The notes under the pieces: model-generated
What the model was told of the DNA's origin: nothing
Databases searched by the model: none
Seen by the model: the letters and a program-made list of their open reading frames with translations, nothing else
Virus record (IMG/VR): IMGVR_UViG_3300042566_001512
Coordinates: 144,808-208,807 of that record
Strand: one strand, 5' to 3'
Origin: a virus
DNA: 64,000 bases
Part shown: piece after piece, positions 1 through 64,000 of the stretch
How the letters are laid out: every line of letters begins with the position of its first letter
Position numbering within the stretch: the first letter of the stretch is position 1
Translations under genes and position numbers: made by a program

Positions 1-1
1 A

Positions 2-844
2 GCATACCTGGCCGGTATAAATGCTACAGCTGAAGCCGCTGCAGCCGCAGCCGATGCTGTGTATGATCAACTTGAAGACATTAAGGTGCAGACGGAGGTA
101 GCCAGAGACGGCGCAGTAATTTCGGCCAACTCCGCTTCAGATTATTCCAATAGTGCCCAAGGCAGCGCGTTTACGGCTTCTCAACAGGCGCAACAAGCTG
201 AGAATAGTGCAGTAGCGGCGAGCGCCCTGGCGGCGGCGGCAGCCGGTAGTGCTTCGACTGCTAGCGGCTACAGTGAAACGGCCCTTCAGGCAGCAATTAC
301 CGCCACAAACGAGGCACAGTCGGCGGAACAATCGGCCGCCGTAGCTACCACTAAAGCACAAGAGGCAGTCCTTGCAGCAAGTGACCCGGGTGTAGTAGCC
401 GTAGGAGCCGACTTGTTAGGTGCAGACACAATAGGTACGGTTGCTGCCGTTTCGCAGGAAGTTGTAAAACTTGCCGGATTGGAAGAAGAAATAGTATCGC
501 TGGCATCGGGGGTTGTTCCTACCAGAGTCGTCACAATTGCAAATGGTAACTCTATTTCTATAAACGCCGATTTGACAGACGTGGCAGTGCAATCGAATAG
601 TCAAGTGGACGGCACACTTACTATAAACGCACCCACAGGAACACCTGGCGATTCTCAAAGATTAATAATTAGATTAAAAACCGACAATATTCAAAACCTA
701 GCATGGAACGGCGTGTTTCAGGGATCTTCCGTCATGCCTCTTCCCTCGGTATCCTCCGGCTTTGGATTTATTGACTATTTTGGTTTTTTCTACGACAGCA
801 CTACTAGTAAATGGCAGCTTGTTTCTTTTGTTGGAGGTTTTTAA
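2..844 (+). CDS. Tail fibre protein, C-terminal part (5' end outside window)
   Basis: The frame is open to the left edge, so this is the distal part of a longer gene; the GTG at 59 lies inside the frame and is unlikely to be the start. About the first 120 visible residues are Ala/Ser/Gln-rich low-complexity sequence with repeated S-A-x-x-A-x-x-A spacing. This resembles the shaft segments of phage fibres and trimeric coiled-coil stalks. The remaining ~150 residues are a compact beta-rich tip (motifs such as SISINADLTDVAV and a Gly/Phe-rich end). The stop is followed directly by the next start (TAAATG), and a run of fibre genes follows. Role inferred: host-recognition fibre shaft. The exact family was not recognised. 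Confidence 0.7.
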   Translation, partial: AYLAGINATAEAAAAAADAVYDQLEDIKVQTEVARDGAVISANSASDYSNSAQGSAFTASQQAQQAENSAVAASALAAAAAGSASTASGYSETALQAAITATNEAQSAEQSAAVATTKAQEAVLAASDPGVVAVGADLLGADTIGTVAAVSQEVVKLAGLEEEIVSLASGVVPTRVVTIANGNSISINADLTDVAVQSNSQVDGTLTINAPTGTPGDSQRLIIRLKTDNIQNLAWNGVFQGSSVMPLPSVSSGFGFIDYFGFFYDSTTSKWQLVSFVGGF

Positions 845-1072
845 ATGATTACAATAGATTTCGAAAGAACGGACGGCAACTACACTTTCAGAGATGCGAT
901 TATACTTCCAGACGACCACGCGTTAACAGAAGAACAAATAGAAGAAATTAAAGATCGGCGCTGGTCAGAATGGTTAAAAGTATTGACGTCGCCGCCTCCT
1001 GCTCTGGACCAAGGCGCGATTGACTTTTTAGACCCAAATAACCAGGTCGATAAAGAGGTAAACAATGGCTGA
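845..1072 (+). CDS. Small tail-fibre-associated protein
   Basis: This 75-aa acidic protein starts immediately after the preceding fibre stop and overlaps the next gene by 8 nt (ATGGCTGA). It therefore sits in a tightly coupled fibre operon. It has a short beta-like N-terminus and a charged helix (EEQIEEIKDRRWSEWLK). Its size and position suit a fibre assembly chaperone or a phage tail-assembly protein, but no diagnostic motif was seen. The function is inferred from context only. Confidence 0.55.
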   Translation: MITIDFERTDGNYTFRDAIILPDDHALTEEQIEEIKDRRWSEWLKVLTSPPPALDQGAIDFLDPNNQVDKEVNNG

Positions 1073-2840
1073 TCGTTATTGGGTAGGCGGTGGCGGCACA
1101 TGGAGCTCCACTATTACGACTAACTGGAGCGAAACTAGCGGTGGAGCGGGGGGCGCTAGCGCGCCGACTAGTTTAGACGATGTCTATTTTGATGCAAACA
1201 GTGACGCGGGAAGTCCTTTTACGGTAACTATATCTACTGGCGCAGTTAATAGAAATATTAAAGTTACGTCATTAGATCAAACAATGACTTTTGGCGGTAC
1301 AGGCACTTGGTCTGTTCATGGCGACTTAGAATTTACTACCGGCGGTCTCTTGGTTAATTCTCACCAAGGAAGCATGAATTTTAATGGCACCGCCGGAGTA
1401 ACTAACTACATAAAGACTAACGGAGTTGTGCTGGTGCCCGGTGGCGGGGCCAGTAATTCGCCCTTTAATATTAGATTGAATATAAATTCTGGTAAATGGG
1501 TATTAGGTTCCGCGCTTTCGATAACACCGCAAAGTTATATGGGTGGTTTTTATGTTAATGGCGGAATATTAGACACCTCGGGATATAATTTAACAGGGGT
1601 GGGATTACAAATCACGGGATCGGCGTCAAAAGAGATATATTTAAGAAACTCCACCGTAACATTAACGTCAAGTTTCTATAATCCTTCTACTGCCGGATCT
1701 TTGTTGTTTGACGCCGGTACGTCTACTCTTAATTTTGGTGTTCTTGGCTCCATCGGCACCAGCGGACAATCTCTTAACTTTTATAATGTAAATTTCGGCA
1801 CTACATCTAGGGGTTCTTCTTCAATCGGTGGCGCGGCCGTATCTTTTAATAAGTTGACTATTGCGGATTCTGTATATAACAGCCCGGTTGTTCTTTCTGG
1901 TAATATAACAACAAACGAATTAGACATAAAGTCATATTGTACAATTATAAGTGACAGTCTTGGGACCCAAAGAACACTTACAATTAATTCCGCGTTTACT
2001 GCAAGCAGTAACCCGATATTGTTTAGGGACGTAAATGTCGCCGGGCCACTGGCTCCTATATCGGGTGCTAATTTTGGCGATGCAGGTAACAATTCCGGTA
2101 TAACGTTTCGCCCAGCAAAAACTCTTTACTCCAGATCTTCTTCGCTTTTTTTATATACATCGTTTACTTGGTCAGACACTAGTAACGGAGTAGCTAATCA
2201 TTATCTTTTGCCACAGGATACCGGCATAATAGATAACAATAGTCAAAGCAATATAGCGTGGCCATATTCTGCGGCCTATTTCTTTGGTACGCTAAACGCC
2301 GAAACTAGAACCACTCCGTTGACTTTAAGTATAAACATCAGCGCCGCCACGCAGTCTTTATATTACGCTACATTTGTTGGTGATTTTAAACTATCGAGCT
2401 CCGTTACTCTTACTACCCCAAGTGGCTCTGGAATAGGTCAAATACTATCATTCCAAGGTAACAAAAATCAAAAAATAAAGTTAAGCGGACAGCAAATAAA
2501 TACAATTAGTATAAGTAAAGTTAATTCTTCTTTAGATTTAGAGAGCGATCTCAATATAGTTAATACCAGAATTTTTGATATATCCTCAGGGACCTTTAAC
2601 ACTAATAACTATAACTTGACCTGTGGTTTCTTTTCATCTAGTAATACCTCCATTCGCAACATAAATTTAGGTACTAGTAAAATTACCCTGACTGGCACCG
2701 GGGTAGTTTGGAACACCGCCACTGCTACAAATCTAGTGCTTTCGGCGCAAAATTCTACAATCGCACTAAAAAACTCAGGAGATCAGAGTTTTGCCGGCGG
2801 TGGATTAAACTACGGTAAATTGTCAGTGGAGAACCCATAA
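1065..2840 (+). CDS. Tail fibre/spike protein, N-terminal portion (probably split from the next frame)
   Basis: The protein has 591 aa and opens with the module RYWVGGGGTWSSTITTNWS, followed by SLDDVYFDANSDAG. It continues as Ser/Thr/Asn/Gly-rich sequence typical of a right-handed beta-helix fibre. It ends in FAGGGLNYGKLSVENP and stops at TAATG, where the next frame begins (1-nt overlap). The next protein repeats both the YWVGG module and, near its own C-terminus, a FAGGG...TITGANGFQAI segment. That segment matches the sequence formed by joining this end to the next start. The two frames may thus be one ~1,695-aa fibre broken by a frameshift, or expressed by frameshifting or re-initiation. 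Likely a surface-exposed host-binding protein. Confidence 0.75.
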   Translation: MADRYWVGGGGTWSSTITTNWSETSGGAGGASAPTSLDDVYFDANSDAGSPFTVTISTGAVNRNIKVTSLDQTMTFGGTGTWSVHGDLEFTTGGLLVNSHQGSMNFNGTAGVTNYIKTNGVVLVPGGGASNSPFNIRLNINSGKWVLGSALSITPQSYMGGFYVNGGILDTSGYNLTGVGLQITGSASKEIYLRNSTVTLTSSFYNPSTAGSLLFDAGTSTLNFGVLGSIGTSGQSLNFYNVNFGTTSRGSSSIGGAAVSFNKLTIADSVYNSPVVLSGNITTNELDIKSYCTIISDSLGTQRTLTINSAFTASSNPILFRDVNVAGPLAPISGANFGDAGNNSGITFRPAKTLYSRSSSLFLYTSFTWSDTSNGVANHYLLPQDTGIIDNNSQSNIAWPYSAAYFFGTLNAETRTTPLTLSINISAATQSLYYATFVGDFKLSSSVTLTTPSGSGIGQILSFQGNKNQKIKLSGQQINTISISKVNSSLDLESDLNIVNTRIFDISSGTFNTNNYNLTCGFFSSSNTSIRNINLGTSKITLTGTGVVWNTATATNLVLSAQNSTIALKNSGDQSFAGGGLNYGKLSVENP

Positions 2841-5800
2841 TGAAAACGGTAACGATCACTGGAGTAAATACATTTAAAGAAATATCGGACACTAATTGGA
2901 ATTCCGATACTCTGACTATTGTTTTTCCAAACGCGACAACAAATATTGAGAAATGGACAGTGTATGGATCGGCGGCATATCCTGTTACTTTGTCTAGAAC
3001 GGGTTCGTCGGGCTCTTTTACCCTGAACTACACGGGGACGAGCAACATATCTTCCGATTATATTAACGTATCTAACGGCGCTGGACTTCCTTCCAACACG
3101 TGGTATCTTGGGCCAAACAGTGTTAACGGCGTAAATACCTCTGGATTTATTTTTACGTATGGTGCAGTAAGGTATTGGGTGGGCGGCACCGGTACGTGGG
3201 ATCATCAAAGCGCAACAAATTGGGCATACCAAAGTGGCGGTTTCGCCGGGGCGCCGGCTCCCACTAATCTAGATGACGTGTATTTCGATAATAATAGCAG
3301 CAGCGGAGCTTTTACAGTAACCCTCGACAGCGGTTTTGTTGGAACAGGAAGCATAAGCGGAACCACACTGACTATTACCGCCGTTACTAAGGGAACCTTG
3401 GCTGTAGGAAAAAACATCTATTATAATTTATCTAATGTTTTTGCCCCTGATGCGGACTTATCTAACATAACTATACAAAGTATACTAACCGGAACCGGGG
3501 GGGTTGGTACGTACAGAATAAGCACTAGCTTTTCCAACGTGACAAGTAGAGCGATATATTCCGATATACCAAGATGTCGAGATCGCGCGTCGCCCACTAC
3601 AAATAGTTTAAGTTTTGTTGGATCCTCTCCAATAATAATATCCGGAAGCATAGAGGATTCTTTTTCTGTAAATAGCGCTGGCTATTCGTCCGTAATCATT
3701 TTAAACTCCGGATATAATTGCCGACTGGGCGCAGCGGCTTCATTAGCACGATATTTTCTAACCGGTTCTAATAATAGAACTCTGATAAGTTCATTAAGCG
3801 CCTCGATGGTGTTCGTATACTCTGGCGGATTTAATACAAGCAATTTAAGCGTCACACTAAGTAATTTTTTATCGGCTGGTGGATCCTTAACTAGAAACAT
3901 AGATCTTACATATTCTGAAATATTTTTAAGAGACGTATATAACTATCTTAACATAGTGAGCTCGGCAAACTTAACATTTAGTTCTATAAATTCAACAATA
4001 TATCTTAACTTCTACTCCGGACACGAAACGGCAGGATTTTTAACTAACAACCTGCAATACGGAAATATTATTTTTCGACCGGCACCGGCTGGAAGCTCGT
4101 ATGCAATTGTATATTTTACTGGAAATCTATATTGCAGAAACCTAAACATTGAGTCCATTCAGGGTTCTACTAATGCACAAGTAAACGTATGTTTCAACAG
4201 CGGCGCTTCTTCCTCTTTGCCTGTTTACGTAAACGTTTCAGAGAAGTTTACACTTCGTGGGTCCTCCGCTCTGGCCAGAAAGACGTTAGTGGGGTCGTGT
4301 GGCGAACTCAGCGCAAGCTTTAATAAGCCATCAAAGATATACATTACAGCAAGCCAATACGACATAGATTTCGTAGATTTTAGAGACGCAGAATTCACAA
4401 ACACAGTAATATCTGGACAAAGCATTGGAAATCTTGGCAATAACGCCGGCATTCAATTTACGCCACCCAAGACCGTTTATTGGAAAAACACCTCTACTTC
4501 TTACGCCGTTTGGAAGAGTGCATCTTACGCGTTAACCGAAGACGGCGTGGGTTCTTTTGATAACTATCCATTGGCACAAGACACTGTAATTTTTACAGAT
4601 GCAGGAATAGGGGCAAGTGCGTCCATTGGGTTTTTAAATCCATATGACGGACTTGCCGGCAACATCGACATGTCCAGATTAACAAAACCCCTGACCTTTA
4701 ACTGGACGGCATTTACTGGCGGTGGGGGATATAAGGGCATATACGGCGACTTTATTTTATCTAACAGCGTAACAATCAATAGCAACACTCCAATCGCCTT
4801 CTATAATAGAAAAAATTCTATTATAGATACCAAAGGAAAGATCGCTAATGGATATTTCTTTAACAGCGAGAATTGCACCTTAACCATTCAAAGCCCATTA
4901 GTTACATCAGGAGCAGTGACTTTGGTTCGTGGTAATTTATCAATGCTTGCTGATATTACATGTGACACCTTCTCTAGTTCGGCGGTGTTCTTGAGAAGTG
5001 TTGATTTTGGTAGCAACTTTATTAATGTTACAGGATTTAACAAAGATGTAGTTTCAAGTACGTCATCTGGCACCGGCTGGTCTTGTAGTGGAACAAAGAT
5101 GTTTGTCCTACAGGGATCCCCCACTAGCGGAATAAGAAACGTTGGTGGAATAGCATCATCAAATGCCACACAGGATCAAGTGTATTCTTTCAAAGTAGCA
5201 GGTGGTTCTGATACTGTTAGAACGATTAATTTAAGTAGATTTAATAGTATCATTTTTGAAGACGAATTTACAGGATCTAATGGTATTCTGTGGAATTATA
5301 TTTTTGGAGACTTAAGGTTTTCTGGTAACATGACTATAACTCCAACTCCAAGTGGAAGTGCGCATGATCTCTATTTTGTTGGATCAAAACAACAAAACTT
5401 AACAACTAACGGCGTTAATGTACCGAGGACATGTATTATTGCAAAAGACACGGGATCTAACGTTGTTCTTCAAGATGACGTTAATTTTATTCAGCATCTT
5501 AACAATAGCCAAAAGGTTCAGCTGCAATCTGGAACCTTAAATTTAAATGGCCGTAAGCTGACTACGGTTTCGTTCTCTTCAGAAACGTCAAGTCTGAAAA
5601 GCGTTAATTTTGCAAACGGTTCTTTGGTTGTGTCCGGGTCCTCTTTTTCTAATACTTCCACGGCCTTAACTATAACGGGCCCAGGAACCATTAGCATGAC
5701 GAGTAACGCGGCTAAAACGTTTGCAGGTGGAGGGTATCAGAGCTACCCTACGCTTAATCAGGGGGGAGCAGGGACTCTTACAATAACCGGAGCCAACGGG

Positions 5801-6154
5801 TTTCAGGCGATAACGGACACGGATTCGCAGTCCACTATAGTGTTTCCTTCTAACTCCACCACAAGAGTAAACGACTTTAGGCTAAGGGGCGAACCCGGTA
5901 AAATTTTGTCACTACAATCCTCGGTATCTGGGCAGCGGGCTACGCTTACATACTCCGGGATATCGAGCGGCCCAATATTGACTAGCTACGCATCTATTAA
6001 AGACATCTCGGTTACTGGGGCGCAGTGGAATTCTCCAGTAAATTACGGATGTGTTGACGCGGGTAATAACGTAGGTTGGAACTTTGGCAACGTTTCTCTT
6101 AAAAGAGATTTCTCGCCGTTTATGGCAGTTCCTATACCTATTGGTGCAAATTAA
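2840..6154 (+). CDS. Large tail fibre/spike protein with repeated beta-helix modules
   Basis: This 1,104-aa protein is rich in Ser, Thr, Asn and Gly, with alternating beta-strand/turn patterns of a beta-solenoid. A YWVGGTGTWDHQSATNWA module lies near residue 111, followed by NLDDVYFDNNSSSG. It is equivalent to the start of the preceding protein. Near residues 990-1,020 a TFAGGG...TLTITGANGFQAI segment resembles the junction of the preceding frame with this one. The C-terminus ends in a conserved-looking GCVDAGNNVGWNF segment. The start is an ATG overlapping the upstream stop by one base, with no clear ribosome binding site. That supports coupling, or that the frames were originally continuous. 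A strong hairpin terminator follows at 6195. Confidence 0.75.
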   Translation: MKTVTITGVNTFKEISDTNWNSDTLTIVFPNATTNIEKWTVYGSAAYPVTLSRTGSSGSFTLNYTGTSNISSDYINVSNGAGLPSNTWYLGPNSVNGVNTSGFIFTYGAVRYWVGGTGTWDHQSATNWAYQSGGFAGAPAPTNLDDVYFDNNSSSGAFTVTLDSGFVGTGSISGTTLTITAVTKGTLAVGKNIYYNLSNVFAPDADLSNITIQSILTGTGGVGTYRISTSFSNVTSRAIYSDIPRCRDRASPTTNSLSFVGSSPIIISGSIEDSFSVNSAGYSSVIILNSGYNCRLGAAASLARYFLTGSNNRTLISSLSASMVFVYSGGFNTSNLSVTLSNFLSAGGSLTRNIDLTYSEIFLRDVYNYLNIVSSANLTFSSINSTIYLNFYSGHETAGFLTNNLQYGNIIFRPAPAGSSYAIVYFTGNLYCRNLNIESIQGSTNAQVNVCFNSGASSSLPVYVNVSEKFTLRGSSALARKTLVGSCGELSASFNKPSKIYITASQYDIDFVDFRDAEFTNTVISGQSIGNLGNNAGIQFTPPKTVYWKNTSTSYAVWKSASYALTEDGVGSFDNYPLAQDTVIFTDAGIGASASIGFLNPYDGLAGNIDMSRLTKPLTFNWTAFTGGGGYKGIYGDFILSNSVTINSNTPIAFYNRKNSIIDTKGKIANGYFFNSENCTLTIQSPLVTSGAVTLVRGNLSMLADITCDTFSSSAVFLRSVDFGSNFINVTGFNKDVVSSTSSGTGWSCSGTKMFVLQGSPTSGIRNVGGIASSNATQDQVYSFKVAGGSDTVRTINLSRFNSIIFEDEFTGSNGILWNYIFGDLRFSGNMTITPTPSGSAHDLYFVGSKQQNLTTNGVNVPRTCIIAKDTGSNVVLQDDVNFIQHLNNSQKVQLQSGTLNLNGRKLTTVSFSSETSSLKSVNFANGSLVVSGSSFSNTSTALTITGPGTISMTSNAAKTFAGGGYQSYPTLNQGGAGTLTITGANGFQAITDTDSQSTIVFPSNSTTRVNDFRLRGEPGKILSLQSSVSGQRATLTYSGISSGPILTSYASIKDISVTGAQWNSPVNYGCVDAGNNVGWNFGNVSLKRDFSPFMAVPIPIGAN

Positions 6155-6194
6155 CTATTATAAATTAATTTACTAATTTTTTTTAATTATATAC

Positions 6195-6230
6195 AGCATA
6201 AATGGGAGGGCGAGCCCTCCCATTTATGCT
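6195..6230 (+). terminator. Hairpin terminator, CATAAATGG family
   Basis: A perfect 16-bp inverted repeat with a 4-nt CGAG loop, just after the fibre operon. Its outer stem is (G)CATAAATGGG, shared with hairpins at 7160, 22855, 51433 and 63856. No U-run follows on the plus strand. The AT-rich outer stem may serve instead, or the element may be an RNA end-processing signal. Confidence 0.7.
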
Positions 6231-6294
6231 ATGGTCGCTATAAAGAATAAAATTATTTTAATGGTTTTCAATTATTTTAAACTAAGGAACACTA

Positions 6295-7155
6295 ATGGCT
6301 ACACCTAATAAGTTAAGATCACTAAACAGATTACCGTTTGATTTTGTGGACGGGTTAAAGATAAAAGGAACCGACGTAACGGATTTAATGTTTTTATTTT
6401 CCGATCAGGGTGCTTCTCTCGTTGGAAAGAACGGTGGCGGTTCTGTTCAAGACAAACTCGATGAAATAGACGGCCAAGAAAATACAGTAACTGGGCAATT
6501 TTCTTTATCTATATCTGGTTATAGAAACGAAATAACGGGCACTGCTACCGCCTGTTCGGGTAGAAACAACGATGTGTCCGGGAACGATTGTTTTGTAGCA
6601 GGAGACGGCAATACTTCAAGTGGAAATTGGACAACCGCATTCGGTTATAAAAACACAATATCGCACGATCACAGTCATGTAAGAGGCGGCTACAACGGCA
6701 TTACTAGTTGGAGTGGACAAGATGTACGCTGGTCGTACCGTAACTTAGAAGCCCCACTTACCCCAGCTCGTCAACATTTTTACCTGGACTTGAGCGACAA
6801 CACTGCCACCACCGCAGCATCGCAGTTAAAGCTACTAAATGGGAGCGCGTTAATAGGCATTCCAGAGTTGAGTATTTGGAAATGTAAACTGCAAGTGGTC
6901 GCAATGAGTTCTGGAATAAAGGGCGCGTCTTTCGATATATCTTTCACTATACAAAGAGGCGCTAGTTCCACAGTTTTCTTGGGCACTATTGACACCGTTA
7001 GTAAATTAGATTCCGGCTTAGGCACGGCCTCAAACGCAGCATCGGCATCTGTTGCATTGTCTGGAAACAATTTAGTTGTAAATATACAGCCAAGACTGGA
7101 CACTGCGCTTTCTATAAAGTGGGCCGGAACGCTTGAGGTTTTGGAAGTCAGGTGA
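6295..7155 (+). CDS. Tail fibre or spike protein with beta-roll repeats
   Basis: The protein has 286 aa. After a short N-terminal attachment region, residues ~75-135 carry short repeats (ISGYRNEITG, CSGRNNDVSG, VAGDGNTSSG, AFGYKNTISH). These follow the G-x-x-N-x-[IV]-[ST]-G pattern of left-handed beta-rolls found in trimeric adhesin heads and phage spikes. The C-terminal ~130 residues form a beta-rich domain with a hydrophobic end (SIKWAGTLEVLEVR), probably the trimer tip. It is a separate transcription unit between two hairpins, preceded by an AAGGA-type site. Likely a secondary host-recognition spike; the receptor is unknown. Confidence 0.65.
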   Translation: MATPNKLRSLNRLPFDFVDGLKIKGTDVTDLMFLFSDQGASLVGKNGGGSVQDKLDEIDGQENTVTGQFSLSISGYRNEITGTATACSGRNNDVSGNDCFVAGDGNTSSGNWTTAFGYKNTISHDHSHVRGGYNGITSWSGQDVRWSYRNLEAPLTPARQHFYLDLSDNTATTAASQLKLLNGSALIGIPELSIWKCKLQVVAMSSGIKGASFDISFTIQRGASSTVFLGTIDTVSKLDSGLGTASNAASASVALSGNNLVVNIQPRLDTALSIKWAGTLEVLEVR

Positions 7156-7159
7156 CATT

Positions 7160-7198
7160 ATACGACATAAATGGGGGAGACCCCCATTTATGTCGTAT
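7160..7198. terminator. Bidirectional hairpin terminator between convergent genes
   Basis: A perfect 18-bp stem with an AGA loop, containing the shared CATAAATGG core. It lies between the end of the plus-strand spike gene and the end of the minus-strand PAAR gene, with a T-run after it on the plus strand. It probably ends both transcripts. Confidence 0.8.
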
Positions 7199-7209
7199 GT
7201 TTTTGAAAT

Positions 7210-7470
7210 TCAGTCAGTGCTGGTATTTTGACTGCCGCTCACTATTACGGCACCACACCCCGCGACGTCACCTGTTTTAATCCCACGTAACGATTTACTT
7301 GTATAGCCCGCTGTGCCCGTTACGCCAGTAACCCCGTGACCGTCGATTGGGCAACTGTGCGAATCCCCACTAATGCACATAGGTATTCCGTTTACAAGAA
7401 CAGAAGAGCCTGCGCTTATCATGGTTCCGCCGTGCGAGCTTGAGTCACCTAACCTCACTACCTTTGCCAT
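7210..7470 (-). CDS. PAAR-domain tail spike tip protein
   Basis: This 86-aa protein fills one PAAR domain. It begins MAKVVRLGDSSSHGGTM, with a central VLVNGIPMCISGDSHSCP and a C-terminal GDVAGCGAVIVSGS. The His and Cys residues are those that bind a metal at the point of PAAR cones. PAAR proteins cap the central spike of contractile tails and sharpen it for membrane puncture. A good Shine-Dalgarno (AAAGGAG) precedes the start. The upstream gene on the same strand is a spike-like protein with a repetitive C-terminus, the expected partner. Confidence 0.9.
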   Translation of the reverse strand: MAKVVRLGDSSSHGGTMISAGSSVLVNGIPMCISGDSHSCPIDGHGVTGVTGTAGYTSKSLRGIKTGDVAGCGAVIVSGSQNTSTD

Positions 7471-7480
7471 GGTATCTCCT

Positions 7481-8317
7481 TTAATTGATGCTGGTGGCAG
7501 CAGAACTAAGACTCAGACTACTTGAATCGGTTATAGAAGTTCCGCTTGAAGAGGATATACTAGTGCTACCAGATTTTATATCTATAGTAGAGTTGGCCTT
7601 AAGTACGTAGTCATTGCATTTAACAGTGTATGTCTGGGGTACAGTCACGTCCAAATTTGGTCCTTTCATATCGAAAATAGTATTGTCTACATTTTTTAGG
7701 ACTATCTGCGTCTGACTAGAGTCCAATAAGACGTAATTACCAACGTCATCGGTTATGACCAGTTTACCATTTCCTGTGTCTAGTTGTATATCGTAACCAA
7801 ACGGCTCAGCGTTATCTTTGCTAGTGTGCAGGGTTATTAGTTTTTTATGCGTGCTTATTTCTATAAAATAAAAAGTCTGGGAATTCATCTCTGCAGATTC
7901 GTTGGTCGTTGCACTAAACGCGTATATAACCGTCTCTAGCTTTCTTAGCTTAAGATCTTCATTTAGTGTGGCCCAAAAATACCTATCGGTGTCGCCAAAC
8001 TTGTAAAGCATCACCATTTCCCCTCTACGCACGTCAGGGGGCGTTGTTCTGTTTGCTGCACCTATGGGTAGCCACTTAGCTTTGATGGTCGTAGTGGCCT
8101 GTACAGTGGCCTCGTAGCTCGATCCTAGGTTGTCTACAGCTTTAGCCGAGTAGTCAGTTGCGGCCGGTACTAGTTCGCCATCGAGCATCGGCATCTCCTC
8201 GATGGGAGTTACTTCTACTTCTTTACTGGATAATAATTTATTTTCAGCTACCGTACCTAAAGAATAGAACTTCAGCTTACTAATTTGCGGTGCAAATGGA
8301 TCAAAAACGTTTTCCAT
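7481..8317 (-). CDS. Baseplate central spike protein
   Basis: A 278-aa protein. Residues ~75-130 (WLPIGAANRTTPPDVRRGEM, then FGDTDRYFWATL) resemble the OB-fold of gp5/gpV/VgrG-type spikes. Residues ~150-260 become strand-like, with recurring T-x-D/D-x-K alternation. The C-terminus is a Ser-rich beta-helix tail ending SLSSAATSIN. The gene lies 10 nt upstream of the PAAR tip gene on the same strand, the usual spike-then-tip arrangement. AAAGGA precedes the start. Assignment rests on domain texture and the PAAR neighbour; the precise fold needs structure comparison. Confidence 0.7.
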   Translation of the reverse strand: MENVFDPFAPQISKLKFYSLGTVAENKLLSSKEVEVTPIEEMPMLDGELVPAATDYSAKAVDNLGSSYEATVQATTTIKAKWLPIGAANRTTPPDVRRGEMVMLYKFGDTDRYFWATLNEDLKLRKLETVIYAFSATTNESAEMNSQTFYFIEISTHKKLITLHTSKDNAEPFGYDIQLDTGNGKLVITDDVGNYVLLDSSQTQIVLKNVDNTIFDMKGPNLDVTVPQTYTVKCNDYVLKANSTIDIKSGSTSISSSSGTSITDSSSLSLSSAATSIN

Positions 8318-8398
8318 AATTAAAATATTTCCTTTTTGTGTTAAACTATTTTTTAGTCATATGAAGTGTTTCACAGATACTATCTAGCATAAATAAAA

Positions 8399-10882
8399 AT
8401 GAAATACATTTACATTGAATTAAATAATTTCAAGAGAATGCCGCTGACTATAGGTGAACATTTCTCAATGGTTATAACGAATCCTATACAGATAATTCTA
8501 GGTACAAACGGTAGCGGAAAATCCAGGCTCATAAATGAACTCACGCCTTTCCCCCCAAATTCAAACGACTATTCTAAAAACGGCAGCAAGATAATAAAGA
8601 TTGAGCATAAAAATAAAATATATACATTAAAGACCGTTTTTAGTCCAAGCACAAAACATTCTTTTCATATAGACGATCAGGAAAACCTAAACGACGGAGG
8701 CACTCTCGGTGTTCAGGTCAGGTTAATTAAGGAGCATTTCGATTTCACACAAGAAACAAACGCCCTACTTCACGATCAAGAGTTATTCACTAACATGTCT
8801 CCTTCCCGAAAGAAGGAATGGTTTATAGAGATATGCGAGACGGATTACAACTACGCCATTGCGCAATATAACAAATTAAAAGAGAAATATAGAGATTGCT
8901 TAGGCGCACTAAAAATAACTAAAAAACGTCTAGCGGCCGAAACTGAAAAAACTCTAAAAAACCAAGAGCAAGAAAAAATACATGAAGAAGTAAGTCAACT
9001 GCATTCTCTATTGAGTCATCTTCTAGAATACAGGAGACCTGTAGAGAACAGCACCCAGGATATAGAGACCGAAATAAATAGACTAGAGTCACAGGTGCAG
9101 AGGTCGGCAACGCAGCTAATGTCTGTTTTGTCAAAAGACACGGCATACAGCGGGTACACTCTAGAGCATTTAACTGTTTTATCAAATAGATTAAATCAAT
9201 CCATCAATACCCTAAATGCTTTTCTAGACGAGTACACAAAACAATACGGCAAAAATTTAGAAAAGATAAAAATATTACAGCAAGCAGAACAAAGCACAAT
9301 TTCTACATTAGAACAAGAGATAGTCGAGTTAACTAATCAAAACTCTCACGTTCTAAAAAAGATAGGTGTTTTTTGCATTGGCAGTGCATCGTCGGCTTAC
9401 GAAAGTTTCCAAAATATAAAACAAATGCTTACGGAAATATGCACAAGCATACCGTCTAATAAAGATAAAAAATTCAATAATGATTCACTGAGGCGCTCCA
9501 GGGATGAGCTCGGCGCATTAAACATAAAAAAGCAAGCTGCACTAGAAAACATCTCTAGTAAACAAGCTCAGCTAAGGCATCTTTTGCTACACAAGGAAAC
9601 CCAACTGGTAAGTTGCACAAAATGCAATCACAAATTTTCTCTTGTGTATAACGAGAATACGCGAATGGAACTAGAGTCATCAATACAGCTAGCCCAGGAC
9701 AAATTAGATTTAATAAATGACAGTATAAAAACAACCCAAGCCTACGTCGATGAATGCCTTGAGTATTCTAGTCTCTATAGACAGTACAACCAAATGACTA
9801 CGGGTAACCCCGCACTACAGCCTTACTGGGATGACCTGAGAGAAAAGAACATAATTACAGACGATCCCAAGTCCGCTGTCCATCAACTAAACCAGTATGA
9901 GCAATTCTTAAAACTTCAAATAGAAGCTCAAAATACATCAGATAAGATAGAGAAAAAACAAAACCTTCTTAACTCCCTTAGAAACGTTGGCACTGAGAGC
10001 CTTCAAACCCTTCTAGATGCAAATAATTATCTTTATTCTAGGGTAGATAGAACTACTGAAAAAATAAGCTGTAAGAGCCGTAAATTAGAATTGATTAATT
10101 CTCTTATACAAAGAAAAAAGACAGTCGAAGCTATTAGTGAAAAAATAAAAACATTGTTAAATGAACATTCAGAGTGCACCGCACAATACATTGAGACCAT
10201 TAGAAGAGAAATGTTAAATGCACTTATTAAGCAGCTACAATCTGAACTAGGGGCTAAGGAGCATATTTTACATCTAGCATCTAATCAAAAAAGCGTAATT
10301 GCAAACATAGAAGAACAGATCGCAGATTTAGAAGTGGATAGACAAGCCCTTAGTTTATTGATAGACCAGTTATCGCCAAATGACGGCTTAATAGCCCAGG
10401 GATTGCTGGGGTTTATAAAATCGTTTATTGGCCAGATGAATACATTAATTGATAAAGTATGGTCATATCCAATGACAATAGGGACTTGCGACGTAAAAGA
10501 TGACGAATCTCTTGATTTGGACTATAGATTTCCAGTAAACCAAGGAGATGACCAAGACGGCGCACCAGACGTATCTCTTTGCTCTAAAGGAATGAAAGAA
10601 ATAATTAATCTGTCTTTTAAGATCACGGCAATGAAGTATCTAAATTTACTTGATACTCCTTTATACCTAGATGAGTTTGGTTCGGCCATGGACGGCGGTC
10701 ACCGTTCAGAGGTAATCTCTCTTATTAAGACTTTTAACGAACAAAAGACATTTAGTCAGACGTTTATAGTTAGTCACGACGTTACTCAGTATAATTCATT
10801 ACCAAATTCTGAAGTTTGCGTTATTTGCGACATCGGCGTAGTGGTCCCTAGTAAATATAACGAACACGTTACTTTTAAGTAA
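8399..10882 (+). CDS. SbcC/Rad50/gp46-like recombination ATPase
   Basis: This 827-aa protein has the head-coiled coil-hook-coiled coil-head plan of SMC-like nuclease ATPases. The Walker A motif GTNGSGKS lies at about residues 35-42. Long charged heptad sequences follow, with a zinc-hook CTKC near residues 405-408. After a second coiled coil come a signature-like region (VSLCSKGMKEIINLSFK) and Walker B TPLYLDEFGSAMD near 752-764, then VSHD. T4 gp46/SbcC partners with an Mre11-like nuclease (gp47/SbcD) in end processing and recombination-dependent replication. No partner nuclease is visible in this window. Confidence 0.9.
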   Translation: MKYIYIELNNFKRMPLTIGEHFSMVITNPIQIILGTNGSGKSRLINELTPFPPNSNDYSKNGSKIIKIEHKNKIYTLKTVFSPSTKHSFHIDDQENLNDGGTLGVQVRLIKEHFDFTQETNALLHDQELFTNMSPSRKKEWFIEICETDYNYAIAQYNKLKEKYRDCLGALKITKKRLAAETEKTLKNQEQEKIHEEVSQLHSLLSHLLEYRRPVENSTQDIETEINRLESQVQRSATQLMSVLSKDTAYSGYTLEHLTVLSNRLNQSINTLNAFLDEYTKQYGKNLEKIKILQQAEQSTISTLEQEIVELTNQNSHVLKKIGVFCIGSASSAYESFQNIKQMLTEICTSIPSNKDKKFNNDSLRRSRDELGALNIKKQAALENISSKQAQLRHLLLHKETQLVSCTKCNHKFSLVYNENTRMELESSIQLAQDKLDLINDSIKTTQAYVDECLEYSSLYRQYNQMTTGNPALQPYWDDLREKNIITDDPKSAVHQLNQYEQFLKLQIEAQNTSDKIEKKQNLLNSLRNVGTESLQTLLDANNYLYSRVDRTTEKISCKSRKLELINSLIQRKKTVEAISEKIKTLLNEHSECTAQYIETIRREMLNALIKQLQSELGAKEHILHLASNQKSVIANIEEQIADLEVDRQALSLLIDQLSPNDGLIAQGLLGFIKSFIGQMNTLIDKVWSYPMTIGTCDVKDDESLDLDYRFPVNQGDDQDGAPDVSLCSKGMKEIINLSFKITAMKYLNLLDTPLYLDEFGSAMDGGHRSEVISLIKTFNEQKTFSQTFIVSHDVTQYNSLPNSEVCVICDIGVVVPSKYNEHVTFK

Positions 10883-10910
10883 TTTATTTTTAAAGCTATA
10901 AATATTTAGA

Positions 10911-11015
10911 ATGACGGCATACGCCCCAGATATGTTCCTATGTACAGTAAAACAGAATAATAATATTTTACAATTCGTCAAAGACGAATACCTCGACGTA
11001 GTAAAACTATTCTGA
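10911..11015 (+). CDS. Possible small protein (34 aa)
   Basis: A short frame (MTAYAPDMFLCTVKQ...) begins 28 nt after the SbcC-like stop and ends in VVKLF. A TATAAATA sequence lies at 10897-10904, but there is no good ribosome binding site. It could be a real downstream small gene or chance. No homologue recognised. Confidence 0.3.
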   Translation: MTAYAPDMFLCTVKQNNNILQFVKDEYLDVVKLF

Positions 11016-11077
11016 ATGTAAAGCTAATAGCAAAACATGATAAATATTGTTTGATTTATAAAAACGGTAAATACATG

Positions 11078-11241
11078 GCCTCTTGTGGTGGTCCTTGGAC
11101 CACCACAAGAGGCATTGAATCATTGGGGTGATAATCACCCTGTACAAGAAAAGTGCCGCATTGTTTAGGATGGCATTCCTAAACAATGTGCAATAATTAG
11201 AATATGTCATAATAGCCCTGGTATTACCAGGGCTATTATGA
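11078..11241 (+). other. Array of strong RNA hairpins
   Basis: Three perfect or near-perfect stem-loops lie within 165 nt. One is a 17-bp stem at 11078-11113 with a 2-nt gap, the second a 12-bp stem at 11159-11188, the third a 16-bp stem at 11207-11241. A weaker GGGTGAT/ATCACCC palindrome sits near 11126. No credible gene lies between them. They could be stacked terminators insulating the SbcC-like gene from what follows, or a structured non-coding RNA. Confidence 0.6.
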
Positions 11242-11260
11242 TTTAAATCCTATTATATTT

Positions 11261-11306
11261 TTTCAGTCACATATACCTGACTCACATAGAAACAATATTG
11301 TTTCTA
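11261..11306 (+). promoter_or_regulatory. Diverged copy of the TTTCAGTCACATATA promoter/leader repeat
   Basis: It begins TTTCAGTCACATATA and ends near AATATTGTTTCTA. The same framework is found in the perfect 61-nt repeats at 22907 and 51775. A small frame with GTG start and GGA Shine-Dalgarno follows ~35 nt downstream, the same spacing as the other copies. Probably a promoter with leader. Confidence 0.55.
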
Positions 11307-11341
11307 ATCCCATTCGCTAATACGGCACGAAAGGATCCACC

Positions 11342-11467
11342 GTGCTCAATTTCCAAAACCCTGGCACAGAACATTGTAAAAGTTATAGAGGTCATCATTG
11401 TCGTCAAGATCATCGAGGTGATCAATCGGCAACAATGATTCACGATGACTGGTTAGTTAAATATTAG
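11342..11467 (+). CDS. Possible small protein after promoter repeat (41 aa)
   Basis: A GTG start (VLNFQNPGTEHCKSYRG...) preceded by AAAGGATCCACC, at the position where the other promoter-repeat copies have a small gene. The product is His/Asp-rich and not recognised. An overlapping frame would give a hydrophobic peptide but lacks a start. Support is context only. Confidence 0.3.
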   Translation: MLNFQNPGTEHCKSYRGHHCRQDHRGDQSATMIHDDWLVKY

Positions 11468-11505
11468 TCGAATTTAACTATACTGAACGTTAACGTAGAT
11501 GGTCT

Positions 11506-11598
11506 ATGCTGAATAAATTCAGCATTGTTCTTTTCATTATCATCTTAATTTCAGCACTGGTGTTTTATGTAAGTCTATTCTTTTACATATACTTATAA
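11506..11598 (+). CDS. Possible 30-aa membrane peptide
   Basis: The frame MLNKFSIVLFIIILISALVF... is almost wholly hydrophobic, a single predicted membrane span. The ribosome binding site is weak. A second tiny hydrophobic frame (MNLLLISIVIVYLV) follows at 11638-11682. Clusters of tiny membrane peptides are common in phage early regions, but these could be chance. Confidence 0.3.
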   Translation: MLNKFSIVLFIIILISALVFYVSLFFYIYL

Positions 11599-11902
11599 CG
11601 AAATACTAACTGTGACATCGTGTCTATACGACCCAATATGAATTTACTTCTCATCTCCATCGTAATCGTGTACCTGGTATAGGATCTCGGTACTTGTCTT
11701 ATGGCAAAAAACGAATACCGTGCCGGGCGGTACAATCTGGATTAATATATTTCATCCGTATTCTGGGCCAAAGTACCCGTCATTAACACACTAATGCCGG
11801 TCCTCGGAGCCACGATGTGCATGATCTATCGATTGTCTTTCGGTGTGGAAGAATAAGCGGAGCCGACGCTCTTGCCTAAATAGTAACATGATTGGATAAG
11901 AG

Positions 11903-11932
11903 CACACTCCGTGGATAATTCCACGGAGTGTG
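11903..11932. terminator. Terminator, CACACTCCGTGGA hairpin
   Basis: A perfect 13-bp stem with a TAAT loop, followed by TGTCTTTTTCTTTTC on the plus strand. It is a canonical intrinsic terminator closing the gene-poor region. The minus-strand gene ends ~70 nt downstream. Confidence 0.85.
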
Positions 11933-12003
11933 TGTCTTTTTCTTTTCTTTTTCAAATACAAAACATAATTTCTTAATTTTGCACAGTTATGTGTTCTTAC
12001 GAT

Positions 12004-12630
12004 TTAAGGAATCGTGATGCTGTTTTTAATAAACGTTTCCAGCACTTGTATTTTTTGATATAAATCAGCCGTAATGCTTTCCAGTTGAGATACTCGCAAT
12101 CTACTGGATACATTGTTTGTAATGTTTGTTATTCGTGCCTGCTCTACTGCCGCGTGCTCTTCTTGCGTTAGTATACTGGGCTCGGCATAAACGACTTCTT
12201 TTATCTCTGAACGAACGCCAATGTAGTTGAACACCACGTCCGATATTTCTTGTTTTAAGTCAGAAATGTCTAAATCGTCAGGTATGGCCGATAAAGATAT
12301 TCCTAGCATTACAATCCTGTAAGGTACGCCATTTGCGTCAGGTATGGCTTCTATGTATATTTCAGGTACTGATATTATCTCACCAATCGCCGATTCAAAC
12401 GTAATTATTCTAACACCGGCATCGGAGTCTGAATCGAACTGGGCTTGGGTCAGGCCTGCCGGCTCATACACGTCGGAAAAGGGATCGTCTCCTTTTGCAA
12501 CTAAACCATTTATAGTCTCCACTCCAATACACTGTTGTATTAGTCTAGGGTTTATTTGTGTGTCGAAAGGTGCTGTTGCCAACACGACGCCTTTCATGCC
12601 AACAGTAACGTTTATTCTTTGTACCGACAT
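12004..12630 (-). CDS. Probable virion structural protein
   Basis: This 208-aa protein has a beta-rich N-terminal ~120 residues (INVTVGMKGVVLATAPFDTQ) and a helical C-terminus. The end (ISSR..VSQLESITADLYQKIQVLETFIKN) resembles a coiled-coil oligomerisation tail. It lies 15 nt downstream of a 440-aa gene on the same strand, so the two probably form one late operon. The pattern fits a baseplate or tail-completion component. No family was recognised. Confidence 0.6.
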   Translation of the reverse strand: MSVQRINVTVGMKGVVLATAPFDTQINPRLIQQCIGVETINGLVAKGDDPFSDVYEPAGLTQAQFDSDSDAGVRIITFESAIGEIISVPEIYIEAIPDANGVPYRIVMLGISLSAIPDDLDISDLKQEISDVVFNYIGVRSEIKEVVYAEPSILTQEEHAAVEQARITNITNNVSSRLRVSQLESITADLYQKIQVLETFIKNSITIP

Positions 12631-12645
12631 AACTATTATAACCTT

Positions 12646-13968
12646 TTAATCGTAAAGAGGCGTAGTCAATTTACTAGATACAAGCAATTCGATATTCATG
12701 TATCTTGTACTAATGAAAACAATGCCGTATCTCTGTACCTTTCTATAACCGATGGGTATATCTGCATTATAGGTTAAATTCTCGGCTATCAATATCATTT
12801 GCGTTAGGCGAGTGAGCAGTCCCTGTGTCTGAGAAGACATCCGGTTGTAATCTACGCTGGTAGAAGAAACATTTATTATATCCGGATATATCTGAGTAAT
12901 ATCAAATAGATTTTCACGATTCTCGTATCCACCAATAACCAGCAGGGCCAGAGACTTATATGGGTGCGGCATTATGCTGGCGTGTGACTGCACAAAAGAT
13001 CCAGCGTAACCCGTCTCGGGTGTTAGTATGGACTTAAGATAATCTATTTCTTTGTCTGCATAAATTACCGGTGAATATATTCCCGATTGTAAAACCATAT
13101 TAGGTATTGCATAGTTGTGCCATCTAGGGAAGAATATAAATTCGGTTCTTTTAAATATATCTGGAAATATTGCTCTCCATTCAGATTCACTTCTGTTAGT
13201 GTTATTTAGAATGTATGCCGCAATTGCTTCCCTTATGACGTCGTTATCGTTCCCGTTAAGACCATATACCAAAATAGACCAGTTAGTATTTATTAGATTT
13301 GCGCCGTTAACGGGATCTACCCAGTTAAAAGATACGCCGACCAACGCAGTCTCTGGATCGTCACCCCTGGCTACCTGAATATAGTTAAATCTTTCTGAAT
13401 GTGTTACATTGCTCACCAACATCTGAACGTTGGCAGCAGTGCTAAAAAAAGAGTCTATGTTCTCAATTGGAGGGACGACTACTATCTCGTAGTTATCGTA
13501 CTTCTGTCTGAAGCTTTGATCGCTAAGCCATATAGTGGTAATATTGTCTTCGTCCAGGTAGCTTCTAGTCTTCCAACTTATCCACTCTGGGAACTGTTTG
13601 CCATTTGATGCGTTTACCAGGCTACCGCATTCCATTGAGTCGCATTCTTCTGCAAAATTGGTGGCCAACGACAATAGAAACTGTTGGGTGTTCTCTATAG
13701 TAGTACTTGCCAATTGTCTAGTGTACACCCAGTCCAATATAGAGTGACCTATAGAAACTATAGACGGTACCGGGTCTATTTCTTCGGTAACGTCACTGGT
13801 GCTGCTAAACGTATAAATAGTTATATATGAATTTAAATTAGAAGGATATACCTTCTTGTCTTTACTAAAAGTGGCACTATAGATCGATAGCTCCCCAATA
13901 GGAGCAACAACGCCACTAACGTTACTAACCAGTGTCTCTATGCTAGCAAACCCTTTTAACTGGTACAT
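12646..13968 (-). CDS. Probable virion structural protein
   Basis: A 440-aa protein of mixed alpha/beta character, rich in aromatic residues. No catalytic motif or membrane span is evident. The start follows AAAAGGAAACGCGGAC, a good ribosome binding site. It is the first gene of a two-gene minus-strand operon, opposite the membrane protein/lipoprotein pair. Its texture and minus-strand grouping with other virion genes suggest a tail or baseplate component. I do not recognise the family. Confidence 0.6.
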   Translation of the reverse strand: MYQLKGFASIETLVSNVSGVVAPIGELSIYSATFSKDKKVYPSNLNSYITIYTFSSTSDVTEEIDPVPSIVSIGHSILDWVYTRQLASTTIENTQQFLLSLATNFAEECDSMECGSLVNASNGKQFPEWISWKTRSYLDEDNITTIWLSDQSFRQKYDNYEIVVVPPIENIDSFFSTAANVQMLVSNVTHSERFNYIQVARGDDPETALVGVSFNWVDPVNGANLINTNWSILVYGLNGNDNDVIREAIAAYILNNTNRSESEWRAIFPDIFKRTEFIFFPRWHNYAIPNMVLQSGIYSPVIYADKEIDYLKSILTPETGYAGSFVQSHASIMPHPYKSLALLVIGGYENRENLFDITQIYPDIINVSSTSVDYNRMSSQTQGLLTRLTQMILIAENLTYNADIPIGYRKVQRYGIVFISTRYMNIELLVSSKLTTPLYD

Positions 13969-14102
13969 GTCCGCGTTTCCTTTTAAAATTAAAAATGTTA
14001 TGTTTTAACGTAAACCTTTTTATGTAAAAAGGTAACCATAAAATGGTCAGCTGGTTTGCCCTATTAAGGTTTTAGAAAGATTAAAGAAAGGACTATTCAT
14101 AA

Positions 14103-14528
14103 ATGAGCGCAATAATCACAACAATAAAAATAATTATGTTTTTGTTTCCCTTTTTAAAAGAGTTATTTATTGGCAAAGGCACCCCTTCAGCAAAAAAGGC
14201 TAAAATGGGCTCTTTTGAGAAACTAATGAAGTTGTCTGTTATAGCAATAGGTTGCTTTTCCGTAGCACTAAACGTTTATTTGGCGGGCAGGGTGTACGGC
14301 TTGAGTAAAGAAAACTTAAATTTTCAAAAACAAATAAAAGAATTTTCCTCAAAAGTCATCGATTGCCCTAAGCACCATGACGTAATAAAAGCACCTATGG
14401 CAAATACCTCACCAATAGAGAACAAAAGACCGGAACGTGACGAACGTCACTTTAGAAGAGGCGCTGCTTTGCCACCGGATAGAGAAACGTATATTAAAGA
14501 ATTAGAAAGAATAAACAACATACGTTGA
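14103..14528 (+). CDS. Small membrane protein, possible inner-membrane spanin or holin
   Basis: The protein has 141 aa with two hydrophobic stretches, residues ~5-20 and ~46-65. A ~75-residue charged tail follows, rich in Lys/Glu/Arg and ending in a short helix (DRETYIKELERINNIR). The gene lies 28 nt upstream of a lipoprotein gene. Membrane protein followed by lipoprotein is the usual order of Rz/Rz1-type spanins, which fuse inner and outer membranes at lysis. Two spans are unusual for Rz, so a holin or unrelated membrane protein remains possible. Confidence 0.55.
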   Translation: MSAIITTIKIIMFLFPFLKELFIGKGTPSAKKAKMGSFEKLMKLSVIAIGCFSVALNVYLAGRVYGLSKENLNFQKQIKEFSSKVIDCPKHHDVIKAPMANTSPIENKRPERDERHFRRGAALPPDRETYIKELERINNIR

Positions 14529-14556
14529 TTTAAATATCAGTTTCAAAGACACCACC

Positions 14557-14910
14557 ATGAAAACAAATACCTCTATAGTGATTTGCTTGTTTCTATTATC
14601 TGGTTGCAGCAACATGGGCAACAGTAGTTCTACTACGCAAAACTTTTATAACACCGAATATGTAAGCAATGAATATATTACGATCGGGGAACAAAAGGAA
14701 TGCAGGATGTACGTTCCTCTTGACTACACTTTAACTCCAGATATACCGATATTAAAGATTAGACAAGCGGCAGATAAAAGCGACGCCGAAGTAATTTTAG
14801 AACTTACTAAATACTTGAAAGAACTAAGAGAATATATAGCCAAGGAAAAGAGAGAACAAAAAGCTCATTATCAGAATTATATAGACGCATGTTTGTCTGA
14901 AGTAAAATGA
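14557..14910 (+). CDS. Lipoprotein, possible outer-membrane spanin
   Basis: A 117-aa protein with a lipoprotein signal: charged N-terminus, hydrophobic core, lipobox LLSGC (Cys at about residue 17), then a Ser/Asn-rich linker. The mature part contains a second Cys pair and a helical C-terminus (LKELREYIAKEKREQKAHYQNY) suitable for coiled-coil pairing. Together with the adjacent membrane protein it may form a spanin complex. Lipobox processing implies a Gram-negative host envelope. The spanin role is inferred. Confidence 0.6.
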   Translation: MKTNTSIVICLFLLSGCSNMGNSSSTTQNFYNTEYVSNEYITIGEQKECRMYVPLDYTLTPDIPILKIRQAADKSDAEVILELTKYLKELREYIAKEKREQKAHYQNYIDACLSEVK

Positions 14911-14969
14911 TAAACTCGCAAAGATGGTTTGTAATGAAACCAATTTTTTAACAGTTCAAAAAGACAAAC

Positions 14970-16448
14970 ATGGCCAGTAAAGCAAAAGCTTCAAATACAA
15001 AACAACCCGCCATTGTAGAATCTCCAGTGGGCGCAGTGGTCTACACTGATGGAGGCTGCCGGCCGTCAAAGGGATTTGGCGGTTGGGGTATGCACGGATA
15101 CGTATACAGCGATCAGTCACCTAAAAAGGGTTCTGGTAACGCAAGGCAATATCTGACAGATTTGGGTTATTTACCTAAATCGGAAAACGAAAAACCAACA
15201 GAGATCAAGCCAATTAGCTACATTGAGGGATACGGTTCTTTCTCTCATGAGGTTACTAACAATATCGCTGAAATAACGGCGGCAGCTAAAGCCGCGGAAT
15301 ATCTGTGTAAATACGATCTAAAAAAGGTAAACATTCTAACAGACAGTGAACAGGTTATCAAGGCCTCCACCAGTTGGATAGACGTGTGGAAGAGCAACAA
15401 CTGGATTAAGTCCGACGGAATGCCCGTAGCTAACCGGGACCATTGGGAGTTTTTGGATAAAAATATCCAAGCCCTTAAAGATAAAGGGACCGAAGTGTGC
15501 TTTAAATGGGTAAGAGGGCACAACGGTAACGACGGAAACGAAAGAGCTGATCAGTTGGCCACCATGGGAGTAATAAACTCCATAGAGGGCTCGCATCGTA
15601 ACGAAATAGACCAGCAGCCGGCCGACGGGTACTGGTCACAATCTCACGATAGAAATAGGTTCATAACCCACCGATCCCTATATTTTATCTCTAGAAGAGA
15701 AACCGTCGTACCTGGCGAGTACTATATGGGCAATCACGGGAAAAACGACGAGCTGCTGGCCAAGAGAGCCGCCGATGGCTGCTACGCCTACGTTAAGGTA
15801 AAAACTCCGGACCCGGTAATAGAGATGGCACGTGAGCGCCAAATAAAAGCATGTGAAGGAAATGAGCACATTTTTATTTTAAAGCTTTCTAAACTTTTTT
15901 CACAGGAAGTTTATAACGACATGATGAAGTGGGGTGAGGCGTGTTTGTATAAAAAGAACACAAACCCCAAGCAGCGCGGGTATTTGAATCTTTACTACCT
16001 AGACAAAGAAGTAGTTACGGAACAACTGAGTCCGCCGTTGATAGCTATACGGGCCATTGAATCGGTGAACGTGCTAAAGGGTCTTCTTTTGGCATGGGAG
16101 TCAAAAGATCCAAACATTAACTGCACTGACGTTACTGATTATTTCTATGAAACTGACGATAAGAAGAACAATAAACTAAAGGAGATGTTTATTTCCGGTT
16201 TTATTGGTCTGAGAGTTAAAGTGGACAATTTTACAGGTCAAAAGGACGAAGTCGAACTCACGCTGGGTATCGATATACCGGAGCGAAATACTCTAAAGCG
16301 CCTGGAGAAAGACAAGCCAAAAATGACCGTTATTACTTGGAAAGAATCGGCCGAAATGTACAGATACGCAACTATAATTCAATGCAAAGAAGACATTGGC
16401 ATCTGGGCCGGCATGTATTCTAATTTCAAGATAGTGACTGTGAAATAA
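14970..16448 (+). CDS. Ribonuclease HI domain protein with C-terminal extension
   Basis: In this 492-aa protein the N-terminal ~200 residues are an RNase HI domain. The catalytic acids are visible: VVYTDGG (Asp ~26), NNIAEI (Glu ~100), LTDSEQVI (Asp ~124), and WVRGHNGNDGNERADQLA (final His/Asp ~185-195). It would degrade RNA in RNA-DNA hybrids, for example replication primers. The remaining ~290 residues have no motif I recognise; typical RNase HI proteins are ~150 aa. An insert between the first Asp and Glu (residues ~48-85) also lengthens the domain. Confidence 0.9.
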   Translation: MASKAKASNTKQPAIVESPVGAVVYTDGGCRPSKGFGGWGMHGYVYSDQSPKKGSGNARQYLTDLGYLPKSENEKPTEIKPISYIEGYGSFSHEVTNNIAEITAAAKAAEYLCKYDLKKVNILTDSEQVIKASTSWIDVWKSNNWIKSDGMPVANRDHWEFLDKNIQALKDKGTEVCFKWVRGHNGNDGNERADQLATMGVINSIEGSHRNEIDQQPADGYWSQSHDRNRFITHRSLYFISRRETVVPGEYYMGNHGKNDELLAKRAADGCYAYVKVKTPDPVIEMARERQIKACEGNEHIFILKLSKLFSQEVYNDMMKWGEACLYKKNTNPKQRGYLNLYYLDKEVVTEQLSPPLIAIRAIESVNVLKGLLLAWESKDPNINCTDVTDYFYETDDKKNNKLKEMFISGFIGLRVKVDNFTGQKDEVELTLGIDIPERNTLKRLEKDKPKMTVITWKESAEMYRYATIIQCKEDIGIWAGMYSNFKIVTVK

Positions 16449-16522
16449 TAATGTAGTCTAGTATATTAGACTGACAAAAAACAAGACGACTTTTATCGTA
16501 ATCTAGTTAACAGGAATACAAA

Positions 16523-16951
16523 GTGAATCGCACAAATGCCACCACAGACAACCGAGCAATACAATACATAGTTAATAGACTACCGTCTCACCTAAAGCGC
16601 ATCATTTTCCTAGCCAGTATCACTGCCGTAGCAAAGAACTTAAAAGAACCCGACGACGAGTTCATAGGTAAGCTTAATGATTTAATGCAATTATCGAACA
16701 CCGGAAACAACGCACTTAAATTACCAATTTACATTAACAAACTAATCTGGAGTCACAGGGAGTGCATTCAAGAAGAGCTAAACGTGCTCACTAGTTCCAC
16801 CTGCGACCCGCAATCCCGTCAACATTGCGTAGACAGAATAAACAGCTTCACCCCTTCCTGGCTTAAATACGCCGACCAAGACACAATCATCGGAGACCTC
16901 AATAGATTGTTTCAAAAGGAAAACAGTCTATTTACTCACACTACAGTATAA
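16523..16951 (+). CDS. Hypothetical protein (142 aa)
   Basis: This frame starts at GTG after ACAGGAATACAAA and encodes a mainly helical soluble protein with scattered Cys. It follows the RNase H gene on the same strand and ends at a strong convergent terminator. No motif recognised. Confidence 0.55.
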   Translation: MNRTNATTDNRAIQYIVNRLPSHLKRIIFLASITAVAKNLKEPDDEFIGKLNDLMQLSNTGNNALKLPIYINKLIWSHRECIQEELNVLTSSTCDPQSRQHCVDRINSFTPSWLKYADQDTIIGDLNRLFQKENSLFTHTTV

Positions 16952-16961
16952 AAACACTCAG

Positions 16962-16994
16962 CATATAGCCCCGGATTTTTTCCGGGGCTATATG
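16962..16994. terminator. Bidirectional terminator between convergent genes
   Basis: A perfect 14-bp stem CATATAGCCCCGGA with a T5 loop, exactly between the stops of the 142-aa plus-strand gene and the 282-aa minus-strand gene. Confidence 0.85.
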
Positions 16995-16997
16995 GCA

Positions 16998-17846
16998 TCA
17001 ACCGAATATTTCAGTAATTTTATTTACCGTATTATCAATTGCTGAGCTTAGTCCCAGCGCGCGATAGTAGGTATTGCTAAAGTATTCCATTTCCTTTGCC
17101 ACCTGATAAGCGCCTAAGGACAGCCTTTCTGCGGCTTCCGGTCTGGTCTTGGCTCCGTTTCTTTTTATGTTGTCTGCTATTAAAGCTAGATAATTAACGC
17201 AATGATCTATCTCTTTCTTAAGGGCGTTTCTGTCCACAGATTGAAAGTTATCTATCACTGCTTTTTGCTTCAGTATCACATCCGACCAGTCCGAATTACG
17301 TTGTACTACCTCACCAACCGCGGTTTCGGTTTTGTATGAATCGGCTTTATATAGCGAAGTAAATTTTTCTATTCTTTTGTCTCGTGCTTCTTCGAGTTTT
17401 GAATATTCGAATCTTTTTGATTCTGCTGATAGTGCGGTGTCAGCGTTCGAAAGAAAGCTAGCCAGATATAGGGAGTAAGGAGAAACAACATGTGCATATA
17501 AACCTTTGGCGTATTCGCTGGACTCCAATAGAGCATCTAGCATTGTTAAATATGTGCAATTCATGCCCTCAGGCTTGTAAGCACGCAACTGACGAACCTC
17601 TGTAAAGGGTATATTGTTTACTAAATCCAGAAATTTCTTGTTTTCTTTGGTAAAAGGCGTTGCCTGTGCGCTGGTATGAAAACCTCGCAATTGTAAATAA
17701 TCGCCAGTGTTTCTAAACGCGTTAAAAATATTATTAACAAACAAACCGAAATCACCAACAAAGCCCTCTTGGGCTATTGACTCGATGCTCAGTTGTCTGC
17801 TTAGTATACTCAGGGTAGAGATATCTACTTCTCTGCTTTTTGTCAT
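16998..17846 (-). CDS. Probable internal head/virion protein
   Basis: A 282-aa, almost entirely helical protein without catalytic motifs. Near the N-terminus it has LSIESIAQEGFVGDFG. This resembles the hydrophobic, Glu-containing delivery segments of T4/phiKZ inner head proteins, which the prohead protease cuts after S/A-x-E. A prohead protease is encoded at 50.7 kb. The start follows GAAAGGAAAAC. A role as an internal virion protein is inferred. Confidence 0.5.
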   Translation of the reverse strand: MTKSREVDISTLSILSRQLSIESIAQEGFVGDFGLFVNNIFNAFRNTGDYLQLRGFHTSAQATPFTKENKKFLDLVNNIPFTEVRQLRAYKPEGMNCTYLTMLDALLESSEYAKGLYAHVVSPYSLYLASFLSNADTALSAESKRFEYSKLEEARDKRIEKFTSLYKADSYKTETAVGEVVQRNSDWSDVILKQKAVIDNFQSVDRNALKKEIDHCVNYLALIADNIKRNGAKTRPEAAERLSLGAYQVAKEMEYFSNTYYRALGLSSAIDNTVNKITEIFG

Positions 17847-18010
17847 ATATGTTTTCCTTTCACAGAACGCTTGATTTTTAATTGAGTTTTTAAACCGCTA
17901 GCACAGACACACCATTTATGAAAGAAGCCCTTTATTGCTCTGTAAAAATATAGTTACGTGTGATAGTTTGTAAGAGAATCCCATTTAACTAAAAGAAAGT
18001 CAACCCTATC

Positions 18011-19459
18011 ATGCAAGATTTTAATTTTGACATATCTTCTGCATTTGAAGAAGCTCCCGCAATTAAACCATACATCAACATCGGCTCTTTGCTAGATATC
18101 CCTACTGGTGTATTCATAAAAGGAAAATATGGGGAACACATTCTAAATGGGGGCTTGGGTTTTATAACTGGAGTAGTTGGTATTGGTAACAATTTCAAAT
18201 CCACAGTTATGCATTACATGATGCTTTCGGCCATGGATCGCTTCCCCAAGTCAAAAGCTAACACTTATGACACCGAGATTAACATTCAACAAGCTCGCCT
18301 ACAGGCTCTCTCTTATAGCTTTGAGACGTTCAAGGCCCGTAGAATCATCGATGAGGGTATTTGGACGGTAACTGATAAAACCGTCTACTACGCTAACGAG
18401 TGGTACGAGCAGTGGAAGAAGTTCATGAATAGCAAGATCAGTAACGCTTCTAAGTTTACTGTGGAGCTACCTTTCCTAGACACAAAGAAGAGCGACGGAA
18501 CTTGTCTGAAGTTTGTATACCCTACATTTTCTCAGGTCGATAGCTTCTCTGAGTTTGAGACAGAGGACGTGGCCAATATTCAGAACAACAACGAACTGGG
18601 CGATTCGGGCGGTAACACCATCCACATGCGTCAAGGTCTCTCCAAGGTGCGGTTCCTATCCGATATCCCTAAGCTGATCGCTAAGGGATTTAACCCTATG
18701 ATGATGACTGCTCACATCGGTAAAGACATTCCAATGGATCCTCGTGCCGCACCGGTCAAGAAGCTCCAGTTCCTAAAGAATGGAGATAAGATCAAGGGCG
18801 TGACTGATAAGTTCATGTTCTTGACTTCTGCTTGCTGGCAGTGCTCTTCTGCTGTACCGTTTACTAACGATACGACTAAAGCACCTGAATATCCACGTAG
18901 TCCTGAGGACGATATGAAAGGCGATACGGATCTGAATATCGTAACGCTTACCTTGCTACGCAATAAGAACGGTGTTACGGGTTTGAATATCCAACTACTA
19001 GTTTCTCAACGTGAAGGGGTGTTGGCTCCATTGAGTGAATTCCATTACATCAAAACGAATGGGCGGTATGGCATTGATGGCACGCTGCAGCATTTCTATC
19101 TGGATTTATTGCCAGATGTAAAGATCTCTCGCACTACAGTGCGATCTAAGATCAATGAAGTACCGGCACTACGTCGCGCTCTTAATATCACGGCAGAGAT
19201 GTGTCAAATGAGCTTGATACATGATTACGAAAAAGGATTCATTTGCACGCCTAAAGAGCTATACAACGATTTGATCGCCAAGGGATATGATTGGGACGTC
19301 TTGCTCAATACTCGTGGATGGTATACTGCCGAGAATGATAAGCACAAGATCCCTTTTCTGTCCACGTATGACCTGTGTTCCATCCGAGCGGGTACGTACC
19401 ATCCCTATTGGCTAGAAGATGACAAGAAGACTATCAAGAAGAAATTCATTGTATCCTAA
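18011..19459 (+). CDS. RecA/UvsX-like recombinase or related ATPase
   Basis: A 482-aa protein with a RecA-fold core. A degenerate Walker A GIGNNFKST lies at about residues 57-65 (Phe where Gly is usual before Lys). YDTEINIQQARL matches the strand-2 'DTE' of RecA/UvsX proteins, followed by FNPMMMTAHIGKDIPMD. The C-terminal ~150 residues look like a separate helical domain. UvsX-type proteins drive strand exchange in recombination-dependent replication and would work with the SbcC-like protein. Arginine is mostly CGT/CGC here, unlike the AGA-rich neighbours. Assignment as a strand-exchange protein rather than a DnaB/RadA-like ATPase is tentative. Confidence 0.65.
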   Translation: MQDFNFDISSAFEEAPAIKPYINIGSLLDIPTGVFIKGKYGEHILNGGLGFITGVVGIGNNFKSTVMHYMMLSAMDRFPKSKANTYDTEINIQQARLQALSYSFETFKARRIIDEGIWTVTDKTVYYANEWYEQWKKFMNSKISNASKFTVELPFLDTKKSDGTCLKFVYPTFSQVDSFSEFETEDVANIQNNNELGDSGGNTIHMRQGLSKVRFLSDIPKLIAKGFNPMMMTAHIGKDIPMDPRAAPVKKLQFLKNGDKIKGVTDKFMFLTSACWQCSSAVPFTNDTTKAPEYPRSPEDDMKGDTDLNIVTLTLLRNKNGVTGLNIQLLVSQREGVLAPLSEFHYIKTNGRYGIDGTLQHFYLDLLPDVKISRTTVRSKINEVPALRRALNITAEMCQMSLIHDYEKGFICTPKELYNDLIAKGYDWDVLLNTRGWYTAENDKHKIPFLSTYDLCSIRAGTYHPYWLEDDKKTIKKKFIVS

Positions 19460-19507
19460 CACCAAAGTTGACCTGCATCAGTCAGGGCGGCCGCAGAGTT
19501 AAACACC

Positions 19508-19744
19508 ATGAACAAAAGGCAACGATTCAAGAATAGAGCCAATGCTGCAGAACTGTCCCGCGTCGTTCGAGACAAGCGACTCGCACAGCACACCTGCGAG
19601 AACTGTGGAGAAAAAGGAGGCCACTGGGTGGTCACTAAGCAACTGTCCTTGCAAGCAATAATTACCGGAGCCGACGACAGCGAAGGGTTTTGGATTTGCC
19701 CGATGCTGTATGGGCCTGATGGTCTGAGGCTCGATTGCGTTTAA
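19508..19744 (+). CDS. Small CxxC protein
   Basis: A 78-aa protein. A basic N-terminus (MNKRQRFKNRANAAEL) precedes CENCGEKGGHW, and two further Cys follow (WICP, LDCV). The cysteines could form a small zinc ribbon. It follows the RecA-like gene with the same CGT-type codon use. Function unknown; nucleic-acid binding is a guess from charge and the zinc-like motif. Confidence 0.55.
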   Translation: MNKRQRFKNRANAAELSRVVRDKRLAQHTCENCGEKGGHWVVTKQLSLQAIITGADDSEGFWICPMLYGPDGLRLDCV

Positions 19745-19957
19745 CACCACAAGTAAACGACCCTAGTAGGGTAGCTGCATAGTGCCCGGTTTGATCACGA
19801 GGATCGGCCTTACTGCTAAGGATATTCACTTGAAAAAGACAATCTAAACCATTCTCGTGGCAGCCTCAAAGCAAGCGCGAGTAAGTAGCCACTCGATGAC
19901 TCATCTCTATAAACGCTGGCTACGTTAACACCTAAAACTTAAAGGTAGAAGGTATCT

Positions 19958-20296
19958 ATGGGCAGTTTAATTGAGAAAAAACCCACGTATGCTCCAGCGT
20001 ACTTAGTGGGTATCTATCCCGCGCTAGCCGCTAAGGCAAAAGAGCTAGGATATGCATTAGCGCTGCACGGGAGTCTACAGCGTGACTTAGATGTAATTGC
20101 CGTGCCCTGGACAGATAAAGCTGCAGATCCTGCAGTGCTACTCAAAGCAATGTGCGATGAGTTTGATGTGAAAACTAATAATCGAGACGAATTACCCGAA
20201 ATTAAACCGCACGGTAGACTAGCTTGGTCTATACCACTTTGGTGGGGAGCTTATATTGATCTTTCAATAATCCCCCCAATAAAAACACAAATGTAG
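19958..20296 (+). CDS. Nucleotidyltransferase-like phage protein
   Basis: A 112-aa protein with ALHGSLQRDLDVIAVPW at about residues 37-53. The GS...D-x-D pattern is that of the minimal nucleotidyltransferase superfamily. A second conserved-looking block KPHGRLAWSIPLWWGAYIDL follows near the C-terminus. Short proteins with these two blocks occur in many phages and prophages, with no proven substrate that I know of. AAAGGTAGAAGG precedes the ATG. Activity is inferred from the motif only. Confidence 0.65.
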   Translation: MGSLIEKKPTYAPAYLVGIYPALAAKAKELGYALALHGSLQRDLDVIAVPWTDKAADPAVLLKAMCDEFDVKTNNRDELPEIKPHGRLAWSIPLWWGAYIDLSIIPPIKTQM

Positions 20297-20353
20297 TGAC
20301 AGATAGTTAGCATAAGAAAAACTCAATCAATTGGAATATCGAAAGAATTAAAA

Positions 20354-20671
20354 ATGAACACAAATCCTTTTCCGGAACATCAACCAGGCGACACTGACCT
20401 TGTGGCGGAGGTCAGTAAGCTATTAAAAGAAGCCGGACACAGTAATCCATTTAGCTGGGAGCAACAGTTGGGAGTTGTTGACTCTCACCGAATAGGGCCA
20501 AAACTGCAGCGGTTCCTTATAAACCGTTACTGGAGGCTCAAGATGGGTCTATGCCGGGCCGATTCAACTATGGAGAGATATTGCCTCATAGAGTCCGGTG
20601 AAGATAAAGATTACTTAGAAATATTCAAGGTAAACATTCTTCCTTTTATTATTAAAAACAATGTAGGTTAA
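20354..20671 (+). CDS. Hypothetical protein (105 aa)
   Basis: A soluble, mostly helical protein (LVAEVSKLLKEAG, LQRFLINRYWRLKMG). It starts ATG after a GAAAG-type site, between the nucleotidyltransferase-like gene and another unknown gene. No motif recognised. Confidence 0.55.
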   Translation: MNTNPFPEHQPGDTDLVAEVSKLLKEAGHSNPFSWEQQLGVVDSHRIGPKLQRFLINRYWRLKMGLCRADSTMERYCLIESGEDKDYLEIFKVNILPFIIKNNVG

Positions 20672-20678
20672 TAAAAAA

Positions 20679-21242
20679 ATGTATTTCAAAATAAATACAA
20701 CCATGAAGTCCCAGGTGCCAGCAACCTTTAACATGGGAAATTTATTTTATAATTTAAAAGGTTCCGATCAGCGGCTGCTGAGTATAGTAAAGTTTATTAA
20801 AAGTAAAAATATATTGGACTACAGAATAACGGCTAAGGAAGATATAAATAAATGTGGCAGCTTTTGCGATATAAGTTTAGATTTGGTATATTTACTTTTT
20901 GACTCTATAAACTTCCATCAGTTATTTGATTTAGAAAAAGAATCCGATATCTTGGATGCCAAGATAGCCGTTTATAACGATCTGGTTTCGCATTATAAAT
21001 TTGATCTTATTCAAGAATATCAAGATTCAAAAGTCAATAGTAGAGAAGATTATAACTTTAAGATTTCAGTGTTCTTAAAGCCCCTGATTTTTAGATGCAT
21101 TAAACTACACGTCGCATCCTCTCCCTATAATACCGAACAAGAGGGAGTATATAGCTTTTGGGAAATGGTAGACCACTATATATTTGTGAATAAAACTTCT
21201 CATCACCTAAAATCGCTAAAAACCTTCCAAGCGAATAAGTGA
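20679..21242 (+). CDS. Hypothetical protein (about 180 aa)
   Basis: An AT-rich, Lys/Ile/Tyr-rich helical protein. The frame opens at ATG 20679 with no good ribosome binding site; an internal ATG at 20703 is an alternative start. It lies 7 nt after the preceding gene. No recognisable family. Confidence 0.5.
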   Translation: MYFKINTTMKSQVPATFNMGNLFYNLKGSDQRLLSIVKFIKSKNILDYRITAKEDINKCGSFCDISLDLVYLLFDSINFHQLFDLEKESDILDAKIAVYNDLVSHYKFDLIQEYQDSKVNSREDYNFKISVFLKPLIFRCIKLHVASSPYNTEQEGVYSFWEMVDHYIFVNKTSHHLKSLKTFQANK

Positions 21243-21268
21243 AAATAAGATAATAAAAAAGGATTAAT

Positions 21269-21931
21269 ATGTCTAATAGACAGCAAACAGAAAACTTCAT
21301 AATTGAATATATATCAAAATTGACAGGGCCTGTAAACGTTGGCCTTTATAAAAATAAATTTTCTAAAATGTCAGATGAAGAGTTTGACTCTTTTATGCGA
21401 GATTTGAGAGACAAAAAACAAAGACTGTGTGTCATTGATGCTAACTTTGGTCCAGAGAGACTGAGCGTAAAAAACAACATACAAGTCGCAAAAGAACTAG
21501 GAAAATCATTATTTCAGAGAGTGTGGGTAACTCAAGAACCCGGAAAGCCTTCTTATCTTACCCCCAACGAATACATAGTGACTATAATGCCTTTGAGAAG
21601 GCAGGCCCAGCTACTGTCAAAAAAGGTATCTATACCAGAAGACAATAATTCGGTTGATGATTTTACTGGTCAGCCAACTGGTAAATCAAAGGGTAGTAAA
21701 ATATCCTATCCCGAGACACAGGTACTTGCGTCTTTTGGTTTAAACAACTCTATTACTGAGCTTCTAAAGTATAGAGGGGGTGACGAGCGAGGCTTTGCCG
21801 CCATGAACACCATGATAGATCGCACCGGCCAAGTAAATCTAAAAACCATTGAACCTTATGCGGGCGGAGTAAAGTCTACCCAAACACTAAAGAGCCTCAT
21901 GACGGCGATGCACTTTAATGTCACAATTTAA
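21269..21931 (+). CDS. Possible separate C-terminal module of RNA polymerase beta subunit
   Basis: A 220-aa protein. Residues ~125-170 contain FTGQPTGKSKGSKISYPETQ followed by VLASFGLNNSITELLKYRGGD. The order and spacing resemble the bacterial beta C-terminal segment [20 protein letters not shown] / [23 protein letters not shown]. That segment forms the clamp/anchor beyond the catalytic lysines. The large RNAP beta gene at 42.3-48.0 kb ends just before this region, so this protein could complete it. The N-terminal ~100 residues are unassigned. The match is by eye; identity is modest and a profile search is decisive. Confidence 0.5.
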   Translation: MSNRQQTENFIIEYISKLTGPVNVGLYKNKFSKMSDEEFDSFMRDLRDKKQRLCVIDANFGPERLSVKNNIQVAKELGKSLFQRVWVTQEPGKPSYLTPNEYIVTIMPLRRQAQLLSKKVSIPEDNNSVDDFTGQPTGKSKGSKISYPETQVLASFGLNNSITELLKYRGGDERGFAAMNTMIDRTGQVNLKTIEPYAGGVKSTQTLKSLMTAMHFNVTI

Positions 21932-21939
21932 AACTAAAA

Positions 21940-21977
21940 ATATATCGCACCGAAAGCGGCATTTCGGTGCGATATAT
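21940..21977 (+). terminator. Terminator hairpin
   Basis: A perfect 16-bp stem (ATATATCGCACCGAAA) with a 6-nt loop, followed by GATTTTTTTC, just after the beta-like fragment and before the endolysin gene. Confidence 0.85.
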
Positions 21978-22019
21978 GATTTTTTTCTTTTACACGATAT
22001 TTTTAAGGAGTAAATCAAC

Positions 22020-22835
22020 ATGAAAACGTACGGATTAAACGACAGCGGCCCAGAAGTGTTACGGCTTCAAAGATATATGAACGAGGTGTTTTTGGCCGAT
22101 AATCGCCCCGACGGTGTTCTGGGTAAAGTGACACAGGCCACGCTTAAAAGACTGCAAATTAAATTAGGTATCGTTGAAGACGATGAAAGCGGTCCTTGTT
22201 ACGGACCCGTTACACAAAGCAAAGTCCTTGACTTCATAAACAAGAAATATTTAACAGAAGAAGATTTTCAAAGAGCATCCGTGAAATCTGGGTTAGAGGT
22301 AAACATAGTAAAAGCGGTAACTGAAGTGGAGGCTGTTCAGTTCGGCTTTTTCAGCACCGGGGCTCCGGTGGTTCTGTTTGAGAGGCACCACTTCTACAGA
22401 CTAGTGCGCAACTTAAAAGGAACCCCTTTTGCAAACAAACTGTCAATTGACAATCCGGACATTTGCTCGCCAGAACCGGGAGGGTACGTAGGCGGGAAAA
22501 GAGAATTACTGAGGCTAAATAAAGCCAGAGCCATAGACGATGAAGCCGCATTAAAATCTGCATCGTACGGGCTATTCCAAATAATGGGGTTTAACCACGA
22601 GCAAGCCGGCTACGACACCGTTAGAAAATACTACAATGCAATGTGTCAAAGCGAAGACAACCAGTTGGATGCCTTTGTTAATTATCTAATTTCAGACAAA
22701 GATAAAACGCTTATTACCAGTCTAAAGAAAAAAGACTTTGCTTCGTTTGCAAGGGAGTATAACGGCTCTGCATACAAGAAAAATAATTACGACGTTAAAA
22801 TTCTTAACGCTTATAATAAATTATCTAGTGTTTAA
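22020..22835 (+). CDS. Endolysin: peptidoglycan-binding domain plus N-acetylmuramidase
   Basis: This 271-aa protein starts with a peptidoglycan-binding type 1 domain (residues ~1-75; LNDSGPEVLRLQRYMN, LGKVTQATLKRLQ). The catalytic domain (~80-265) matches the DUF3380/N-acetylmuramidase family: NIVKAVTEVEAVQFGF carries the expected catalytic Glu, then APVVLFERHHFYRL and SYGLFQIMGFNHEQAGY. It would cut the MurNAc-GlcNAc bond during lysis. No signal peptide is visible, so release would need a holin. AAGGAGTAAATCAAC gives a strong start. Confidence 0.92.
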   Translation: MKTYGLNDSGPEVLRLQRYMNEVFLADNRPDGVLGKVTQATLKRLQIKLGIVEDDESGPCYGPVTQSKVLDFINKKYLTEEDFQRASVKSGLEVNIVKAVTEVEAVQFGFFSTGAPVVLFERHHFYRLVRNLKGTPFANKLSIDNPDICSPEPGGYVGGKRELLRLNKARAIDDEAALKSASYGLFQIMGFNHEQAGYDTVRKYYNAMCQSEDNQLDAFVNYLISDKDKTLITSLKKKDFASFAREYNGSAYKKNNYDVKILNAYNKLSSV

Positions 22836-22854
22836 ATATTCAATTTAATTAAAA

Positions 22855-22904
22855 TATACAGTCATAAATGGGTACCTGCCACGGTACCCATTTATGACTG
22901 TATA
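22855..22904 (+). terminator. Hairpin terminator, CATAAATGG family
   Basis: A perfect 22-bp stem with a 6-nt loop after the endolysin gene. It contains the shared core GTCATAAATGGG. No U-run follows; instead a promoter-like repeat begins 3 nt later. Confidence 0.75.
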
Positions 22905-22906
22905 TA

Positions 22907-22967
22907 CCGATTCCAAATAATTTCAGTCACATATATCTAAGGTGAATAGAAGCAATAGTGTTTCTAT
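22907..22967 (+). promoter_or_regulatory. 61-nt repeat, copy 1 (promoter/leader)
   Basis: Identical over 61 nt to 51775-51835, starting CCGATTCCAAATAATTTCAG and ending AGTGTTTCTAT. A small gene starts 25 nt downstream after GGAAAG. Diverged copies are at 11261 and 51480. Its position after a terminator and before small genes suggests a promoter plus 5' leader. The polymerase that reads it is unknown. Confidence 0.7.
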
Positions 22968-22992
22968 ATATTTTATACTCGGAAAGAATATC

Positions 22993-23223
22993 ATGACTGC
23001 TGTTTATAAATTGACAATTGCCGCCATTTGCCTGCTTATCGCCAACAAGCTAGATTCCGTAATCCGCACAAACGAGCAGGCGGCTCTTTGTCAGGCGGCA
23101 AAGGAAGACGATGCTCAAGTCTCCAAACGTTGTGAAAAAGCGCTGCTGGCGGCAACGCACATTAAAAAGAATATCCTCTTAGGGATTCTCAGCGGCAGCG
23201 GATCGAGCAAGCGATCCAAATGA
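22993..23223 (+). CDS. Small membrane-anchored protein (76 aa)
   Basis: Starts at ATG 22993 after GGAAAGAATATC; the upstream in-frame GTG lies inside the promoter repeat and is rejected. The N-terminus (MTAVYKLTIAAICLLIANKL) is a signal anchor. It is followed by a charged region with two Cys and a basic end SGSSKRSK. It overlaps the next small gene by ATGA. A similar promoter repeat precedes another tiny membrane protein at 51863. Possibly an early host-takeover or superinfection factor; no evidence beyond context. Confidence 0.6.
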   Translation: MTAVYKLTIAAICLLIANKLDSVIRTNEQAALCQAAKEDDAQVSKRCEKALLAATHIKKNILLGILSGSGSSKRSK

Positions 23224-23321
23224 TCGCAGATGTTGCTAATTACTTGACCATCGAAGTTCAGCTGGAAAATATTAAAAAGGCAGATTCGATAATTGTGAGC
23301 GTGTATGAAGAAATCGTGTAA
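23220..23321 (+). CDS. Tiny protein (33 aa) coupled to the previous gene
   Basis: The ATG overlaps the upstream stop (ATGA) and the frame runs to a strong terminator. The sequence MIADVANYLTIEVQLENIKK... is a plausible amphipathic helix. Overlap-coupled start and terminator placement support it; no homologue recognised. Confidence 0.45.
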   Translation: MIADVANYLTIEVQLENIKKADSIIVSVYEEIV

Positions 23322-23324
23322 AGC

Positions 23325-23361
23325 ATAGACAGTGAGCTGGGAATCCCAGCTCACTGTCTAT
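23325..23361 (+). terminator. Terminator hairpin
   Basis: A perfect long inverted repeat (ATAGACAGTGAGCTGGGA and its complement) with a minimal loop, followed by ATGTTTTTTTG. Confidence 0.85.
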
Positions 23362-23564
23362 ATGTTTTTTTGATTATTATACAAAAAATAATAATTTAAC
23401 TTACTTTGTGAATGACCTGTTTCTAAATAGTTACAAACCCATATAACTACAGTAGTAAAGGATATATAACTTTACTAAAGTGCAAAATTTAATGTCCCCG
23501 TAAATTATAAACAATGTTCAACGTATCTTTTTGAATATAAATACTTTTTATTAAGGAAAACATC

Positions 23565-24191
23565 ATGTCGCGACACAGCATAAAAAATTTTACTCATCAC
23601 ATCAAAAACATCTGTGCCCACGTTAATACGCCAATAATCGAAATCGCGGACGGGGACAAAAAGAAAAGAAACGTTTTTTCCTTGGTGTCTATAAACGACG
23701 ACACTGTTCGAGTGGAGTCTTACGAAGTTTATACGGTAGACGAGATCACCAAAGAAGAAGCGCTTGAGCGCGAAATGACACTGATAAATGCCGAAGACTA
23801 CTTTGTGGACAATAACAAGCTGTGGGTCGGTGACATCAAAAAGATCTTTTTGGACTATACGGTTACTCTTGAAAATAAATGCGGACCCGTGGTTTGGTGC
23901 GGCACTCCGTATAGATCAACTATAGTGGATTTCTACGTGGCCCTCGGGTACCCCGTAATGGTGACTAATTATTACATCGCCACTTTGGAGAGACTGAGCA
24001 AAGATAAATCTCTCACAAATGGCTCCTATTCTATAACAACCGACGAAGGGACTCGTCTGCTTTCCCAGTCTTTGGAATCCATTTCAGAAAAAGCGCCTTC
24101 TGCGTCTTCTGCCGTTTTTACTTGCGACAATTCTGTCGGATACGTACTAAACGCATCGGCGGCTCTTGTCTCTAAAAGTAACAACGAATAA
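23565..24191 (+). CDS. Hypothetical protein (208 aa)
   Basis: The start is set by AAGGAAAACATC before the ATG; a TATAAATA lies at 23536-23543. The protein is soluble alpha/beta with a charged middle (DEITKEEALEREMTLINAED) and a Ser-rich C-terminus. It is the first of two adjacent unknown genes. No motif recognised. Confidence 0.55.
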   Translation: MSRHSIKNFTHHIKNICAHVNTPIIEIADGDKKKRNVFSLVSINDDTVRVESYEVYTVDEITKEEALEREMTLINAEDYFVDNNKLWVGDIKKIFLDYTVTLENKCGPVVWCGTPYRSTIVDFYVALGYPVMVTNYYIATLERLSKDKSLTNGSYSITTDEGTRLLSQSLESISEKAPSASSAVFTCDNSVGYVLNASAALVSKSNNE

Positions 24192-24210
24192 TACTAAACA
24201 TAATTAGTAT

Positions 24211-24603
24211 ATGCCCGTCATGAAGAAGACAATTTCCCATTCTTACATTAGTTCCCTTTTTCACGAATTAAAGAAACATGAGGGGCTTCTAAAGCATTTT
24301 GATCAGACCGGGACAGGTCCCTATGTCTTTATGGGAGAATTCCTTTTTAAAGACGGACTCCTCTCAGTGAAGGTGTCTGTATTCAATATACATAAATACT
24401 CATCGCCTGCAGACTGTGATTTTATTAAAGATAATTACATAAAGTCAACCGTCGATTGGGTCGAGCGAGACATCCTTTGGTTCAGGAGATCTTCATCGGG
24501 GTACGAGGCGTTCATCGAATATACCGAAGACTACAGAGACTACTTCGTTATAGAAGATATTGCCCCAACTCTTGAACTGTCGGTAGATATAGCATCGATG
24601 TAA
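24211..24603 (+). CDS. Hypothetical protein (130 aa)
   Basis: A soluble protein rich in aromatic and acidic residues, ending before a strong terminator. The ATG at 24211 is preceded by an AT-rich spacer; a second ATG three codons on (MKKTISHSYI) is an equally good start. No family recognised. Confidence 0.5.
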   Translation: MPVMKKTISHSYISSLFHELKKHEGLLKHFDQTGTGPYVFMGEFLFKDGLLSVKVSVFNIHKYSSPADCDFIKDNYIKSTVDWVERDILWFRRSSSGYEAFIEYTEDYRDYFVIEDIAPTLELSVDIASM

Positions 24604-24606
24604 ACA

Positions 24607-24646
24607 AAAATAAGCCCCCTAGGATTTTACCTAGGGGGCTTATTTT
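24607..24646 (+). terminator. Terminator hairpin
   Basis: A perfect 17-bp stem (AAAATAAGCCCCCTAGG) with a 6-nt loop, followed by ATGTTTTTTTC. Confidence 0.88.
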
Positions 24647-24708
24647 ATGTTTTTTTCTTTAAAAATATAAAGTACAATCATGTCTTGATTAAAAAACGAA
24701 ATAAACAA

Positions 24709-25134
24709 ATGATCTACAATAAACCAAAAAATCAAGAAAAACAGTCCACTAACCCAAAAGACTACAAAGTAAGAATAATAGTAGCAGGTACTAGGAAATG
24801 GAAAGATAAAAAACTATTTCATGAAATAATCGTTGACTACTTGGAAAGATTTAGTGAACCTGTGTTATTTATATCTGGAGCAGCGAATAGCGGAGCAGAC
24901 AGGTTTATAATCGATTGGTGTAAAAAATATAACTACCCTTGTTTAGAAATGCCAGCAGACTGGGACACTCACGGAAAATCCGCCGGTTATGTTCGAAATA
25001 CAGAAATGGCAGAAATAGGCACCCATCTAGTTTGTTTTTGGGACACTGTTAGTAGAGGTACCGCACACATGCGCACGGTGTCCAGTGAAAAACATCTAAA
25101 CATAATGACCGTATTGGTAAAGGTGGAAGAATGA
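24709..25134 (+). CDS. SLOG/DUF2493-family protein
   Basis: Starting at ATG 24709 gives 141 aa; an upstream in-frame TTG at 24685 is less likely. The core KVRIIVAGTRKWKDKKL, then VLFISGAANSGADRFIIDWC, then EMPADWDTHGKSAGYVRNTE and GTHLVCFWDTVSRGTAHM follows the DUF2493 (YspA/cpYpsA-type SLOG) pattern. Its Rossmann-like pocket is thought to bind nucleotides or nucleotide-derived ligands. Such proteins occur in phages and in defence-related loci; the ligand here is unknown. The stop overlaps the next start (ATGA). Confidence 0.75.
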   Translation: MIYNKPKNQEKQSTNPKDYKVRIIVAGTRKWKDKKLFHEIIVDYLERFSEPVLFISGAANSGADRFIIDWCKKYNYPCLEMPADWDTHGKSAGYVRNTEMAEIGTHLVCFWDTVSRGTAHMRTVSSEKHLNIMTVLVKVEE

Positions 25135-25883
25135 AACCCGCAGAAAAGTTTATATTAATTACACTCGATTCCATACTGGATACTAGACAAGGCACCCTCC
25201 TTAAAATAAGCCCAGAAGTGGCCTATGAGATAACTTCAAAAGAAGACTATCATGCAAGGCAAAGTGACACATTCGTTAGCGAAAAATACGGCGAATTGTC
25301 ACCCGAACTATTTCAACAAGTCAAAGAAAAATTTAAACACGAAATAATTTTTAATTCGTTAAAAACTAAAATGTACTTGTTCTTGCAAGAACTAATAGAG
25401 GGATATGTAAAACTATCTCTATCCACACCACACGCTAGCATCATTACTTTAGAAGTGAACATACACCCTTATAAGTTCACCGAAACTCAGGCAGAGTATC
25501 TTTTAAAAGCCCTGATAGCCCATCTGGGAAATTCGGCGGCGATCAGCATAGTTGATTTTGATATAAAAGAATTATCCTTAAAAACTATTGCAGATAAGTA
25601 CGATTCTGTAATTATGTATAATCCGGTTGATTGGCTAAACAGTAGGCACAATGAATTGAAGATGGGGGTTTTAAAAGAGCTAACCCTTTATATACCAAAA
25701 ATAAACACAGTAAGAGATCTCACTGATAAAGAAAGAAAAAATCTAAATAAAAACATATCCGATGTATATAAGTTTACTCAGATGGTGTTTGCTGGTTTTA
25801 TAAAAATAAACTACGTGCCGGTTGAGTGTTATTGTGCAGACGTCCCTTACGTTAAACGTGAAAAAGAAAAAGACGCGGCATAA
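25131..25883 (+). CDS. Hypothetical protein (250 aa)
   Basis: Translationally coupled to the SLOG gene by an ATGA overlap. It is an alpha/beta soluble protein; the first half is Lys/Glu-rich and the middle contains ITLEVNIHPYKFTETQAEYL. Co-expression with the SLOG protein hints at a shared pathway, but no motif supports a function. A convergent terminator follows. Confidence 0.55.
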   Translation: MKPAEKFILITLDSILDTRQGTLLKISPEVAYEITSKEDYHARQSDTFVSEKYGELSPELFQQVKEKFKHEIIFNSLKTKMYLFLQELIEGYVKLSLSTPHASIITLEVNIHPYKFTETQAEYLLKALIAHLGNSAAISIVDFDIKELSLKTIADKYDSVIMYNPVDWLNSRHNELKMGVLKELTLYIPKINTVRDLTDKERKNLNKNISDVYKFTQMVFAGFIKINYVPVECYCADVPYVKREKEKDAA

Positions 25884-25914
25884 ACGGAAAGAGGCTATTT
25901 CCTCTTTCCGTTTA
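25881..25914. terminator. Bidirectional terminator between convergent genes
   Basis: A perfect 14-bp stem TAAACGGAAAGAGG with a 6-nt loop, between the 250-aa plus-strand gene and the minus-strand gene ending at 25918. Confidence 0.85.
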
Positions 25915-25917
25915 ATT

Positions 25918-26334
25918 TCACTTTTCAACTTTGCTCATGAAACTCTCATAGTCTAGCTGTGACGGGTTTACGTCCATCTCCCCAGGGATAATATCCACCT
26001 GCGGCAACAAGTCGGCCACCTTGGGTATAGTGCCTACAGTGCCGTCATCTTCAGTATTGCCTATTTTTTTGCTATTTGGCATATTAAATATACTGGCTAT
26101 TAGGTCAGCGGCTTGCTTGTTATTAGCCGCTACATCACTATCGGCCTTTATCTTCTTTCTACCTAAAGACACTCTATCCATATCGGATAGAGCCCCTAAC
26201 AAAATAGAAATTGTGCTTTCTTCTTTAGGTATGCCCTTTTCAGTAAGAGCGTTTATTATTTGTTTTCTTTTAGATCTAGCGTATTCTAGGTCCTGATCTA
26301 CTGGATCTTCTTTGGGTGTTTCAAAATTGTCCAT
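25918..26334 (-). CDS. Hypothetical protein, weak resemblance to small terminase subunits
   Basis: Starting at MDNFETPKEDP gives 138 aa; an upstream extension to 26409 lacks a ribosome binding site, while AAAAGG precedes this ATG. The helical centre (EYARSKRKQIINALTEKG, LLGALSDMDRVSLGRKKIKA, NNKQAADLIASIFN) recalls the central domain of T4 gp16-type small terminase subunits. The C-terminus has a proline-rich linker and ends YESFMSKVEK. No large terminase gene is visible here. The terminase idea is low confidence. Confidence 0.45.
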   Translation of the reverse strand: MDNFETPKEDPVDQDLEYARSKRKQIINALTEKGIPKEESTISILLGALSDMDRVSLGRKKIKADSDVAANNKQAADLIASIFNMPNSKKIGNTEDDGTVGTIPKVADLLPQVDIIPGEMDVNPSQLDYESFMSKVEK

Positions 26335-26436
26335 TTTTAGAATAAACCTTTTATAGTAATCGGAATGAAAAAACTTATAGTACCATATTATCTTTCTGTA
26401 CTGGCGCAATAAAATACCTAACTAGATAATTAAACC

Positions 26437-26952
26437 ATGAAACTCTTTGTTAGATTGAGTAGTCTAAAATTGGAATATCTACTCAAAAGAACCGGAAAAG
26501 AAGAGGATTCTATAAAAACAAAAGCAATGATCTTGTCTTTGCTAGATCCGGATTCATTTATTAATGAAAATATACTGGTCACAAGTAAACTAAAATTTAC
26601 TGTAATTTTTGATTCGCTGATCACTTACAACAAGCGAATATTGCTGGCAATAACCCTTCTTAAAAATAATTCAGTAATAAGCGCAGACTGGTGCAGCTAC
26701 GATTATAAAAGGGTTTCTTACGATATATTTTTCTCAGATGGTGTTGTCTACTTAGACAAACAAAAAGAGATTGGTGAATTTATTCGTTTAGTCAAAGAGC
26801 TGCGACAACAAATATACAACATAAAAGACGCCCAGGTTGGCCCACAAGGGCATAACCTTAGGCAGATGTCTAGATTCCATACACATTTAAGCGACTTGAT
26901 AGTCGAGCTTATAAGAGGAAGTCATGAAATATCCTTATCTGAGCCCAGTTAG
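26437..26952 (+). CDS. Hypothetical protein (171 aa)
   Basis: A soluble, Leu/Ile-rich protein overlapping the start of the next gene by 29 nt. Helical at both ends with a beta-like centre (VSYDIFFSDGVVYLDKQKEI). It heads a three-gene overlapping operon of unknown function. No motif recognised. Confidence 0.5.
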   Translation: MKLFVRLSSLKLEYLLKRTGKEEDSIKTKAMILSLLDPDSFINENILVTSKLKFTVIFDSLITYNKRILLAITLLKNNSVISADWCSYDYKRVSYDIFFSDGVVYLDKQKEIGEFIRLVKELRQQIYNIKDAQVGPQGHNLRQMSRFHTHLSDLIVELIRGSHEISLSEPS

Positions 26953-27703
26953 TTTTTCTCCTCAGACCAACCCGGTAAAGGTTCGTCATACATACAGAGG
27001 AGTGGGCGGCTCTTTAGCTGAGCTGTTTCGAACTATCCAATATGACCTGGGAATTTCTGGTCCTAGAATGGAAGTTCTTATTAGCGAGTTTATAATAAAC
27101 GAAAAAAGAAATCTACCCGACAACCGCGTGGCTCGCTTTTTAGTCAGAGGAAATATACGAAGAGAACTAGAAAGATCATCTATGACTTTCAAAGTCTTCG
27201 TCAAGATGCTTAAAATCATAGGCGTTAAACGAATGAACTTTGGGGTCGAGATAGATTTCGGAAACTCCGCACCTATCCAGAAACACAGCGTATTCGTTGA
27301 CCTTAAGAACCACAGCGGAAAAAGCATAGATGAGGACGGGGGTCAAAGTGTCTCTGCCGTAATGTCTCACTTGTGGAATCACATAAGAGAGGCCCAAGGG
27401 TATACAACTGAACAGTTCGATAATCTACTCAGTGAATTTATTTCATCTGAGAGAAAAAGAATAAAGGACAAAAGAATAGCTAAACTTTTTACCAAGGGAA
27501 ATGTAAAAAGAGAGCTAGAAAAACCAACCATGACATTCAAGGTCTTTATAAAGGGCCTAAGGGTGATATCGGTAAAACACGTCAAGGTCTTTGTAAACAT
27601 AGAAAGATCAAGTGCACAAAAAGATAAAGTGCATTATTTCACTCAGGTAAACTTTAATAGCGAGACCGATTTCGATGAGAATGACAATGACGAACCCTCG
27701 TAA
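26924..27703 (+). CDS. Protein with internal domain duplication
   Basis: A 259-aa protein with GAGGAAG ahead of its ATG. It has two homologous halves. Residues ~28-108 contain LISEFIINEKRNL, then ELERSSMTFKVFVKMLKIIG. Residues ~140-225 contain LLSEFISSERKRI, then ELEKPTMTFKVFIKGLRVIS. Both units are basic and helical, so each may bind nucleic acid or dimerise like a helix-turn-helix repressor. That is inference only. Both flanking genes overlap it. Confidence 0.6.
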   Translation: MKYPYLSPVSFSPQTNPVKVRHTYRGVGGSLAELFRTIQYDLGISGPRMEVLISEFIINEKRNLPDNRVARFLVRGNIRRELERSSMTFKVFVKMLKIIGVKRMNFGVEIDFGNSAPIQKHSVFVDLKNHSGKSIDEDGGQSVSAVMSHLWNHIREAQGYTTEQFDNLLSEFISSERKRIKDKRIAKLFTKGNVKRELEKPTMTFKVFIKGLRVISVKHVKVFVNIERSSAQKDKVHYFTQVNFNSETDFDENDNDEPS

Positions 27704-28217
27704 AAATAGCAACGTGCTAACCGATGCCGAGTTTATCGAAACCATCAATCGGTTAGGAAAGCTAATTCCTTTGGCTGTAGGTATCATAGGCCAGCCGCAC
27801 CAGAAAAAAATTACAGATCACCTTAAATCTATTGCATCGAGCGACATTCTGTCACTGACCGATCCCACTAATAGCTTTAACTGGGCATATAACAGTAAAA
27901 GCGAGCCTTCCTACGTAAAGTTTTACAAGCAGCTAGAGTACATGCTGCTTTCTTGTCGCACTTGCGGATATGAAGACTTTTATGTGCGCCTTTGCAACAA
28001 TTTAGTCAAGGGATTAGTCAATAACACAATCAGCGAATACAGCATCAACCCCAATGGAGGAATTCTTGATTTAGCCACAGCCATATACAAAAAAGATTTT
28101 GTAGATTATCTAGTACCGCCCTCAAAAGAAAAAGTTCTACGTAGCTTTCTTTTGGACCAGCCCAACCTCGTAATTCGACTGCTGATAATGCAGTTTTACC
28201 ATAACGCGTCAAACTAA
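27675..28217 (+). CDS. Hypothetical protein (about 180 aa)
   Basis: Overlaps the end of the duplicated-domain gene. Starts at 27675, 27681 or 27687 are all possible (M-R-M-T-M-T). A helical soluble protein with a CRTCGYEDFYVRLC cysteine cluster mid-way. No family recognised. Confidence 0.5.
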   Translation: MRMTMTNPRKNSNVLTDAEFIETINRLGKLIPLAVGIIGQPHQKKITDHLKSIASSDILSLTDPTNSFNWAYNSKSEPSYVKFYKQLEYMLLSCRTCGYEDFYVRLCNNLVKGLVNNTISEYSINPNGGILDLATAIYKKDFVDYLVPPSKEKVLRSFLLDQPNLVIRLLIMQFYHNASN

Positions 28218-28280
28218 ACAAGCGACAAGTGCTTGCTTAGAAGTATTTAGAACAAACGATATTTTTCCAGGAAAACAAAA

Positions 28281-29381
28281 ATGAACGACATTACCACCAC
28301 TTTGCCAGTAGAAAACGCACCGGAAGAAATGACCGCAATGCGTGCGGCCTTCGCCAGCGTGACCAGCAAGCCAACAGATACTGCAGACAGTACGTGCATT
28401 CAGAACACCGCCGAACAATCTGATGACTTTTTTGTCGTGGAAGCGATTAACGCCATTGAACTGGTGACCGATGCTCCCGTGACGCAAAGCGACGACGCTG
28501 GCGAAAACGGCTTTTCCGATGGCACAGGTGAGTCCATTCACCCTGCACCTGACGATGTTCTGGATAAGGTGGAAGAACGTATGGGCGAGACGCGTCAGCG
28601 CTCACGTCGTCGCCAGGAAAACGCCCCTGGTGCTGCGTCTGGTGAAAAGCTCAATGCACTAGCTGCGCACTACAAAAAGCCGAATAAGGGTCGTGCTGCG
28701 TTGTTCGACCTGCCCGCTGACCGTCCAGCCAGCCAGTTGCTGAAAAACATCTTTGACCCTTCTACCATCGAAGGAAAAGATGGAGTGGATCACATCAACA
28801 TCCACAATAACGCAGAAACCGAGCTAGGTCGATTCCTTGACATGAATGCGCATAGTCCATTCGTGCATCCGGATGCAGGTAACTTCCAGTCGGTTGGTGG
28901 CCTGTGGCACTACATCCAAACTCGTCCTCTCATGGAAGAGTTCCGAATTGCCTCGGGTGCACGTGTGCGCACTATGGCAAAGAAGATGAAAGATGAGGCG
29001 ATGTCTAACCAAAATGCGCCTCGCCACACGCCCATTAAGGGCTTTCGGACCATCATTGCAGATGCAATGTGGCACAAGGTGACGCAAAGCGCAAATGCGG
29101 TTCGGATGATGGCAGAATCCACGCTGCCTTTTGAGCACTACTTCACTCAGGGCGAACTAAACATTCGCCAGTATCCCAGCGAAGGCTATTGGATCGTGGC
29201 CGCATACGAGGAAATTCGCCGCGTCATTAAGCATCGCCTTGCTACAGGTGATACAGAAGCGCAGCCGAACTTCTCGAGCATTGAAACCATGGTGGATACT
29301 CGAAGCCCTTCTCAAAACCGAAACCAGGGTCGGCGCGATAATCCGTACGGCAACCGCCCGCGCCACCAGCCCCGTCGTTAA
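28281..29381 (+). CDS. NADAR-like domain protein with disordered ends
   Basis: A 366-aa protein. The first ~150 residues are acidic and low complexity. Residues ~175-320 form a domain recalling the NADAR fold: INIHNNAETELGRFLDMNA, SPFVHPDAGNFQSVGGLWHY, then IIADAMWHKVTQSANAVRMM and LPFEHYFTQGEL. The C-terminus is Arg/Asn/Pro-rich. NADAR proteins process ADP-ribose derivatives, including removing ADP-ribose from guanine in toxin-antitoxin and phage-defence settings. Codon use is CGT/CGC-type and GC-richer than neighbours, consistent with high expression or different ancestry. The fold assignment is by motif order only. Confidence 0.55.
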   Translation: MNDITTTLPVENAPEEMTAMRAAFASVTSKPTDTADSTCIQNTAEQSDDFFVVEAINAIELVTDAPVTQSDDAGENGFSDGTGESIHPAPDDVLDKVEERMGETRQRSRRRQENAPGAASGEKLNALAAHYKKPNKGRAALFDLPADRPASQLLKNIFDPSTIEGKDGVDHINIHNNAETELGRFLDMNAHSPFVHPDAGNFQSVGGLWHYIQTRPLMEEFRIASGARVRTMAKKMKDEAMSNQNAPRHTPIKGFRTIIADAMWHKVTQSANAVRMMAESTLPFEHYFTQGELNIRQYPSEGYWIVAAYEEIRRVIKHRLATGDTEAQPNFSSIETMVDTRSPSQNRNQGRRDNPYGNRPRHQPRR

Positions 29382-29400
29382 CTTAATTTAACAGGTACAA

Positions 29401-29456
29401 ACCAGCGATCCTCAGATATGCGTACTCTTATGAGTGGCATATCGGGGATCGCTGGT
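29401..29456 (+). terminator. Imperfect long hairpin terminator
   Basis: ACCAGCGATCC...GATATGC pairs with its complement around a 15-nt loop, with a small internal bulge. It lies between the NADAR-like gene and the next virion gene; a T-rich stretch follows ~15 nt later. Confidence 0.6.
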
Positions 29457-29497
29457 ATGCCCCATTTATTTTTTCTCATTTATAAAGGATAGGCATA

Positions 29498-30559
29498 ATG
29501 AATAGTCTGTTGAGCTTACCCGTGTTCATCTCCGGTGCCGACGATAAACTTGCCACAGTAGATCTGTACAAAGCAAGCGGAGAAGTCATTAATGACATAA
29601 GGGATATAAGTGAGGCGTTTAAGGCCAATTCTCTATCCGGCTTATTTGGCGGTAACACTTTACTAGATAGCGCTAAGCTAGATATTATAAAAAGTTTTGA
29701 TCAGGCAACTGCTGGTCTAGTCATGGACTCAGATAGTCTAGTAAAGGGGATTATAGCAATAAACCCCGGAATGGTTAGCGCATTAAGAAGTTTACCATCT
29801 TCAATTCAAGGCGAACTAACAAACGTTAAAGGTTTGATCACTAACATAACTGGCACCTTCAACGGAATCAAGGCAGAAATAACCAAAGCTAGCTTATCCA
29901 CAATAAACGGACTTGGTAGCCTAATAAACGGTATATCTGGAGCCAATTTACCATTTAATTTCACAGACAAAAACGGTCTGGCAAAACTTTCTTCATCTCT
30001 GATAATCCAGGCCACTAAAGTTGGAATACCCGGTGTATTTACTGCGTTTGTTAATGAGATAACAGACAAGAAAATAATTAAAGATATAGTCACAGAAGTA
30101 TCCAAATACGCTATAGTTAATAGCGCGGAAGGACTACTTAGCGATATTGCTAATTCACCGGCAGGTAGGATTTTGTCCAGTGTCACTGGGGGCATGGCAC
30201 TTAGGGTTACCCAGGATTATACTAAACCTACCAACAGTAGCGTTTTGCAGCAGTACCAAAAGTATCAAACAATAAAGAACACACTGGATACGGCGATAGC
30301 CCAATGGAACACTTATCAGAGACCGGGAGCTCTTGCTTACGAGGCCGGTTTTATGTCTACCGCCAGTGATGACTTTTTTACAGCCGTTTCTACCGCTGCT
30401 AAATTCCAGACAAAACGGATTATTCCCAATAACCCTGGGTCGATCAACACAGCAGCAGGAACCAGCGCCGAGGCGTATATGGCGCTTATAACAAGAAACC
30501 CGAACATGACAGCCAAGACTGCTATAAAACAAAACTTCCCTTTAGTATATATTAGGTAA
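29498..30559 (+). CDS. Probable virion protein (353 aa)
   Basis: Mostly helical, rich in Ser/Ala/Ile/Gly, with alternating amphipathic stretches. The C-terminal ~90 residues (YQRPGALAYEAGFMSTASDD) look like a globular cap. AAAGGATAGGCATA precedes the ATG. The downstream gene on the opposite strand is a 700-aa virion-like protein, and the tape-measure-like gene lies beyond it, so a tail role is plausible. No family recognised. Confidence 0.5.
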   Translation: MNSLLSLPVFISGADDKLATVDLYKASGEVINDIRDISEAFKANSLSGLFGGNTLLDSAKLDIIKSFDQATAGLVMDSDSLVKGIIAINPGMVSALRSLPSSIQGELTNVKGLITNITGTFNGIKAEITKASLSTINGLGSLINGISGANLPFNFTDKNGLAKLSSSLIIQATKVGIPGVFTAFVNEITDKKIIKDIVTEVSKYAIVNSAEGLLSDIANSPAGRILSSVTGGMALRVTQDYTKPTNSSVLQQYQKYQTIKNTLDTAIAQWNTYQRPGALAYEAGFMSTASDDFFTAVSTAAKFQTKRIIPNNPGSINTAAGTSAEAYMALITRNPNMTAKTAIKQNFPLVYIR

Positions 30560-30562
30560 GAC

Positions 30563-30619
30563 ATACACGGCATAAAAGGCTTTTTGGGTTTTACCCAAAA
30601 AGCCTTTTATGCCGTGTAT
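30563..30619. terminator. Bidirectional terminator, 27-bp stem
   Basis: A perfect inverted repeat from ATACACGGCATAAAAGGC to its complement with a TTT loop, exactly between two convergent genes. It is the longest stem of this kind in the window. Confidence 0.9.
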
Positions 30620-30623
30620 TACT

Positions 30624-32726
30624 TCACTGCCTTTCTGTTCCTTTCATAAATGCGGTCAGCATATTGACTCCTGGTAAATTGGCAAGATCCTGCCCAATTT
30701 TTGCCGGAGATAGATAAGATGCAAAATCTGCCTTTGCTCTAGCCCACTGGTATTTCAGTATTGGCAATCTATCGTTCATGTCTCGCAAATTCATAGATGA
30801 GAGTGTCATCATGTAATCTGTAAAATTGTTATCCGGATCAAACAGCCCTCTGCCAGGTATAATACTAAAACCTGGAAGTATGGGCATGGCTACCACGCTA
30901 GATAAGTCCGCCACGGTAAAAGACACGTCTATTGCCATCGGGTGATCGTCGTTATTAAAACTAAGATTAGAAGTACCCCTGGTTACTGTTACGCTATCTA
31001 TTATACCGAGCCTACAAGTTCTACGTCCTCTGTCAAATAACTCACACAGAAATGGCGAGGTGTGGGATTGTTTACCTGTAGATAACGGTAACGCGCCGGC
31101 TAATAGGCAACACAGTGGCAAGTACAGGTAAAGCGTTTGCGATATTATATTTCCATAAGGGGAAATAAGAGTGAAAGAGTAGGTGCTCTTGTTTAGAGTA
31201 GCTGTGGATTCTGACCAGTTATCGGGTATGTCAACAAAGGCACTGCCTGCTGCAGCTGCCAGGCCGTCTAACTGTAGACTACTAGCCACTCCGCTCAATA
31301 TAGAGGTTACCCCTGTCGTTATAGTCTCCGATATGCCTAGGGGATCAATGTTACCTCCCGCAAAGTTAATTCTCAGGTCTCTGGCGGTTGAGGATAAGCT
31401 ATTAATCTTTTCTGCCATTGAGGATTTAGAGGTGGAGCTTCCAAATGACTCAGTTGCGGCACCTGTATTATTTACTCTAAAAGATACCCAGTCACTGCCG
31501 TCTGCTAAGGTGGTGACAAAGTGCTCGGCTATACCTGCAGAATCTTTGCTGGGCTCAAACGGAGTATCTTTTAAATCTGCTTGTTCGTTTTCGGAACTGG
31601 TAGCTGGCGCTTTAAGGTCCTTTTCTACTTTACCCGAAAAAAGTTCACTTACTCCAGAAAGAATACCTACGTCTAAAAAGCGAGTAATGTAGGATTCTAA
31701 AGAAGGTGACTCGTATTCTTTAGGCTCTTGTAGCCCTCCGCCCTGCTCATTCATTACCTTCTTTACTCTACCGTACCAGCCTTCTGCTCCTGCTTGTGGT
31801 AGCTGCTGGCGAAGGGCGTAATCCTGTCTTTGTTGCAATCGCTTTGATCTGTTTGCTATTGCGTATACGTCGATACTGCCGTCAGTTTTAAAGCCATCTG
31901 GAAAAAGAGTGCTCAATACACTGGTTTGTTGGGTGTTAATTTTTTGGGTAGTGCCCATTATAGTCTCCTGCTGATATCTAGGAGAAAATGTAGATACGCC
32001 CTTGTTAACGGCTATCTGGTTCATCATGTTGGTAACGGCTAGCCAATAAGTTGGCATGGACGGCTTTAAATAATAAAACTTACTAGATGGCCATTTCATG
32101 AAGAATCGTGCGGCGTGACCTATTAGGCCTATGGCTATCGGAACAATCGCCAGCGGCAATATAGCTAAAGTAATGACGGTTCCTCCGGCTTTTAAAACGT
32201 CCTCAACTATAGTTGTATCGAATCTGCCGGTCCTGGCAAGGGTGCTAGCGTTGCTGTTATAAAATCCGGTGAAAAACTGAAAAAGAGAGTTGTAGCTAGG
32301 AACTCCAAAACGCAAATGCACTACTTGCATGTTGTCGTCTATGGCCTCCGAGTAGTAATTACCCATCCCCAGCTCGCCTCTTTGAAGCTGCAGTGTTGTT
32401 TGGCTAGCTCCAGCCCTAAGACCCGGTTCACGTATGTCTGCATATCTTGTAAATTGCGGAAGGGGGTTTATGCAGACATTACCGCCTAGACTGGAATCTG
32501 TCCATTTAAGATAAGCAGAGCTAAAATACCTGTTTTCTAAATCTATGGAAGAAAGAAAAGATTCATCACCTTCGGTTGAGAGTATGAATGCTTGCCTTAC
32601 CCATTCCTTATCTTTTACTGCTATTGTGGGTATTTCCTCAGAGGGTGGTTTCTGTAGTAATATATCAGAAGCCATCTTGTTTAGCTTCCCGGAATCTGTT
32701 ATTTCTAACCCATATTCTTGTGCCAT
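30624..32726 (-). CDS. Probable tail/virion structural protein (700 aa)
   Basis: A mixed alpha/beta protein. A strongly hydrophobic segment lies near residues 183-210 (TLAILPLAIVPIAIGLIGHA), then MKWPSSKFYYLKPSMPTYWL. The middle is Ser/Gly/Gln-rich, and the C-terminal third is beta-rich (SYSFTLISPYGNIIS, VDVSFTV). AAGGAAAAAC precedes the start. It lies downstream of the tape-measure-like gene on the same strand. A large structural protein with a membrane-active segment could belong to the tail or to the DNA-ejection apparatus. Not assigned to a known family. Confidence 0.55.
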   Translation of the reverse strand: MAQEYGLEITDSGKLNKMASDILLQKPPSEEIPTIAVKDKEWVRQAFILSTEGDESFLSSIDLENRYFSSAYLKWTDSSLGGNVCINPLPQFTRYADIREPGLRAGASQTTLQLQRGELGMGNYYSEAIDDNMQVVHLRFGVPSYNSLFQFFTGFYNSNASTLARTGRFDTTIVEDVLKAGGTVITLAILPLAIVPIAIGLIGHAARFFMKWPSSKFYYLKPSMPTYWLAVTNMMNQIAVNKGVSTFSPRYQQETIMGTTQKINTQQTSVLSTLFPDGFKTDGSIDVYAIANRSKRLQQRQDYALRQQLPQAGAEGWYGRVKKVMNEQGGGLQEPKEYESPSLESYITRFLDVGILSGVSELFSGKVEKDLKAPATSSENEQADLKDTPFEPSKDSAGIAEHFVTTLADGSDWVSFRVNNTGAATESFGSSTSKSSMAEKINSLSSTARDLRINFAGGNIDPLGISETITTGVTSILSGVASSLQLDGLAAAAGSAFVDIPDNWSESTATLNKSTYSFTLISPYGNIISQTLYLYLPLCCLLAGALPLSTGKQSHTSPFLCELFDRGRRTCRLGIIDSVTVTRGTSNLSFNNDDHPMAIDVSFTVADLSSVVAMPILPGFSIIPGRGLFDPDNNFTDYMMTLSSMNLRDMNDRLPILKYQWARAKADFASYLSPAKIGQDLANLPGVNMLTAFMKGTERQ

Positions 32727-32920
32727 TTAGTGTTTTTCCTTATACTGGTGTAAGTTTCTCATCATTTCATTTCAATGCATCACGGATAGTCGTCTACCCG
32801 AAAATAAAAGGGTCTTGTGCTATTGACAATAATAAACCCTTTACGTAGAAATGATTAATTAATTCACATAATCAGCAAGCGCATATCCAAATATAAATAG
32901 TTATTTTATCGAGCAGCATC

Positions 32921-32954
32921 ATAAAAAGGGATAGGCTAGCCTATCCCTTTTTAT
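32921..32954 (-). terminator. Terminator after the tape-measure-like gene
   Basis: A perfect 34-nt palindrome centred on GGCTAGCC with A/T-rich ends. On the minus strand it follows the stop of the 2,279-aa gene by a few bases. Confidence 0.8.
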
Positions 32955-32961
32955 TCATTAA

Positions 32962-35900
32962 TTAAGCAGACTTTCGCATAGAAACAGGTGCAGACGGAGG
33001 TTCGTATTTACGACCATCGCTTTTGCTAGTGGGTACATTAGCTGTTTCTTTTGCGGCGCTTACAGTGTTTATCTTATCGTATATCAACTTCATTATGTCC
33101 AGAGTCTCCTTATGTACAATCAGGGATTGTGCCAGTAAAGATTCTGTATTGACCATAATGTCGGCAGTAAGGGTGTTTTTAGCCGCGTTATTATTTTCAG
33201 TAGAGGTACCTGCTACTCTAGGGTTTACTCCCACTGCGTCGTTAAGCGGGGAACTGCTTGCTTGCTTACTTGCCTGTACGGCCTTTTCCTGCTGTGCAAT
33301 AGGCCTGACTTTAGGGTTATATGAGGACTTCGGTCCTTCTATTTGAGAACTGGCCAGTTGTTCGGGCGGTAATCTTGGCGGCTGCTGCGCCGCAGCGGGC
33401 ATTACATAGTCGCCATTTATTTTTGGAGAAGAACTTACAGCGGACACTACTCTTACGAAGTCCTCTCGGGCTCCGCTAGACTTGTTGCTCCCAACTCCAG
33501 CGTAGTAGCTTCTTCCGGTTTTATAAGGTAGGCTGGCCCATTCTTTGCTGATATTGTCAGCAAATTGACCGGCGTCAATTTTTCCCTTTACGTAGTTATC
33601 AAGCCCTCTCATCTTTAATAACCCCACGGCCAACTTGTCCTGGGTCACGGGATTAAAAATGTCAGTTGCTTTTGCGTATCCGGCCTTAATTAGTCCGCTT
33701 AGAGTTTTTCTTATTATTTGATATTTTCCTACCGCAGTAGATTCGTGACCTCTAGCGATCATGTCTTTTTGGTAATCAGATACCTCTGCGATTGACATCT
33801 TTGTCAGGTTAGGTTCGGTTTTCCCGCCCACTAATATATTGTAATTTCCGTTACTTTCTTTTTGACCAATAAATTCCAATAAGGTATTTGTTGCGGGGTC
33901 AAAAGTCTTAACAGGTTCTCTCTTTATGTCGGCAGTCATAAGTCCTGAATCTTTTCTCGACTTCATCACTTGACTGGCTCCGTCGTCGTACTTGGGGTCT
34001 TTATCCTTAGATACGATCGAGGTACCTAGAGTGTTGTTTTGTGCATTGTTGTTTAGGGCCGGAGCGTTATTCGATGCCCTACTTTTATCCACTGCGACTT
34101 CTTTTGAAGTGGAAGCCGTGTCGCTCTTAAGTGGGGTAGAGTCGGCCGGTTTTGTCTTGGCCACATAATCGTGCTGTGTCTTTTCTTTGGCGCGCTCTGC
34201 AAGATACTCCAGGTTACCTTCTACACTAGAAGAATCGGTGTTTACCTGATACCCGGGCCACGGAGAATCAGTTACACTCCAAACTCCATTTATGGAAGAG
34301 ATTGTCTTAGCAACCTGAACAATTTTATTTGGACTTATAATTACAGGCGCTTCAGCTTTAGGCGGCTTTCCCGTTTCTGTTATATGCGCGGTTACGTAGT
34401 TGAGGTAAACTGGCAAGAATCTGTCTCTAAACCACTTACCCCAAGAAACTGCTGCCGGCCCAAATAAATCAGATATACCAAAGTAAACGTTCACCTTCTG
34501 AAGTAATTCGTTGAAATTATCATCAAAAGTAGCTTTGGTACCTTGTATCTTAATTAACTTACTAGTTTCGTTTTCTAGTTTATTTAGAGCTATTACCTTA
34601 GACAGCTCCAGTTCCTTAATACCGTATGTTTTATATCTGATTGCATCAAAAGCAGAAACGGTATTTTTTAATATAGTAGAACCCACAGTGGACGCACCGG
34701 TAACTGCGGTACCTGAGGGCTTTGCTTTTTCATCCGGTTTTCCAAGATCCACTCTAACGGCAGTGTTAGCGGCCTCTTGTGGAGGCTTTACGTCGGTGGG
34801 TAATCCAGTTGCCGTCTTTTTAGCATCGCCAGCTGGGGTAGCGAATTCTTTTAGTGCCGCCTCTATTGCTGCACTTACGTCCGCCGAATCTGAGGCCACG
34901 TACTTGCCTCCCAATATTGGAAGAGTCCCTGTTTTATAAGGACCGCTGGGGAATTTAGTAGCTTCTATGTATTTTAATTTAACGTCCTTCTTTAGGTCAT
35001 TTATTTTAGATAAGTCAATACTGCCATTTAAAATGGACAGCGCACTTACGTGAGTAAGGTAGACGGGTTTAAATCGTTTAATGTACCATGTGCCAAATTG
35101 TCTCTTGTGGTCATTATCCTTAGAAGAAAAACCGAATATTGACATCATCTCCTCAATGTCTATTTTCTTTTCTTCTAACTCCGCTTTTTCCGAACCCACT
35201 TTAACGAATTGTTTTAAATATTCTTCTAGATCTACTATTTTGCTAAAGTAGCTAGTTTCTTCTTTTTTAAAGCCGTATTGAACATAGCGTATGTTATCGA
35301 GCACTGTGGGCTTACTCATCCATCTGCGAACGGCTTTATAGCCCTTATAAGCACCGTAACCGACGGCAGCGGCACCCAGTATACCAAGGGTCACTGGAGA
35401 GCTTACAACGGCCGCTAGACCGGCTCCTAAGGCACCTAGTGCACCGGTAGCAGCCGCGCCCACGCCACCGGCGCCAGCTACCGCGGTAACGGCACTTCCG
35501 GCTAGACCGGCCACTCTTCCAATTCCTAAAAGTTTGCCTAGCCCGCTTAGTACTCCTCCGCCCTTCAATAGAGTTTTAAAGCCGCCCAAGAAACCGGTGA
35601 TGGCGTCAAGAGCACCGGACAATAGGCCGATCAATCCGCCCTTCTTGTCTTTTTCCTTACCAGGCTCAGCCGTTTTAGAGGACTGCTGCTTTGCTCTTTC
35701 TGCGTCTCTTCTGGCTTTTATATCTTCCCATGAACCTTCACGGTCACCGTCACCGTCTCGGTCGCCTTTTACTTTCTTTTCTGCGAAGAAGTCCGTAAAA
35801 GTATTTTTGATGTCACCCAGAAGGGAGACGGTCTGTTCGCCGGTGGTAGCTTCTTTATCTTTTTTATTTTTTATTGAGGAATTTGGCTTTATAGCTTCGC

Positions 35901-38900
35901 TTACGTTGAGCTTTACTCTTCTGCTAAACAACTTGTTTAATTTCTTAAACCCAGAAATTATTTTTGCAGAAGTAGAGGTCTTCAAAGGTTTTCCATTTTG
36001 ACCTAACAAACCTTCGTCTATGTCCTCGTTGCTCAAAACCATGGTTTCTTCTTTCTGGTCCCAAACAGGTCCGTCAATGTCGGAGACCAAAGAAATAATC
36101 TTTCCGGTTTTCTCAGATATGTATCTGCCGGCTTTCATGAGTGCCGCTCTTAGTCTAGGCTCAGGCTCACCCTTTACATATACGTCCTGTGGCTTACTGA
36201 GGTAGCGTATAAAACCACCTGCAACTTTAGCAGTGGCTCCGGCCAAACCCCTGGTTATTAACTTGGTTAACTTCAACCCCTTTTTCATTGTCCAGGCAGC
36301 TGCGGAGGTGAGTTTATTCATTATCCATTTTGCTGGTTTAAATGGATTAAATATGCCAAGCATAGAGTTATAAACACGCAAGTTTGGTAAGTCCTCGTCA
36401 AAGATTTTGACGTTACCTGCGGCGTCAACCACTTCGCCATTTATGTCGTTTTGATGATATATGGGCCTTCCGGTTGACCTGTTAAAGTACTCTCCGTTTC
36501 TTAGCCTGGTTGCGTATAGTCTAGGCTCCGGTTCGTCACCCGCGTATACGTCTTTTACGCTATATGGACCTGTCCCCATCGTAAGTTTTGCTAAATTTAT
36601 GCCAAATTTAGCGCCCTTTGCCAGCATTCTGAAGTTAAACTTTGTAAGCGGTATACCTATTTTGTTATAGTACCAAGAAACTCCGCCTATTACTTTTCCT
36701 GCTAGTTTTAATAATTTCCTAATAGGCGCAAATCGCTTTTGCCTGCTATCGTATACCACGAGGCTGTCTAGTTCTTCTACCGATACAACTGACCTGCCTT
36801 TTTCATCCTTTACCTCGCCTTGGATTTGTTCGGGTAAATAAATAGTCTTTCCAGAAATTGCGTCAGAGTAGTGGCCTTGTTGCATTTTAACTGCTGTCAT
36901 TCTGGGGTATTTTTCACCACCGACCCAAACGTCTTTGGCGCCGCCAAAAGCTACGCTTTTGAACATGTCGACAGTGTCCTTTACACCTGTCCAGGCCCTT
37001 TTTAAAATATCTACTGCTACAGATCCGGCCTTTGTGTTTTTTATATTTTTGGCTATTCCGTCAAATGTACCTTTTGCATAGTCGCCAAATCTTTTATACT
37101 GGCCGTCTTTATCTTTTACGTATGACTGATCAAGTTCATCGGATTTCAGTACGGTTTGTCCGCTTACGATGTCCTTAACGGTTCCGTTTATGTCAGACAA
37201 GGTTTTTACTATTTTTCCAGACGCCAGATCCACGTAGTGTCCCGCCTGTAGTTTAGCTTTTATGATTCTGGGGTTTTCTTCGCCCGAAACTCTCAAATCA
37301 ACCCATTTGTCTTTGAGAGTAAATGAGAGCTTTTGTATTTTGTCCTTTATCTCAGAATACGATTTACCAGAATAACCATCCTGGTTATTTCTTTCTTTAG
37401 AATCGTTTAGTTTGGTGGAAACTTTTCCTAGATAATTTTTAAATTTCCCGTATTGGCCGGATACTCTTTTACCTACATTGGCCTCGCTTATTTTTTGCTT
37501 TTGCTTCTTAAAGAAAAGTTTAGCTTTTGTAAACTGAGTCTTTCCTTTGTTTAATATATCTCCGGCGGGGCCGTTACTGTTTTCTTTGTTTACTTTATCT
37601 TTTTCTTCAAACTTACTGGCTTTGAACAAATCTGTAATTTCTTTGTAATAGCCTATAGAAGTGTCTAGTCTCTGTATAATTTGTTTAAAATAAACTTCAC
37701 AGTCTTGATCTTTCTTAGATAAAGGCGAGTAGTCGGATCTGGTAAATGAAGAAGTACCAACAGAAGAATAATCCGCAGAGGAAAAGGAGCCGACTCTACT
37801 GGAGACTTTGTCTGGCGCAACTGTGGGTTTAGAGATACCGGTTTTTTGCTTACGCACATTAGGCATCCGGCGCTTTTTGCCGATTTGGCCTTTGTAGAAG
37901 TCTTCCATGTCAAGATCATAACCTTCTTCTTTTCTGGTTATAATCCCAAGCTGAACCAGCTCGTTTTGTCTACCTTCCGATATAAGCTGCTCTATGGTAG
38001 CCCTAGGGTCGTTCATGCCTCTTACCAGGGAGTTCATCTGTCTATTGAGCAACAGCATTTCACTGGGCTTACTTTCCAAGTCGGACAAGTACTTACTTGT
38101 CAGTTCCTTTGGTCTTCCCTCCAAGCCCTTTTCCAGCTTAGATGACTGCATTTTATTTTTCAGGAAGGCCTGTTTTATGCTTATTCTTTCTTCCTCACTG
38201 AGTTTGTCCTCTGACTGAGAATCTATTTTATCTATAATTTTATCAAGGATGTCGTTTGTTCTTTTGGCATCATTGTCGTTGTATACTCTTGAGGCTATGC
38301 TCTTGAGTAATTTCGTTTTCCCAGTAAATCTGCCCTTGTCTTGATCGTACTCCACTCTGTCTATGTTTGGATTTCCCGTACGAATAATTTGAATTTCTTG
38401 CAAAATTCTAGACAAATATCCAGGTATAATTTCGTTGATGGATCTTTCGGTTTTCAGTGTAAACGGCTGTACAGCGCTTAAGTCTTTACCCGTGAGTCTA
38501 TTAAAACTACTGTCCACGTTTAGGGACGGCAAGATAGACTGCAGGCCGCGCATGATCCAGGCGCCTATGCCTTCTTTATTCGACCACGAATCGTCCTTCC
38601 TGAAATTTTCCGCGCTCCCTACTATATTTTCATTAAAGTTTTCTAGGTAATCCCCAACCTGCTCCACCTTAGGAAATACCTTTTTGATAGGTTCTTTAAA
38701 GCGCTTAGCAACACTGTAACCTACCGTGTTTGCCAAAAGGTCACCCGCGATCTCGCCACCTGTTTGATAAGTATCAAGCATGCCGGGCGCTACCTGTTCA
38801 CGAGCCATCTCAGCATCAGTAAGTCCAGATCTGAATCCCTGGGCATTTCTTTTTATAGTTTCTATAGTTCTATCTCGTATTTTACGAGTAGTCATTTGTA

Positions 38901-39801
38901 GATATTCGTCTGCGCTGGGCAATAGACCTCTAAAAGCAGTGCCGACAGTATCCGAGAATTTACCGAATAGTTTCTGACTGCTAAGTTCTTTTAGATTTAT
39001 TTTTTGCCAATCAGGAAGACCCGTGTTTTTAATTAACTTATTGTAAGCGTCTACGTGCAGTACGTGGGTTTTATTTACGGTCTCTAGTATGTCGTACTGA
39101 GCGAACAGCTGACGGTGCTGTAACTCAAGAGATTTTTTCTGATATTGTAGATTAATAGTGGTTTGATATTGTGATATCCTGGATAAGGACATCGCGGATT
39201 GATTTAACAGACTAAAGATGTCACGGTGTCTGTTTAGCTCAATACCTTCTTTTATTAGATCTTGACCTTCGTTCTCTATCTTATTATTTTCGGACTGTAC
39301 TATTTGTTCTTTGAATACTTCTGCAAGCTGTATGGATATTGCCGAGTCTCTTTGATCTCTGGCAGACAGGGCGGAACCTAGTTTTTGTTCATCCTTGGCT
39401 TCGTCCTCCCAGCGCTTAAAGATATCCTTTAATCTGCCGGGTATAAATTTACTATCCTTTGGTGCAAGCTTGGAAGCTACTCTTTTAAAGTCCTTTATGG
39501 CCGGCCGTACTTCTGCCGCTGCTTCACTATAGAGCTGCCTTAAATTCGTGGCAACCTTATCCCCCATGTCTAGTGTGTCGCCGTACCCTTTTGGCAGCAA
39601 TTCCCGCAATACACCAGTTATAAAAGAAGGATCGCTTACTTTGGCCTTTATCCCGCTTTTTAATCCGTCTTTAACTTTTGTGGCTGGTTTTCTATCGTCC
39701 TTAAAAGGATCAGCCTGAAAATCTATGTCGTCAAAAACGAGTTCATTATCAAAATCAAAACCGTTATCTAATGTGTTTGCTACTTTCTTACCCTTAGACA
39801 T
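32962..39801 (-). CDS. Giant tape-measure-like tail protein with lysozyme domain
   Basis: Starting at MSKGKKVANT gives 2,279 aa; the longer frame to 39828 lacks a better site, and AGAAAG precedes this ATG. The N-terminal ~800 residues are charged and helical. Four tandem modules follow near residues 833, 957, 1083 and 1205, each with D-[VL]-x-[VA]-x-G-E-x-x-P-R and a G-x-[VI] segment ~45 residues on. Residues ~1385-1490 are an Ala/Gly/Leu-rich hydrophobic zone. Two homologous segments (~1497 and ~1717, IRYxxYG ... FKPVYLTHV/FLPVYLNYV) come next. A lysozyme-like domain near 1977 (IGQKESNGNYNILVGGKTEP, then STAVGKYQI) could open peptidoglycan at injection. Role inferred: tail length ruler and ejection protein. 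Confidence 0.75.
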   Translation of the reverse strand: MSKGKKVANTLDNGFDFDNELVFDDIDFQADPFKDDRKPATKVKDGLKSGIKAKVSDPSFITGVLRELLPKGYGDTLDMGDKVATNLRQLYSEAAAEVRPAIKDFKRVASKLAPKDSKFIPGRLKDIFKRWEDEAKDEQKLGSALSARDQRDSAISIQLAEVFKEQIVQSENNKIENEGQDLIKEGIELNRHRDIFSLLNQSAMSLSRISQYQTTINLQYQKKSLELQHRQLFAQYDILETVNKTHVLHVDAYNKLIKNTGLPDWQKINLKELSSQKLFGKFSDTVGTAFRGLLPSADEYLQMTTRKIRDRTIETIKRNAQGFRSGLTDAEMAREQVAPGMLDTYQTGGEIAGDLLANTVGYSVAKRFKEPIKKVFPKVEQVGDYLENFNENIVGSAENFRKDDSWSNKEGIGAWIMRGLQSILPSLNVDSSFNRLTGKDLSAVQPFTLKTERSINEIIPGYLSRILQEIQIIRTGNPNIDRVEYDQDKGRFTGKTKLLKSIASRVYNDNDAKRTNDILDKIIDKIDSQSEDKLSEEERISIKQAFLKNKMQSSKLEKGLEGRPKELTSKYLSDLESKPSEMLLLNRQMNSLVRGMNDPRATIEQLISEGRQNELVQLGIITRKEEGYDLDMEDFYKGQIGKKRRMPNVRKQKTGISKPTVAPDKVSSRVGSFSSADYSSVGTSSFTRSDYSPLSKKDQDCEVYFKQIIQRLDTSIGYYKEITDLFKASKFEEKDKVNKENSNGPAGDILNKGKTQFTKAKLFFKKQKQKISEANVGKRVSGQYGKFKNYLGKVSTKLNDSKERNNQDGYSGKSYSEIKDKIQKLSFTLKDKWVDLRVSGEENPRIIKAKLQAGHYVDLASGKIVKTLSDINGTVKDIVSGQTVLKSDELDQSYVKDKDGQYKRFGDYAKGTFDGIAKNIKNTKAGSVAVDILKRAWTGVKDTVDMFKSVAFGGAKDVWVGGEKYPRMTAVKMQQGHYSDAISGKTIYLPEQIQGEVKDEKGRSVVSVEELDSLVVYDSRQKRFAPIRKLLKLAGKVIGGVSWYYNKIGIPLTKFNFRMLAKGAKFGINLAKLTMGTGPYSVKDVYAGDEPEPRLYATRLRNGEYFNRSTGRPIYHQNDINGEVVDAAGNVKIFDEDLPNLRVYNSMLGIFNPFKPAKWIMNKLTSAAAWTMKKGLKLTKLITRGLAGATAKVAGGFIRYLSKPQDVYVKGEPEPRLRAALMKAGRYISEKTGKIISLVSDIDGPVWDQKEETMVLSNEDIDEGLLGQNGKPLKTSTSAKIISGFKKLNKLFSRRVKLNVSEAIKPNSSIKNKKDKEATTGEQTVSLLGDIKNTFTDFFAEKKVKGDRDGDGDREGSWEDIKARRDAERAKQQSSKTAEPGKEKDKKGGLIGLLSGALDAITGFLGGFKTLLKGGGVLSGLGKLLGIGRVAGLAGSAVTAVAGAGGVGAAATGALGALGAGLAAVVSSPVTLGILGAAAVGYGAYKGYKAVRRWMSKPTVLDNIRYVQYGFKKEETSYFSKIVDLEEYLKQFVKVGSEKAELEEKKIDIEEMMSIFGFSSKDNDHKRQFGTWYIKRFKPVYLTHVSALSILNGSIDLSKINDLKKDVKLKYIEATKFPSGPYKTGTLPILGGKYVASDSADVSAAIEAALKEFATPAGDAKKTATGLPTDVKPPQEAANTAVRVDLGKPDEKAKPSGTAVTGASTVGSTILKNTVSAFDAIRYKTYGIKELELSKVIALNKLENETSKLIKIQGTKATFDDNFNELLQKVNVYFGISDLFGPAAVSWGKWFRDRFLPVYLNYVTAHITETGKPPKAEAPVIISPNKIVQVAKTISSINGVWSVTDSPWPGYQVNTDSSSVEGNLEYLAERAKEKTQHDYVAKTKPADSTPLKSDTASTSKEVAVDKSRASNNAPALNNNAQNNTLGTSIVSKDKDPKYDDGASQVMKSRKDSGLMTADIKREPVKTFDPATNTLLEFIGQKESNGNYNILVGGKTEPNLTKMSIAEVSDYQKDMIARGHESTAVGKYQIIRKTLSGLIKAGYAKATDIFNPVTQDKLAVGLLKMRGLDNYVKGKIDAGQFADNISKEWASLPYKTGRSYYAGVGSNKSSGAREDFVRVVSAVSSSPKINGDYVMPAAAQQPPRLPPEQLASSQIEGPKSSYNPKVRPIAQQEKAVQASKQASSSPLNDAVGVNPRVAGTSTENNNAAKNTLTADIMVNTESLLAQSLIVHKETLDIMKLIYDKINTVSAAKETANVPTSKSDGRKYEPPSAPVSMRKSA

Positions 39802-39906
39802 GATTTTTATCTTTCTGTGAAAAAACACCGCACGCGCGTATTACTTTGGACGTATTTCATTTCTCATTTACCTTATTTTATCTTTTCTTTAGGAGCATAA
39901 AGCACC

Positions 39907-42334
39907 ATGGATAAACTGGACGTGCCTTTTAACATATTTTTTCTTAGACTAGACGAGCTTACCGTTAAGTACCTCAAGCCCGTGACTTCCCTTGACGTCT
40001 TTGATGGCCTTACTAAAAACCTCCATCCGGATGGATTATATTCGCCATCCATATTCGGCGTGGTTGGAAGTAATAATAGATACACAAAATTCTCCTATAT
40101 AGACATAAAGGTAAAAATAATGCACCCGGTGTATTATAAAGCAATTACCTCTATGAAATCATTATACGAATCCATAATGACCTCAAAAGAGTTTGCGGTC
40201 TGGGACCAGGAAAAAAAGGACTTTGTAAAGTCAAACGCGTTGGCAGGGCAAACCGGTTACGACTTCTTTATACAGCACTGTGATAGCATAGTGCACGAAG
40301 AAAGACCGTCTACCGATAGACAGGAAAACATATCACTTATAAATAAATATAAACAAAATTATTTATACGATAAAATCATCGTACTTCCGGCGGCATATAG
40401 GGACATTGAAATAGATGACAATGGAAGAGAATCCTCAGATGAGATAAATTCGCTTTATTACAAAATCATAGCGATATCAAACACAATAAACATTAACACC
40501 GTAAGAATCTCACCTGAAGCTTACAACACCCAGAGAATGTCCCTGCAAAGAGCATTCAACGACACATACGAGTATCTCTCTAACCTAATTAGAGGAAAGA
40601 GTAATCTCTTTATGGGCAAGTGGGCGTCTCGAAAAATATTTAACGGGACTAGAAACGTAATTACCTCAATGAACGTTACTCAAACTGAGCTAGGAGCACC
40701 CAATTCAATAAACTACAACGACACGCTTGTTGGGCTGTACCAAACTTTAAAAGGCATTTTGCCAGTAACGTTATACAGATTAAAAACTGGGTTTTTATCT
40801 GGAGTATTTCCATCAATAAGCTCACCTGCTCTATTGACTAATAAGACAACGTTAAAATCAGAAAAAGTTGTTTTAAAGACTGCCATATATGACAAGTGGA
40901 TGACCAATGAAGGATTGGAGTCACTTATTAGCTCTTATAAAGAACCATCAATCAGACACGACTATGTCACAGTGGACAACTATTATCTAGGTTTAATTTA
41001 TAGGGGGCCGGATAATACTTTTAAATTGATACACGGAATAGACGAACTTCCTGAGGACAGAGATCCAAAAGACTGCAGGCCTATCAGCTTGACGGAGTTA
41101 TTTTATTGTTCAATCTACGAAATTACGGACAATTACCCAGCACTAGTAACGCGGTATCCAGTAACCGGAGTCGGTAGCATATACCCGTCTATGGCTAAAT
41201 TAAAATCAACGATAGAAGTGGAAAAGAGATATAAGCTAGGGGTAGACTGGACTGTAGATCCACAATCTAAAGTGGCCTACGAATTCCCAACTCAAACTGA
41301 TTTATTCAGTGCTCTGTCTCCCCATCCTTTTAAACTAGGTAGACTTTCAGCTGATGGTTTTAAATGTAAGACTATATAAAACGGTTTTACATTTTAATCA
41401 CGTCCTGTTTTGCAGAAATGCGAAATAAGATTCTTCCTTAATTGCTGGGACATCTTGACACGTTAAAAGCTACAACGTAATGCGAAAGCATAGGCGCGAA
41501 TGCTTGAAAATTTTAACGTAAGACAATCAGCAGCGAAGCTCCTGCTCCCCGCCTAAACGGGAAAGGAGAACGTTCAACGGCCAGCCCTTAAGCAAGGGGT
41601 AGGAGCAAGTGCTCCGAAATGGGAAGCGCCTTACCAGCAATTGCTAGGAAGGTGAAGATATGGTCTTACCTGCATGGAGACATGCAGCGGCTTCTAATGG
41701 AAAGCCGGTAAGCGAGGTAACGTGCGCTTATTGAAAACACGTGTTCGACGGCGATTAAAAGTTATATTAACCCTCAATACCCTCGGGTTAAAACGAGTTA
41801 ATTTATAACACAAAAAGGTTGCCTATTCGCAGTAATGTGAATATAAAAAAATCTCTCTAATTGCTGGGACTCCTCGTTAAACCACTAAGACTACAACGCA
41901 GCGCGAAAGCGCAGACGTGAGAGTTTGAAAACATTAGTGGGTAGAGACAATCAGCAGCTAAGACCCTTACTGCATATAAATTGCAAATGGGTAAAGTTCA
42001 ACGACTAGATCGAAAGATCGTACCGTGTCAAGTGACGCGGGAAACGGGAGACTCCGGTTTTTACCGGATGAAGATATAGTCTTGTCTATGCGGAGACGCG
42101 TAGCTGTGGGATAGCATTTACTTCCCTTTAAAACGAAACAGGTTAACGCCCCTGTTTGAAAACCTAACGACAAGTAGTTGTAACTTCCTCTACTCCGAAG
42201 ATTCTATTAAAGAAATTTATGATTTTTTTAATAACACTCGGTGCTACGTAGGAACTGATGGAAAATTTATTAATAGTTTAGAAATAGATACGGTTAAATA
42301 CGTTTTACATAACCTCACAGGAGAACCACAATAA
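39907..42334 (+). CDS. RNA polymerase beta'-type subunit, spliced from three exons
   Basis: The proposed mRNA joins 39907-41355, 41744-41755 and 42170-42334, giving 541 aa. Exon 1 contains NYPALVTRYPVTGVGSIYPS and ends HPFKLGRLSAD. The 12-nt second exon encodes FDGD, and exon 3 begins TSSCNFLYSEDSIKE. Joined, they read LSADFDGDTSS, the universal ADFDGD magnesium-binding motif (Asp 483, 485, 487) of beta'. Without splicing, the frame ends 8 codons past the motif start and no catalytic loop exists. The protein ends ~55 residues after the motif, so the rest of beta' must be encoded elsewhere, as in phiKZ-like phages with split RNAPs. AGGAG precedes the ATG. The stop overlaps the beta start (TAATG). 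Confidence 0.88.
41356..41743 (+). ncRNA. Group I intron 1 (beta' gene)
   Basis: This 388-nt element has core sequences in order: P AATTGCTGGGA (41440), Q AATCAGCAGC (41525), R GTTCAACGG (41572), S AAGATATGGTC (41655). A CTGCATGGAGACATGCAG hairpin follows S, as in T4 td-type introns. P and Q can form P4 (TGCTG/CAGCA). Boundaries are set by restoring ADFDGD: exon ends GCTGAT, intron ends in G before TTCGAC. No endonuclease ORF. Confidence 0.88.
41756..42169 (+). ncRNA. Group I intron 2 (beta' gene)
   Basis: This 414-nt element has P AATTGCTGGGA (41859), Q AATCAGCAGC (41949), R GTTCAACGACTA (41996) and S AAGATATAGTC (42071). The 5' exon end GGCGAT can pair with the internal sequence GTTGCC at 41818-41823, with a U-G pair at the splice site. 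It ends CCTAACG before ACAAGT. No ORF. Confidence 0.9.
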
Positions 42335-45300
42335 TGAATAATCAACAAGTTTTTTATAAAACATACGGAGTTAGAAACGTAAATGAACTCGCTTCTCCTA
42401 GACTTTTTGATCTAGTAGAATTTGTGTTTCCTTTTAACAGCATAATGCACTATGCGACTTATGACTCCATTGAGAACGGCCCGCCTGGTGACTATCCGCT
42501 GTTTAACCAAATAAAGAAACCGATATACTTTAAGACAATAAACGAAATATCTGCTTTTAATGGCAGCCCAAGGCTGCAGGCCATAAACACGCAGGAACTA
42601 GTTAGGGATTACAGAAATAACAATAGGCGAATGAAGTTACTGCAGGGAGAGGTTCAAAACGTATCGGACCCTACTGTATTAACCGTATTTAATTACTGCA
42701 TATTAAATAAACAATACAAATATGCCCGCAACTTATTTACGGACTATCATCGCTGGAAGAATATATTTACAACAGTTATAGACACTTTAGTAAATAGACT
42801 TTCTAGCCCACAAATAAACCACTATATACCGCTGACTATACCGGATATAATACCTAGCATGATTCAGTTAGATTTGGCCTCCAAAGGGCTTAATCAGTCG
42901 AACCTAAAAGTATTCAAAGACAATAATAGTTTTATGCTTTTAGAGTTATGGAAGTGGCTCAATCCTGCGACTAGTTCTGATAGTCTTTTTAGCAAAATAC
43001 CTATTAACAGAATTCATCTAGTTAATCTGGTTTATATTAAAAGAAACAAGTGGTGCGTTTTAAATTTAGGCGTAATAAATAGCTTTAAGGAAGTCAGTGG
43101 GGACGCCCTTAAACCAGAAAACACACCAATTGTGCTATCTAGGGTGAAGCTCAAATACGTTCAGATACAAAAACGTATACTGAACATGATGATGACCATA
43201 GAGGCCGGATCAGTTGTGGCCGTGGATATTCCCGAGGACATTAAACTGGACGTTCCCGATCAAACGGTAGAAGAACCCGATATCTATTCAGATTACCAAG
43301 AACAAGAGGTAACCACAGAGGCCCCTGTTAAACAAAAGCCTCCTCTTACTGATAAAGAATTACTGGTTCTTCAAGAAAAAGCTAATCAGTTATTATCCGT
43401 AGAAGATGATGACGATCAAGAAATAATAGATCAAAAGATCAAGTTACAAGATCTAGAACTAGACCAAAGACTAGATCAACTTAATGAAATTAACCAAAGA
43501 AAAGAAAATGAATTACAGACAATAGAAAACTCTACTATTTACGACGTTCTTAATGAACAAGAGCCGTCCCTTTATAAATTAGTAGAAAACATGTGCGACA
43601 GGTTAGCAGATAACAACATGCTAACTGCAGCGGAATATAAAAGACTAATTAGGTTGGCCGGTTCCTATAAGACGATAACTTCAAAGGACGGTAAAAGTAC
43701 TCTAGAAGAATACGTCAAAATACCACCAGAAGATCTGGTGGTGCAGGACGTAGTTAACATACCGGATTCTCCGGCAATTGTTGATAAAACGATGCTAAAA
43801 TCTTCTTTGCAGTCATTTACTTCCGACTATGTAAAAAAGGACATAATCGGAAAAGACACTGCATCGATGGTGATCGCGATTCAAAAATCTGGAATGATAG
43901 TCACAGATTACAAGGTGGAAAAATACGAAAGTATTTTAGGTGCGGAAGAAGAGCATACGTTGAGGATTGTACCTGTAGAAGGAATCCCATCGACCATCAG
44001 ATTTAAAGTTCCAGTAGTAAACGAAGACGGTACCTTTGTGGCGTCCGGCGTCAAATATAGACTAAGAAACCAAATAGGGGATTAAGATTTATAAAATATC
44101 GCAGAACATACTTTTGCGATAGTGACAAACAATGTGTTGTCTAAAAGGTCCCCGTGCTGCAGAAACGCCGCACAAGTAAACCTACCTAATTGCGGGAAAA
44201 CGCCATATCTAAATAGCTACCACTTATACCCAGAAACGGAGTATAAATACCTGCGGGGTAATGTTCCAGACAGGCAAGGTAAAAACGCTATTAAGAGGCA
44301 TAACCGACGCAGCAAAGCCCCTAAATGCCAAAAGCGGCACATTGGGGTGGGCTCAGAGGCCATCGAAAGCTATTGCGCCAGCGCATAATAACATTCGTGT
44401 AAAGTCGAATGGTCACTATTAGCATTAGTGATTAAAGCAAGTAGAGTAGGGGCGTTTATTCGCTCCGAAACGGTAGGCACCTAACGGCACTAAACGGCTC
44501 AAGGTGAAGATATGGTCCACATGGATGAGTGCTACCCATCCGCAAAATTGATTACAATAGAGTAAGCCTAACAAGCTACTATGGAAAAACTTTTATAAAC
44601 AGATCTCGAAAGCGAGCAAACGATTACGGCACCTGGATTCAAAACGCGGTGATGGCCAAAGCGCTTAATAAGGAAGACAAAGACATTACCGATTTGTTCA
44701 CGGCAAACGTATTCGATAACACGTTAAAAGCACCAAGAGCTTACACTGGTTTATCCATGTATTTTAAATCTTTTAAGGTAAAAGATTACGTACTGATGCT
44801 AGATCACAAGGTCATAAAGAGCACAGTAAACGATAAAATACTAAAGAAGTACGAAACCGACTCAAGTGTGGTGTGCGGTTATAAAAACTCTGATTTGTTA
44901 GTAATGGATAAAAACAACGCCATTTACAAAATCAAAGATGATCAATTGGAGTTCATATCCAGCATAGAGGATTTCCTTAACATAGACAGCAGCGCTGCTC
45001 CAGTGGAGTATGCCGAAGTAGTCATAGGCGCTAAAGATATACCCGTTGGCGTCGTTCTCAGCTATTACATAGGTTTTACAAAGCTACTTAAGCTTCTTAA
45101 TTTAAACCCAGTCAGAGTAGAGGCTGGAAAACGAGTGAATCTACAACCCAATGAGTTTTCTTTGGTGTTTAGTGACGAGACTCTCGTATTCTCCAGAGAC
45201 GATAGATTATCCTCTTTAATAGTGGGTGGATTCTTGGAGTATCACAAATCCATTAGAGCGTTCAACGTCCACAGCTTTGATAAAAAGGGCGTGTACGTTA

Positions 45301-48034
45301 ATTTGCTGGAGTCTAATAAACTAGGAACCAGATATATACGTGAGATGGATCTAATGCAGCAAATGTTCATAGATCCAATAACTAAAGAGATATTAAAAGA
45401 CATGAAGGAACCAACAACGTTCAACGGTCTTTTAGTTAGAGCATGCGAGCTATTGATGGATGATAAACACCCTCAAGAGTTAGATACGAAGTACATGCGA
45501 ATAAAGGGATACGAAAGAATACCTGGGGCCGTTTATAGGCAACTAGTTGCAGCTATACGCCAGCACAATGCGCAGTTAGGCAAGGCATCCAAGCAAATGA
45601 CACTCGATCCTTACGCAATATGGCGCTACATTACAGAGGATCCGACTAAGGTTCAGATAAGTGAGATTAATCCTATTCAGGCACTTAAAGAAACCGAAGC
45701 CGTAACTTTTTCAGGAACGGGCGGCCGTAGTAGCCGAAGCATGGTAAAAAGCACAAGAGCTTACCACAAAAACTCTATGGGCACTATTAGCGAGTCCACC
45801 GTTGACTCCTCTGATGTAGGTATAAATATCTACACTAGCGCCAATCCGCAATTTAATTCTTTGCGAGGAATATCCAGAGAATTTGATTTTGAGAAACAAG
45901 GTGCCACTAGCTTGCTATCCACCTCCGCAATGCTGGCACCGGCATCCGACAAAGATGATTAATAGTTTATTACAAAAATAAACTAATGGTCCGACAGATC
46001 AGCGATGATCAGTTTGTAATCTCCTTAATTGCTGGGACTCCCTTATAGCCGTTTTACTACAATGATCACGAAAGTGAGTCATGACAGTTAGAAAACAAAA
46101 CGGATTGGGTAATCAGCAGCGAAGCCTCTTTAAAATGAGGAACGTTCAACGACTAAGATCTTATCAATCTGTACCTGCAAAGTGTGGGGAAACGGGAGAC
46201 TGCTCCATCAGGAGCAGAAGATATAGTCTCTTCTGCATTGAGAGATGCAGCTGCGCAAACGCGCGAGTTAGATTAACGAACTAACTGAAGGTAAAGCCAA
46301 AACGAGTAAACTTAAAATGCTCCCTTTGAGAGTAATCTCAATTGAAAAACTTCTCTAATTGACAAGAAGTCCCTTATAGACAATTGACTACAGCGTGACC
46401 GGAAACGGTGAGCGTGAGAGTTTAGGACGATTGTATTGGGTAACTTGCAGCGAAGCTCCTATAAAAACGGAGAACGTTCATCGACTAGACCGTAAGGTCG
46501 TACACTCAAGTGAGTGGAAACGGGAAGCTCCTTTAGAAAAACTAAAGGATGGTGACATAGTCAGTTCTGTAGTGAAAGTTACAGCGGGTCATGTTTGGCC
46601 GGCATCGACGAAAAACTAGTCGATGTGAACATAAAGAAATTTTGTAGCCATACAACAAGGTCACTCCATAGCTTGCGACGGGTACCATCAGCCAACGGTG
46701 AGAACCGGCTACGATCAAGTGGTGGCTCATCGCTCCCATGATCTATTCGCAATAACCGCCACAAAACCAGGAACGGTATTGTCCATCAACAAAAAGGGCA
46801 TAGTGGTAGAATATGCAGATAAAACAAAACAAGGATACGAGCTAGGAAGGCGATTTGGTAATGCGGCAGGTTTGGTAATACCGCACGAAATAGTAACCGA
46901 TCTTAAAGCAGGTCAAGAGTTTGAAATCGGTGAGGCCATTTGCTATAACTCCGGGTTCTTTGAGCCGGATTTCTTTGATCCTAAGAGAATAGTTTTAAAG
47001 AATTCATTCAACGTAAGAACGGTTCTTTGGGAATCGCTGCAGACCTTAGAAGACGCTTCTTCTATTACAGAAAAGACTGCTAATAAACTAGTCACCTCTG
47101 TGACTAAAGTAAAGAACGTTTTGGTTTCGTTCGATCAGACTGTCAGTAATTTAGTAAAGATAGGAGAGAAGGTGGACTACGACACCGTCCTTTGTTATAT
47201 TCAGGACAGTATTACTGCTGGAAATAAACTTTTCACAGACGAAACCATAGACACATTAAAAATGCTAGGTGCCCAATCCCCCAGGGCGCACGTGCAAGGC
47301 GTTGTAGAGGCCATTGAGGTTTACTATCACGGAGAGAAAGAGGACATGTCCGAGTCTCTGCTGGAGCTATGCAACGAAAGCGATAAACGTCTGAAATATG
47401 TGGCAAATAGTCAAGGCAAAAAATTCATGTCGGGAAGCGTGGACTCCGGCTTCCGGATTGAAGCCAATCCTCTTGCTCTAGACTGCGTCGCTATAAGAAT
47501 CTACATTACTACGAAAGCACCCGCTGGAATTGGCGATTAGTTTTTAGTCCTGCTACGATGAAAATCGTAAACAGTTTTCTCCTTAATTGCTGGAAACTCT
47601 TTTATAAAAAAAGACAATCAGCAGCGAAGCCTCATTCCCAAAAAAATGAGGAACGTTCAACGACTATCCCGTAGCTGGGAGTAGGGTCATGTGGCCCCAA
47701 ACAGGAGATATCTTCGGGTCTTAACTGGCCAAAGATAAAGATATAGTCTAGTCTATGCGGTGACGCGTAGCTGCGAAATATAAAAAGTCGCAGGATTGGG
47801 TCTAACGAACCCAATCTAATAAAAACGAAAGGCGTGTTTGCTAACCAGATGAAGACAGTTTTTAGTGAAACTATAAAGCAGAGTTACAAAACTGAAGACG
47901 GAAAAGAAATAGACGCGGTTTTTGGTGCAAAGAGTATCGACGACCGTATCGTTAACTCCGCAGTTATAATTGGCACGGCCAATGCCACTCTTGACATTAT
48001 TACTGATAAAGCAGTAGAGATGTATTTTTCTTAA
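42334..48034 (+). CDS. RNA polymerase beta-type subunit, spliced from five exons
   Basis: Proposed exons: 42334-44082, 44532-45959, 46297-46318, 46645-47537 and 47828-48034, giving 1,432 aa. Joints read QIGD|LPIRKIDYNRVSLTSYYG, ASDKDD|PKRVNLK|LAIQQGHS and PAGIGD|KGVFANQMKTVF. They match bacterial beta DDANRALMGSNMQRQAV without gaps, and GDKMAGRHGNKGV with both catalytic lysines (Lys 1365 and 1373). Exon 2 carries INPIQALKETEAVTFSGTGG, equivalent to the fork/rifampicin-region segment. The protein ends just after the region equivalent to beta NIGQILETHLG and lacks the last ~100 residues of the family; see 21269-21931. AGGAG lies 12 nt before the ATG. An acidic ~100-residue insertion (residues ~310-400) is unusual. 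Confidence 0.88.
44083..44531 (+). ncRNA. Group I intron 3 (beta gene), divergent
   Basis: This 449-nt element is the most diverged of the six. P AATTGCGGGA (44188) and S AAGATATGGTC (44507) are clear; Q is probably near 44302 and R is not obvious. The exon end GGGGAT pairs with GTCCCC at 44148-44153 over six positions, with U-G at the splice site. Splicing joins QIGD to LPIRK. A 88-codon open frame inside is Cys/Arg-rich and not endonuclease-like. Confidence 0.82.
45960..46296 (+). ncRNA. Group I intron 4 (beta gene)
   Basis: This 337-nt element has P AATTGCTGGGA (46027), Q AATCAGCAGC (46111), R GTTCAACGACTA (46144) and S AAGATATAGTC (46218), followed by CTGCATTGAGAGATGCAG. Exon end GATGAT and 3' exon CCAAAACGA restore DDPKR. 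The 5' site could shift by one base. Confidence 0.88.
46319..46644 (+). ncRNA. Group I intron 5 (beta gene)
   Basis: This 326-nt element has P AATTGACAAGA (46357), Q AACTTGCAGC (46442), R GTTCATCGACTA (46476) and S GTGACATAGTC (46552). Boundaries are the only pair found that keep frame and give a gap-free match to the beta DDxxR motif (K|L|A junction, codon split 1+2). No internal guide pairing was found, so the 5' site is the least certain of the six. Confidence 0.78.
47538..47827 (+). ncRNA. Group I intron 6 (beta gene)
   Basis: This 290-nt element has P AATTGCTGGA (47585), Q AATCAGCAGC (47616), R GTTCAACGACTA (47655) and S AAGATATAGTC (47738), followed by CTATGCGGTGACGCGTAG. It is the shortest of the six. 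Splicing joins GGCGAT to AAAGGCGTG, giving GD|K directly before the catalytic lysine codon. Confidence 0.88.
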
Positions 48035-48060
48035 ATCTCGTCATTTACTGCGAGTAAGAT

Positions 48061-48115
48061 GGCGCGTGTTCGTTAATCCCTATGAGGATTAGAAAAAGAG
48101 CACGCGCCCTTTTTA
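48061..48115 (+). terminator. Terminator after RNAP genes
   Basis: An outer stem GGCGCGTG/CACGCGCC encloses an inner TAATCC/GGATTA hairpin, followed by CTTTTTAC. It ends the RNAP transcript. Confidence 0.75.
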
Positions 48116-48160
48116 CTAAGTTTTCCATTCATGATTTATTAAAAGGACAAGGTAACAAAA

Positions 48161-48358
48161 ATGAAACCAGAATCAGAACGCACCCTAGTAACTGTGGCAA
48201 ATGCCATTTGCCTGGTCACAGAGGTTATCAAAGAAGTAGCTGGCGTGGACGTGGCAGATCGCTTATCTGGAGCACCGGTGAGCGATGAAACGTACGCCAC
48301 TTTAGTGGCCAGCGAAATAAACAAAAACATTGTAGCCGCTAAACTACCTGGAGCATAA
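48161..48358 (+). CDS. Small hypothetical protein (65 aa)
   Basis: A clear ribosome binding site (AAAAGGACAAGG) precedes the ATG. A helical, acidic protein (TLVTVANAICLVTEVIKEVA). It is the first gene after the RNAP terminator and lies 5 nt before the next gene, so it leads a small operon with two larger virion-like genes. No family recognised. Confidence 0.6.
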   Translation: MKPESERTLVTVANAICLVTEVIKEVAGVDVADRLSGAPVSDETYATLVASEINKNIVAAKLPGA

Positions 48359-48363
48359 ATAAA

Positions 48364-49818
48364 ATGCTGAGACTTACACACGTTAACGCCGCCAGCCAAA
48401 TCGCCGGTAAACTAGACAGAATGGGTTACAGACTTCTACCTGTAGTCAACACCCCTTTATCGTCCTTAAATTCAGATATAAACGTAGCGTATCCAAGTAA
48501 CGGCGAATCGGATTTTACCCCCGATCACAAGTCCTATGTCGATTACGCTAACGCCCCCACGCCTGGTCAAGATGTGTCTGTTTATATCTCCAACATGGAG
48601 ACCACTGCCAGAACTATTGCTGGTTATGTTCAATCGCACCTTAGTTTTGCTAAGAACGTAGTCAAGCCAATAATAACCGAGTTTGTAGAAGTGTTCTCCG
48701 ATAGAACGAGCGCTTTGAACGTAACGCCCAGTTCGGGTCTTTCTATTGTTAAATTGGATTTACCTGCTCCGATGATGCAATCGGACATACAAGATCTAAT
48801 TTCCGAATATTCCACCGTGCAGGCTAGCCCGGGCGATTACGCAATTTTTAAAGGTCCTGAACTCGGCATCGTAGATATCATAGAGCTGATGAAGACAGGT
48901 ATCAAGAATGTCGACGAGGCTATAGACGAATGGGTGGCACTAATAGGCGAGCCCTTCTTTCTCGATGCGTACAATAGATCGTTTGGGAATGGAAAAAGTT
49001 CTTCCCAGGACCCCCCTGTTCTAATAAGTAGGAACGACAGTTCTTGGAATAGCACCCTGGCCGTTTTCCTAATGGCCAACAAACTACACAACAACCCATG
49101 GAAAGACTGTGGGCTGTCGATTGTGGATTACAACGTGGCTGTAGCAAAAATACGCGACGACGCCGGAAGCACACTTTTTGGCATTTACTCCATATTTGAG
49201 AGTTATGTTAAAACTCAGACTCTGGTGAGGACTTCTTTTGGTAACAAGATTACTGTAGTGGCTCCCGTTTACGAAAATTGGATTGCAGAAGGAAATAGCG
49301 ACGCTGTTCTTTATAGCACCCTCATTACTGCAAAACGACTTAACTTTGTAAACGAGATAAACGAAGCTAAGGTTGATCTTCTCAAAGCGTGGGAACTTCA
49401 CACGGCGATGACCATTAGCACTGAGAGAAATCGTAAATTTGCCACGATGAAGAAGACTCTCTACGATACCGCCTTTGAAATAGTGGAAAGAAACGCCGAC
49501 CCCATTTTCTCGCATCTAAAGAGCGAAGGGGCTAGTACCGACCACGTTCAAATGCAAGAATATAAAACCTTCAAAACTAAGTTTGAGGAATTCTTTGTAG
49601 GTCTACGAGAAGAAGATTTTGTGGACATATGGAAACTGGCAAAAGTTATTGTTTGCGATATGCTGTTTTACTACACTGACGCTGGAGAAATCCTCACAGG
49701 GATAGAGGACGCGTGCAGTACAAACCCAGACCTTAGCGTTGACGAAGCGGCACTGTTGTCCACCGTTGCGTACGTTACAAAGTACGTCTGTAACCAGATG
49801 ACGGTTAGTAAGATTTAA
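48364..49818 (+). CDS. Probable virion protein (484 aa)
   Basis: Mostly helical with a beta-rich segment around residues 110-170. No catalytic motif or membrane span visible. Start is ATG 48364 with GGAG 12 nt upstream, overlapping the end of the 65-aa gene. It is followed after 3 nt by a 242-aa gene and then the prohead protease, a cluster suggesting head morphogenesis. I do not recognise the family. Confidence 0.55.
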   Translation: MLRLTHVNAASQIAGKLDRMGYRLLPVVNTPLSSLNSDINVAYPSNGESDFTPDHKSYVDYANAPTPGQDVSVYISNMETTARTIAGYVQSHLSFAKNVVKPIITEFVEVFSDRTSALNVTPSSGLSIVKLDLPAPMMQSDIQDLISEYSTVQASPGDYAIFKGPELGIVDIIELMKTGIKNVDEAIDEWVALIGEPFFLDAYNRSFGNGKSSSQDPPVLISRNDSSWNSTLAVFLMANKLHNNPWKDCGLSIVDYNVAVAKIRDDAGSTLFGIYSIFESYVKTQTLVRTSFGNKITVVAPVYENWIAEGNSDAVLYSTLITAKRLNFVNEINEAKVDLLKAWELHTAMTISTERNRKFATMKKTLYDTAFEIVERNADPIFSHLKSEGASTDHVQMQEYKTFKTKFEEFFVGLREEDFVDIWKLAKVIVCDMLFYYTDAGEILTGIEDACSTNPDLSVDEAALLSTVAYVTKYVCNQMTVSKI

Positions 49819-49821
49819 ACT

Positions 49822-50550
49822 ATGAACATTTTCCGATCATTAACTAGAGATCCCAGCCGAGTAATCCAGACCCTGGTTGAACTAGAAGACGGGAGACTGG
49901 TAACTACAAAGGGATGTAAGATATACATCCCAGCAAGATTCGCAGAACACGATCTAGCTTACTTAGGGGTAAACAACTACATAGTGGGCATTTATGCGAT
50001 AGTGGTGGATGATGAATATTACGGGGTTAGCACCGTTAACGCCATGATAAACATCGATCCAACGGACACTAATAAAATTAAAATGGAAGATCAGGAATAC
50101 GTGGAGTTTGTTTTTAGTCCGGGCTCCACCGTATTTAAATCTCTAGATTTAGTTAAGATAGATGTTTTAACTTATAAAATCTACGATGAAATCTTCTCAA
50201 AAGGACGAGTCCCCTTTTACATGGATTATAACGACATTGGTGGAATTTTTGATACTGCCAAATACCACGCTAATGCCAACCTTGGGGCAACTGGGGAAGT
50301 AACCCAACTTATAGCTTCCATGATAAGTAGAGACCCTAAAGACAAGACTAAGTATTATAGAACGATAATAAAAGAGTTATCGGACGTTAGAAACGTACCG
50401 CCCGCTTTTATCCCACTGCGCAGCGTGGCCTACGCCGCCACAAACACCACTACCAGACTCGGAGGTTCGTATTTCGACAAAGGGGTAGTAAGCGCTCTTG
50501 TAAATCCGGCAGACAGAGTCGAGAGAATCGAGTCACTACTGAAGGCTTAA
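49822..50550 (+). CDS. Probable virion/head-assembly protein (242 aa)
   Basis: A beta-rich N-terminal half (VELEDGRLVTTKGCKIYIP, IVGIYAIVVDDEYYGVS) and a helical C-terminal half. The gene lies 3 nt after the 484-aa gene and just upstream of the prohead protease. It is followed by a strong hairpin. Texture and context suggest a head or neck component; no homologue recognised with certainty. Confidence 0.55.
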   Translation: MNIFRSLTRDPSRVIQTLVELEDGRLVTTKGCKIYIPARFAEHDLAYLGVNNYIVGIYAIVVDDEYYGVSTVNAMINIDPTDTNKIKMEDQEYVEFVFSPGSTVFKSLDLVKIDVLTYKIYDEIFSKGRVPFYMDYNDIGGIFDTAKYHANANLGATGEVTQLIASMISRDPKDKTKYYRTIIKELSDVRNVPPAFIPLRSVAYAATNTTTRLGGSYFDKGVVSALVNPADRVERIESLLKA

Positions 50551-50558
50551 TTATTCAT

Positions 50559-50599
50559 TTTACCATGTACTGACGGTGTTGCCGTCAGTACATGGTAAA
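50559..50599 (+). terminator. Terminator hairpin
   Basis: A perfect 18-bp stem (TTTACCATGTACTGACGG) with a 5-nt loop between the 242-aa gene and the prohead protease gene. Confidence 0.8.
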
Positions 50600-50669
50600 T
50601 TTGACGTAATCGTATAGTTAAACTGTCGTTTTTTATATGTGCACTGATTTTAATCTGTAGGAGCTTTAA

Positions 50670-51422
50670 ATGCAAAAAGTATTATTTTCCTGTTCCACTC
50701 TAGCCGGTACGGGTAAAAAGGGTAACTTAAAAAAAGATGAAAATGGTTATTACACCATGCCTATAGGCGGACTTAATGTGTTCAATAGCATCGGTGATTT
50801 TTACACCTATGAGGACGCCAAGGATTTATTTGCTGGCAGTTCAAACTTCATGAGAAGAGTAAAATCCGGTGCCCTTAAGGGAGAGTACGGTCACCCTAAA
50901 CAGGTGCCTGGTCAGACATACGAACAGTTTGCTGAACGAGTTCTGACCATAGAAGAGAAAAACATTTGTGCTCATTTTTCTGAAATATGGCTGGACTTTG
51001 AAAACGTTCGAGATAAGGACGGAAAAAAGGTCATAGCTATCATGGCCAAGGTAACTCCGTCTGGTCCTATGGGTCAGGCACTTGAGCGGTCTCTTGATAA
51101 CAACAATGAGGACGTGTGCTTTTCTATAAGAAGCTTTACCAGAGACACATACGTAGGCGGAATAAAACATAGAGCCCTGGCTGAAATTGTTACGTGGGAC
51201 TATGTGAACGAACCAGGTATTAATTTCGCCAGAAAGTACGCCTCGCCTTCCCTAGAGAGCCTGGCTGAGCAAACGTTTACAAGAAAAGACCTCCTTAGGG
51301 CGATTAAACAAATGGATAGGGGTATGGGCATGGAGTCCGCCAAAATGACCGGCGTGAACCTATTTAAGAGCCTTGGATGGTCATTTAACGAGAATGAAGT
51401 CCCTAGTTACATGCAGTGGTAA
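50670..51422 (+). CDS. Prohead serine protease (T4 gp21 / phiKZ gp175 type)
   Basis: A 250-aa protein with the herpesvirus/T4-like maturation protease plan. It shows LKGEYGHPKQ with the catalytic His (~75), EDVCFSIRSF with the nucleophile Ser (~151) and EIVTWDYVNEPG with the third catalytic residue (~176). Such proteases digest the scaffold and trim capsid and internal proteins, typically after S/A-x-E, before DNA packaging. TGTAGGAGC precedes the ATG. The C-terminal ~50 residues are Met/Lys-rich and may be a self-cleaved targeting tail. Confidence 0.9.
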   Translation: MQKVLFSCSTLAGTGKKGNLKKDENGYYTMPIGGLNVFNSIGDFYTYEDAKDLFAGSSNFMRRVKSGALKGEYGHPKQVPGQTYEQFAERVLTIEEKNICAHFSEIWLDFENVRDKDGKKVIAIMAKVTPSGPMGQALERSLDNNNEDVCFSIRSFTRDTYVGGIKHRALAEIVTWDYVNEPGINFARKYASPSLESLAEQTFTRKDLLRAIKQMDRGMGMESAKMTGVNLFKSLGWSFNENEVPSYMQW

Positions 51423-51432
51423 GTAATACGTA

Positions 51433-51462
51433 ATAAATGGGAGGCGTTTGCCTCCCATTTAT
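51433..51462 (+). terminator. Hairpin terminator, CATAAATGG family
   Basis: A perfect 13-bp stem ATAAATGGGAGGC with a GTTT loop just after the prohead protease stop. It closely matches the hairpin at 6195 (ATAAATGGGAGGG). Confidence 0.75.
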
Positions 51463-51479
51463 GCTGACTGTAAAATCTT

Positions 51480-51547
51480 TAAGTCACATATTCTTTATTT
51501 GCGAACGGAACGGATTCATATATACTGCAAATTAAAAAGGAACAGAC
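51480..51547 (+). promoter_or_regulatory. Diverged promoter/leader repeat
   Basis: It begins AAGTCACATATTCTT, matching the AGTCACATAT core of the 61-nt repeats, then diverges (CGGATTCATATATACTGC). A small gene starts directly downstream after AAAAAGGAACAGAC. Confidence 0.5.
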
Positions 51548-51769
51548 ATGCCTAAATTTCTCGTAGAGATCAGTACTAAGTCTTGGATTGAAAACCCGAA
51601 GATTATTTGTTATAAAGAAGTAGAGGCCGCTGAGGAATATGCCGCAAGGCATAAAGCATTTCGTGACTTCGAGAACGATCTCAAATATAAGCCTTCCGTA
51701 AAGAAGATAATGACCCTGAACAATTTGGAAGTATCTGATGTAGCCGCCAGTGATGCGGTAGAACTGTAG
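51548..51769 (+). CDS. Small hypothetical protein (73 aa)
   Basis: A strong ribosome binding site (AAAAAGGAACAGAC). A soluble alpha/beta protein (MPKFLVEISTKSWIENPK) with an acidic end. It lies between two promoter-like repeats. No family recognised. Confidence 0.6.
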   Translation: MPKFLVEISTKSWIENPKIICYKEVEAAEEYAARHKAFRDFENDLKYKPSVKKIMTLNNLEVSDVAASDAVEL

Positions 51770-51774
51770 AAATC

Positions 51775-51835
51775 CCGATTCCAAATAATTTCAGTCACAT
51801 ATATCTAAGGTGAATAGAAGCAATAGTGTTTCTAT
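51775..51835 (+). promoter_or_regulatory. 61-nt repeat, copy 2 (promoter/leader)
   Basis: Identical to 22907-22967. A 35-aa membrane peptide gene starts 28 nt downstream after AGGAGC. Confidence 0.7.
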
Positions 51836-51862
51836 TTCATTCAAAAATATAGGAGCTAATAC

Positions 51863-51970
51863 ATGTTCAAAAATGTTATCATTGCCACTGGCAAGATCGT
51901 CGGAGTGGCAATGGGCGTGGCGATTGGCATGCTGGCTGCGCAAAAAATCACCGAAACCATGAAAAAATAG
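51863..51970 (+). CDS. Tiny membrane protein (35 aa)
   Basis: ATG preceded by ATAGGAGCTAATAC. A single Gly/Val/Ala-rich membrane span (KIVGVAMGVAIGMLAAQ) lies between basic ends. It is placed after a promoter repeat exactly like the 76-aa membrane protein at 22993. Function unknown. Confidence 0.6.
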   Translation: MFKNVIIATGKIVGVAMGVAIGMLAAQKITETMKK

Positions 51971-51980
51971 GCTATTCTAA

Positions 51981-52586
51981 ATGATTTTCCCGACCAAGTC
52001 TGCATTCGTGCAGTTTGTAAGAACGTCAAATCTTCCAGTAACTGAGCAAGATGCCCTGATTGAGATCGTTGTGGAACATCACACCGATGGCGAAATCTCA
52101 GTGATCGGAGACTGCGACGACGTGATCGGCTTAACCTTCACGTCAGACCACGATGTTCAGCTGGTGCTGGATATCGGATTTGCAATCATCCGCGCAAGCA
52201 GTTCCCCCCAATCCCCCAGTAAAGTATACGTCACCAAGGAAACCAAAATGAGCGAACAAGCCCAAGCCCAAAACAAAAGCGCCGCCCCCGTCGAAGCCGA
52301 TATGGAGGCAACCCTCGCGATGATGAAGGCAATCATCGACGAGAGTGTGGCCTCCGCTGTGCAAGCAGCTCTGGAGAAGAAAGAAGCCGAGCGCGCGGCA
52401 AAAGAAAATGGCCCCGAGGCCCAAAGAAATGAGCCCACTCAAGCACCGGTGGCCACGCCCGACAAGGGCGGACGGGCCACTGTCATGAGTCCCTGGGCAA
52501 AAGCGGCGGCTTATACCGCTGGAGCGGCAGCGGTGGCGGCCGGTGGCTGGTACGCGTGGAAGAAATTCGGTACTCAGTCCACCTGA
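51981..52586 (+). CDS. Tail-anchored acidic protein (201 aa), possibly two genes
   Basis: The first ~85 residues form a small beta-rich domain. The rest is Ala/Glu/Lys-rich and low complexity, ending in a hydrophobic Ala/Gly segment (AAAYTAGAAAVAAGGWYAWK), a likely C-terminal membrane anchor. An internal ATG at 52248, with AAGGAAACCAAA just before it, begins MSEQAQAQNKSA. It may be a second start or separate gene. Codons are CGT/CGC-type. No family recognised. Confidence 0.5.
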   Translation: MIFPTKSAFVQFVRTSNLPVTEQDALIEIVVEHHTDGEISVIGDCDDVIGLTFTSDHDVQLVLDIGFAIIRASSSPQSPSKVYVTKETKMSEQAQAQNKSAAPVEADMEATLAMMKAIIDESVASAVQAALEKKEAERAAKENGPEAQRNEPTQAPVATPDKGGRATVMSPWAKAAAYTAGAAAVAAGGWYAWKKFGTQST

Positions 52587-52640
52587 TTCAGTAAGTTAAC
52601 AAACAGGAAACGCGGTAAGAGATTGCCGCATTAATCAATC

Positions 52641-52742
52641 ATGAAACGTTCGTTCCTTGCTGGCGCAAAAGTTGGCGCTTTCTTGGCTGGCCTGTCCACG
52701 CCCTTTGGTGTTAGTGGTATGTGCCGCCTCTTGGCTTCGTAA
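52641..52742 (+). CDS. Tiny hydrophobic protein (33 aa)
   Basis: MKRSFLAGAKVGAFLAGLST... with a basic start and one short hydrophobic span. The ribosome binding site is weak. The stop overlaps the AAGGAG site of the next tiny gene, and the two share the K-V-G-x-F/[AT] pattern, suggesting duplication. Confidence 0.45.
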   Translation: MKRSFLAGAKVGAFLAGLSTPFGVSGMCRLLAS

Positions 52743-52754
52743 GGAGTAATAGTA

Positions 52755-52868
52755 ATGGATCTGAAAAACGCCCTAAATAGGGGATTGAAGGTAGGTACCT
52801 TTGTTGCCGCTGCTGTGACACCTGTGGTGGCCGTTCTTGTGATTGCGTCTTGGTTGAAGAGCAACTGA
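52755..52868 (+). CDS. Tiny membrane protein (37 aa)
   Basis: A strong AAGGAG site. MDLKNALNRGLKVGTFVAAA... carries one membrane span, resembling the preceding 33-aa protein. A canonical terminator follows immediately. Confidence 0.6.
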   Translation: MDLKNALNRGLKVGTFVAAAVTPVVAVLVIASWLKSN

Positions 52869-52874
52869 CGACAA

Positions 52875-52905
52875 ATACACTGACGGGCATTGCCCGTCAG
52901 TGTAT
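52875..52905 (+). terminator. Terminator hairpin
   Basis: A perfect 15-bp stem ATACACTGACGGGCA followed by GCTTTTTTTCTTTTC. Confidence 0.92.
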
Positions 52906-53057
52906 GCTTTTTTTCTTTTCCGATTGCAATTTACTACGACTACATATTACTGATACACGGTAGCTACGATTAAAGGGCTTTTTGGTAGTAAAAAAATATA
53001 CGAACCCCTACATCCAGTAGAAGCCGGAGTTTAACCAGTTTAACCAATAGGAGTAAA

Positions 53058-53621
53058 ATGAAAGTTGATTTTAATGGCCAATCTTACAATCTGCGGACGC
53101 TGGTATCTCTAGCTGGGTTCGGTCGACAAGAGGTGGTGCAAAAGACAAACATTTTTGTGGTAGACGGGTCTACTTATAAATGCAAAATACCCGTATGCAC
53201 TATCTACGACGGTAAGACGTACTTGTTAGCCGGAGAATTGCCGGTTAATAAAACCGATGTACAGGTCAGCATTCTAACAAAACACGTATTGAAAAAGGCA
53301 CTCGTCTCTAGTCAAGCATTCCAGCCGGATACCGGTTTCCGGCCACGGCCATTATTTGCGCCTGGCGAAGGTGAGGTGATAGGTGTAGAAGAAATGAGGG
53401 CTATTGCCATGTCGCGGTTAAATGCAAGTCAGCACTTGAACAAACGAAACGGTGCGCACGCAGACTCCTTCGTAAATCGCAGACCGGTAAAAACTCACGC
53501 TGATCAATTCTACCACCACGTCGACGACGGGCACCGTACAAACGGTGGAAGTCCTCAAATTATCGATAAAACCAGATTGGCGCTAAGTATACTTGAGGCA
53601 ACGATCTCCAGAGGGTTCTGA
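53058..53621 (+). CDS. Hypothetical protein (187 aa)
   Basis: CAATAGGAGTAAA precedes the ATG. A beta-rich N-terminal ~90 residues (MKVDFNGQSYNLRTLVSLAG, then KIPVCTIYDGKTYLLAGELP) is followed by a basic, His/Arg-rich linker and a short helix. The N-terminus looks like a small barrel. No recognised family. Confidence 0.55.
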   Translation: MKVDFNGQSYNLRTLVSLAGFGRQEVVQKTNIFVVDGSTYKCKIPVCTIYDGKTYLLAGELPVNKTDVQVSILTKHVLKKALVSSQAFQPDTGFRPRPLFAPGEGEVIGVEEMRAIAMSRLNASQHLNKRNGAHADSFVNRRPVKTHADQFYHHVDDGHRTNGGSPQIIDKTRLALSILEATISRGF

Positions 53622-53827
53622 GTTTTATATTCTTTTTGAAAATAAACTCAAACACATATAACTTATGTGTCAGTTAACTAAACGTATATAGAAAGTTAAA
53701 GGATTATTATAGATTATTTACAAATTACTACCGCGCAAGCAGGTAAATTATAAACATCCGCCCGTAATCCGGACTAGCCTAAAAAACAGTCCGTGTCAGT
53801 TTTTTCAACCCAAAAAGGAATAGCAAA

Positions 53828-54289
53828 ATGAAAACCGAAACAAAGAACCAAATCGACATCCTGGCCAGCAAACTTTCTAGCAAAATCGACATCAAAGACG
53901 GAAGCGCCAGCATCAGCGAAGACGCTTACGTTAAATCGTTGCCGGAAGGTCTTGACATCGAGACCGTAAAAAAGCTACAGGATCACAATGCAAACTTCTT
54001 CCCGGCGGTGACTAAGGCGTTCGCAGAAAAGTCTATTGAAGCGATGAAGGCCGACAATAAGATCGAGCAACTAGATCTGTCCGTGCCCATGGTCGGCGAG
54101 GACAAGTTCGATGTCACGTTTAAGCGCTCTTACGAGCACATGGACATCGCTTCGAAAGAAATGAAAAAGAGCTTCGGCGGCATCAGTGCTTCGTTGACAG
54201 TTCAGGCTGCTCGTCACAATCGCGGCGCGATGTCCGCGATCAAAAACGAAATGAAGGCAGCTGCATTGGCTGCGTTTGCAGAAGAGTGA
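53828..54289 (+). CDS. Hypothetical protein (153 aa)
   Basis: A strong AAAAAGGAATAGC site. A helical, Lys/Ala/Glu-rich soluble protein ending AALAAFAEE, with high-expression-type codons (CGT/CGC, AAG). It is a single-gene unit with its own terminator, which fits an abundant small virion or DNA-associated protein. Not recognised. Confidence 0.55.
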   Translation: MKTETKNQIDILASKLSSKIDIKDGSASISEDAYVKSLPEGLDIETVKKLQDHNANFFPAVTKAFAEKSIEAMKADNKIEQLDLSVPMVGEDKFDVTFKRSYEHMDIASKEMKKSFGGISASLTVQAARHNRGAMSAIKNEMKAAALAAFAEE

Positions 54290-54315
54290 GTAAGTAGTAG
54301 ATAACTAACCATTTA

Positions 54316-54343
54316 ATACAGGGTGGATTAATCCACCCTGTAT
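54316..54343 (+). terminator. Terminator palindrome
   Basis: A perfect 28-nt palindrome ATACAGGGTGGATT and its complement, followed by GCTTTATTTTTTTTT. Confidence 0.92.
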
Positions 54344-54381
54344 GCTTTATTTTTTTTTTAAATTTGTGAGGTATTTTTAGT

Positions 54382-55248
54382 ATGAACCAAGAAGATAAAA
54401 CAAACGTAACAGTGGATACTCAGGAAAAACTAGTTAATCTTGGATACGACAGTTTTAAGAAAAGAATATTAAACCACCACGATATGGCTTTGCCAACATG
54501 TAAGTTTACTATATGGGCAAGTCCGGAAATTAGGAGCCTTGTTAATTCAAGAACATCTGAGGGCTTAAGAAGTGGTAAAATAGATTATAAACAAAACGGC
54601 CCTACAGAACCTCTACTTAGAAAAGAGTATGAAACAGAGAAGGTAACTGTAGACGAATTCGTGGACGTGGTAAGAAACGGTGTTTTGCAAATTAAACTTA
54701 AATTCACCTCGCTTAATCAGTCTCTTGTGCATTATAACGAAACCCTGTCTAGAAGATCTATATACTCATGGGGAAACAACGTAAGTATTTCTCATCTAAC
54801 CGACGATTACGAAGCTCAGGGGTTAGAATCTTGGAAATGCAGTATAAATAAATACGGCATAAATACTAAGCTATGGTACCCAGTAAACATAGTAACTAAC
54901 GCACCATGGTACAACCACATGCAGGAGCAAGAGTCTGTTTTTCCTCTAAATTACATATGCTTGGGAATAGACCAGGCGCAGGCTGCCAGAAGCGCAGGTA
55001 TGAGGCTAATGCCTCAGATTGACGACATAACCTGCGTGTCCACTTCTCCTGCTGCCGTTTTGAACAGCGACCTTAAACCCCACGCCGAAGAATACAACGA
55101 CACGGTAATTAACGACGAATACGAATTCGAATCAGAAGACGATAGTGGTTGGTTATTTGTGGCTATAAAAGGATACGTATTCACTCACTCTGTAGAAATA
55201 ATGATAACAGATAAGTATCAGAAAACAAGAGTATTTTCTTTTGTATAA
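54382..55248 (+). CDS. Probable virion protein (288 aa)
   Basis: TGTGAGGTATTTTTAGT precedes the ATG. A beta-rich protein with several Trp (LWYPVNIVTNAPWYNHMQ) and an acidic loop before a final beta segment (SGWLFVAIKGYVFTHSVEIM). It lies convergent to the tail tube gene. A tail or neck component is plausible, but no family is recognised. Confidence 0.5.
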   Translation: MNQEDKTNVTVDTQEKLVNLGYDSFKKRILNHHDMALPTCKFTIWASPEIRSLVNSRTSEGLRSGKIDYKQNGPTEPLLRKEYETEKVTVDEFVDVVRNGVLQIKLKFTSLNQSLVHYNETLSRRSIYSWGNNVSISHLTDDYEAQGLESWKCSINKYGINTKLWYPVNIVTNAPWYNHMQEQESVFPLNYICLGIDQAQAARSAGMRLMPQIDDITCVSTSPAAVLNSDLKPHAEEYNDTVINDEYEFESEDDSGWLFVAIKGYVFTHSVEIMITDKYQKTRVFSFV

Positions 55249-55260
55249 AATCGATTGGGC

Positions 55261-55290
55261 ATATACCCCGGGTAATTACCCGGGGTATAT
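55261..55290. terminator. Bidirectional terminator palindrome
   Basis: A perfect 30-nt palindrome ATATACCCCGGGTAA and its complement between convergent genes, followed by GTTTTATG on the plus strand. Confidence 0.88.
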
Positions 55291-55303
55291 GTTTTATGCT
55301 GCG

Positions 55304-56161
55304 TTAAACACGCAAAGCCGTACCGGCAAGATCGTCCATATTACCAGCAAGACCTCTGCCAGTAACGAATACGTCGCTTGCAATGCCTTGAGCAAAAGCT
55401 GGGCGCAGGTTCGGATTGGCATTGTTTAGGTTCAGGCTATTTAGAATAGCCTGAGAAAACATATCAACGCCGATACCGGACTGATAAACGCCGGTAAAGC
55501 CCACGCTCAGTTCGGAAAGATCACCAGCAGCAGTCAAGTCTTTACGACCTTCTATTGCGCCAGTGCCTCTGGGTCGCATGTTAGTACCTAGCCACGACTT
55601 AGCCACTTTACTGTGGGTAGGATCTGGCTCAATGAACAACATGGTAGCCGAAGACATATCGGCCAGCATGTCACTTGGTCTAACAGTGGACAGAGTATTG
55701 ATCATGGGAATCTTGTTATTGGGATCACCCATTAGATAAAGAATCCAGTTTTGGATAAAGGTCTGCATGGGGCGACCATACAGATCAGTAAACCCAAACG
55801 TTACATCGGAACGAGTCCGGGTAACGTTGCTGGTGTCTTCAAATTGTTCACCTGCGCCGCTGACGGCGACCGAAGTGCTTTCGACTTCCAGGCCGGCATT
55901 TAAGCCCTCTATAGTTCTGGCGTGCACCTCCACCATGTTCTTTAGTGCGCTGATCCAGAATTCTGGTTCAGGCAGGTACTGGAAACCCCGAGGGGCTTCC
56001 AAAAGAATGCAGTGAATGTTGCGACGTACATAGTGAGTTTGACTCACCCATTCCGTCAGGTTAGGAGCGTAACCGTTTTGGCCGCCATAGGTCAGGTCCA
56101 GCATGGTTTCTCTACCCCTGGAATAACCACCTTGTAAAATTGCGTCAGCAAGTCGAGACAT
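55304..56161 (-). CDS. Tail tube protein
   Basis: The 285-aa protein is directly downstream of the tail sheath gene on the same strand, the standard sheath-tube order. The body is beta-rich with conserved-looking TFGFTDLYGRPMQTFIQNWI, the kind of strand-loop segment seen in contractile-tail tube subunits of jumbo phages. A Gly/Asn-rich C-terminal end follows. GATAGAGGATTGAG gives a good ribosome binding site. Codon choice suggests high expression, as expected for a multi-copy tail subunit. Confidence 0.75.
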   Translation of the reverse strand: MSRLADAILQGGYSRGRETMLDLTYGGQNGYAPNLTEWVSQTHYVRRNIHCILLEAPRGFQYLPEPEFWISALKNMVEVHARTIEGLNAGLEVESTSVAVSGAGEQFEDTSNVTRTRSDVTFGFTDLYGRPMQTFIQNWILYLMGDPNNKIPMINTLSTVRPSDMLADMSSATMLFIEPDPTHSKVAKSWLGTNMRPRGTGAIEGRKDLTAAGDLSELSVGFTGVYQSGIGVDMFSQAILNSLNLNNANPNLRPAFAQGIASDVFVTGRGLAGNMDDLAGTALRV

Positions 56162-56219
56162 ATCTCAATCCTCTATCTTGTTAAATGTTAAAAAATTATC
56201 CGTTTTATATTCGACTATT

Positions 56220-58304
56220 TTAGGCTAGGTCGGATAGTCTGTAGGCCTTGAGCTCTACAGTTGCAACGGTGGACATTACGTTGCCGTAAATGGAGATAGG
56301 CAGAGTGTAGCTAAATCCGCGAGCGTTATCGGCCTCAGTCTTGTATGCAGCCGGAACGATTTTAAACAGCCCAGCAAAGCGGCCAACGGAACGCTCTTCC
56401 ACGGCACGATTGACTCTATCGAACAGGACAGGGTCTTCCAGTGAAATGGAGCCGCTAAAAAGGCGCCAAACACGTTCTGCGACCTTCTGCATTTCCACGC
56501 AAACCATGGCAAAGAAGAAGCTGTTAAGAACCGACGTGTCGTTGTTGTAAACCGTCTGCAGAGCAGGAATGAAGTAAGTGGAACGGGTAGATGTCTGAAC
56601 CCAATTAAGGCCAACGTCCCAGTCCTTATTTCGCACTTTAGTAGAAGTGAACGTGATGTTTATATCACGGAACATGTTGATTTGATTGTTCGGCGCTTTG
56701 TCAAACAGGGCCTCTTGATTCCAGCGGCCGTTACCGGCGCCCATCATTCTAGAGGACATAGCGGCCAGCTCGATCGTGATGGGTAGCTTTTTCTTGTATG
56801 CGCTATTTTTCAGTACGCCGTATCTACCCATTATAAGACCGCGCATCACTGCGGTGCCAAAGTAATCGCTTTCAGGATAGGACTGAACGCGTGCCATCAG
56901 AAGCAGAGCTGCAGAATTTTCGTTAGCTGCGCTCATCTCCGGGCCACCGACCACGTAAGTAGTCAGAACCACAAAAGTGTCTCTGCGAACAGAAATGAAC
57001 TTTATGAGTTCGTACTTAACTTCCATAGGGAAGCCGGTGTCGTAGATGATGGATTCCGGATACATGGCAGTATCCTGCAGAGGGCTGGTTTCGTCAGCAT
57101 ACGCAGCAACTCTTGCCGCCACTAGATCAGGAAACAGCTCTTCTTCGTCCATGGTGCCGTCAGTGGCTCCTGCTGCGTAAAGGCTAGTGCTTTCGTTCAG
57201 GTATATTGGACTGTCTACATCGGTCACCAGTTCAATGGCGTTATATGGCGCGCCGTTAGAGTTGGTGCCAGTAAAAATGTTTACCATGTAGGCTTCATCT
57301 GTGCCGGTAGCGGAGAAGTCGGTGTGAGCGTCCGCTTGCTCTTTTTCTGCTGCGTATAGATCGCTAAGAATGCTGTCGACGTTTTCTTGATAGACCTTCA
57401 GGCCGCCAAAATCACCATACTTCTTGGGGTAAGCAGGATCGTCCACGTTCTGATATTTGTTCAGGAATATGTCGCCCAAGTACATATCCGAACCGTAGGA
57501 CGGATGAGCCACACCGGGCTTTAGAACGAAATCAAAGAACGACTCGCCGGACTCGGTGAGTACCAGATTTGGGCTGGAAGTGACCTTTGGTTTGCGAATA
57601 GCCGAGACGCGGAAAGGATAAGCCTTGGTGTTGGTTAGAACACCTTCGTCTATGGGAGTGGTAGTGTTCTGCGTCGGTGCAGATAAACGAATGCCCGCCA
57701 GGTTGTAATAAGAGCCGTAGCTGCTAGCCCACCATTGTGCGATAGGGTAACGAACAGATTGAGTGCCGCCATCGGTTTGATCGCCAGGAGTCTGGGATTG
57801 GGTTCCAAACAAGGTCTCATTAGCGCGACTAGTGACGCTGGTAAGAACCCATTTGATTTTGTAACCGGGAACGGTTGCTGCCGGTGTAGCCGGAACCGGG
57901 TCGCCCAATTCATCTACAACGTAGCTTCCATCGGAGTTACGCTGATAGACAGTTACATCGGTTTCCAGAACATCTAGCCACAGCGTGAAGTTGGCACGGG
58001 GGCCAATATCGTCAGGCAGTACGCGCTCAATCATTTGAGCATTGCCCTCTGCGTTTACCTTGTTGGACAGCACGGTTTGGTGAGTAGCCCAGGCTCCTCT
58101 TTCGTCAAACGTTTGATCGCCGTACATTTGGGTGCGAGAATTACCCACCACCAGCTGTGGAGTGGTCGGACCCTTTTGAGCGTAGATGTACACCTTAGGG
58201 AGGTGGGTAGGCAGAACTTCCGGCTCTACCGGCACGGTTCTGGTGGAGAGGTCTTCGGTGCCCCTCAGAATAGTCATGGGAGCAGCGTTTAAAATTTGGC
58301 TCAT
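56220..58304 (-). CDS. Tail sheath protein
   Basis: This 694-aa protein is the size of phiKZ gp29-type sheaths. The N-terminal part has RTVPVEPEVLPTHLPKVYIY and ...GDQTFDERGAWATHQT. The C-terminal contractile domain has NRWNQEALFDKAPNNQINMF, DWDVGLNWVQTSTRSTYFIP and ALQTVYNNDTSVLNSFFFAM, typical of the conserved sheath end. GAGGACCAAAG precedes the ATG and the tube gene follows after 58 nt. It polymerises around the tube and contracts on infection. Confidence 0.85.
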   Translation of the reverse strand: MSQILNAAPMTILRGTEDLSTRTVPVEPEVLPTHLPKVYIYAQKGPTTPQLVVGNSRTQMYGDQTFDERGAWATHQTVLSNKVNAEGNAQMIERVLPDDIGPRANFTLWLDVLETDVTVYQRNSDGSYVVDELGDPVPATPAATVPGYKIKWVLTSVTSRANETLFGTQSQTPGDQTDGGTQSVRYPIAQWWASSYGSYYNLAGIRLSAPTQNTTTPIDEGVLTNTKAYPFRVSAIRKPKVTSSPNLVLTESGESFFDFVLKPGVAHPSYGSDMYLGDIFLNKYQNVDDPAYPKKYGDFGGLKVYQENVDSILSDLYAAEKEQADAHTDFSATGTDEAYMVNIFTGTNSNGAPYNAIELVTDVDSPIYLNESTSLYAAGATDGTMDEEELFPDLVAARVAAYADETSPLQDTAMYPESIIYDTGFPMEVKYELIKFISVRRDTFVVLTTYVVGGPEMSAANENSAALLLMARVQSYPESDYFGTAVMRGLIMGRYGVLKNSAYKKKLPITIELAAMSSRMMGAGNGRWNQEALFDKAPNNQINMFRDINITFTSTKVRNKDWDVGLNWVQTSTRSTYFIPALQTVYNNDTSVLNSFFFAMVCVEMQKVAERVWRLFSGSISLEDPVLFDRVNRAVEERSVGRFAGLFKIVPAAYKTEADNARGFSYTLPISIYGNVMSTVATVELKAYRLSDLA

Positions 58305-58529
58305 TTCTTTGGTCCTCGTTTAAATTGGTTAAGTGATAAAAAATCTTCCGTGGTTTATATTTTGGTTTTACAAAAATACAAAATAAACCCATAATTTATA
58401 GGTTTCACAATATGATCTCTCCTATGTTTACAGCGCGTTATTTAGCTTTTGATGAGTGCATACAATTGCCTCCGGTGTAATACTGGACCATCATTTATTA
58501 TTTTTTTGTTTTTATCCGGAGTAAATAAA

Positions 58530-59510
58530 ATGTCTATCAACGAAACAGCGTATTCCACCACCGCTTGCATGGCCTATAAGACCCAAAACATAGTAGGCAT
58601 AATAGCCAAAGCCATGATAACCGGCAGCGTAAATATTAAAACGGTAAAGCTCAGCAATACGGGGCAAGTCGTTAGAGTGGGGTTAATAGAGGGCGGTAAC
58701 ACCATCAGTGACACTATTCCTTATTTCCACCACCCATTATTCGTGCACGACGTGTCAAAACCAGACGAAGAACCTGTCGTGTTCGTGGACGTCAGAGACT
58801 TTGGCATTTACAATAAGCCACAGCAGCAATTTGTAATTAGAAATAAAGTAGAGTACGTTTGGGCCATAAAGAGGGCAATACTAAACTATATCTGGGTTTA
58901 TGGTAGAAGAGAGACTCTCAGGGATTTGTCCGCTTTGCCTGCGGCTGCGTTTAGCTCCATGATAGCCGAAAGCGTCGGCCGCAGATATGCTCTAGATATG
59001 GCACAACAAACAACCATCCAGGTTCTGTCTTGTTATTTCTATTATTGTCAGTTCACAGACGATAAAGAGTTTGAAGAAATAGAATTCAATAGAGTAGTTG
59101 GGGCAATAGCAAGAAGCACCGGCGTACAAACGGACTACGTTTATAGGGTTCTAAATGAATTACCAGTCATAGAATCTTTAGAGGACTTTTGCAGGTATGC
59201 CAAAGAAAAAACAGAAAGTGTTAGTCTAACGGATTTTAACACGGGTATTCTTTTCTCCATCACTGGAGGAAATTGGTTCGGTACTAATAGTAGAGAGTTA
59301 ATGGCGGTTGCTTTGGAGCATGTGCCGACATGGGTAATGATTGTCTACGGTGGAGTTACTGAGGCCAGTTTCAAAAGATCGGTACTCGCTAAGCTGCTAG
59401 AAAGACTAACTAAAAGGTATTCTTCTGAGACTTTTGCAAAGAGCCTAATATCTTTATTGGGCACTGACGAGGCCCTAGAAGACTGGTTCCGTGGCACTAG
59501 TGGCCTATAA
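58530..59510 (+). CDS. Probable virion protein (326 aa)
   Basis: Start chosen at ATG 58530 after TCCGGAGTAAATAAA; the longer frame from 58449 lacks a site. A beta-rich N-terminal third and helical remainder (LEDFCRYAKEKTESVSLTDF). It leads a three-gene plus-strand operon with two large structural-looking proteins, divergent from the sheath/tube operon. Function unknown; a baseplate or neck role is inferred from context. Confidence 0.55.
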   Translation: MSINETAYSTTACMAYKTQNIVGIIAKAMITGSVNIKTVKLSNTGQVVRVGLIEGGNTISDTIPYFHHPLFVHDVSKPDEEPVVFVDVRDFGIYNKPQQQFVIRNKVEYVWAIKRAILNYIWVYGRRETLRDLSALPAAAFSSMIAESVGRRYALDMAQQTTIQVLSCYFYYCQFTDDKEFEEIEFNRVVGAIARSTGVQTDYVYRVLNELPVIESLEDFCRYAKEKTESVSLTDFNTGILFSITGGNWFGTNSRELMAVALEHVPTWVMIVYGGVTEASFKRSVLAKLLERLTKRYSSETFAKSLISLLGTDEALEDWFRGTSGL

Positions 59511-59528
59511 AACAGGAAATAAAAGGCG

Positions 59529-62075
59529 ATGTCTGACTTCTTAATAAAAAACGCAATAAATAACATCTGGTGTAATCCAAAACAGGATAATCAAATGGTT
59601 TTGAAGCCCGCTCGCCTCACCCCCTATGGTGGGGTGTGGAGAAGCTGGAAATTCTTGTGGACTAGTTTTAATCTACCCACTAATAACAATAGATATCACG
59701 TATACTCGATAGGTCAGATTAATCCGTTGCTAGTTAACTTGTTTCCTATAACCGATGTGTGGAAAAAGGTATCTGAGTCTTGCATGGCAACAGACACCCT
59801 AGTTGAGATATATACTCAAAAAGGTATACGTTTACCTATTACCCAAATATACTACATTTTCACCGAGGAGAGTAGTTTACTTTTCTGTGTTAGAAAAGAC
59901 GATAAATTATTTTGGGATTTTAACAACGAACCTATTTATATACGTTTATACGATAATGCCTATTTTGAAAGCAGCAGAAACTCAGGCGGGCACATATACG
60001 TAGAAGGCTCTACCGTTAACAGCACTGGCGAAATAATAGCCCATCAGGTAAACTATCAAGCAAAGCGCCAATTACCTGGCAAGGTTTATTCTTTTGTAAA
60101 TGGCTATAGAGTAAACGACATTTCCTTATTAACAGTCTCTATTGGTGACACTGTTGAATTTTACCACGACCCTTCTGTATTCTTCACATACGAATTTGAC
60201 GTTAATACTCTATTGACTTTTGATTCAATATTGGACGTTAAAAGAAAGTATCTGCTTCATCCACTTGGTGGAATAGGTAATAACATTTATTACCAGGATG
60301 ACGTGGATATTTACATATATAACAAAACCACGAAAAAAGGAATTTATTATCATAAAAATTCCGAGGATAATCTAAGAATGGTCACGCATCGCGATTACAG
60401 CGTTAGCGTTCCTGTTATCTCGTCCTTTTTTAACCAACACGTAGAGACTATAGACTACGATAACTCGGTGCTTGAGCTCAACGTTCGAAAATCGGGATAT
60501 GAGCGTCAACTAGTGGATGAGAAACTTAGGATTAAAGAGCTTTATAAGCTAACAGATCAACAAATTTTATCAGCAATGATAGGTGCCGATTCTTCCCTTG
60601 AATACTGGCGAGTAGACGAGCTAGAGAACTCTAACTATTGCAAGGTAATGAGGAGCTCCTTTTCTAGCGTAAATGACGAGCTAGTAAGAAACACATACGG
60701 GTACAATGCGGTAGTTAAAATGGCAGCAGAGCCCGTTATAAAAACGCAAATGTTTAGCGGTCAGAAGATTGCAAAAATGCCATACAAGTATAGACTAAAT
60801 TCTACGGTCTACGAATTCGATTCCAGTGGCTGGCTATCTGAGAAAAGACACCACACTTTAGGGGATGTTTATAACTGCACAGACCCTGACTCTTCTTACG
60901 TAATGGCAATTCAAGGAGAGTCTGCAGATTCGCCGGAAGACTACTATAACGTAGTTAGCGTAAACATGGAACCGAATTACGACTACAGGTTCTATGCGGC
61001 AAATAAAGACAACGTTCATCCAGACACCCAATGGGTAGACGTAACCGGTTCTTCTATGTATGCCGTGGTTGGTAATGTGGCAACTTGGCTGGTCATGGAT
61101 ACCAAGGATGTTCTTGTCAGAAGTAATAAAAAACATTTGCACAAGCGACTTTATCTAAATGCTTTATCTGGAAGTCTGACATTTAACATAACCCATCTGC
61201 AGTACATAGATGGGCAAATGGTAGATGCCGAAATGCAGATACCGATGGGTGAGTTAAAGATATATTTAAACGGCAGGTCTTTAATAAATCGACTAGACTA
61301 CCATGTAGATTTTCCTGTGGTCACTATCGTTAATAAAGAACATTTATTAGACCAGTCTAATCTTCAACAAAGAATAGATTATATTTTTACAGGTTTGTGC
61401 GATAGCAGCCTTGGTTTCTCAGGTTATTCTGAAAGTGGATTTGTGAGAAACGGGTACCTGTCTATTAATAATAGATTCGATATAAGGGACGACAGAGCCG
61501 TAATCATTTCTGCTAACGGAAGAATATACACTAGAGAAGACTTAAAGTTCATAGAAGACACGAATGACTTTGTTTTTGATAGCGAACTAAACGGAAAACC
61601 GTACAGCATAGAGTCCGCAGTGGTCCCCGTTAAAGACTTGGTTGAGACAGATACTTACGAATATAGATCGGACGCTTTGATAGTAGATAATGCAGTTTCT
61701 GATTATCTTACTTTGAAAATTCCTCAACCCGAAATACCGGATTTAAATCCAATACTGAGTTATTACAAACTCTACAGTCCTTTTGTAAGTAAAGTTATAA
61801 TGGCTGTTATTAGTAGCGCAATTGACCCCAATGCACTTAAGGTGCAATATAACGACGATAAAGTAAGAGAGCTAGTACAGCCCTATTTGTATCTATTGGA
61901 TATGGATCCTATTAACGAACAAAACAGACCAGATCCTAATTATTGCATAGTGCATCCGCACGTCCTTTCTAACGTAATAGAGGTAGACGTTTATCAGCAT
62001 AAATTCATTACCAAGGTGGTAAATATTTACGGAAATGGTTTGATTAACTTATCTGGTCACTTGATCATAACTTAA
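59529..62075 (+). CDS. Large virion protein (848 aa)
   Basis: Long, Tyr/Asn/Asp-rich, strongly beta-patterned protein without catalytic motif, membrane span or low-complexity shaft. It starts 18 nt after the preceding gene and ends 24 nt before the next, so all three are co-transcribed. Texture and size suit a baseplate wedge or tail-fibre attachment protein. Not assigned to a family. Confidence 0.55.
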   Translation: MSDFLIKNAINNIWCNPKQDNQMVLKPARLTPYGGVWRSWKFLWTSFNLPTNNNRYHVYSIGQINPLLVNLFPITDVWKKVSESCMATDTLVEIYTQKGIRLPITQIYYIFTEESSLLFCVRKDDKLFWDFNNEPIYIRLYDNAYFESSRNSGGHIYVEGSTVNSTGEIIAHQVNYQAKRQLPGKVYSFVNGYRVNDISLLTVSIGDTVEFYHDPSVFFTYEFDVNTLLTFDSILDVKRKYLLHPLGGIGNNIYYQDDVDIYIYNKTTKKGIYYHKNSEDNLRMVTHRDYSVSVPVISSFFNQHVETIDYDNSVLELNVRKSGYERQLVDEKLRIKELYKLTDQQILSAMIGADSSLEYWRVDELENSNYCKVMRSSFSSVNDELVRNTYGYNAVVKMAAEPVIKTQMFSGQKIAKMPYKYRLNSTVYEFDSSGWLSEKRHHTLGDVYNCTDPDSSYVMAIQGESADSPEDYYNVVSVNMEPNYDYRFYAANKDNVHPDTQWVDVTGSSMYAVVGNVATWLVMDTKDVLVRSNKKHLHKRLYLNALSGSLTFNITHLQYIDGQMVDAEMQIPMGELKIYLNGRSLINRLDYHVDFPVVTIVNKEHLLDQSNLQQRIDYIFTGLCDSSLGFSGYSESGFVRNGYLSINNRFDIRDDRAVIISANGRIYTREDLKFIEDTNDFVFDSELNGKPYSIESAVVPVKDLVETDTYEYRSDALIVDNAVSDYLTLKIPQPEIPDLNPILSYYKLYSPFVSKVIMAVISSAIDPNALKVQYNDDKVRELVQPYLYLLDMDPINEQNRPDPNYCIVHPHVLSNVIEVDVYQHKFITKVVNIYGNGLINLSGHLIIT

Positions 62076-62099
62076 TAAAATATAAATAAAGGACTAAAA

Positions 62100-63812
62100 A
62101 TGGCAGTAAACCCCCCAAACCTAGGGGGCGTAGTCGGCACCGACAACATCGCCCCCATATACAACCCTTACGACAGATGGCAGACCTGGAATATTAATGA
62201 GGTATACACTGGCACAATTGGCCAAGGTAAGTTCGTGCCAAAGATTGACGACGTGGTTTTTGAGATTGACGGAAACACAATAGTTCGTTATATAGTCAGG
62301 GACATTAACCCTACTACTATGGTTGCCATGCTTCAGCAAGAATCCCCTGTTCAGCCCGATCCACTAACGCCAGAAGATATAATTTTTGGCATTGGTGTAT
62401 CTACTCCAAGCGAGACGTACAGGGTATATATCGACAAGAGCGTAAATCCTTATACGTTGACAATAGACTCACGTAATAAAATATACGGCAGTATGTCCAA
62501 TTACTGCAAGATATTTAAGGGCGTAGATACCTCCAACGGAGGTATTGTGATAAGTCGAATGTACGACACTAACAACATTTTCCTTGGGGAAAACATACCC
62601 CTGGAACTAGTTGCTTATGACAACCTAACTAACCATTCAATAAAAGTAGTTTCTCCAGCATACACCAACGCCGATTTACAAGATGGGGAAATAGTCACGG
62701 CGGTGATCTACAATGATCAAGGCGGGGTAGTATCCAGGCGCCAAATGTTAGCAGTAAATACGGCATACATTCGTTCTCCGGACGCAAGCAAGAAATACAT
62801 AGTAGACATTTCTTTACATTCTCCTTTCTTATCCAGCACTAACGACAGATTAATTGAATACCCAATTAACGTTCCGTTAAATGGACTTAACCTGAAGGGC
62901 CGCGTTACTTATAGTGACGGCAGCTATAGAGAGTATCCGGTAGACGGTACCAGGTTTGCAATATATGGCTTTGATGGGTATTTAGCCACCATAGTGGGTC
63001 AGCGCATTAATCTAGTGCTTAAATACAACATGCAGCCCAACGAGCTCTCGTATGATCTCACTACTGTAGACCCTGCGCAAATCTCTGTCGAGTATCAGGC
63101 CGTGACGCTTAACGTAGACGGTTCATACAACGTTAAGCTTTTTGGTTATCCTGTTTGGGTTGACGACGTGAACGGCTACAGGCTCGAGTGGTTTATGTAC
63201 AACCTAGATAGAAACATCAAGTACAACGTAACTCCTTACGTCACCATAAACTCCGACTACAGACCGTATAACCCCACTCAATACGGGGTGATACAGAGAC
63301 TTAACGTCTCTCTGAATATTCAGAATGCTAACGGATCTTTTAAGAACTATATCCACGCGCAAACGATAGATATAGTTTTAAATAAGAGAGGCTCTGAAAG
63401 ACCTAACAACTGGACGGTCGGTTTTAGTCCTGACCAGTTACCTCGTTACGGCAACGATACGTTTGCCACCGCTTACTTTATCAACACTAATAATTGGCGG
63501 ATACGGGTGGACTGCGAGGCAGCAGACTACGCCACTTGGCTTCAGAGGGTTTATACAAATACAGAACCGCTGTATGACCAGACAACGGAGATTGGTCCTA
63601 TTGAGCCAAACTGGTTCTCTTTAACAATTGGACAGACGGTCACCGAGTACCCAATAAGTCAATGGAATAGTGAAATAATTATAAACGGAACTATTCAAAA
63701 CAACACGAACGTTTATTTAAAGTTCTTTAAACGTAACAACGATACCGATCTTGAACTTGCAGTCGCTGGTATGATTCTGTATTACGTAGACGTAAACAAC
63801 ATACCTATCTAA
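62100..63812 (+). CDS. Large virion protein (570 aa)
   Basis: AAAGGACTAAAA precedes the ATG; a TATAAATA lies at 62081-62088. The N-terminus NPPNLGGVVGTDNIAPIYNP is followed by an all-beta series of domains (DRWQTWNINEVYTGTIGQGK, VTYSDGSYREYPVDG). The repeated Ig-like strand pattern suggests a tail surface or baseplate protein. A CATAAATGG-family hairpin follows. Family not recognised. Confidence 0.55.
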   Translation: MAVNPPNLGGVVGTDNIAPIYNPYDRWQTWNINEVYTGTIGQGKFVPKIDDVVFEIDGNTIVRYIVRDINPTTMVAMLQQESPVQPDPLTPEDIIFGIGVSTPSETYRVYIDKSVNPYTLTIDSRNKIYGSMSNYCKIFKGVDTSNGGIVISRMYDTNNIFLGENIPLELVAYDNLTNHSIKVVSPAYTNADLQDGEIVTAVIYNDQGGVVSRRQMLAVNTAYIRSPDASKKYIVDISLHSPFLSSTNDRLIEYPINVPLNGLNLKGRVTYSDGSYREYPVDGTRFAIYGFDGYLATIVGQRINLVLKYNMQPNELSYDLTTVDPAQISVEYQAVTLNVDGSYNVKLFGYPVWVDDVNGYRLEWFMYNLDRNIKYNVTPYVTINSDYRPYNPTQYGVIQRLNVSLNIQNANGSFKNYIHAQTIDIVLNKRGSERPNNWTVGFSPDQLPRYGNDTFATAYFINTNNWRIRVDCEAADYATWLQRVYTNTEPLYDQTTEIGPIEPNWFSLTIGQTVTEYPISQWNSEIIINGTIQNNTNVYLKFFKRNNDTDLELAVAGMILYYVDVNNIPI

Positions 63813-63855
63813 AGACGGTTAATAATGAAATATTACGAAAAAGATTATTAAATAA

Positions 63856-63890
63856 CATAAATGGTTAGGGTTTAACCCTAACCATTTATG
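63856..63890 (+). terminator. Hairpin terminator, CATAAATGG family
   Basis: A perfect 17-bp inverted repeat (CATAAATGGTTAGGGTT) around a single base, after the 570-aa gene. Confidence 0.75.
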
Positions 63891-63951
63891 ACGTAATTAT
63901 TAGCATTTTTAATTAAATTGTATATACGACCAAAATAAAGAAAGCTTCATC

Positions 63952-64000
63952 GTGATTAACCTCAAAGTCATCAAACGACAATCTCAGCCAGATACTCTCC
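63952..64000 (+). CDS. Start of a gene running off the right edge
   Basis: A GTG start (GTGATTAACCTCAAAGTC) after AAAGAAAGC opens a frame still running at the window end. Only 16 codons are visible. No product can be named. Confidence 0.4.
   Translation, partial: MINLKVIKRQSQPDTL

Follow-up and report, generated by a model that had tools for sequence, protein, structure and literature searches.

The locus at positions 39907–48034 of the window (the whole 64,000-nt stretch of viral DNA that was analyzed, corresponding to 144808–208807 of a 208,807-bp virus record) raises the question of how an RNA polymerase (RNAP) can be made from coding sequence that is repeatedly broken. The sequence is distributed over long open frames at 39907–41379, 42334–44085, 44529–45962, and 46698–47540, and its last, short piece stops at 48034. 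A preliminary description, made without database searches, proposed that these frames collapse into two RNAP genes once six group I introns are removed, with every joint restoring the reading frame and a conserved RNAP motif. Comparison with intact homologues, profile searches, and a covariance search for the introns upheld this proposal in all three respects, as set out below.

By sequence family and gene order, the two adjacent interrupted genes are those for the β′-N and β subunits of a virion RNAP (vRNAP) of the phiKZ gp180/gp178 type. Removal of the six introns (I1–I6) gives joined products of 541 aa (β′-N) and 1,431 aa (β), and all six joints align without gaps to the intact genes of the Burkholderia phages FLC9 and FLC6 and the Pseudomonas phage SL2, restoring LSAD/FDGD/TSS, QIGD/LPIRK, DKDD/PKRV/NF, and GIGD/KGV (slashes mark the joints). 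Junction peptides of the predicted spliced products include LSADFDGDTSSC, ASDKDDPKRV, and AGIGDKGVF. The QIGD/LPIRK joint, initially placed in the N-terminal part of β, is located at residue 583 of the 1,431-residue protein. Exon 1 of β′-N matches PHROG 2986 (E = 3.5e-171) and the exons of β tile PHROG 3148 without overlap (4–574, 575–1050, and 1055–1354), the four-residue hole in the tiling being the PKRV microexon; a Pfam search of the vRNAP exons gave no match. The order of genes, in which a large gene of the tail/lysozyme type, encoded on the other strand, is followed by β′-N, β, and structural genes, is the same in SL2, FLC6, FLC9, and PhiPA3, and in the PhiPA3 annotation the counterparts of both genes are phiKZ gp180 and gp178, the virion polymerase. 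Divergence between β exon 2 and a related locus (L021) is 0.33/0.20/0.60 by codon position, and the excess at the third position indicates that this exon, the one tested, is under protein constraint. A second, intact RNAP gene set, which would have spoken for a degenerate locus here, was sought, and no second copy of vRNAP β was found in the 208.8-kb record, a metagenomic contig. The β′-N stop codon overlaps the β start codon (TAATG, 42332–42336), which suggests translational coupling of the two genes after splicing. Elsewhere in the record, a homologue of ChmA adjoins the β′ gene of the non-virion RNAP (nvRNAP), with 25% identity to PhiPA3 gp053 over 36–584 of 602 (E = 1.3e-26), and its presence marks the phage, by homology, as a nucleus-forming jumbo phage (chimallivirus).

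All exons and introns lie on the plus strand. Exon 1 of β′-N (39907–41355, 483 codons) ends with LSAD and is followed by I1 (41356–41743, 388 nt, site AD/FDGD), a 12-nt microexon encoding FDGD of the catalytic loop (41744–41755, TTCGACGGCGAT), I2 (41756–42169, 414 nt, site FDGD/T), and exon 3 (42170–42334, 54 codons and the stop). Exon 1 of β (42334–44082) ends with RNQIGD and is separated by I3 (44083–44531, 449 nt, site QIGD/LPIRK) from exon 2 (44532–45959, 476 codons, ending with DKDD). I4 (45960–46296, 337 nt, site DD/PKRV) and the phase-2 intron I5 (46308–46636, 329 nt, site PKRV/NF) enclose an 11-nt microexon for PKRV (46297–46307, CCAAAACGAGT), after which exon 4 (46637–47537, ending with AGIGD), I6 (47538–47827, 290 nt, site GIGD/K), and exon 5 (47828–48034), running from KGVFANQMK to the stop codon, complete the gene.

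In a search of the 64-kb window with the Rfam model for group I introns (Intron_gpI, RF00028), five full-length hits exceeded the gathering score (77.5–101.7 bits, E = 6e-18 to 3e-25), at 41383–41687 (I1, 83.6 bits), 41790–42103 (I2, 88.8 bits), 45959–46250 (I4, 86.7 bits), 46298–46584 (I5, 77.5 bits), and 47528–47770 (I6, 101.7 bits). The sixth match, I3 (44094–44529, 47.2 bits, E = 9e-10), is just below the cut-off of 50 and belongs to a strongly supported clade of I3-site introns with some members that exceed that cut-off. In addition to a P3–P8 core (just sub-threshold in I3), the introns have the expected U and G ends, restore a gene upon removal, and are absent from alleles found elsewhere. 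I1, I2, I4, I5, and I6 are without an ORF, and an 88-codon frame inside I3 was rejected as a gene, having no Pfam or PHROG match. None of I1–I6 was found to contain an endonuclease ORF with a family match in Pfam or PHROG, and they consequently lack the encoded endonuclease that defines a mobile (homing) intron.

The exact joints were set by three joint constraints, namely flanking homology, reading frame, and the rule that U precedes a group I intron and G ends it; U ends every 5′ exon and G ends every intron (6/6). Gap-free scoring of P1 was not discriminating for I1, I4, I5, and I6 and was replaced by local folding, which predicted the U·G splice-site pair in I2–I6 with p = 0.81–0.97 (0.95 for I2 and 0.88 for I6). 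The P1 of I3 is GGGGAU/GUCCCC (p = 0.97) and that of I2 is GGCGAU/GUUGCC, entirely within the 12-nt microexon, whereas the P1 of I1 was ambiguous, with U-1 favoring a nearby A (p = 0.55). An in-frame stop codon is found at the start of I2, I3, I4, and I6.

The microexons, which the preliminary description had missed together with the site-by-site relationship to homing introns, are not peculiar to the window. The catalytic loop is doubly interrupted in relatives as well, where the second sites differ, and the exon between the two introns measures 9 nt in L022 (TTTGACGGT), 12 nt in L026, and 6 nt (TTCGAT) in L093, L122, and L124, the 9-nt and 6-nt exons having been recognized by reading the sequence. 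Joining restores ADFDGDT in each of these five loci. The catalytic aspartates are thus encoded by an exon of 12 nt in the window and of as little as 6 or 9 nt in relatives, and exons of this size will escape gene callers. Skipping of the 12-nt exon would keep the frame while deleting FDGD, and a dead isoform is predicted as its product; Twort and SIOphi have been seen to skip exons that lie between group I introns (PMC11878797), which makes the isoform without FDGD a testable prediction. The L122 phage (113-kb record, nine RF00028 matches altogether) also has four tandem group I introns in its nvRNAP β′-N gene (L187 3060–4620, G067), where exons of 12 and 9 nt give PNAD/FDG/DQ, the last joints having been read by eye.

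A single-protein scan of IMG/VR for close relatives found nothing, and alignments were needed to find them. To survey site occupancy, the two joined proteins were compared by tblastn with 160 loci from IMG/VR, which clustered at 95% nucleotide identity into 104 lineages. Breaks in the 160 loci are confined to six places, namely the loop, with its two to four exact positions, and residues 583, 1059, 1062–1063, and 1363, the sole additional gap being one of 198 nt in a poorly conserved stretch of L130. Occupied lineages number 16/97 at the loop, 13/104 at residue 583, 25/103 at residues 1059–1063, and 3/100 at residue 1363. When the 94 lineages readable at all four regions are considered, 60 have no region filled, 22 have one, eight have two, four have three, and none has four; the window, unlike any of them, fills all four regions (six exact sites). 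The cultured phages fit this distribution, with PhiPA3 and 201phi2-1 interrupted at 1059, EL in the loop and near 1060, pir03 in the loop and at 583, and LucasX in the loop. Judged from gap sizes in the sampled loci, ORF-less introns make up 8/12, 5/13, 14/25, and 1/3 of the occupants at the four regions, respectively.

Kinship among the introns follows the site of insertion. In a tree of 66 intron cores the site label changes 17 times, compared with 39.4 times in shuffles (0/200 as low). All 13 introns at the I3 site, including that of the window, form one clade (support 100/99), I5 of the window pairs with the intron at the same site in L130 (95/98), I2 groups with L022 (99/83) beside L026, and I4 groups with the I4-site intron of L046 with moderate support (91/72). 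The placement of I1 and I6 lacks resolution, and the bootstrap had not settled. Within a single genome (L066), introns at sites A and I4 (4122–4455 and 8954–9252) are sisters (100/99), making them candidates for transfer between sites inside one genome. Same-site introns of relatives often encode endonucleases, the type of which differs by site: HNH endonucleases are found at the loop, 1059, 1063, and 1363, while the proteins encoded at 583 are of the DUF723/treble-clef type and have a nuclease-like end. The HNH protein carried by L046, the nearest relative of I4, has PhiPA3 gp210 as its closest counterpart among phage records (46% identity), and the break at gp210 maps to residue 1059, the I4 site. 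A search of the record containing the window found no gp210-like, GIY-YIG, or LAGLIDADG gene and only one HNH gene, a weak match in the tRNA region; a free-standing DUF723-type nuclease of 408 aa (L185 1096–2322, about G000:99178–100299 of the record) has relatives among the endonucleases that I3-site introns encode. The earlier statement that none of the six introns carries a homing endonuclease is accurate but does not extend to their same-site relatives or to the record as a whole. Since most of the window introns group with same-site introns elsewhere, homing is the most likely way in which they arrived, and an endonuclease was either lost afterwards or never present. The simplest history that we infer is that conserved active-site codons were entered by homing repeatedly and that the endonucleases were then lost; it agrees with the general rule that the sites of group I introns are conserved ones, at which a loss that is not exact is lethal (PMC2814812).

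Several other explanations of the locus were weighed against this history. It is hardly credible that the RNA is not spliced at all, with the locus decayed or its exons translated as separate subunits; although the RNAP subunits of jumbo phages are naturally split proteins, the catalytic FDGD is encoded solely in the 12-nt exon, which could not be a separate subunit, and the intact frames and ribozyme cores, the codon-position constraint, and the lack of a second copy in the record all speak against decay. Moreover, the 201phi2-1 gp273/274 record describes the same joint, at the I4 site, as a joined CDS with a noted interruption by a mobile element, the single spliced product of which was identified by mass spectrometry. 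Spread of one founder intron to six sites within the genome, by reverse splicing or ectopic endonuclease activity, would account for the similar core of all six and has a possible parallel in the L066 sisters, but it is very improbable given that the tree places the window's I2, I3, I5 and, with weaker support, I4 beside same-site introns of other phages and not beside one another. Improbable to a lesser degree is trans mobilization, in which the ORF-less introns would be moved by free-standing endonucleases that the phage itself encodes; the process is known in phages (PMC3984707), and the 408-aa DUF723-type nuclease is a candidate for it. With a single nuclease of this type and, apart from the weak HNH match, none of the other families sought in the record, such mobilization would cover I3 at most.

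A further question is whether the introns benefit the phage. Each of them would destroy a homing site by occupying it and might be retained for this reason, since the vRNAP genes would then resist endonucleases brought in by co-infecting phages, for example PhiPA3 gp210. This endonuclease nicks the intron-minus phiKZ gp178 at the I4 site and lowers the yield of phiKZ (PMC11620839), and the window fills all four of the regions targeted in relatives, each without a nuclease. However, ORF-less occupants are common at these sites, as neutral decay after homing predicts, and none of the regions is occupied in the majority of fully readable lineages (60/94), so that a benefit of this kind, while deserving consideration, is unlikely. 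Somewhat more doubtful still is a selected defence that blocks all known vRNAP homing sites and is tolerated via a phage nucleus separating transcription and splicing from translation; under such a defence the 6–12-nt catalytic exons would be joined reliably before export of the mRNA from the nucleus.

The reading that we favor, with a probability of roughly 0.9, is that the locus is a vRNAP β′-N and β operon with six site-specific, homing-derived, and now ORF-less group I introns that are most likely self-splicing. Each intron would be removed by two guanosine-initiated transesterifications and the exons, including the 12-nt and 11-nt microexons, would be joined into two uninterrupted frames, with the stop codons that open I2, I3, I4, and I6 expected to halt ribosomes at the 5′ splice site. 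The I2 guide GUUGCC would pair with the second half (six nucleotides) of the 12-nt exon, so that the first half stays available to I1 as its 3′ exon and the two introns could be recognized independently. Every insertion site is a homing site for endonuclease-bearing introns in other chimalliviruses, and the introns of the window would be site-specific lineages that came by homing, either vertically or through co-infection, and are now ORF-less. They would be retained because a deletion that falls within an active-site codon is viable only if it is exact. On this account, precise splicing of all six introns should be a precondition for the polymerase.

The six introns of the preliminary description are not the full complement of the record, which has ten RF00028 matches representing nine introns, two of the matches being halves of one. 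These two (record 17624–17926 and 18030–18330) were considered as tandem nvRNAP introns and rejected in favor of a single 724-nt intron with a loop ORF. It interrupts the catalytic motif (NADFDG/DQM) of the nvRNAP β′-N gene (L010, record 16124–19426, outside the window); its 116-codon loop ORF is of no known family, and splicing would give an intact 489-aa product. A 72-bit group I intron interrupts the DNA polymerase gene (L006, record 45011–48336, minus strand) upstream of a DxxGSYP-like motif, and tRNA-Leu(UAA) (L007 1476–1793, record 85760–88972) has a 231-nt group I intron in its anticodon loop, with an HNH gene just upstream that is apparently inside another tRNA gene.

A spliced RNAP gene with a group I intron is known from the jumbo phage phiKZ (gp71-73), which had been offered as the precedent for this locus; it encodes the non-virion RNAP, however, and differs from the window in both gene and site. 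The closest precedents are instead the vRNAP genes PhiPA3 gp209-211, 201phi2-1 gp273/274, and EL gp184-187. PhiPA3 gp209-211 has a group I intron with the HNH endonuclease gp210 in vRNAP β (Birkholz et al. 2024, PMC11620839), positioned, as I4 is, directly after the conserved Asp-Asp, and I4 of the window groups with introns bearing gp210-like HNH genes of this type. PhiPA3 has this one intron with its endonuclease and no microexon, whereas the window has six introns and no endonuclease. The 201phi2-1 and EL genes are likewise interrupted at the DD site, and EL at the catalytic loop too, but with one and two introns, respectively, and with an HNH gene retained in EL. Several group I introns per gene, with a small exon between two of them, occur in Twort orf142 and the Bastillevirinae (PMC11878797), where there are at most three per gene, in replication or structural genes, compared with six in the RNAP locus of the window. 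Up to 14 introns per genome have been reported in crAss-like Zeta phages (PMC7886860) and 18.5 on average in Jug phages (PMC12363816), both of them intron-rich, like the window phage, and unrelated to it. Outside phages, a single-nucleotide microexon in placozoan mitochondrial cox1 (PMC5436844) is, like those of the window, flanked by two group I introns and completes an essential codon, although the setting is an animal mitochondrion, the introns are of the IB type, and the gene is not for RNAP.

Each ingredient was therefore already known, namely vRNAP introns, multi-intron phage genes, microexons flanked by group I introns, and intron-rich phages, and the view that six introns go far beyond precedent has to be narrowed, as the number is less exceptional beside the Zeta and Jug phages. 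What is new is the six-fold, ORF-less allele with all sites occupied, together with catalytic microexons of 6–12 nt. Six introns in one vRNAP locus, filling all homing regions without a nuclease, were not found in the literature consulted or in the sampled relatives, and that literature contained no report of 6–12-nt catalytic exons in a phage RNAP.

The locus illustrates the extent to which introns can invade an essential viral enzyme, both vRNAP genes being predicted to depend on six splicing events. In crAss-like Zeta phages, RNAP genes are broken inside DxDxD; the breaks were left unexplained, with appeal to expression mechanisms of an unknown kind (PMC7886860). Tandem introns with microexons are a possible explanation for them. 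More generally, the vRNAP offers a system in which the homing sites are defined, both occupied and empty alleles occur naturally, and an attacker, gp210, has been characterized by experiment, so that whether ORF-less introns are remnants or have a protective role is directly testable.
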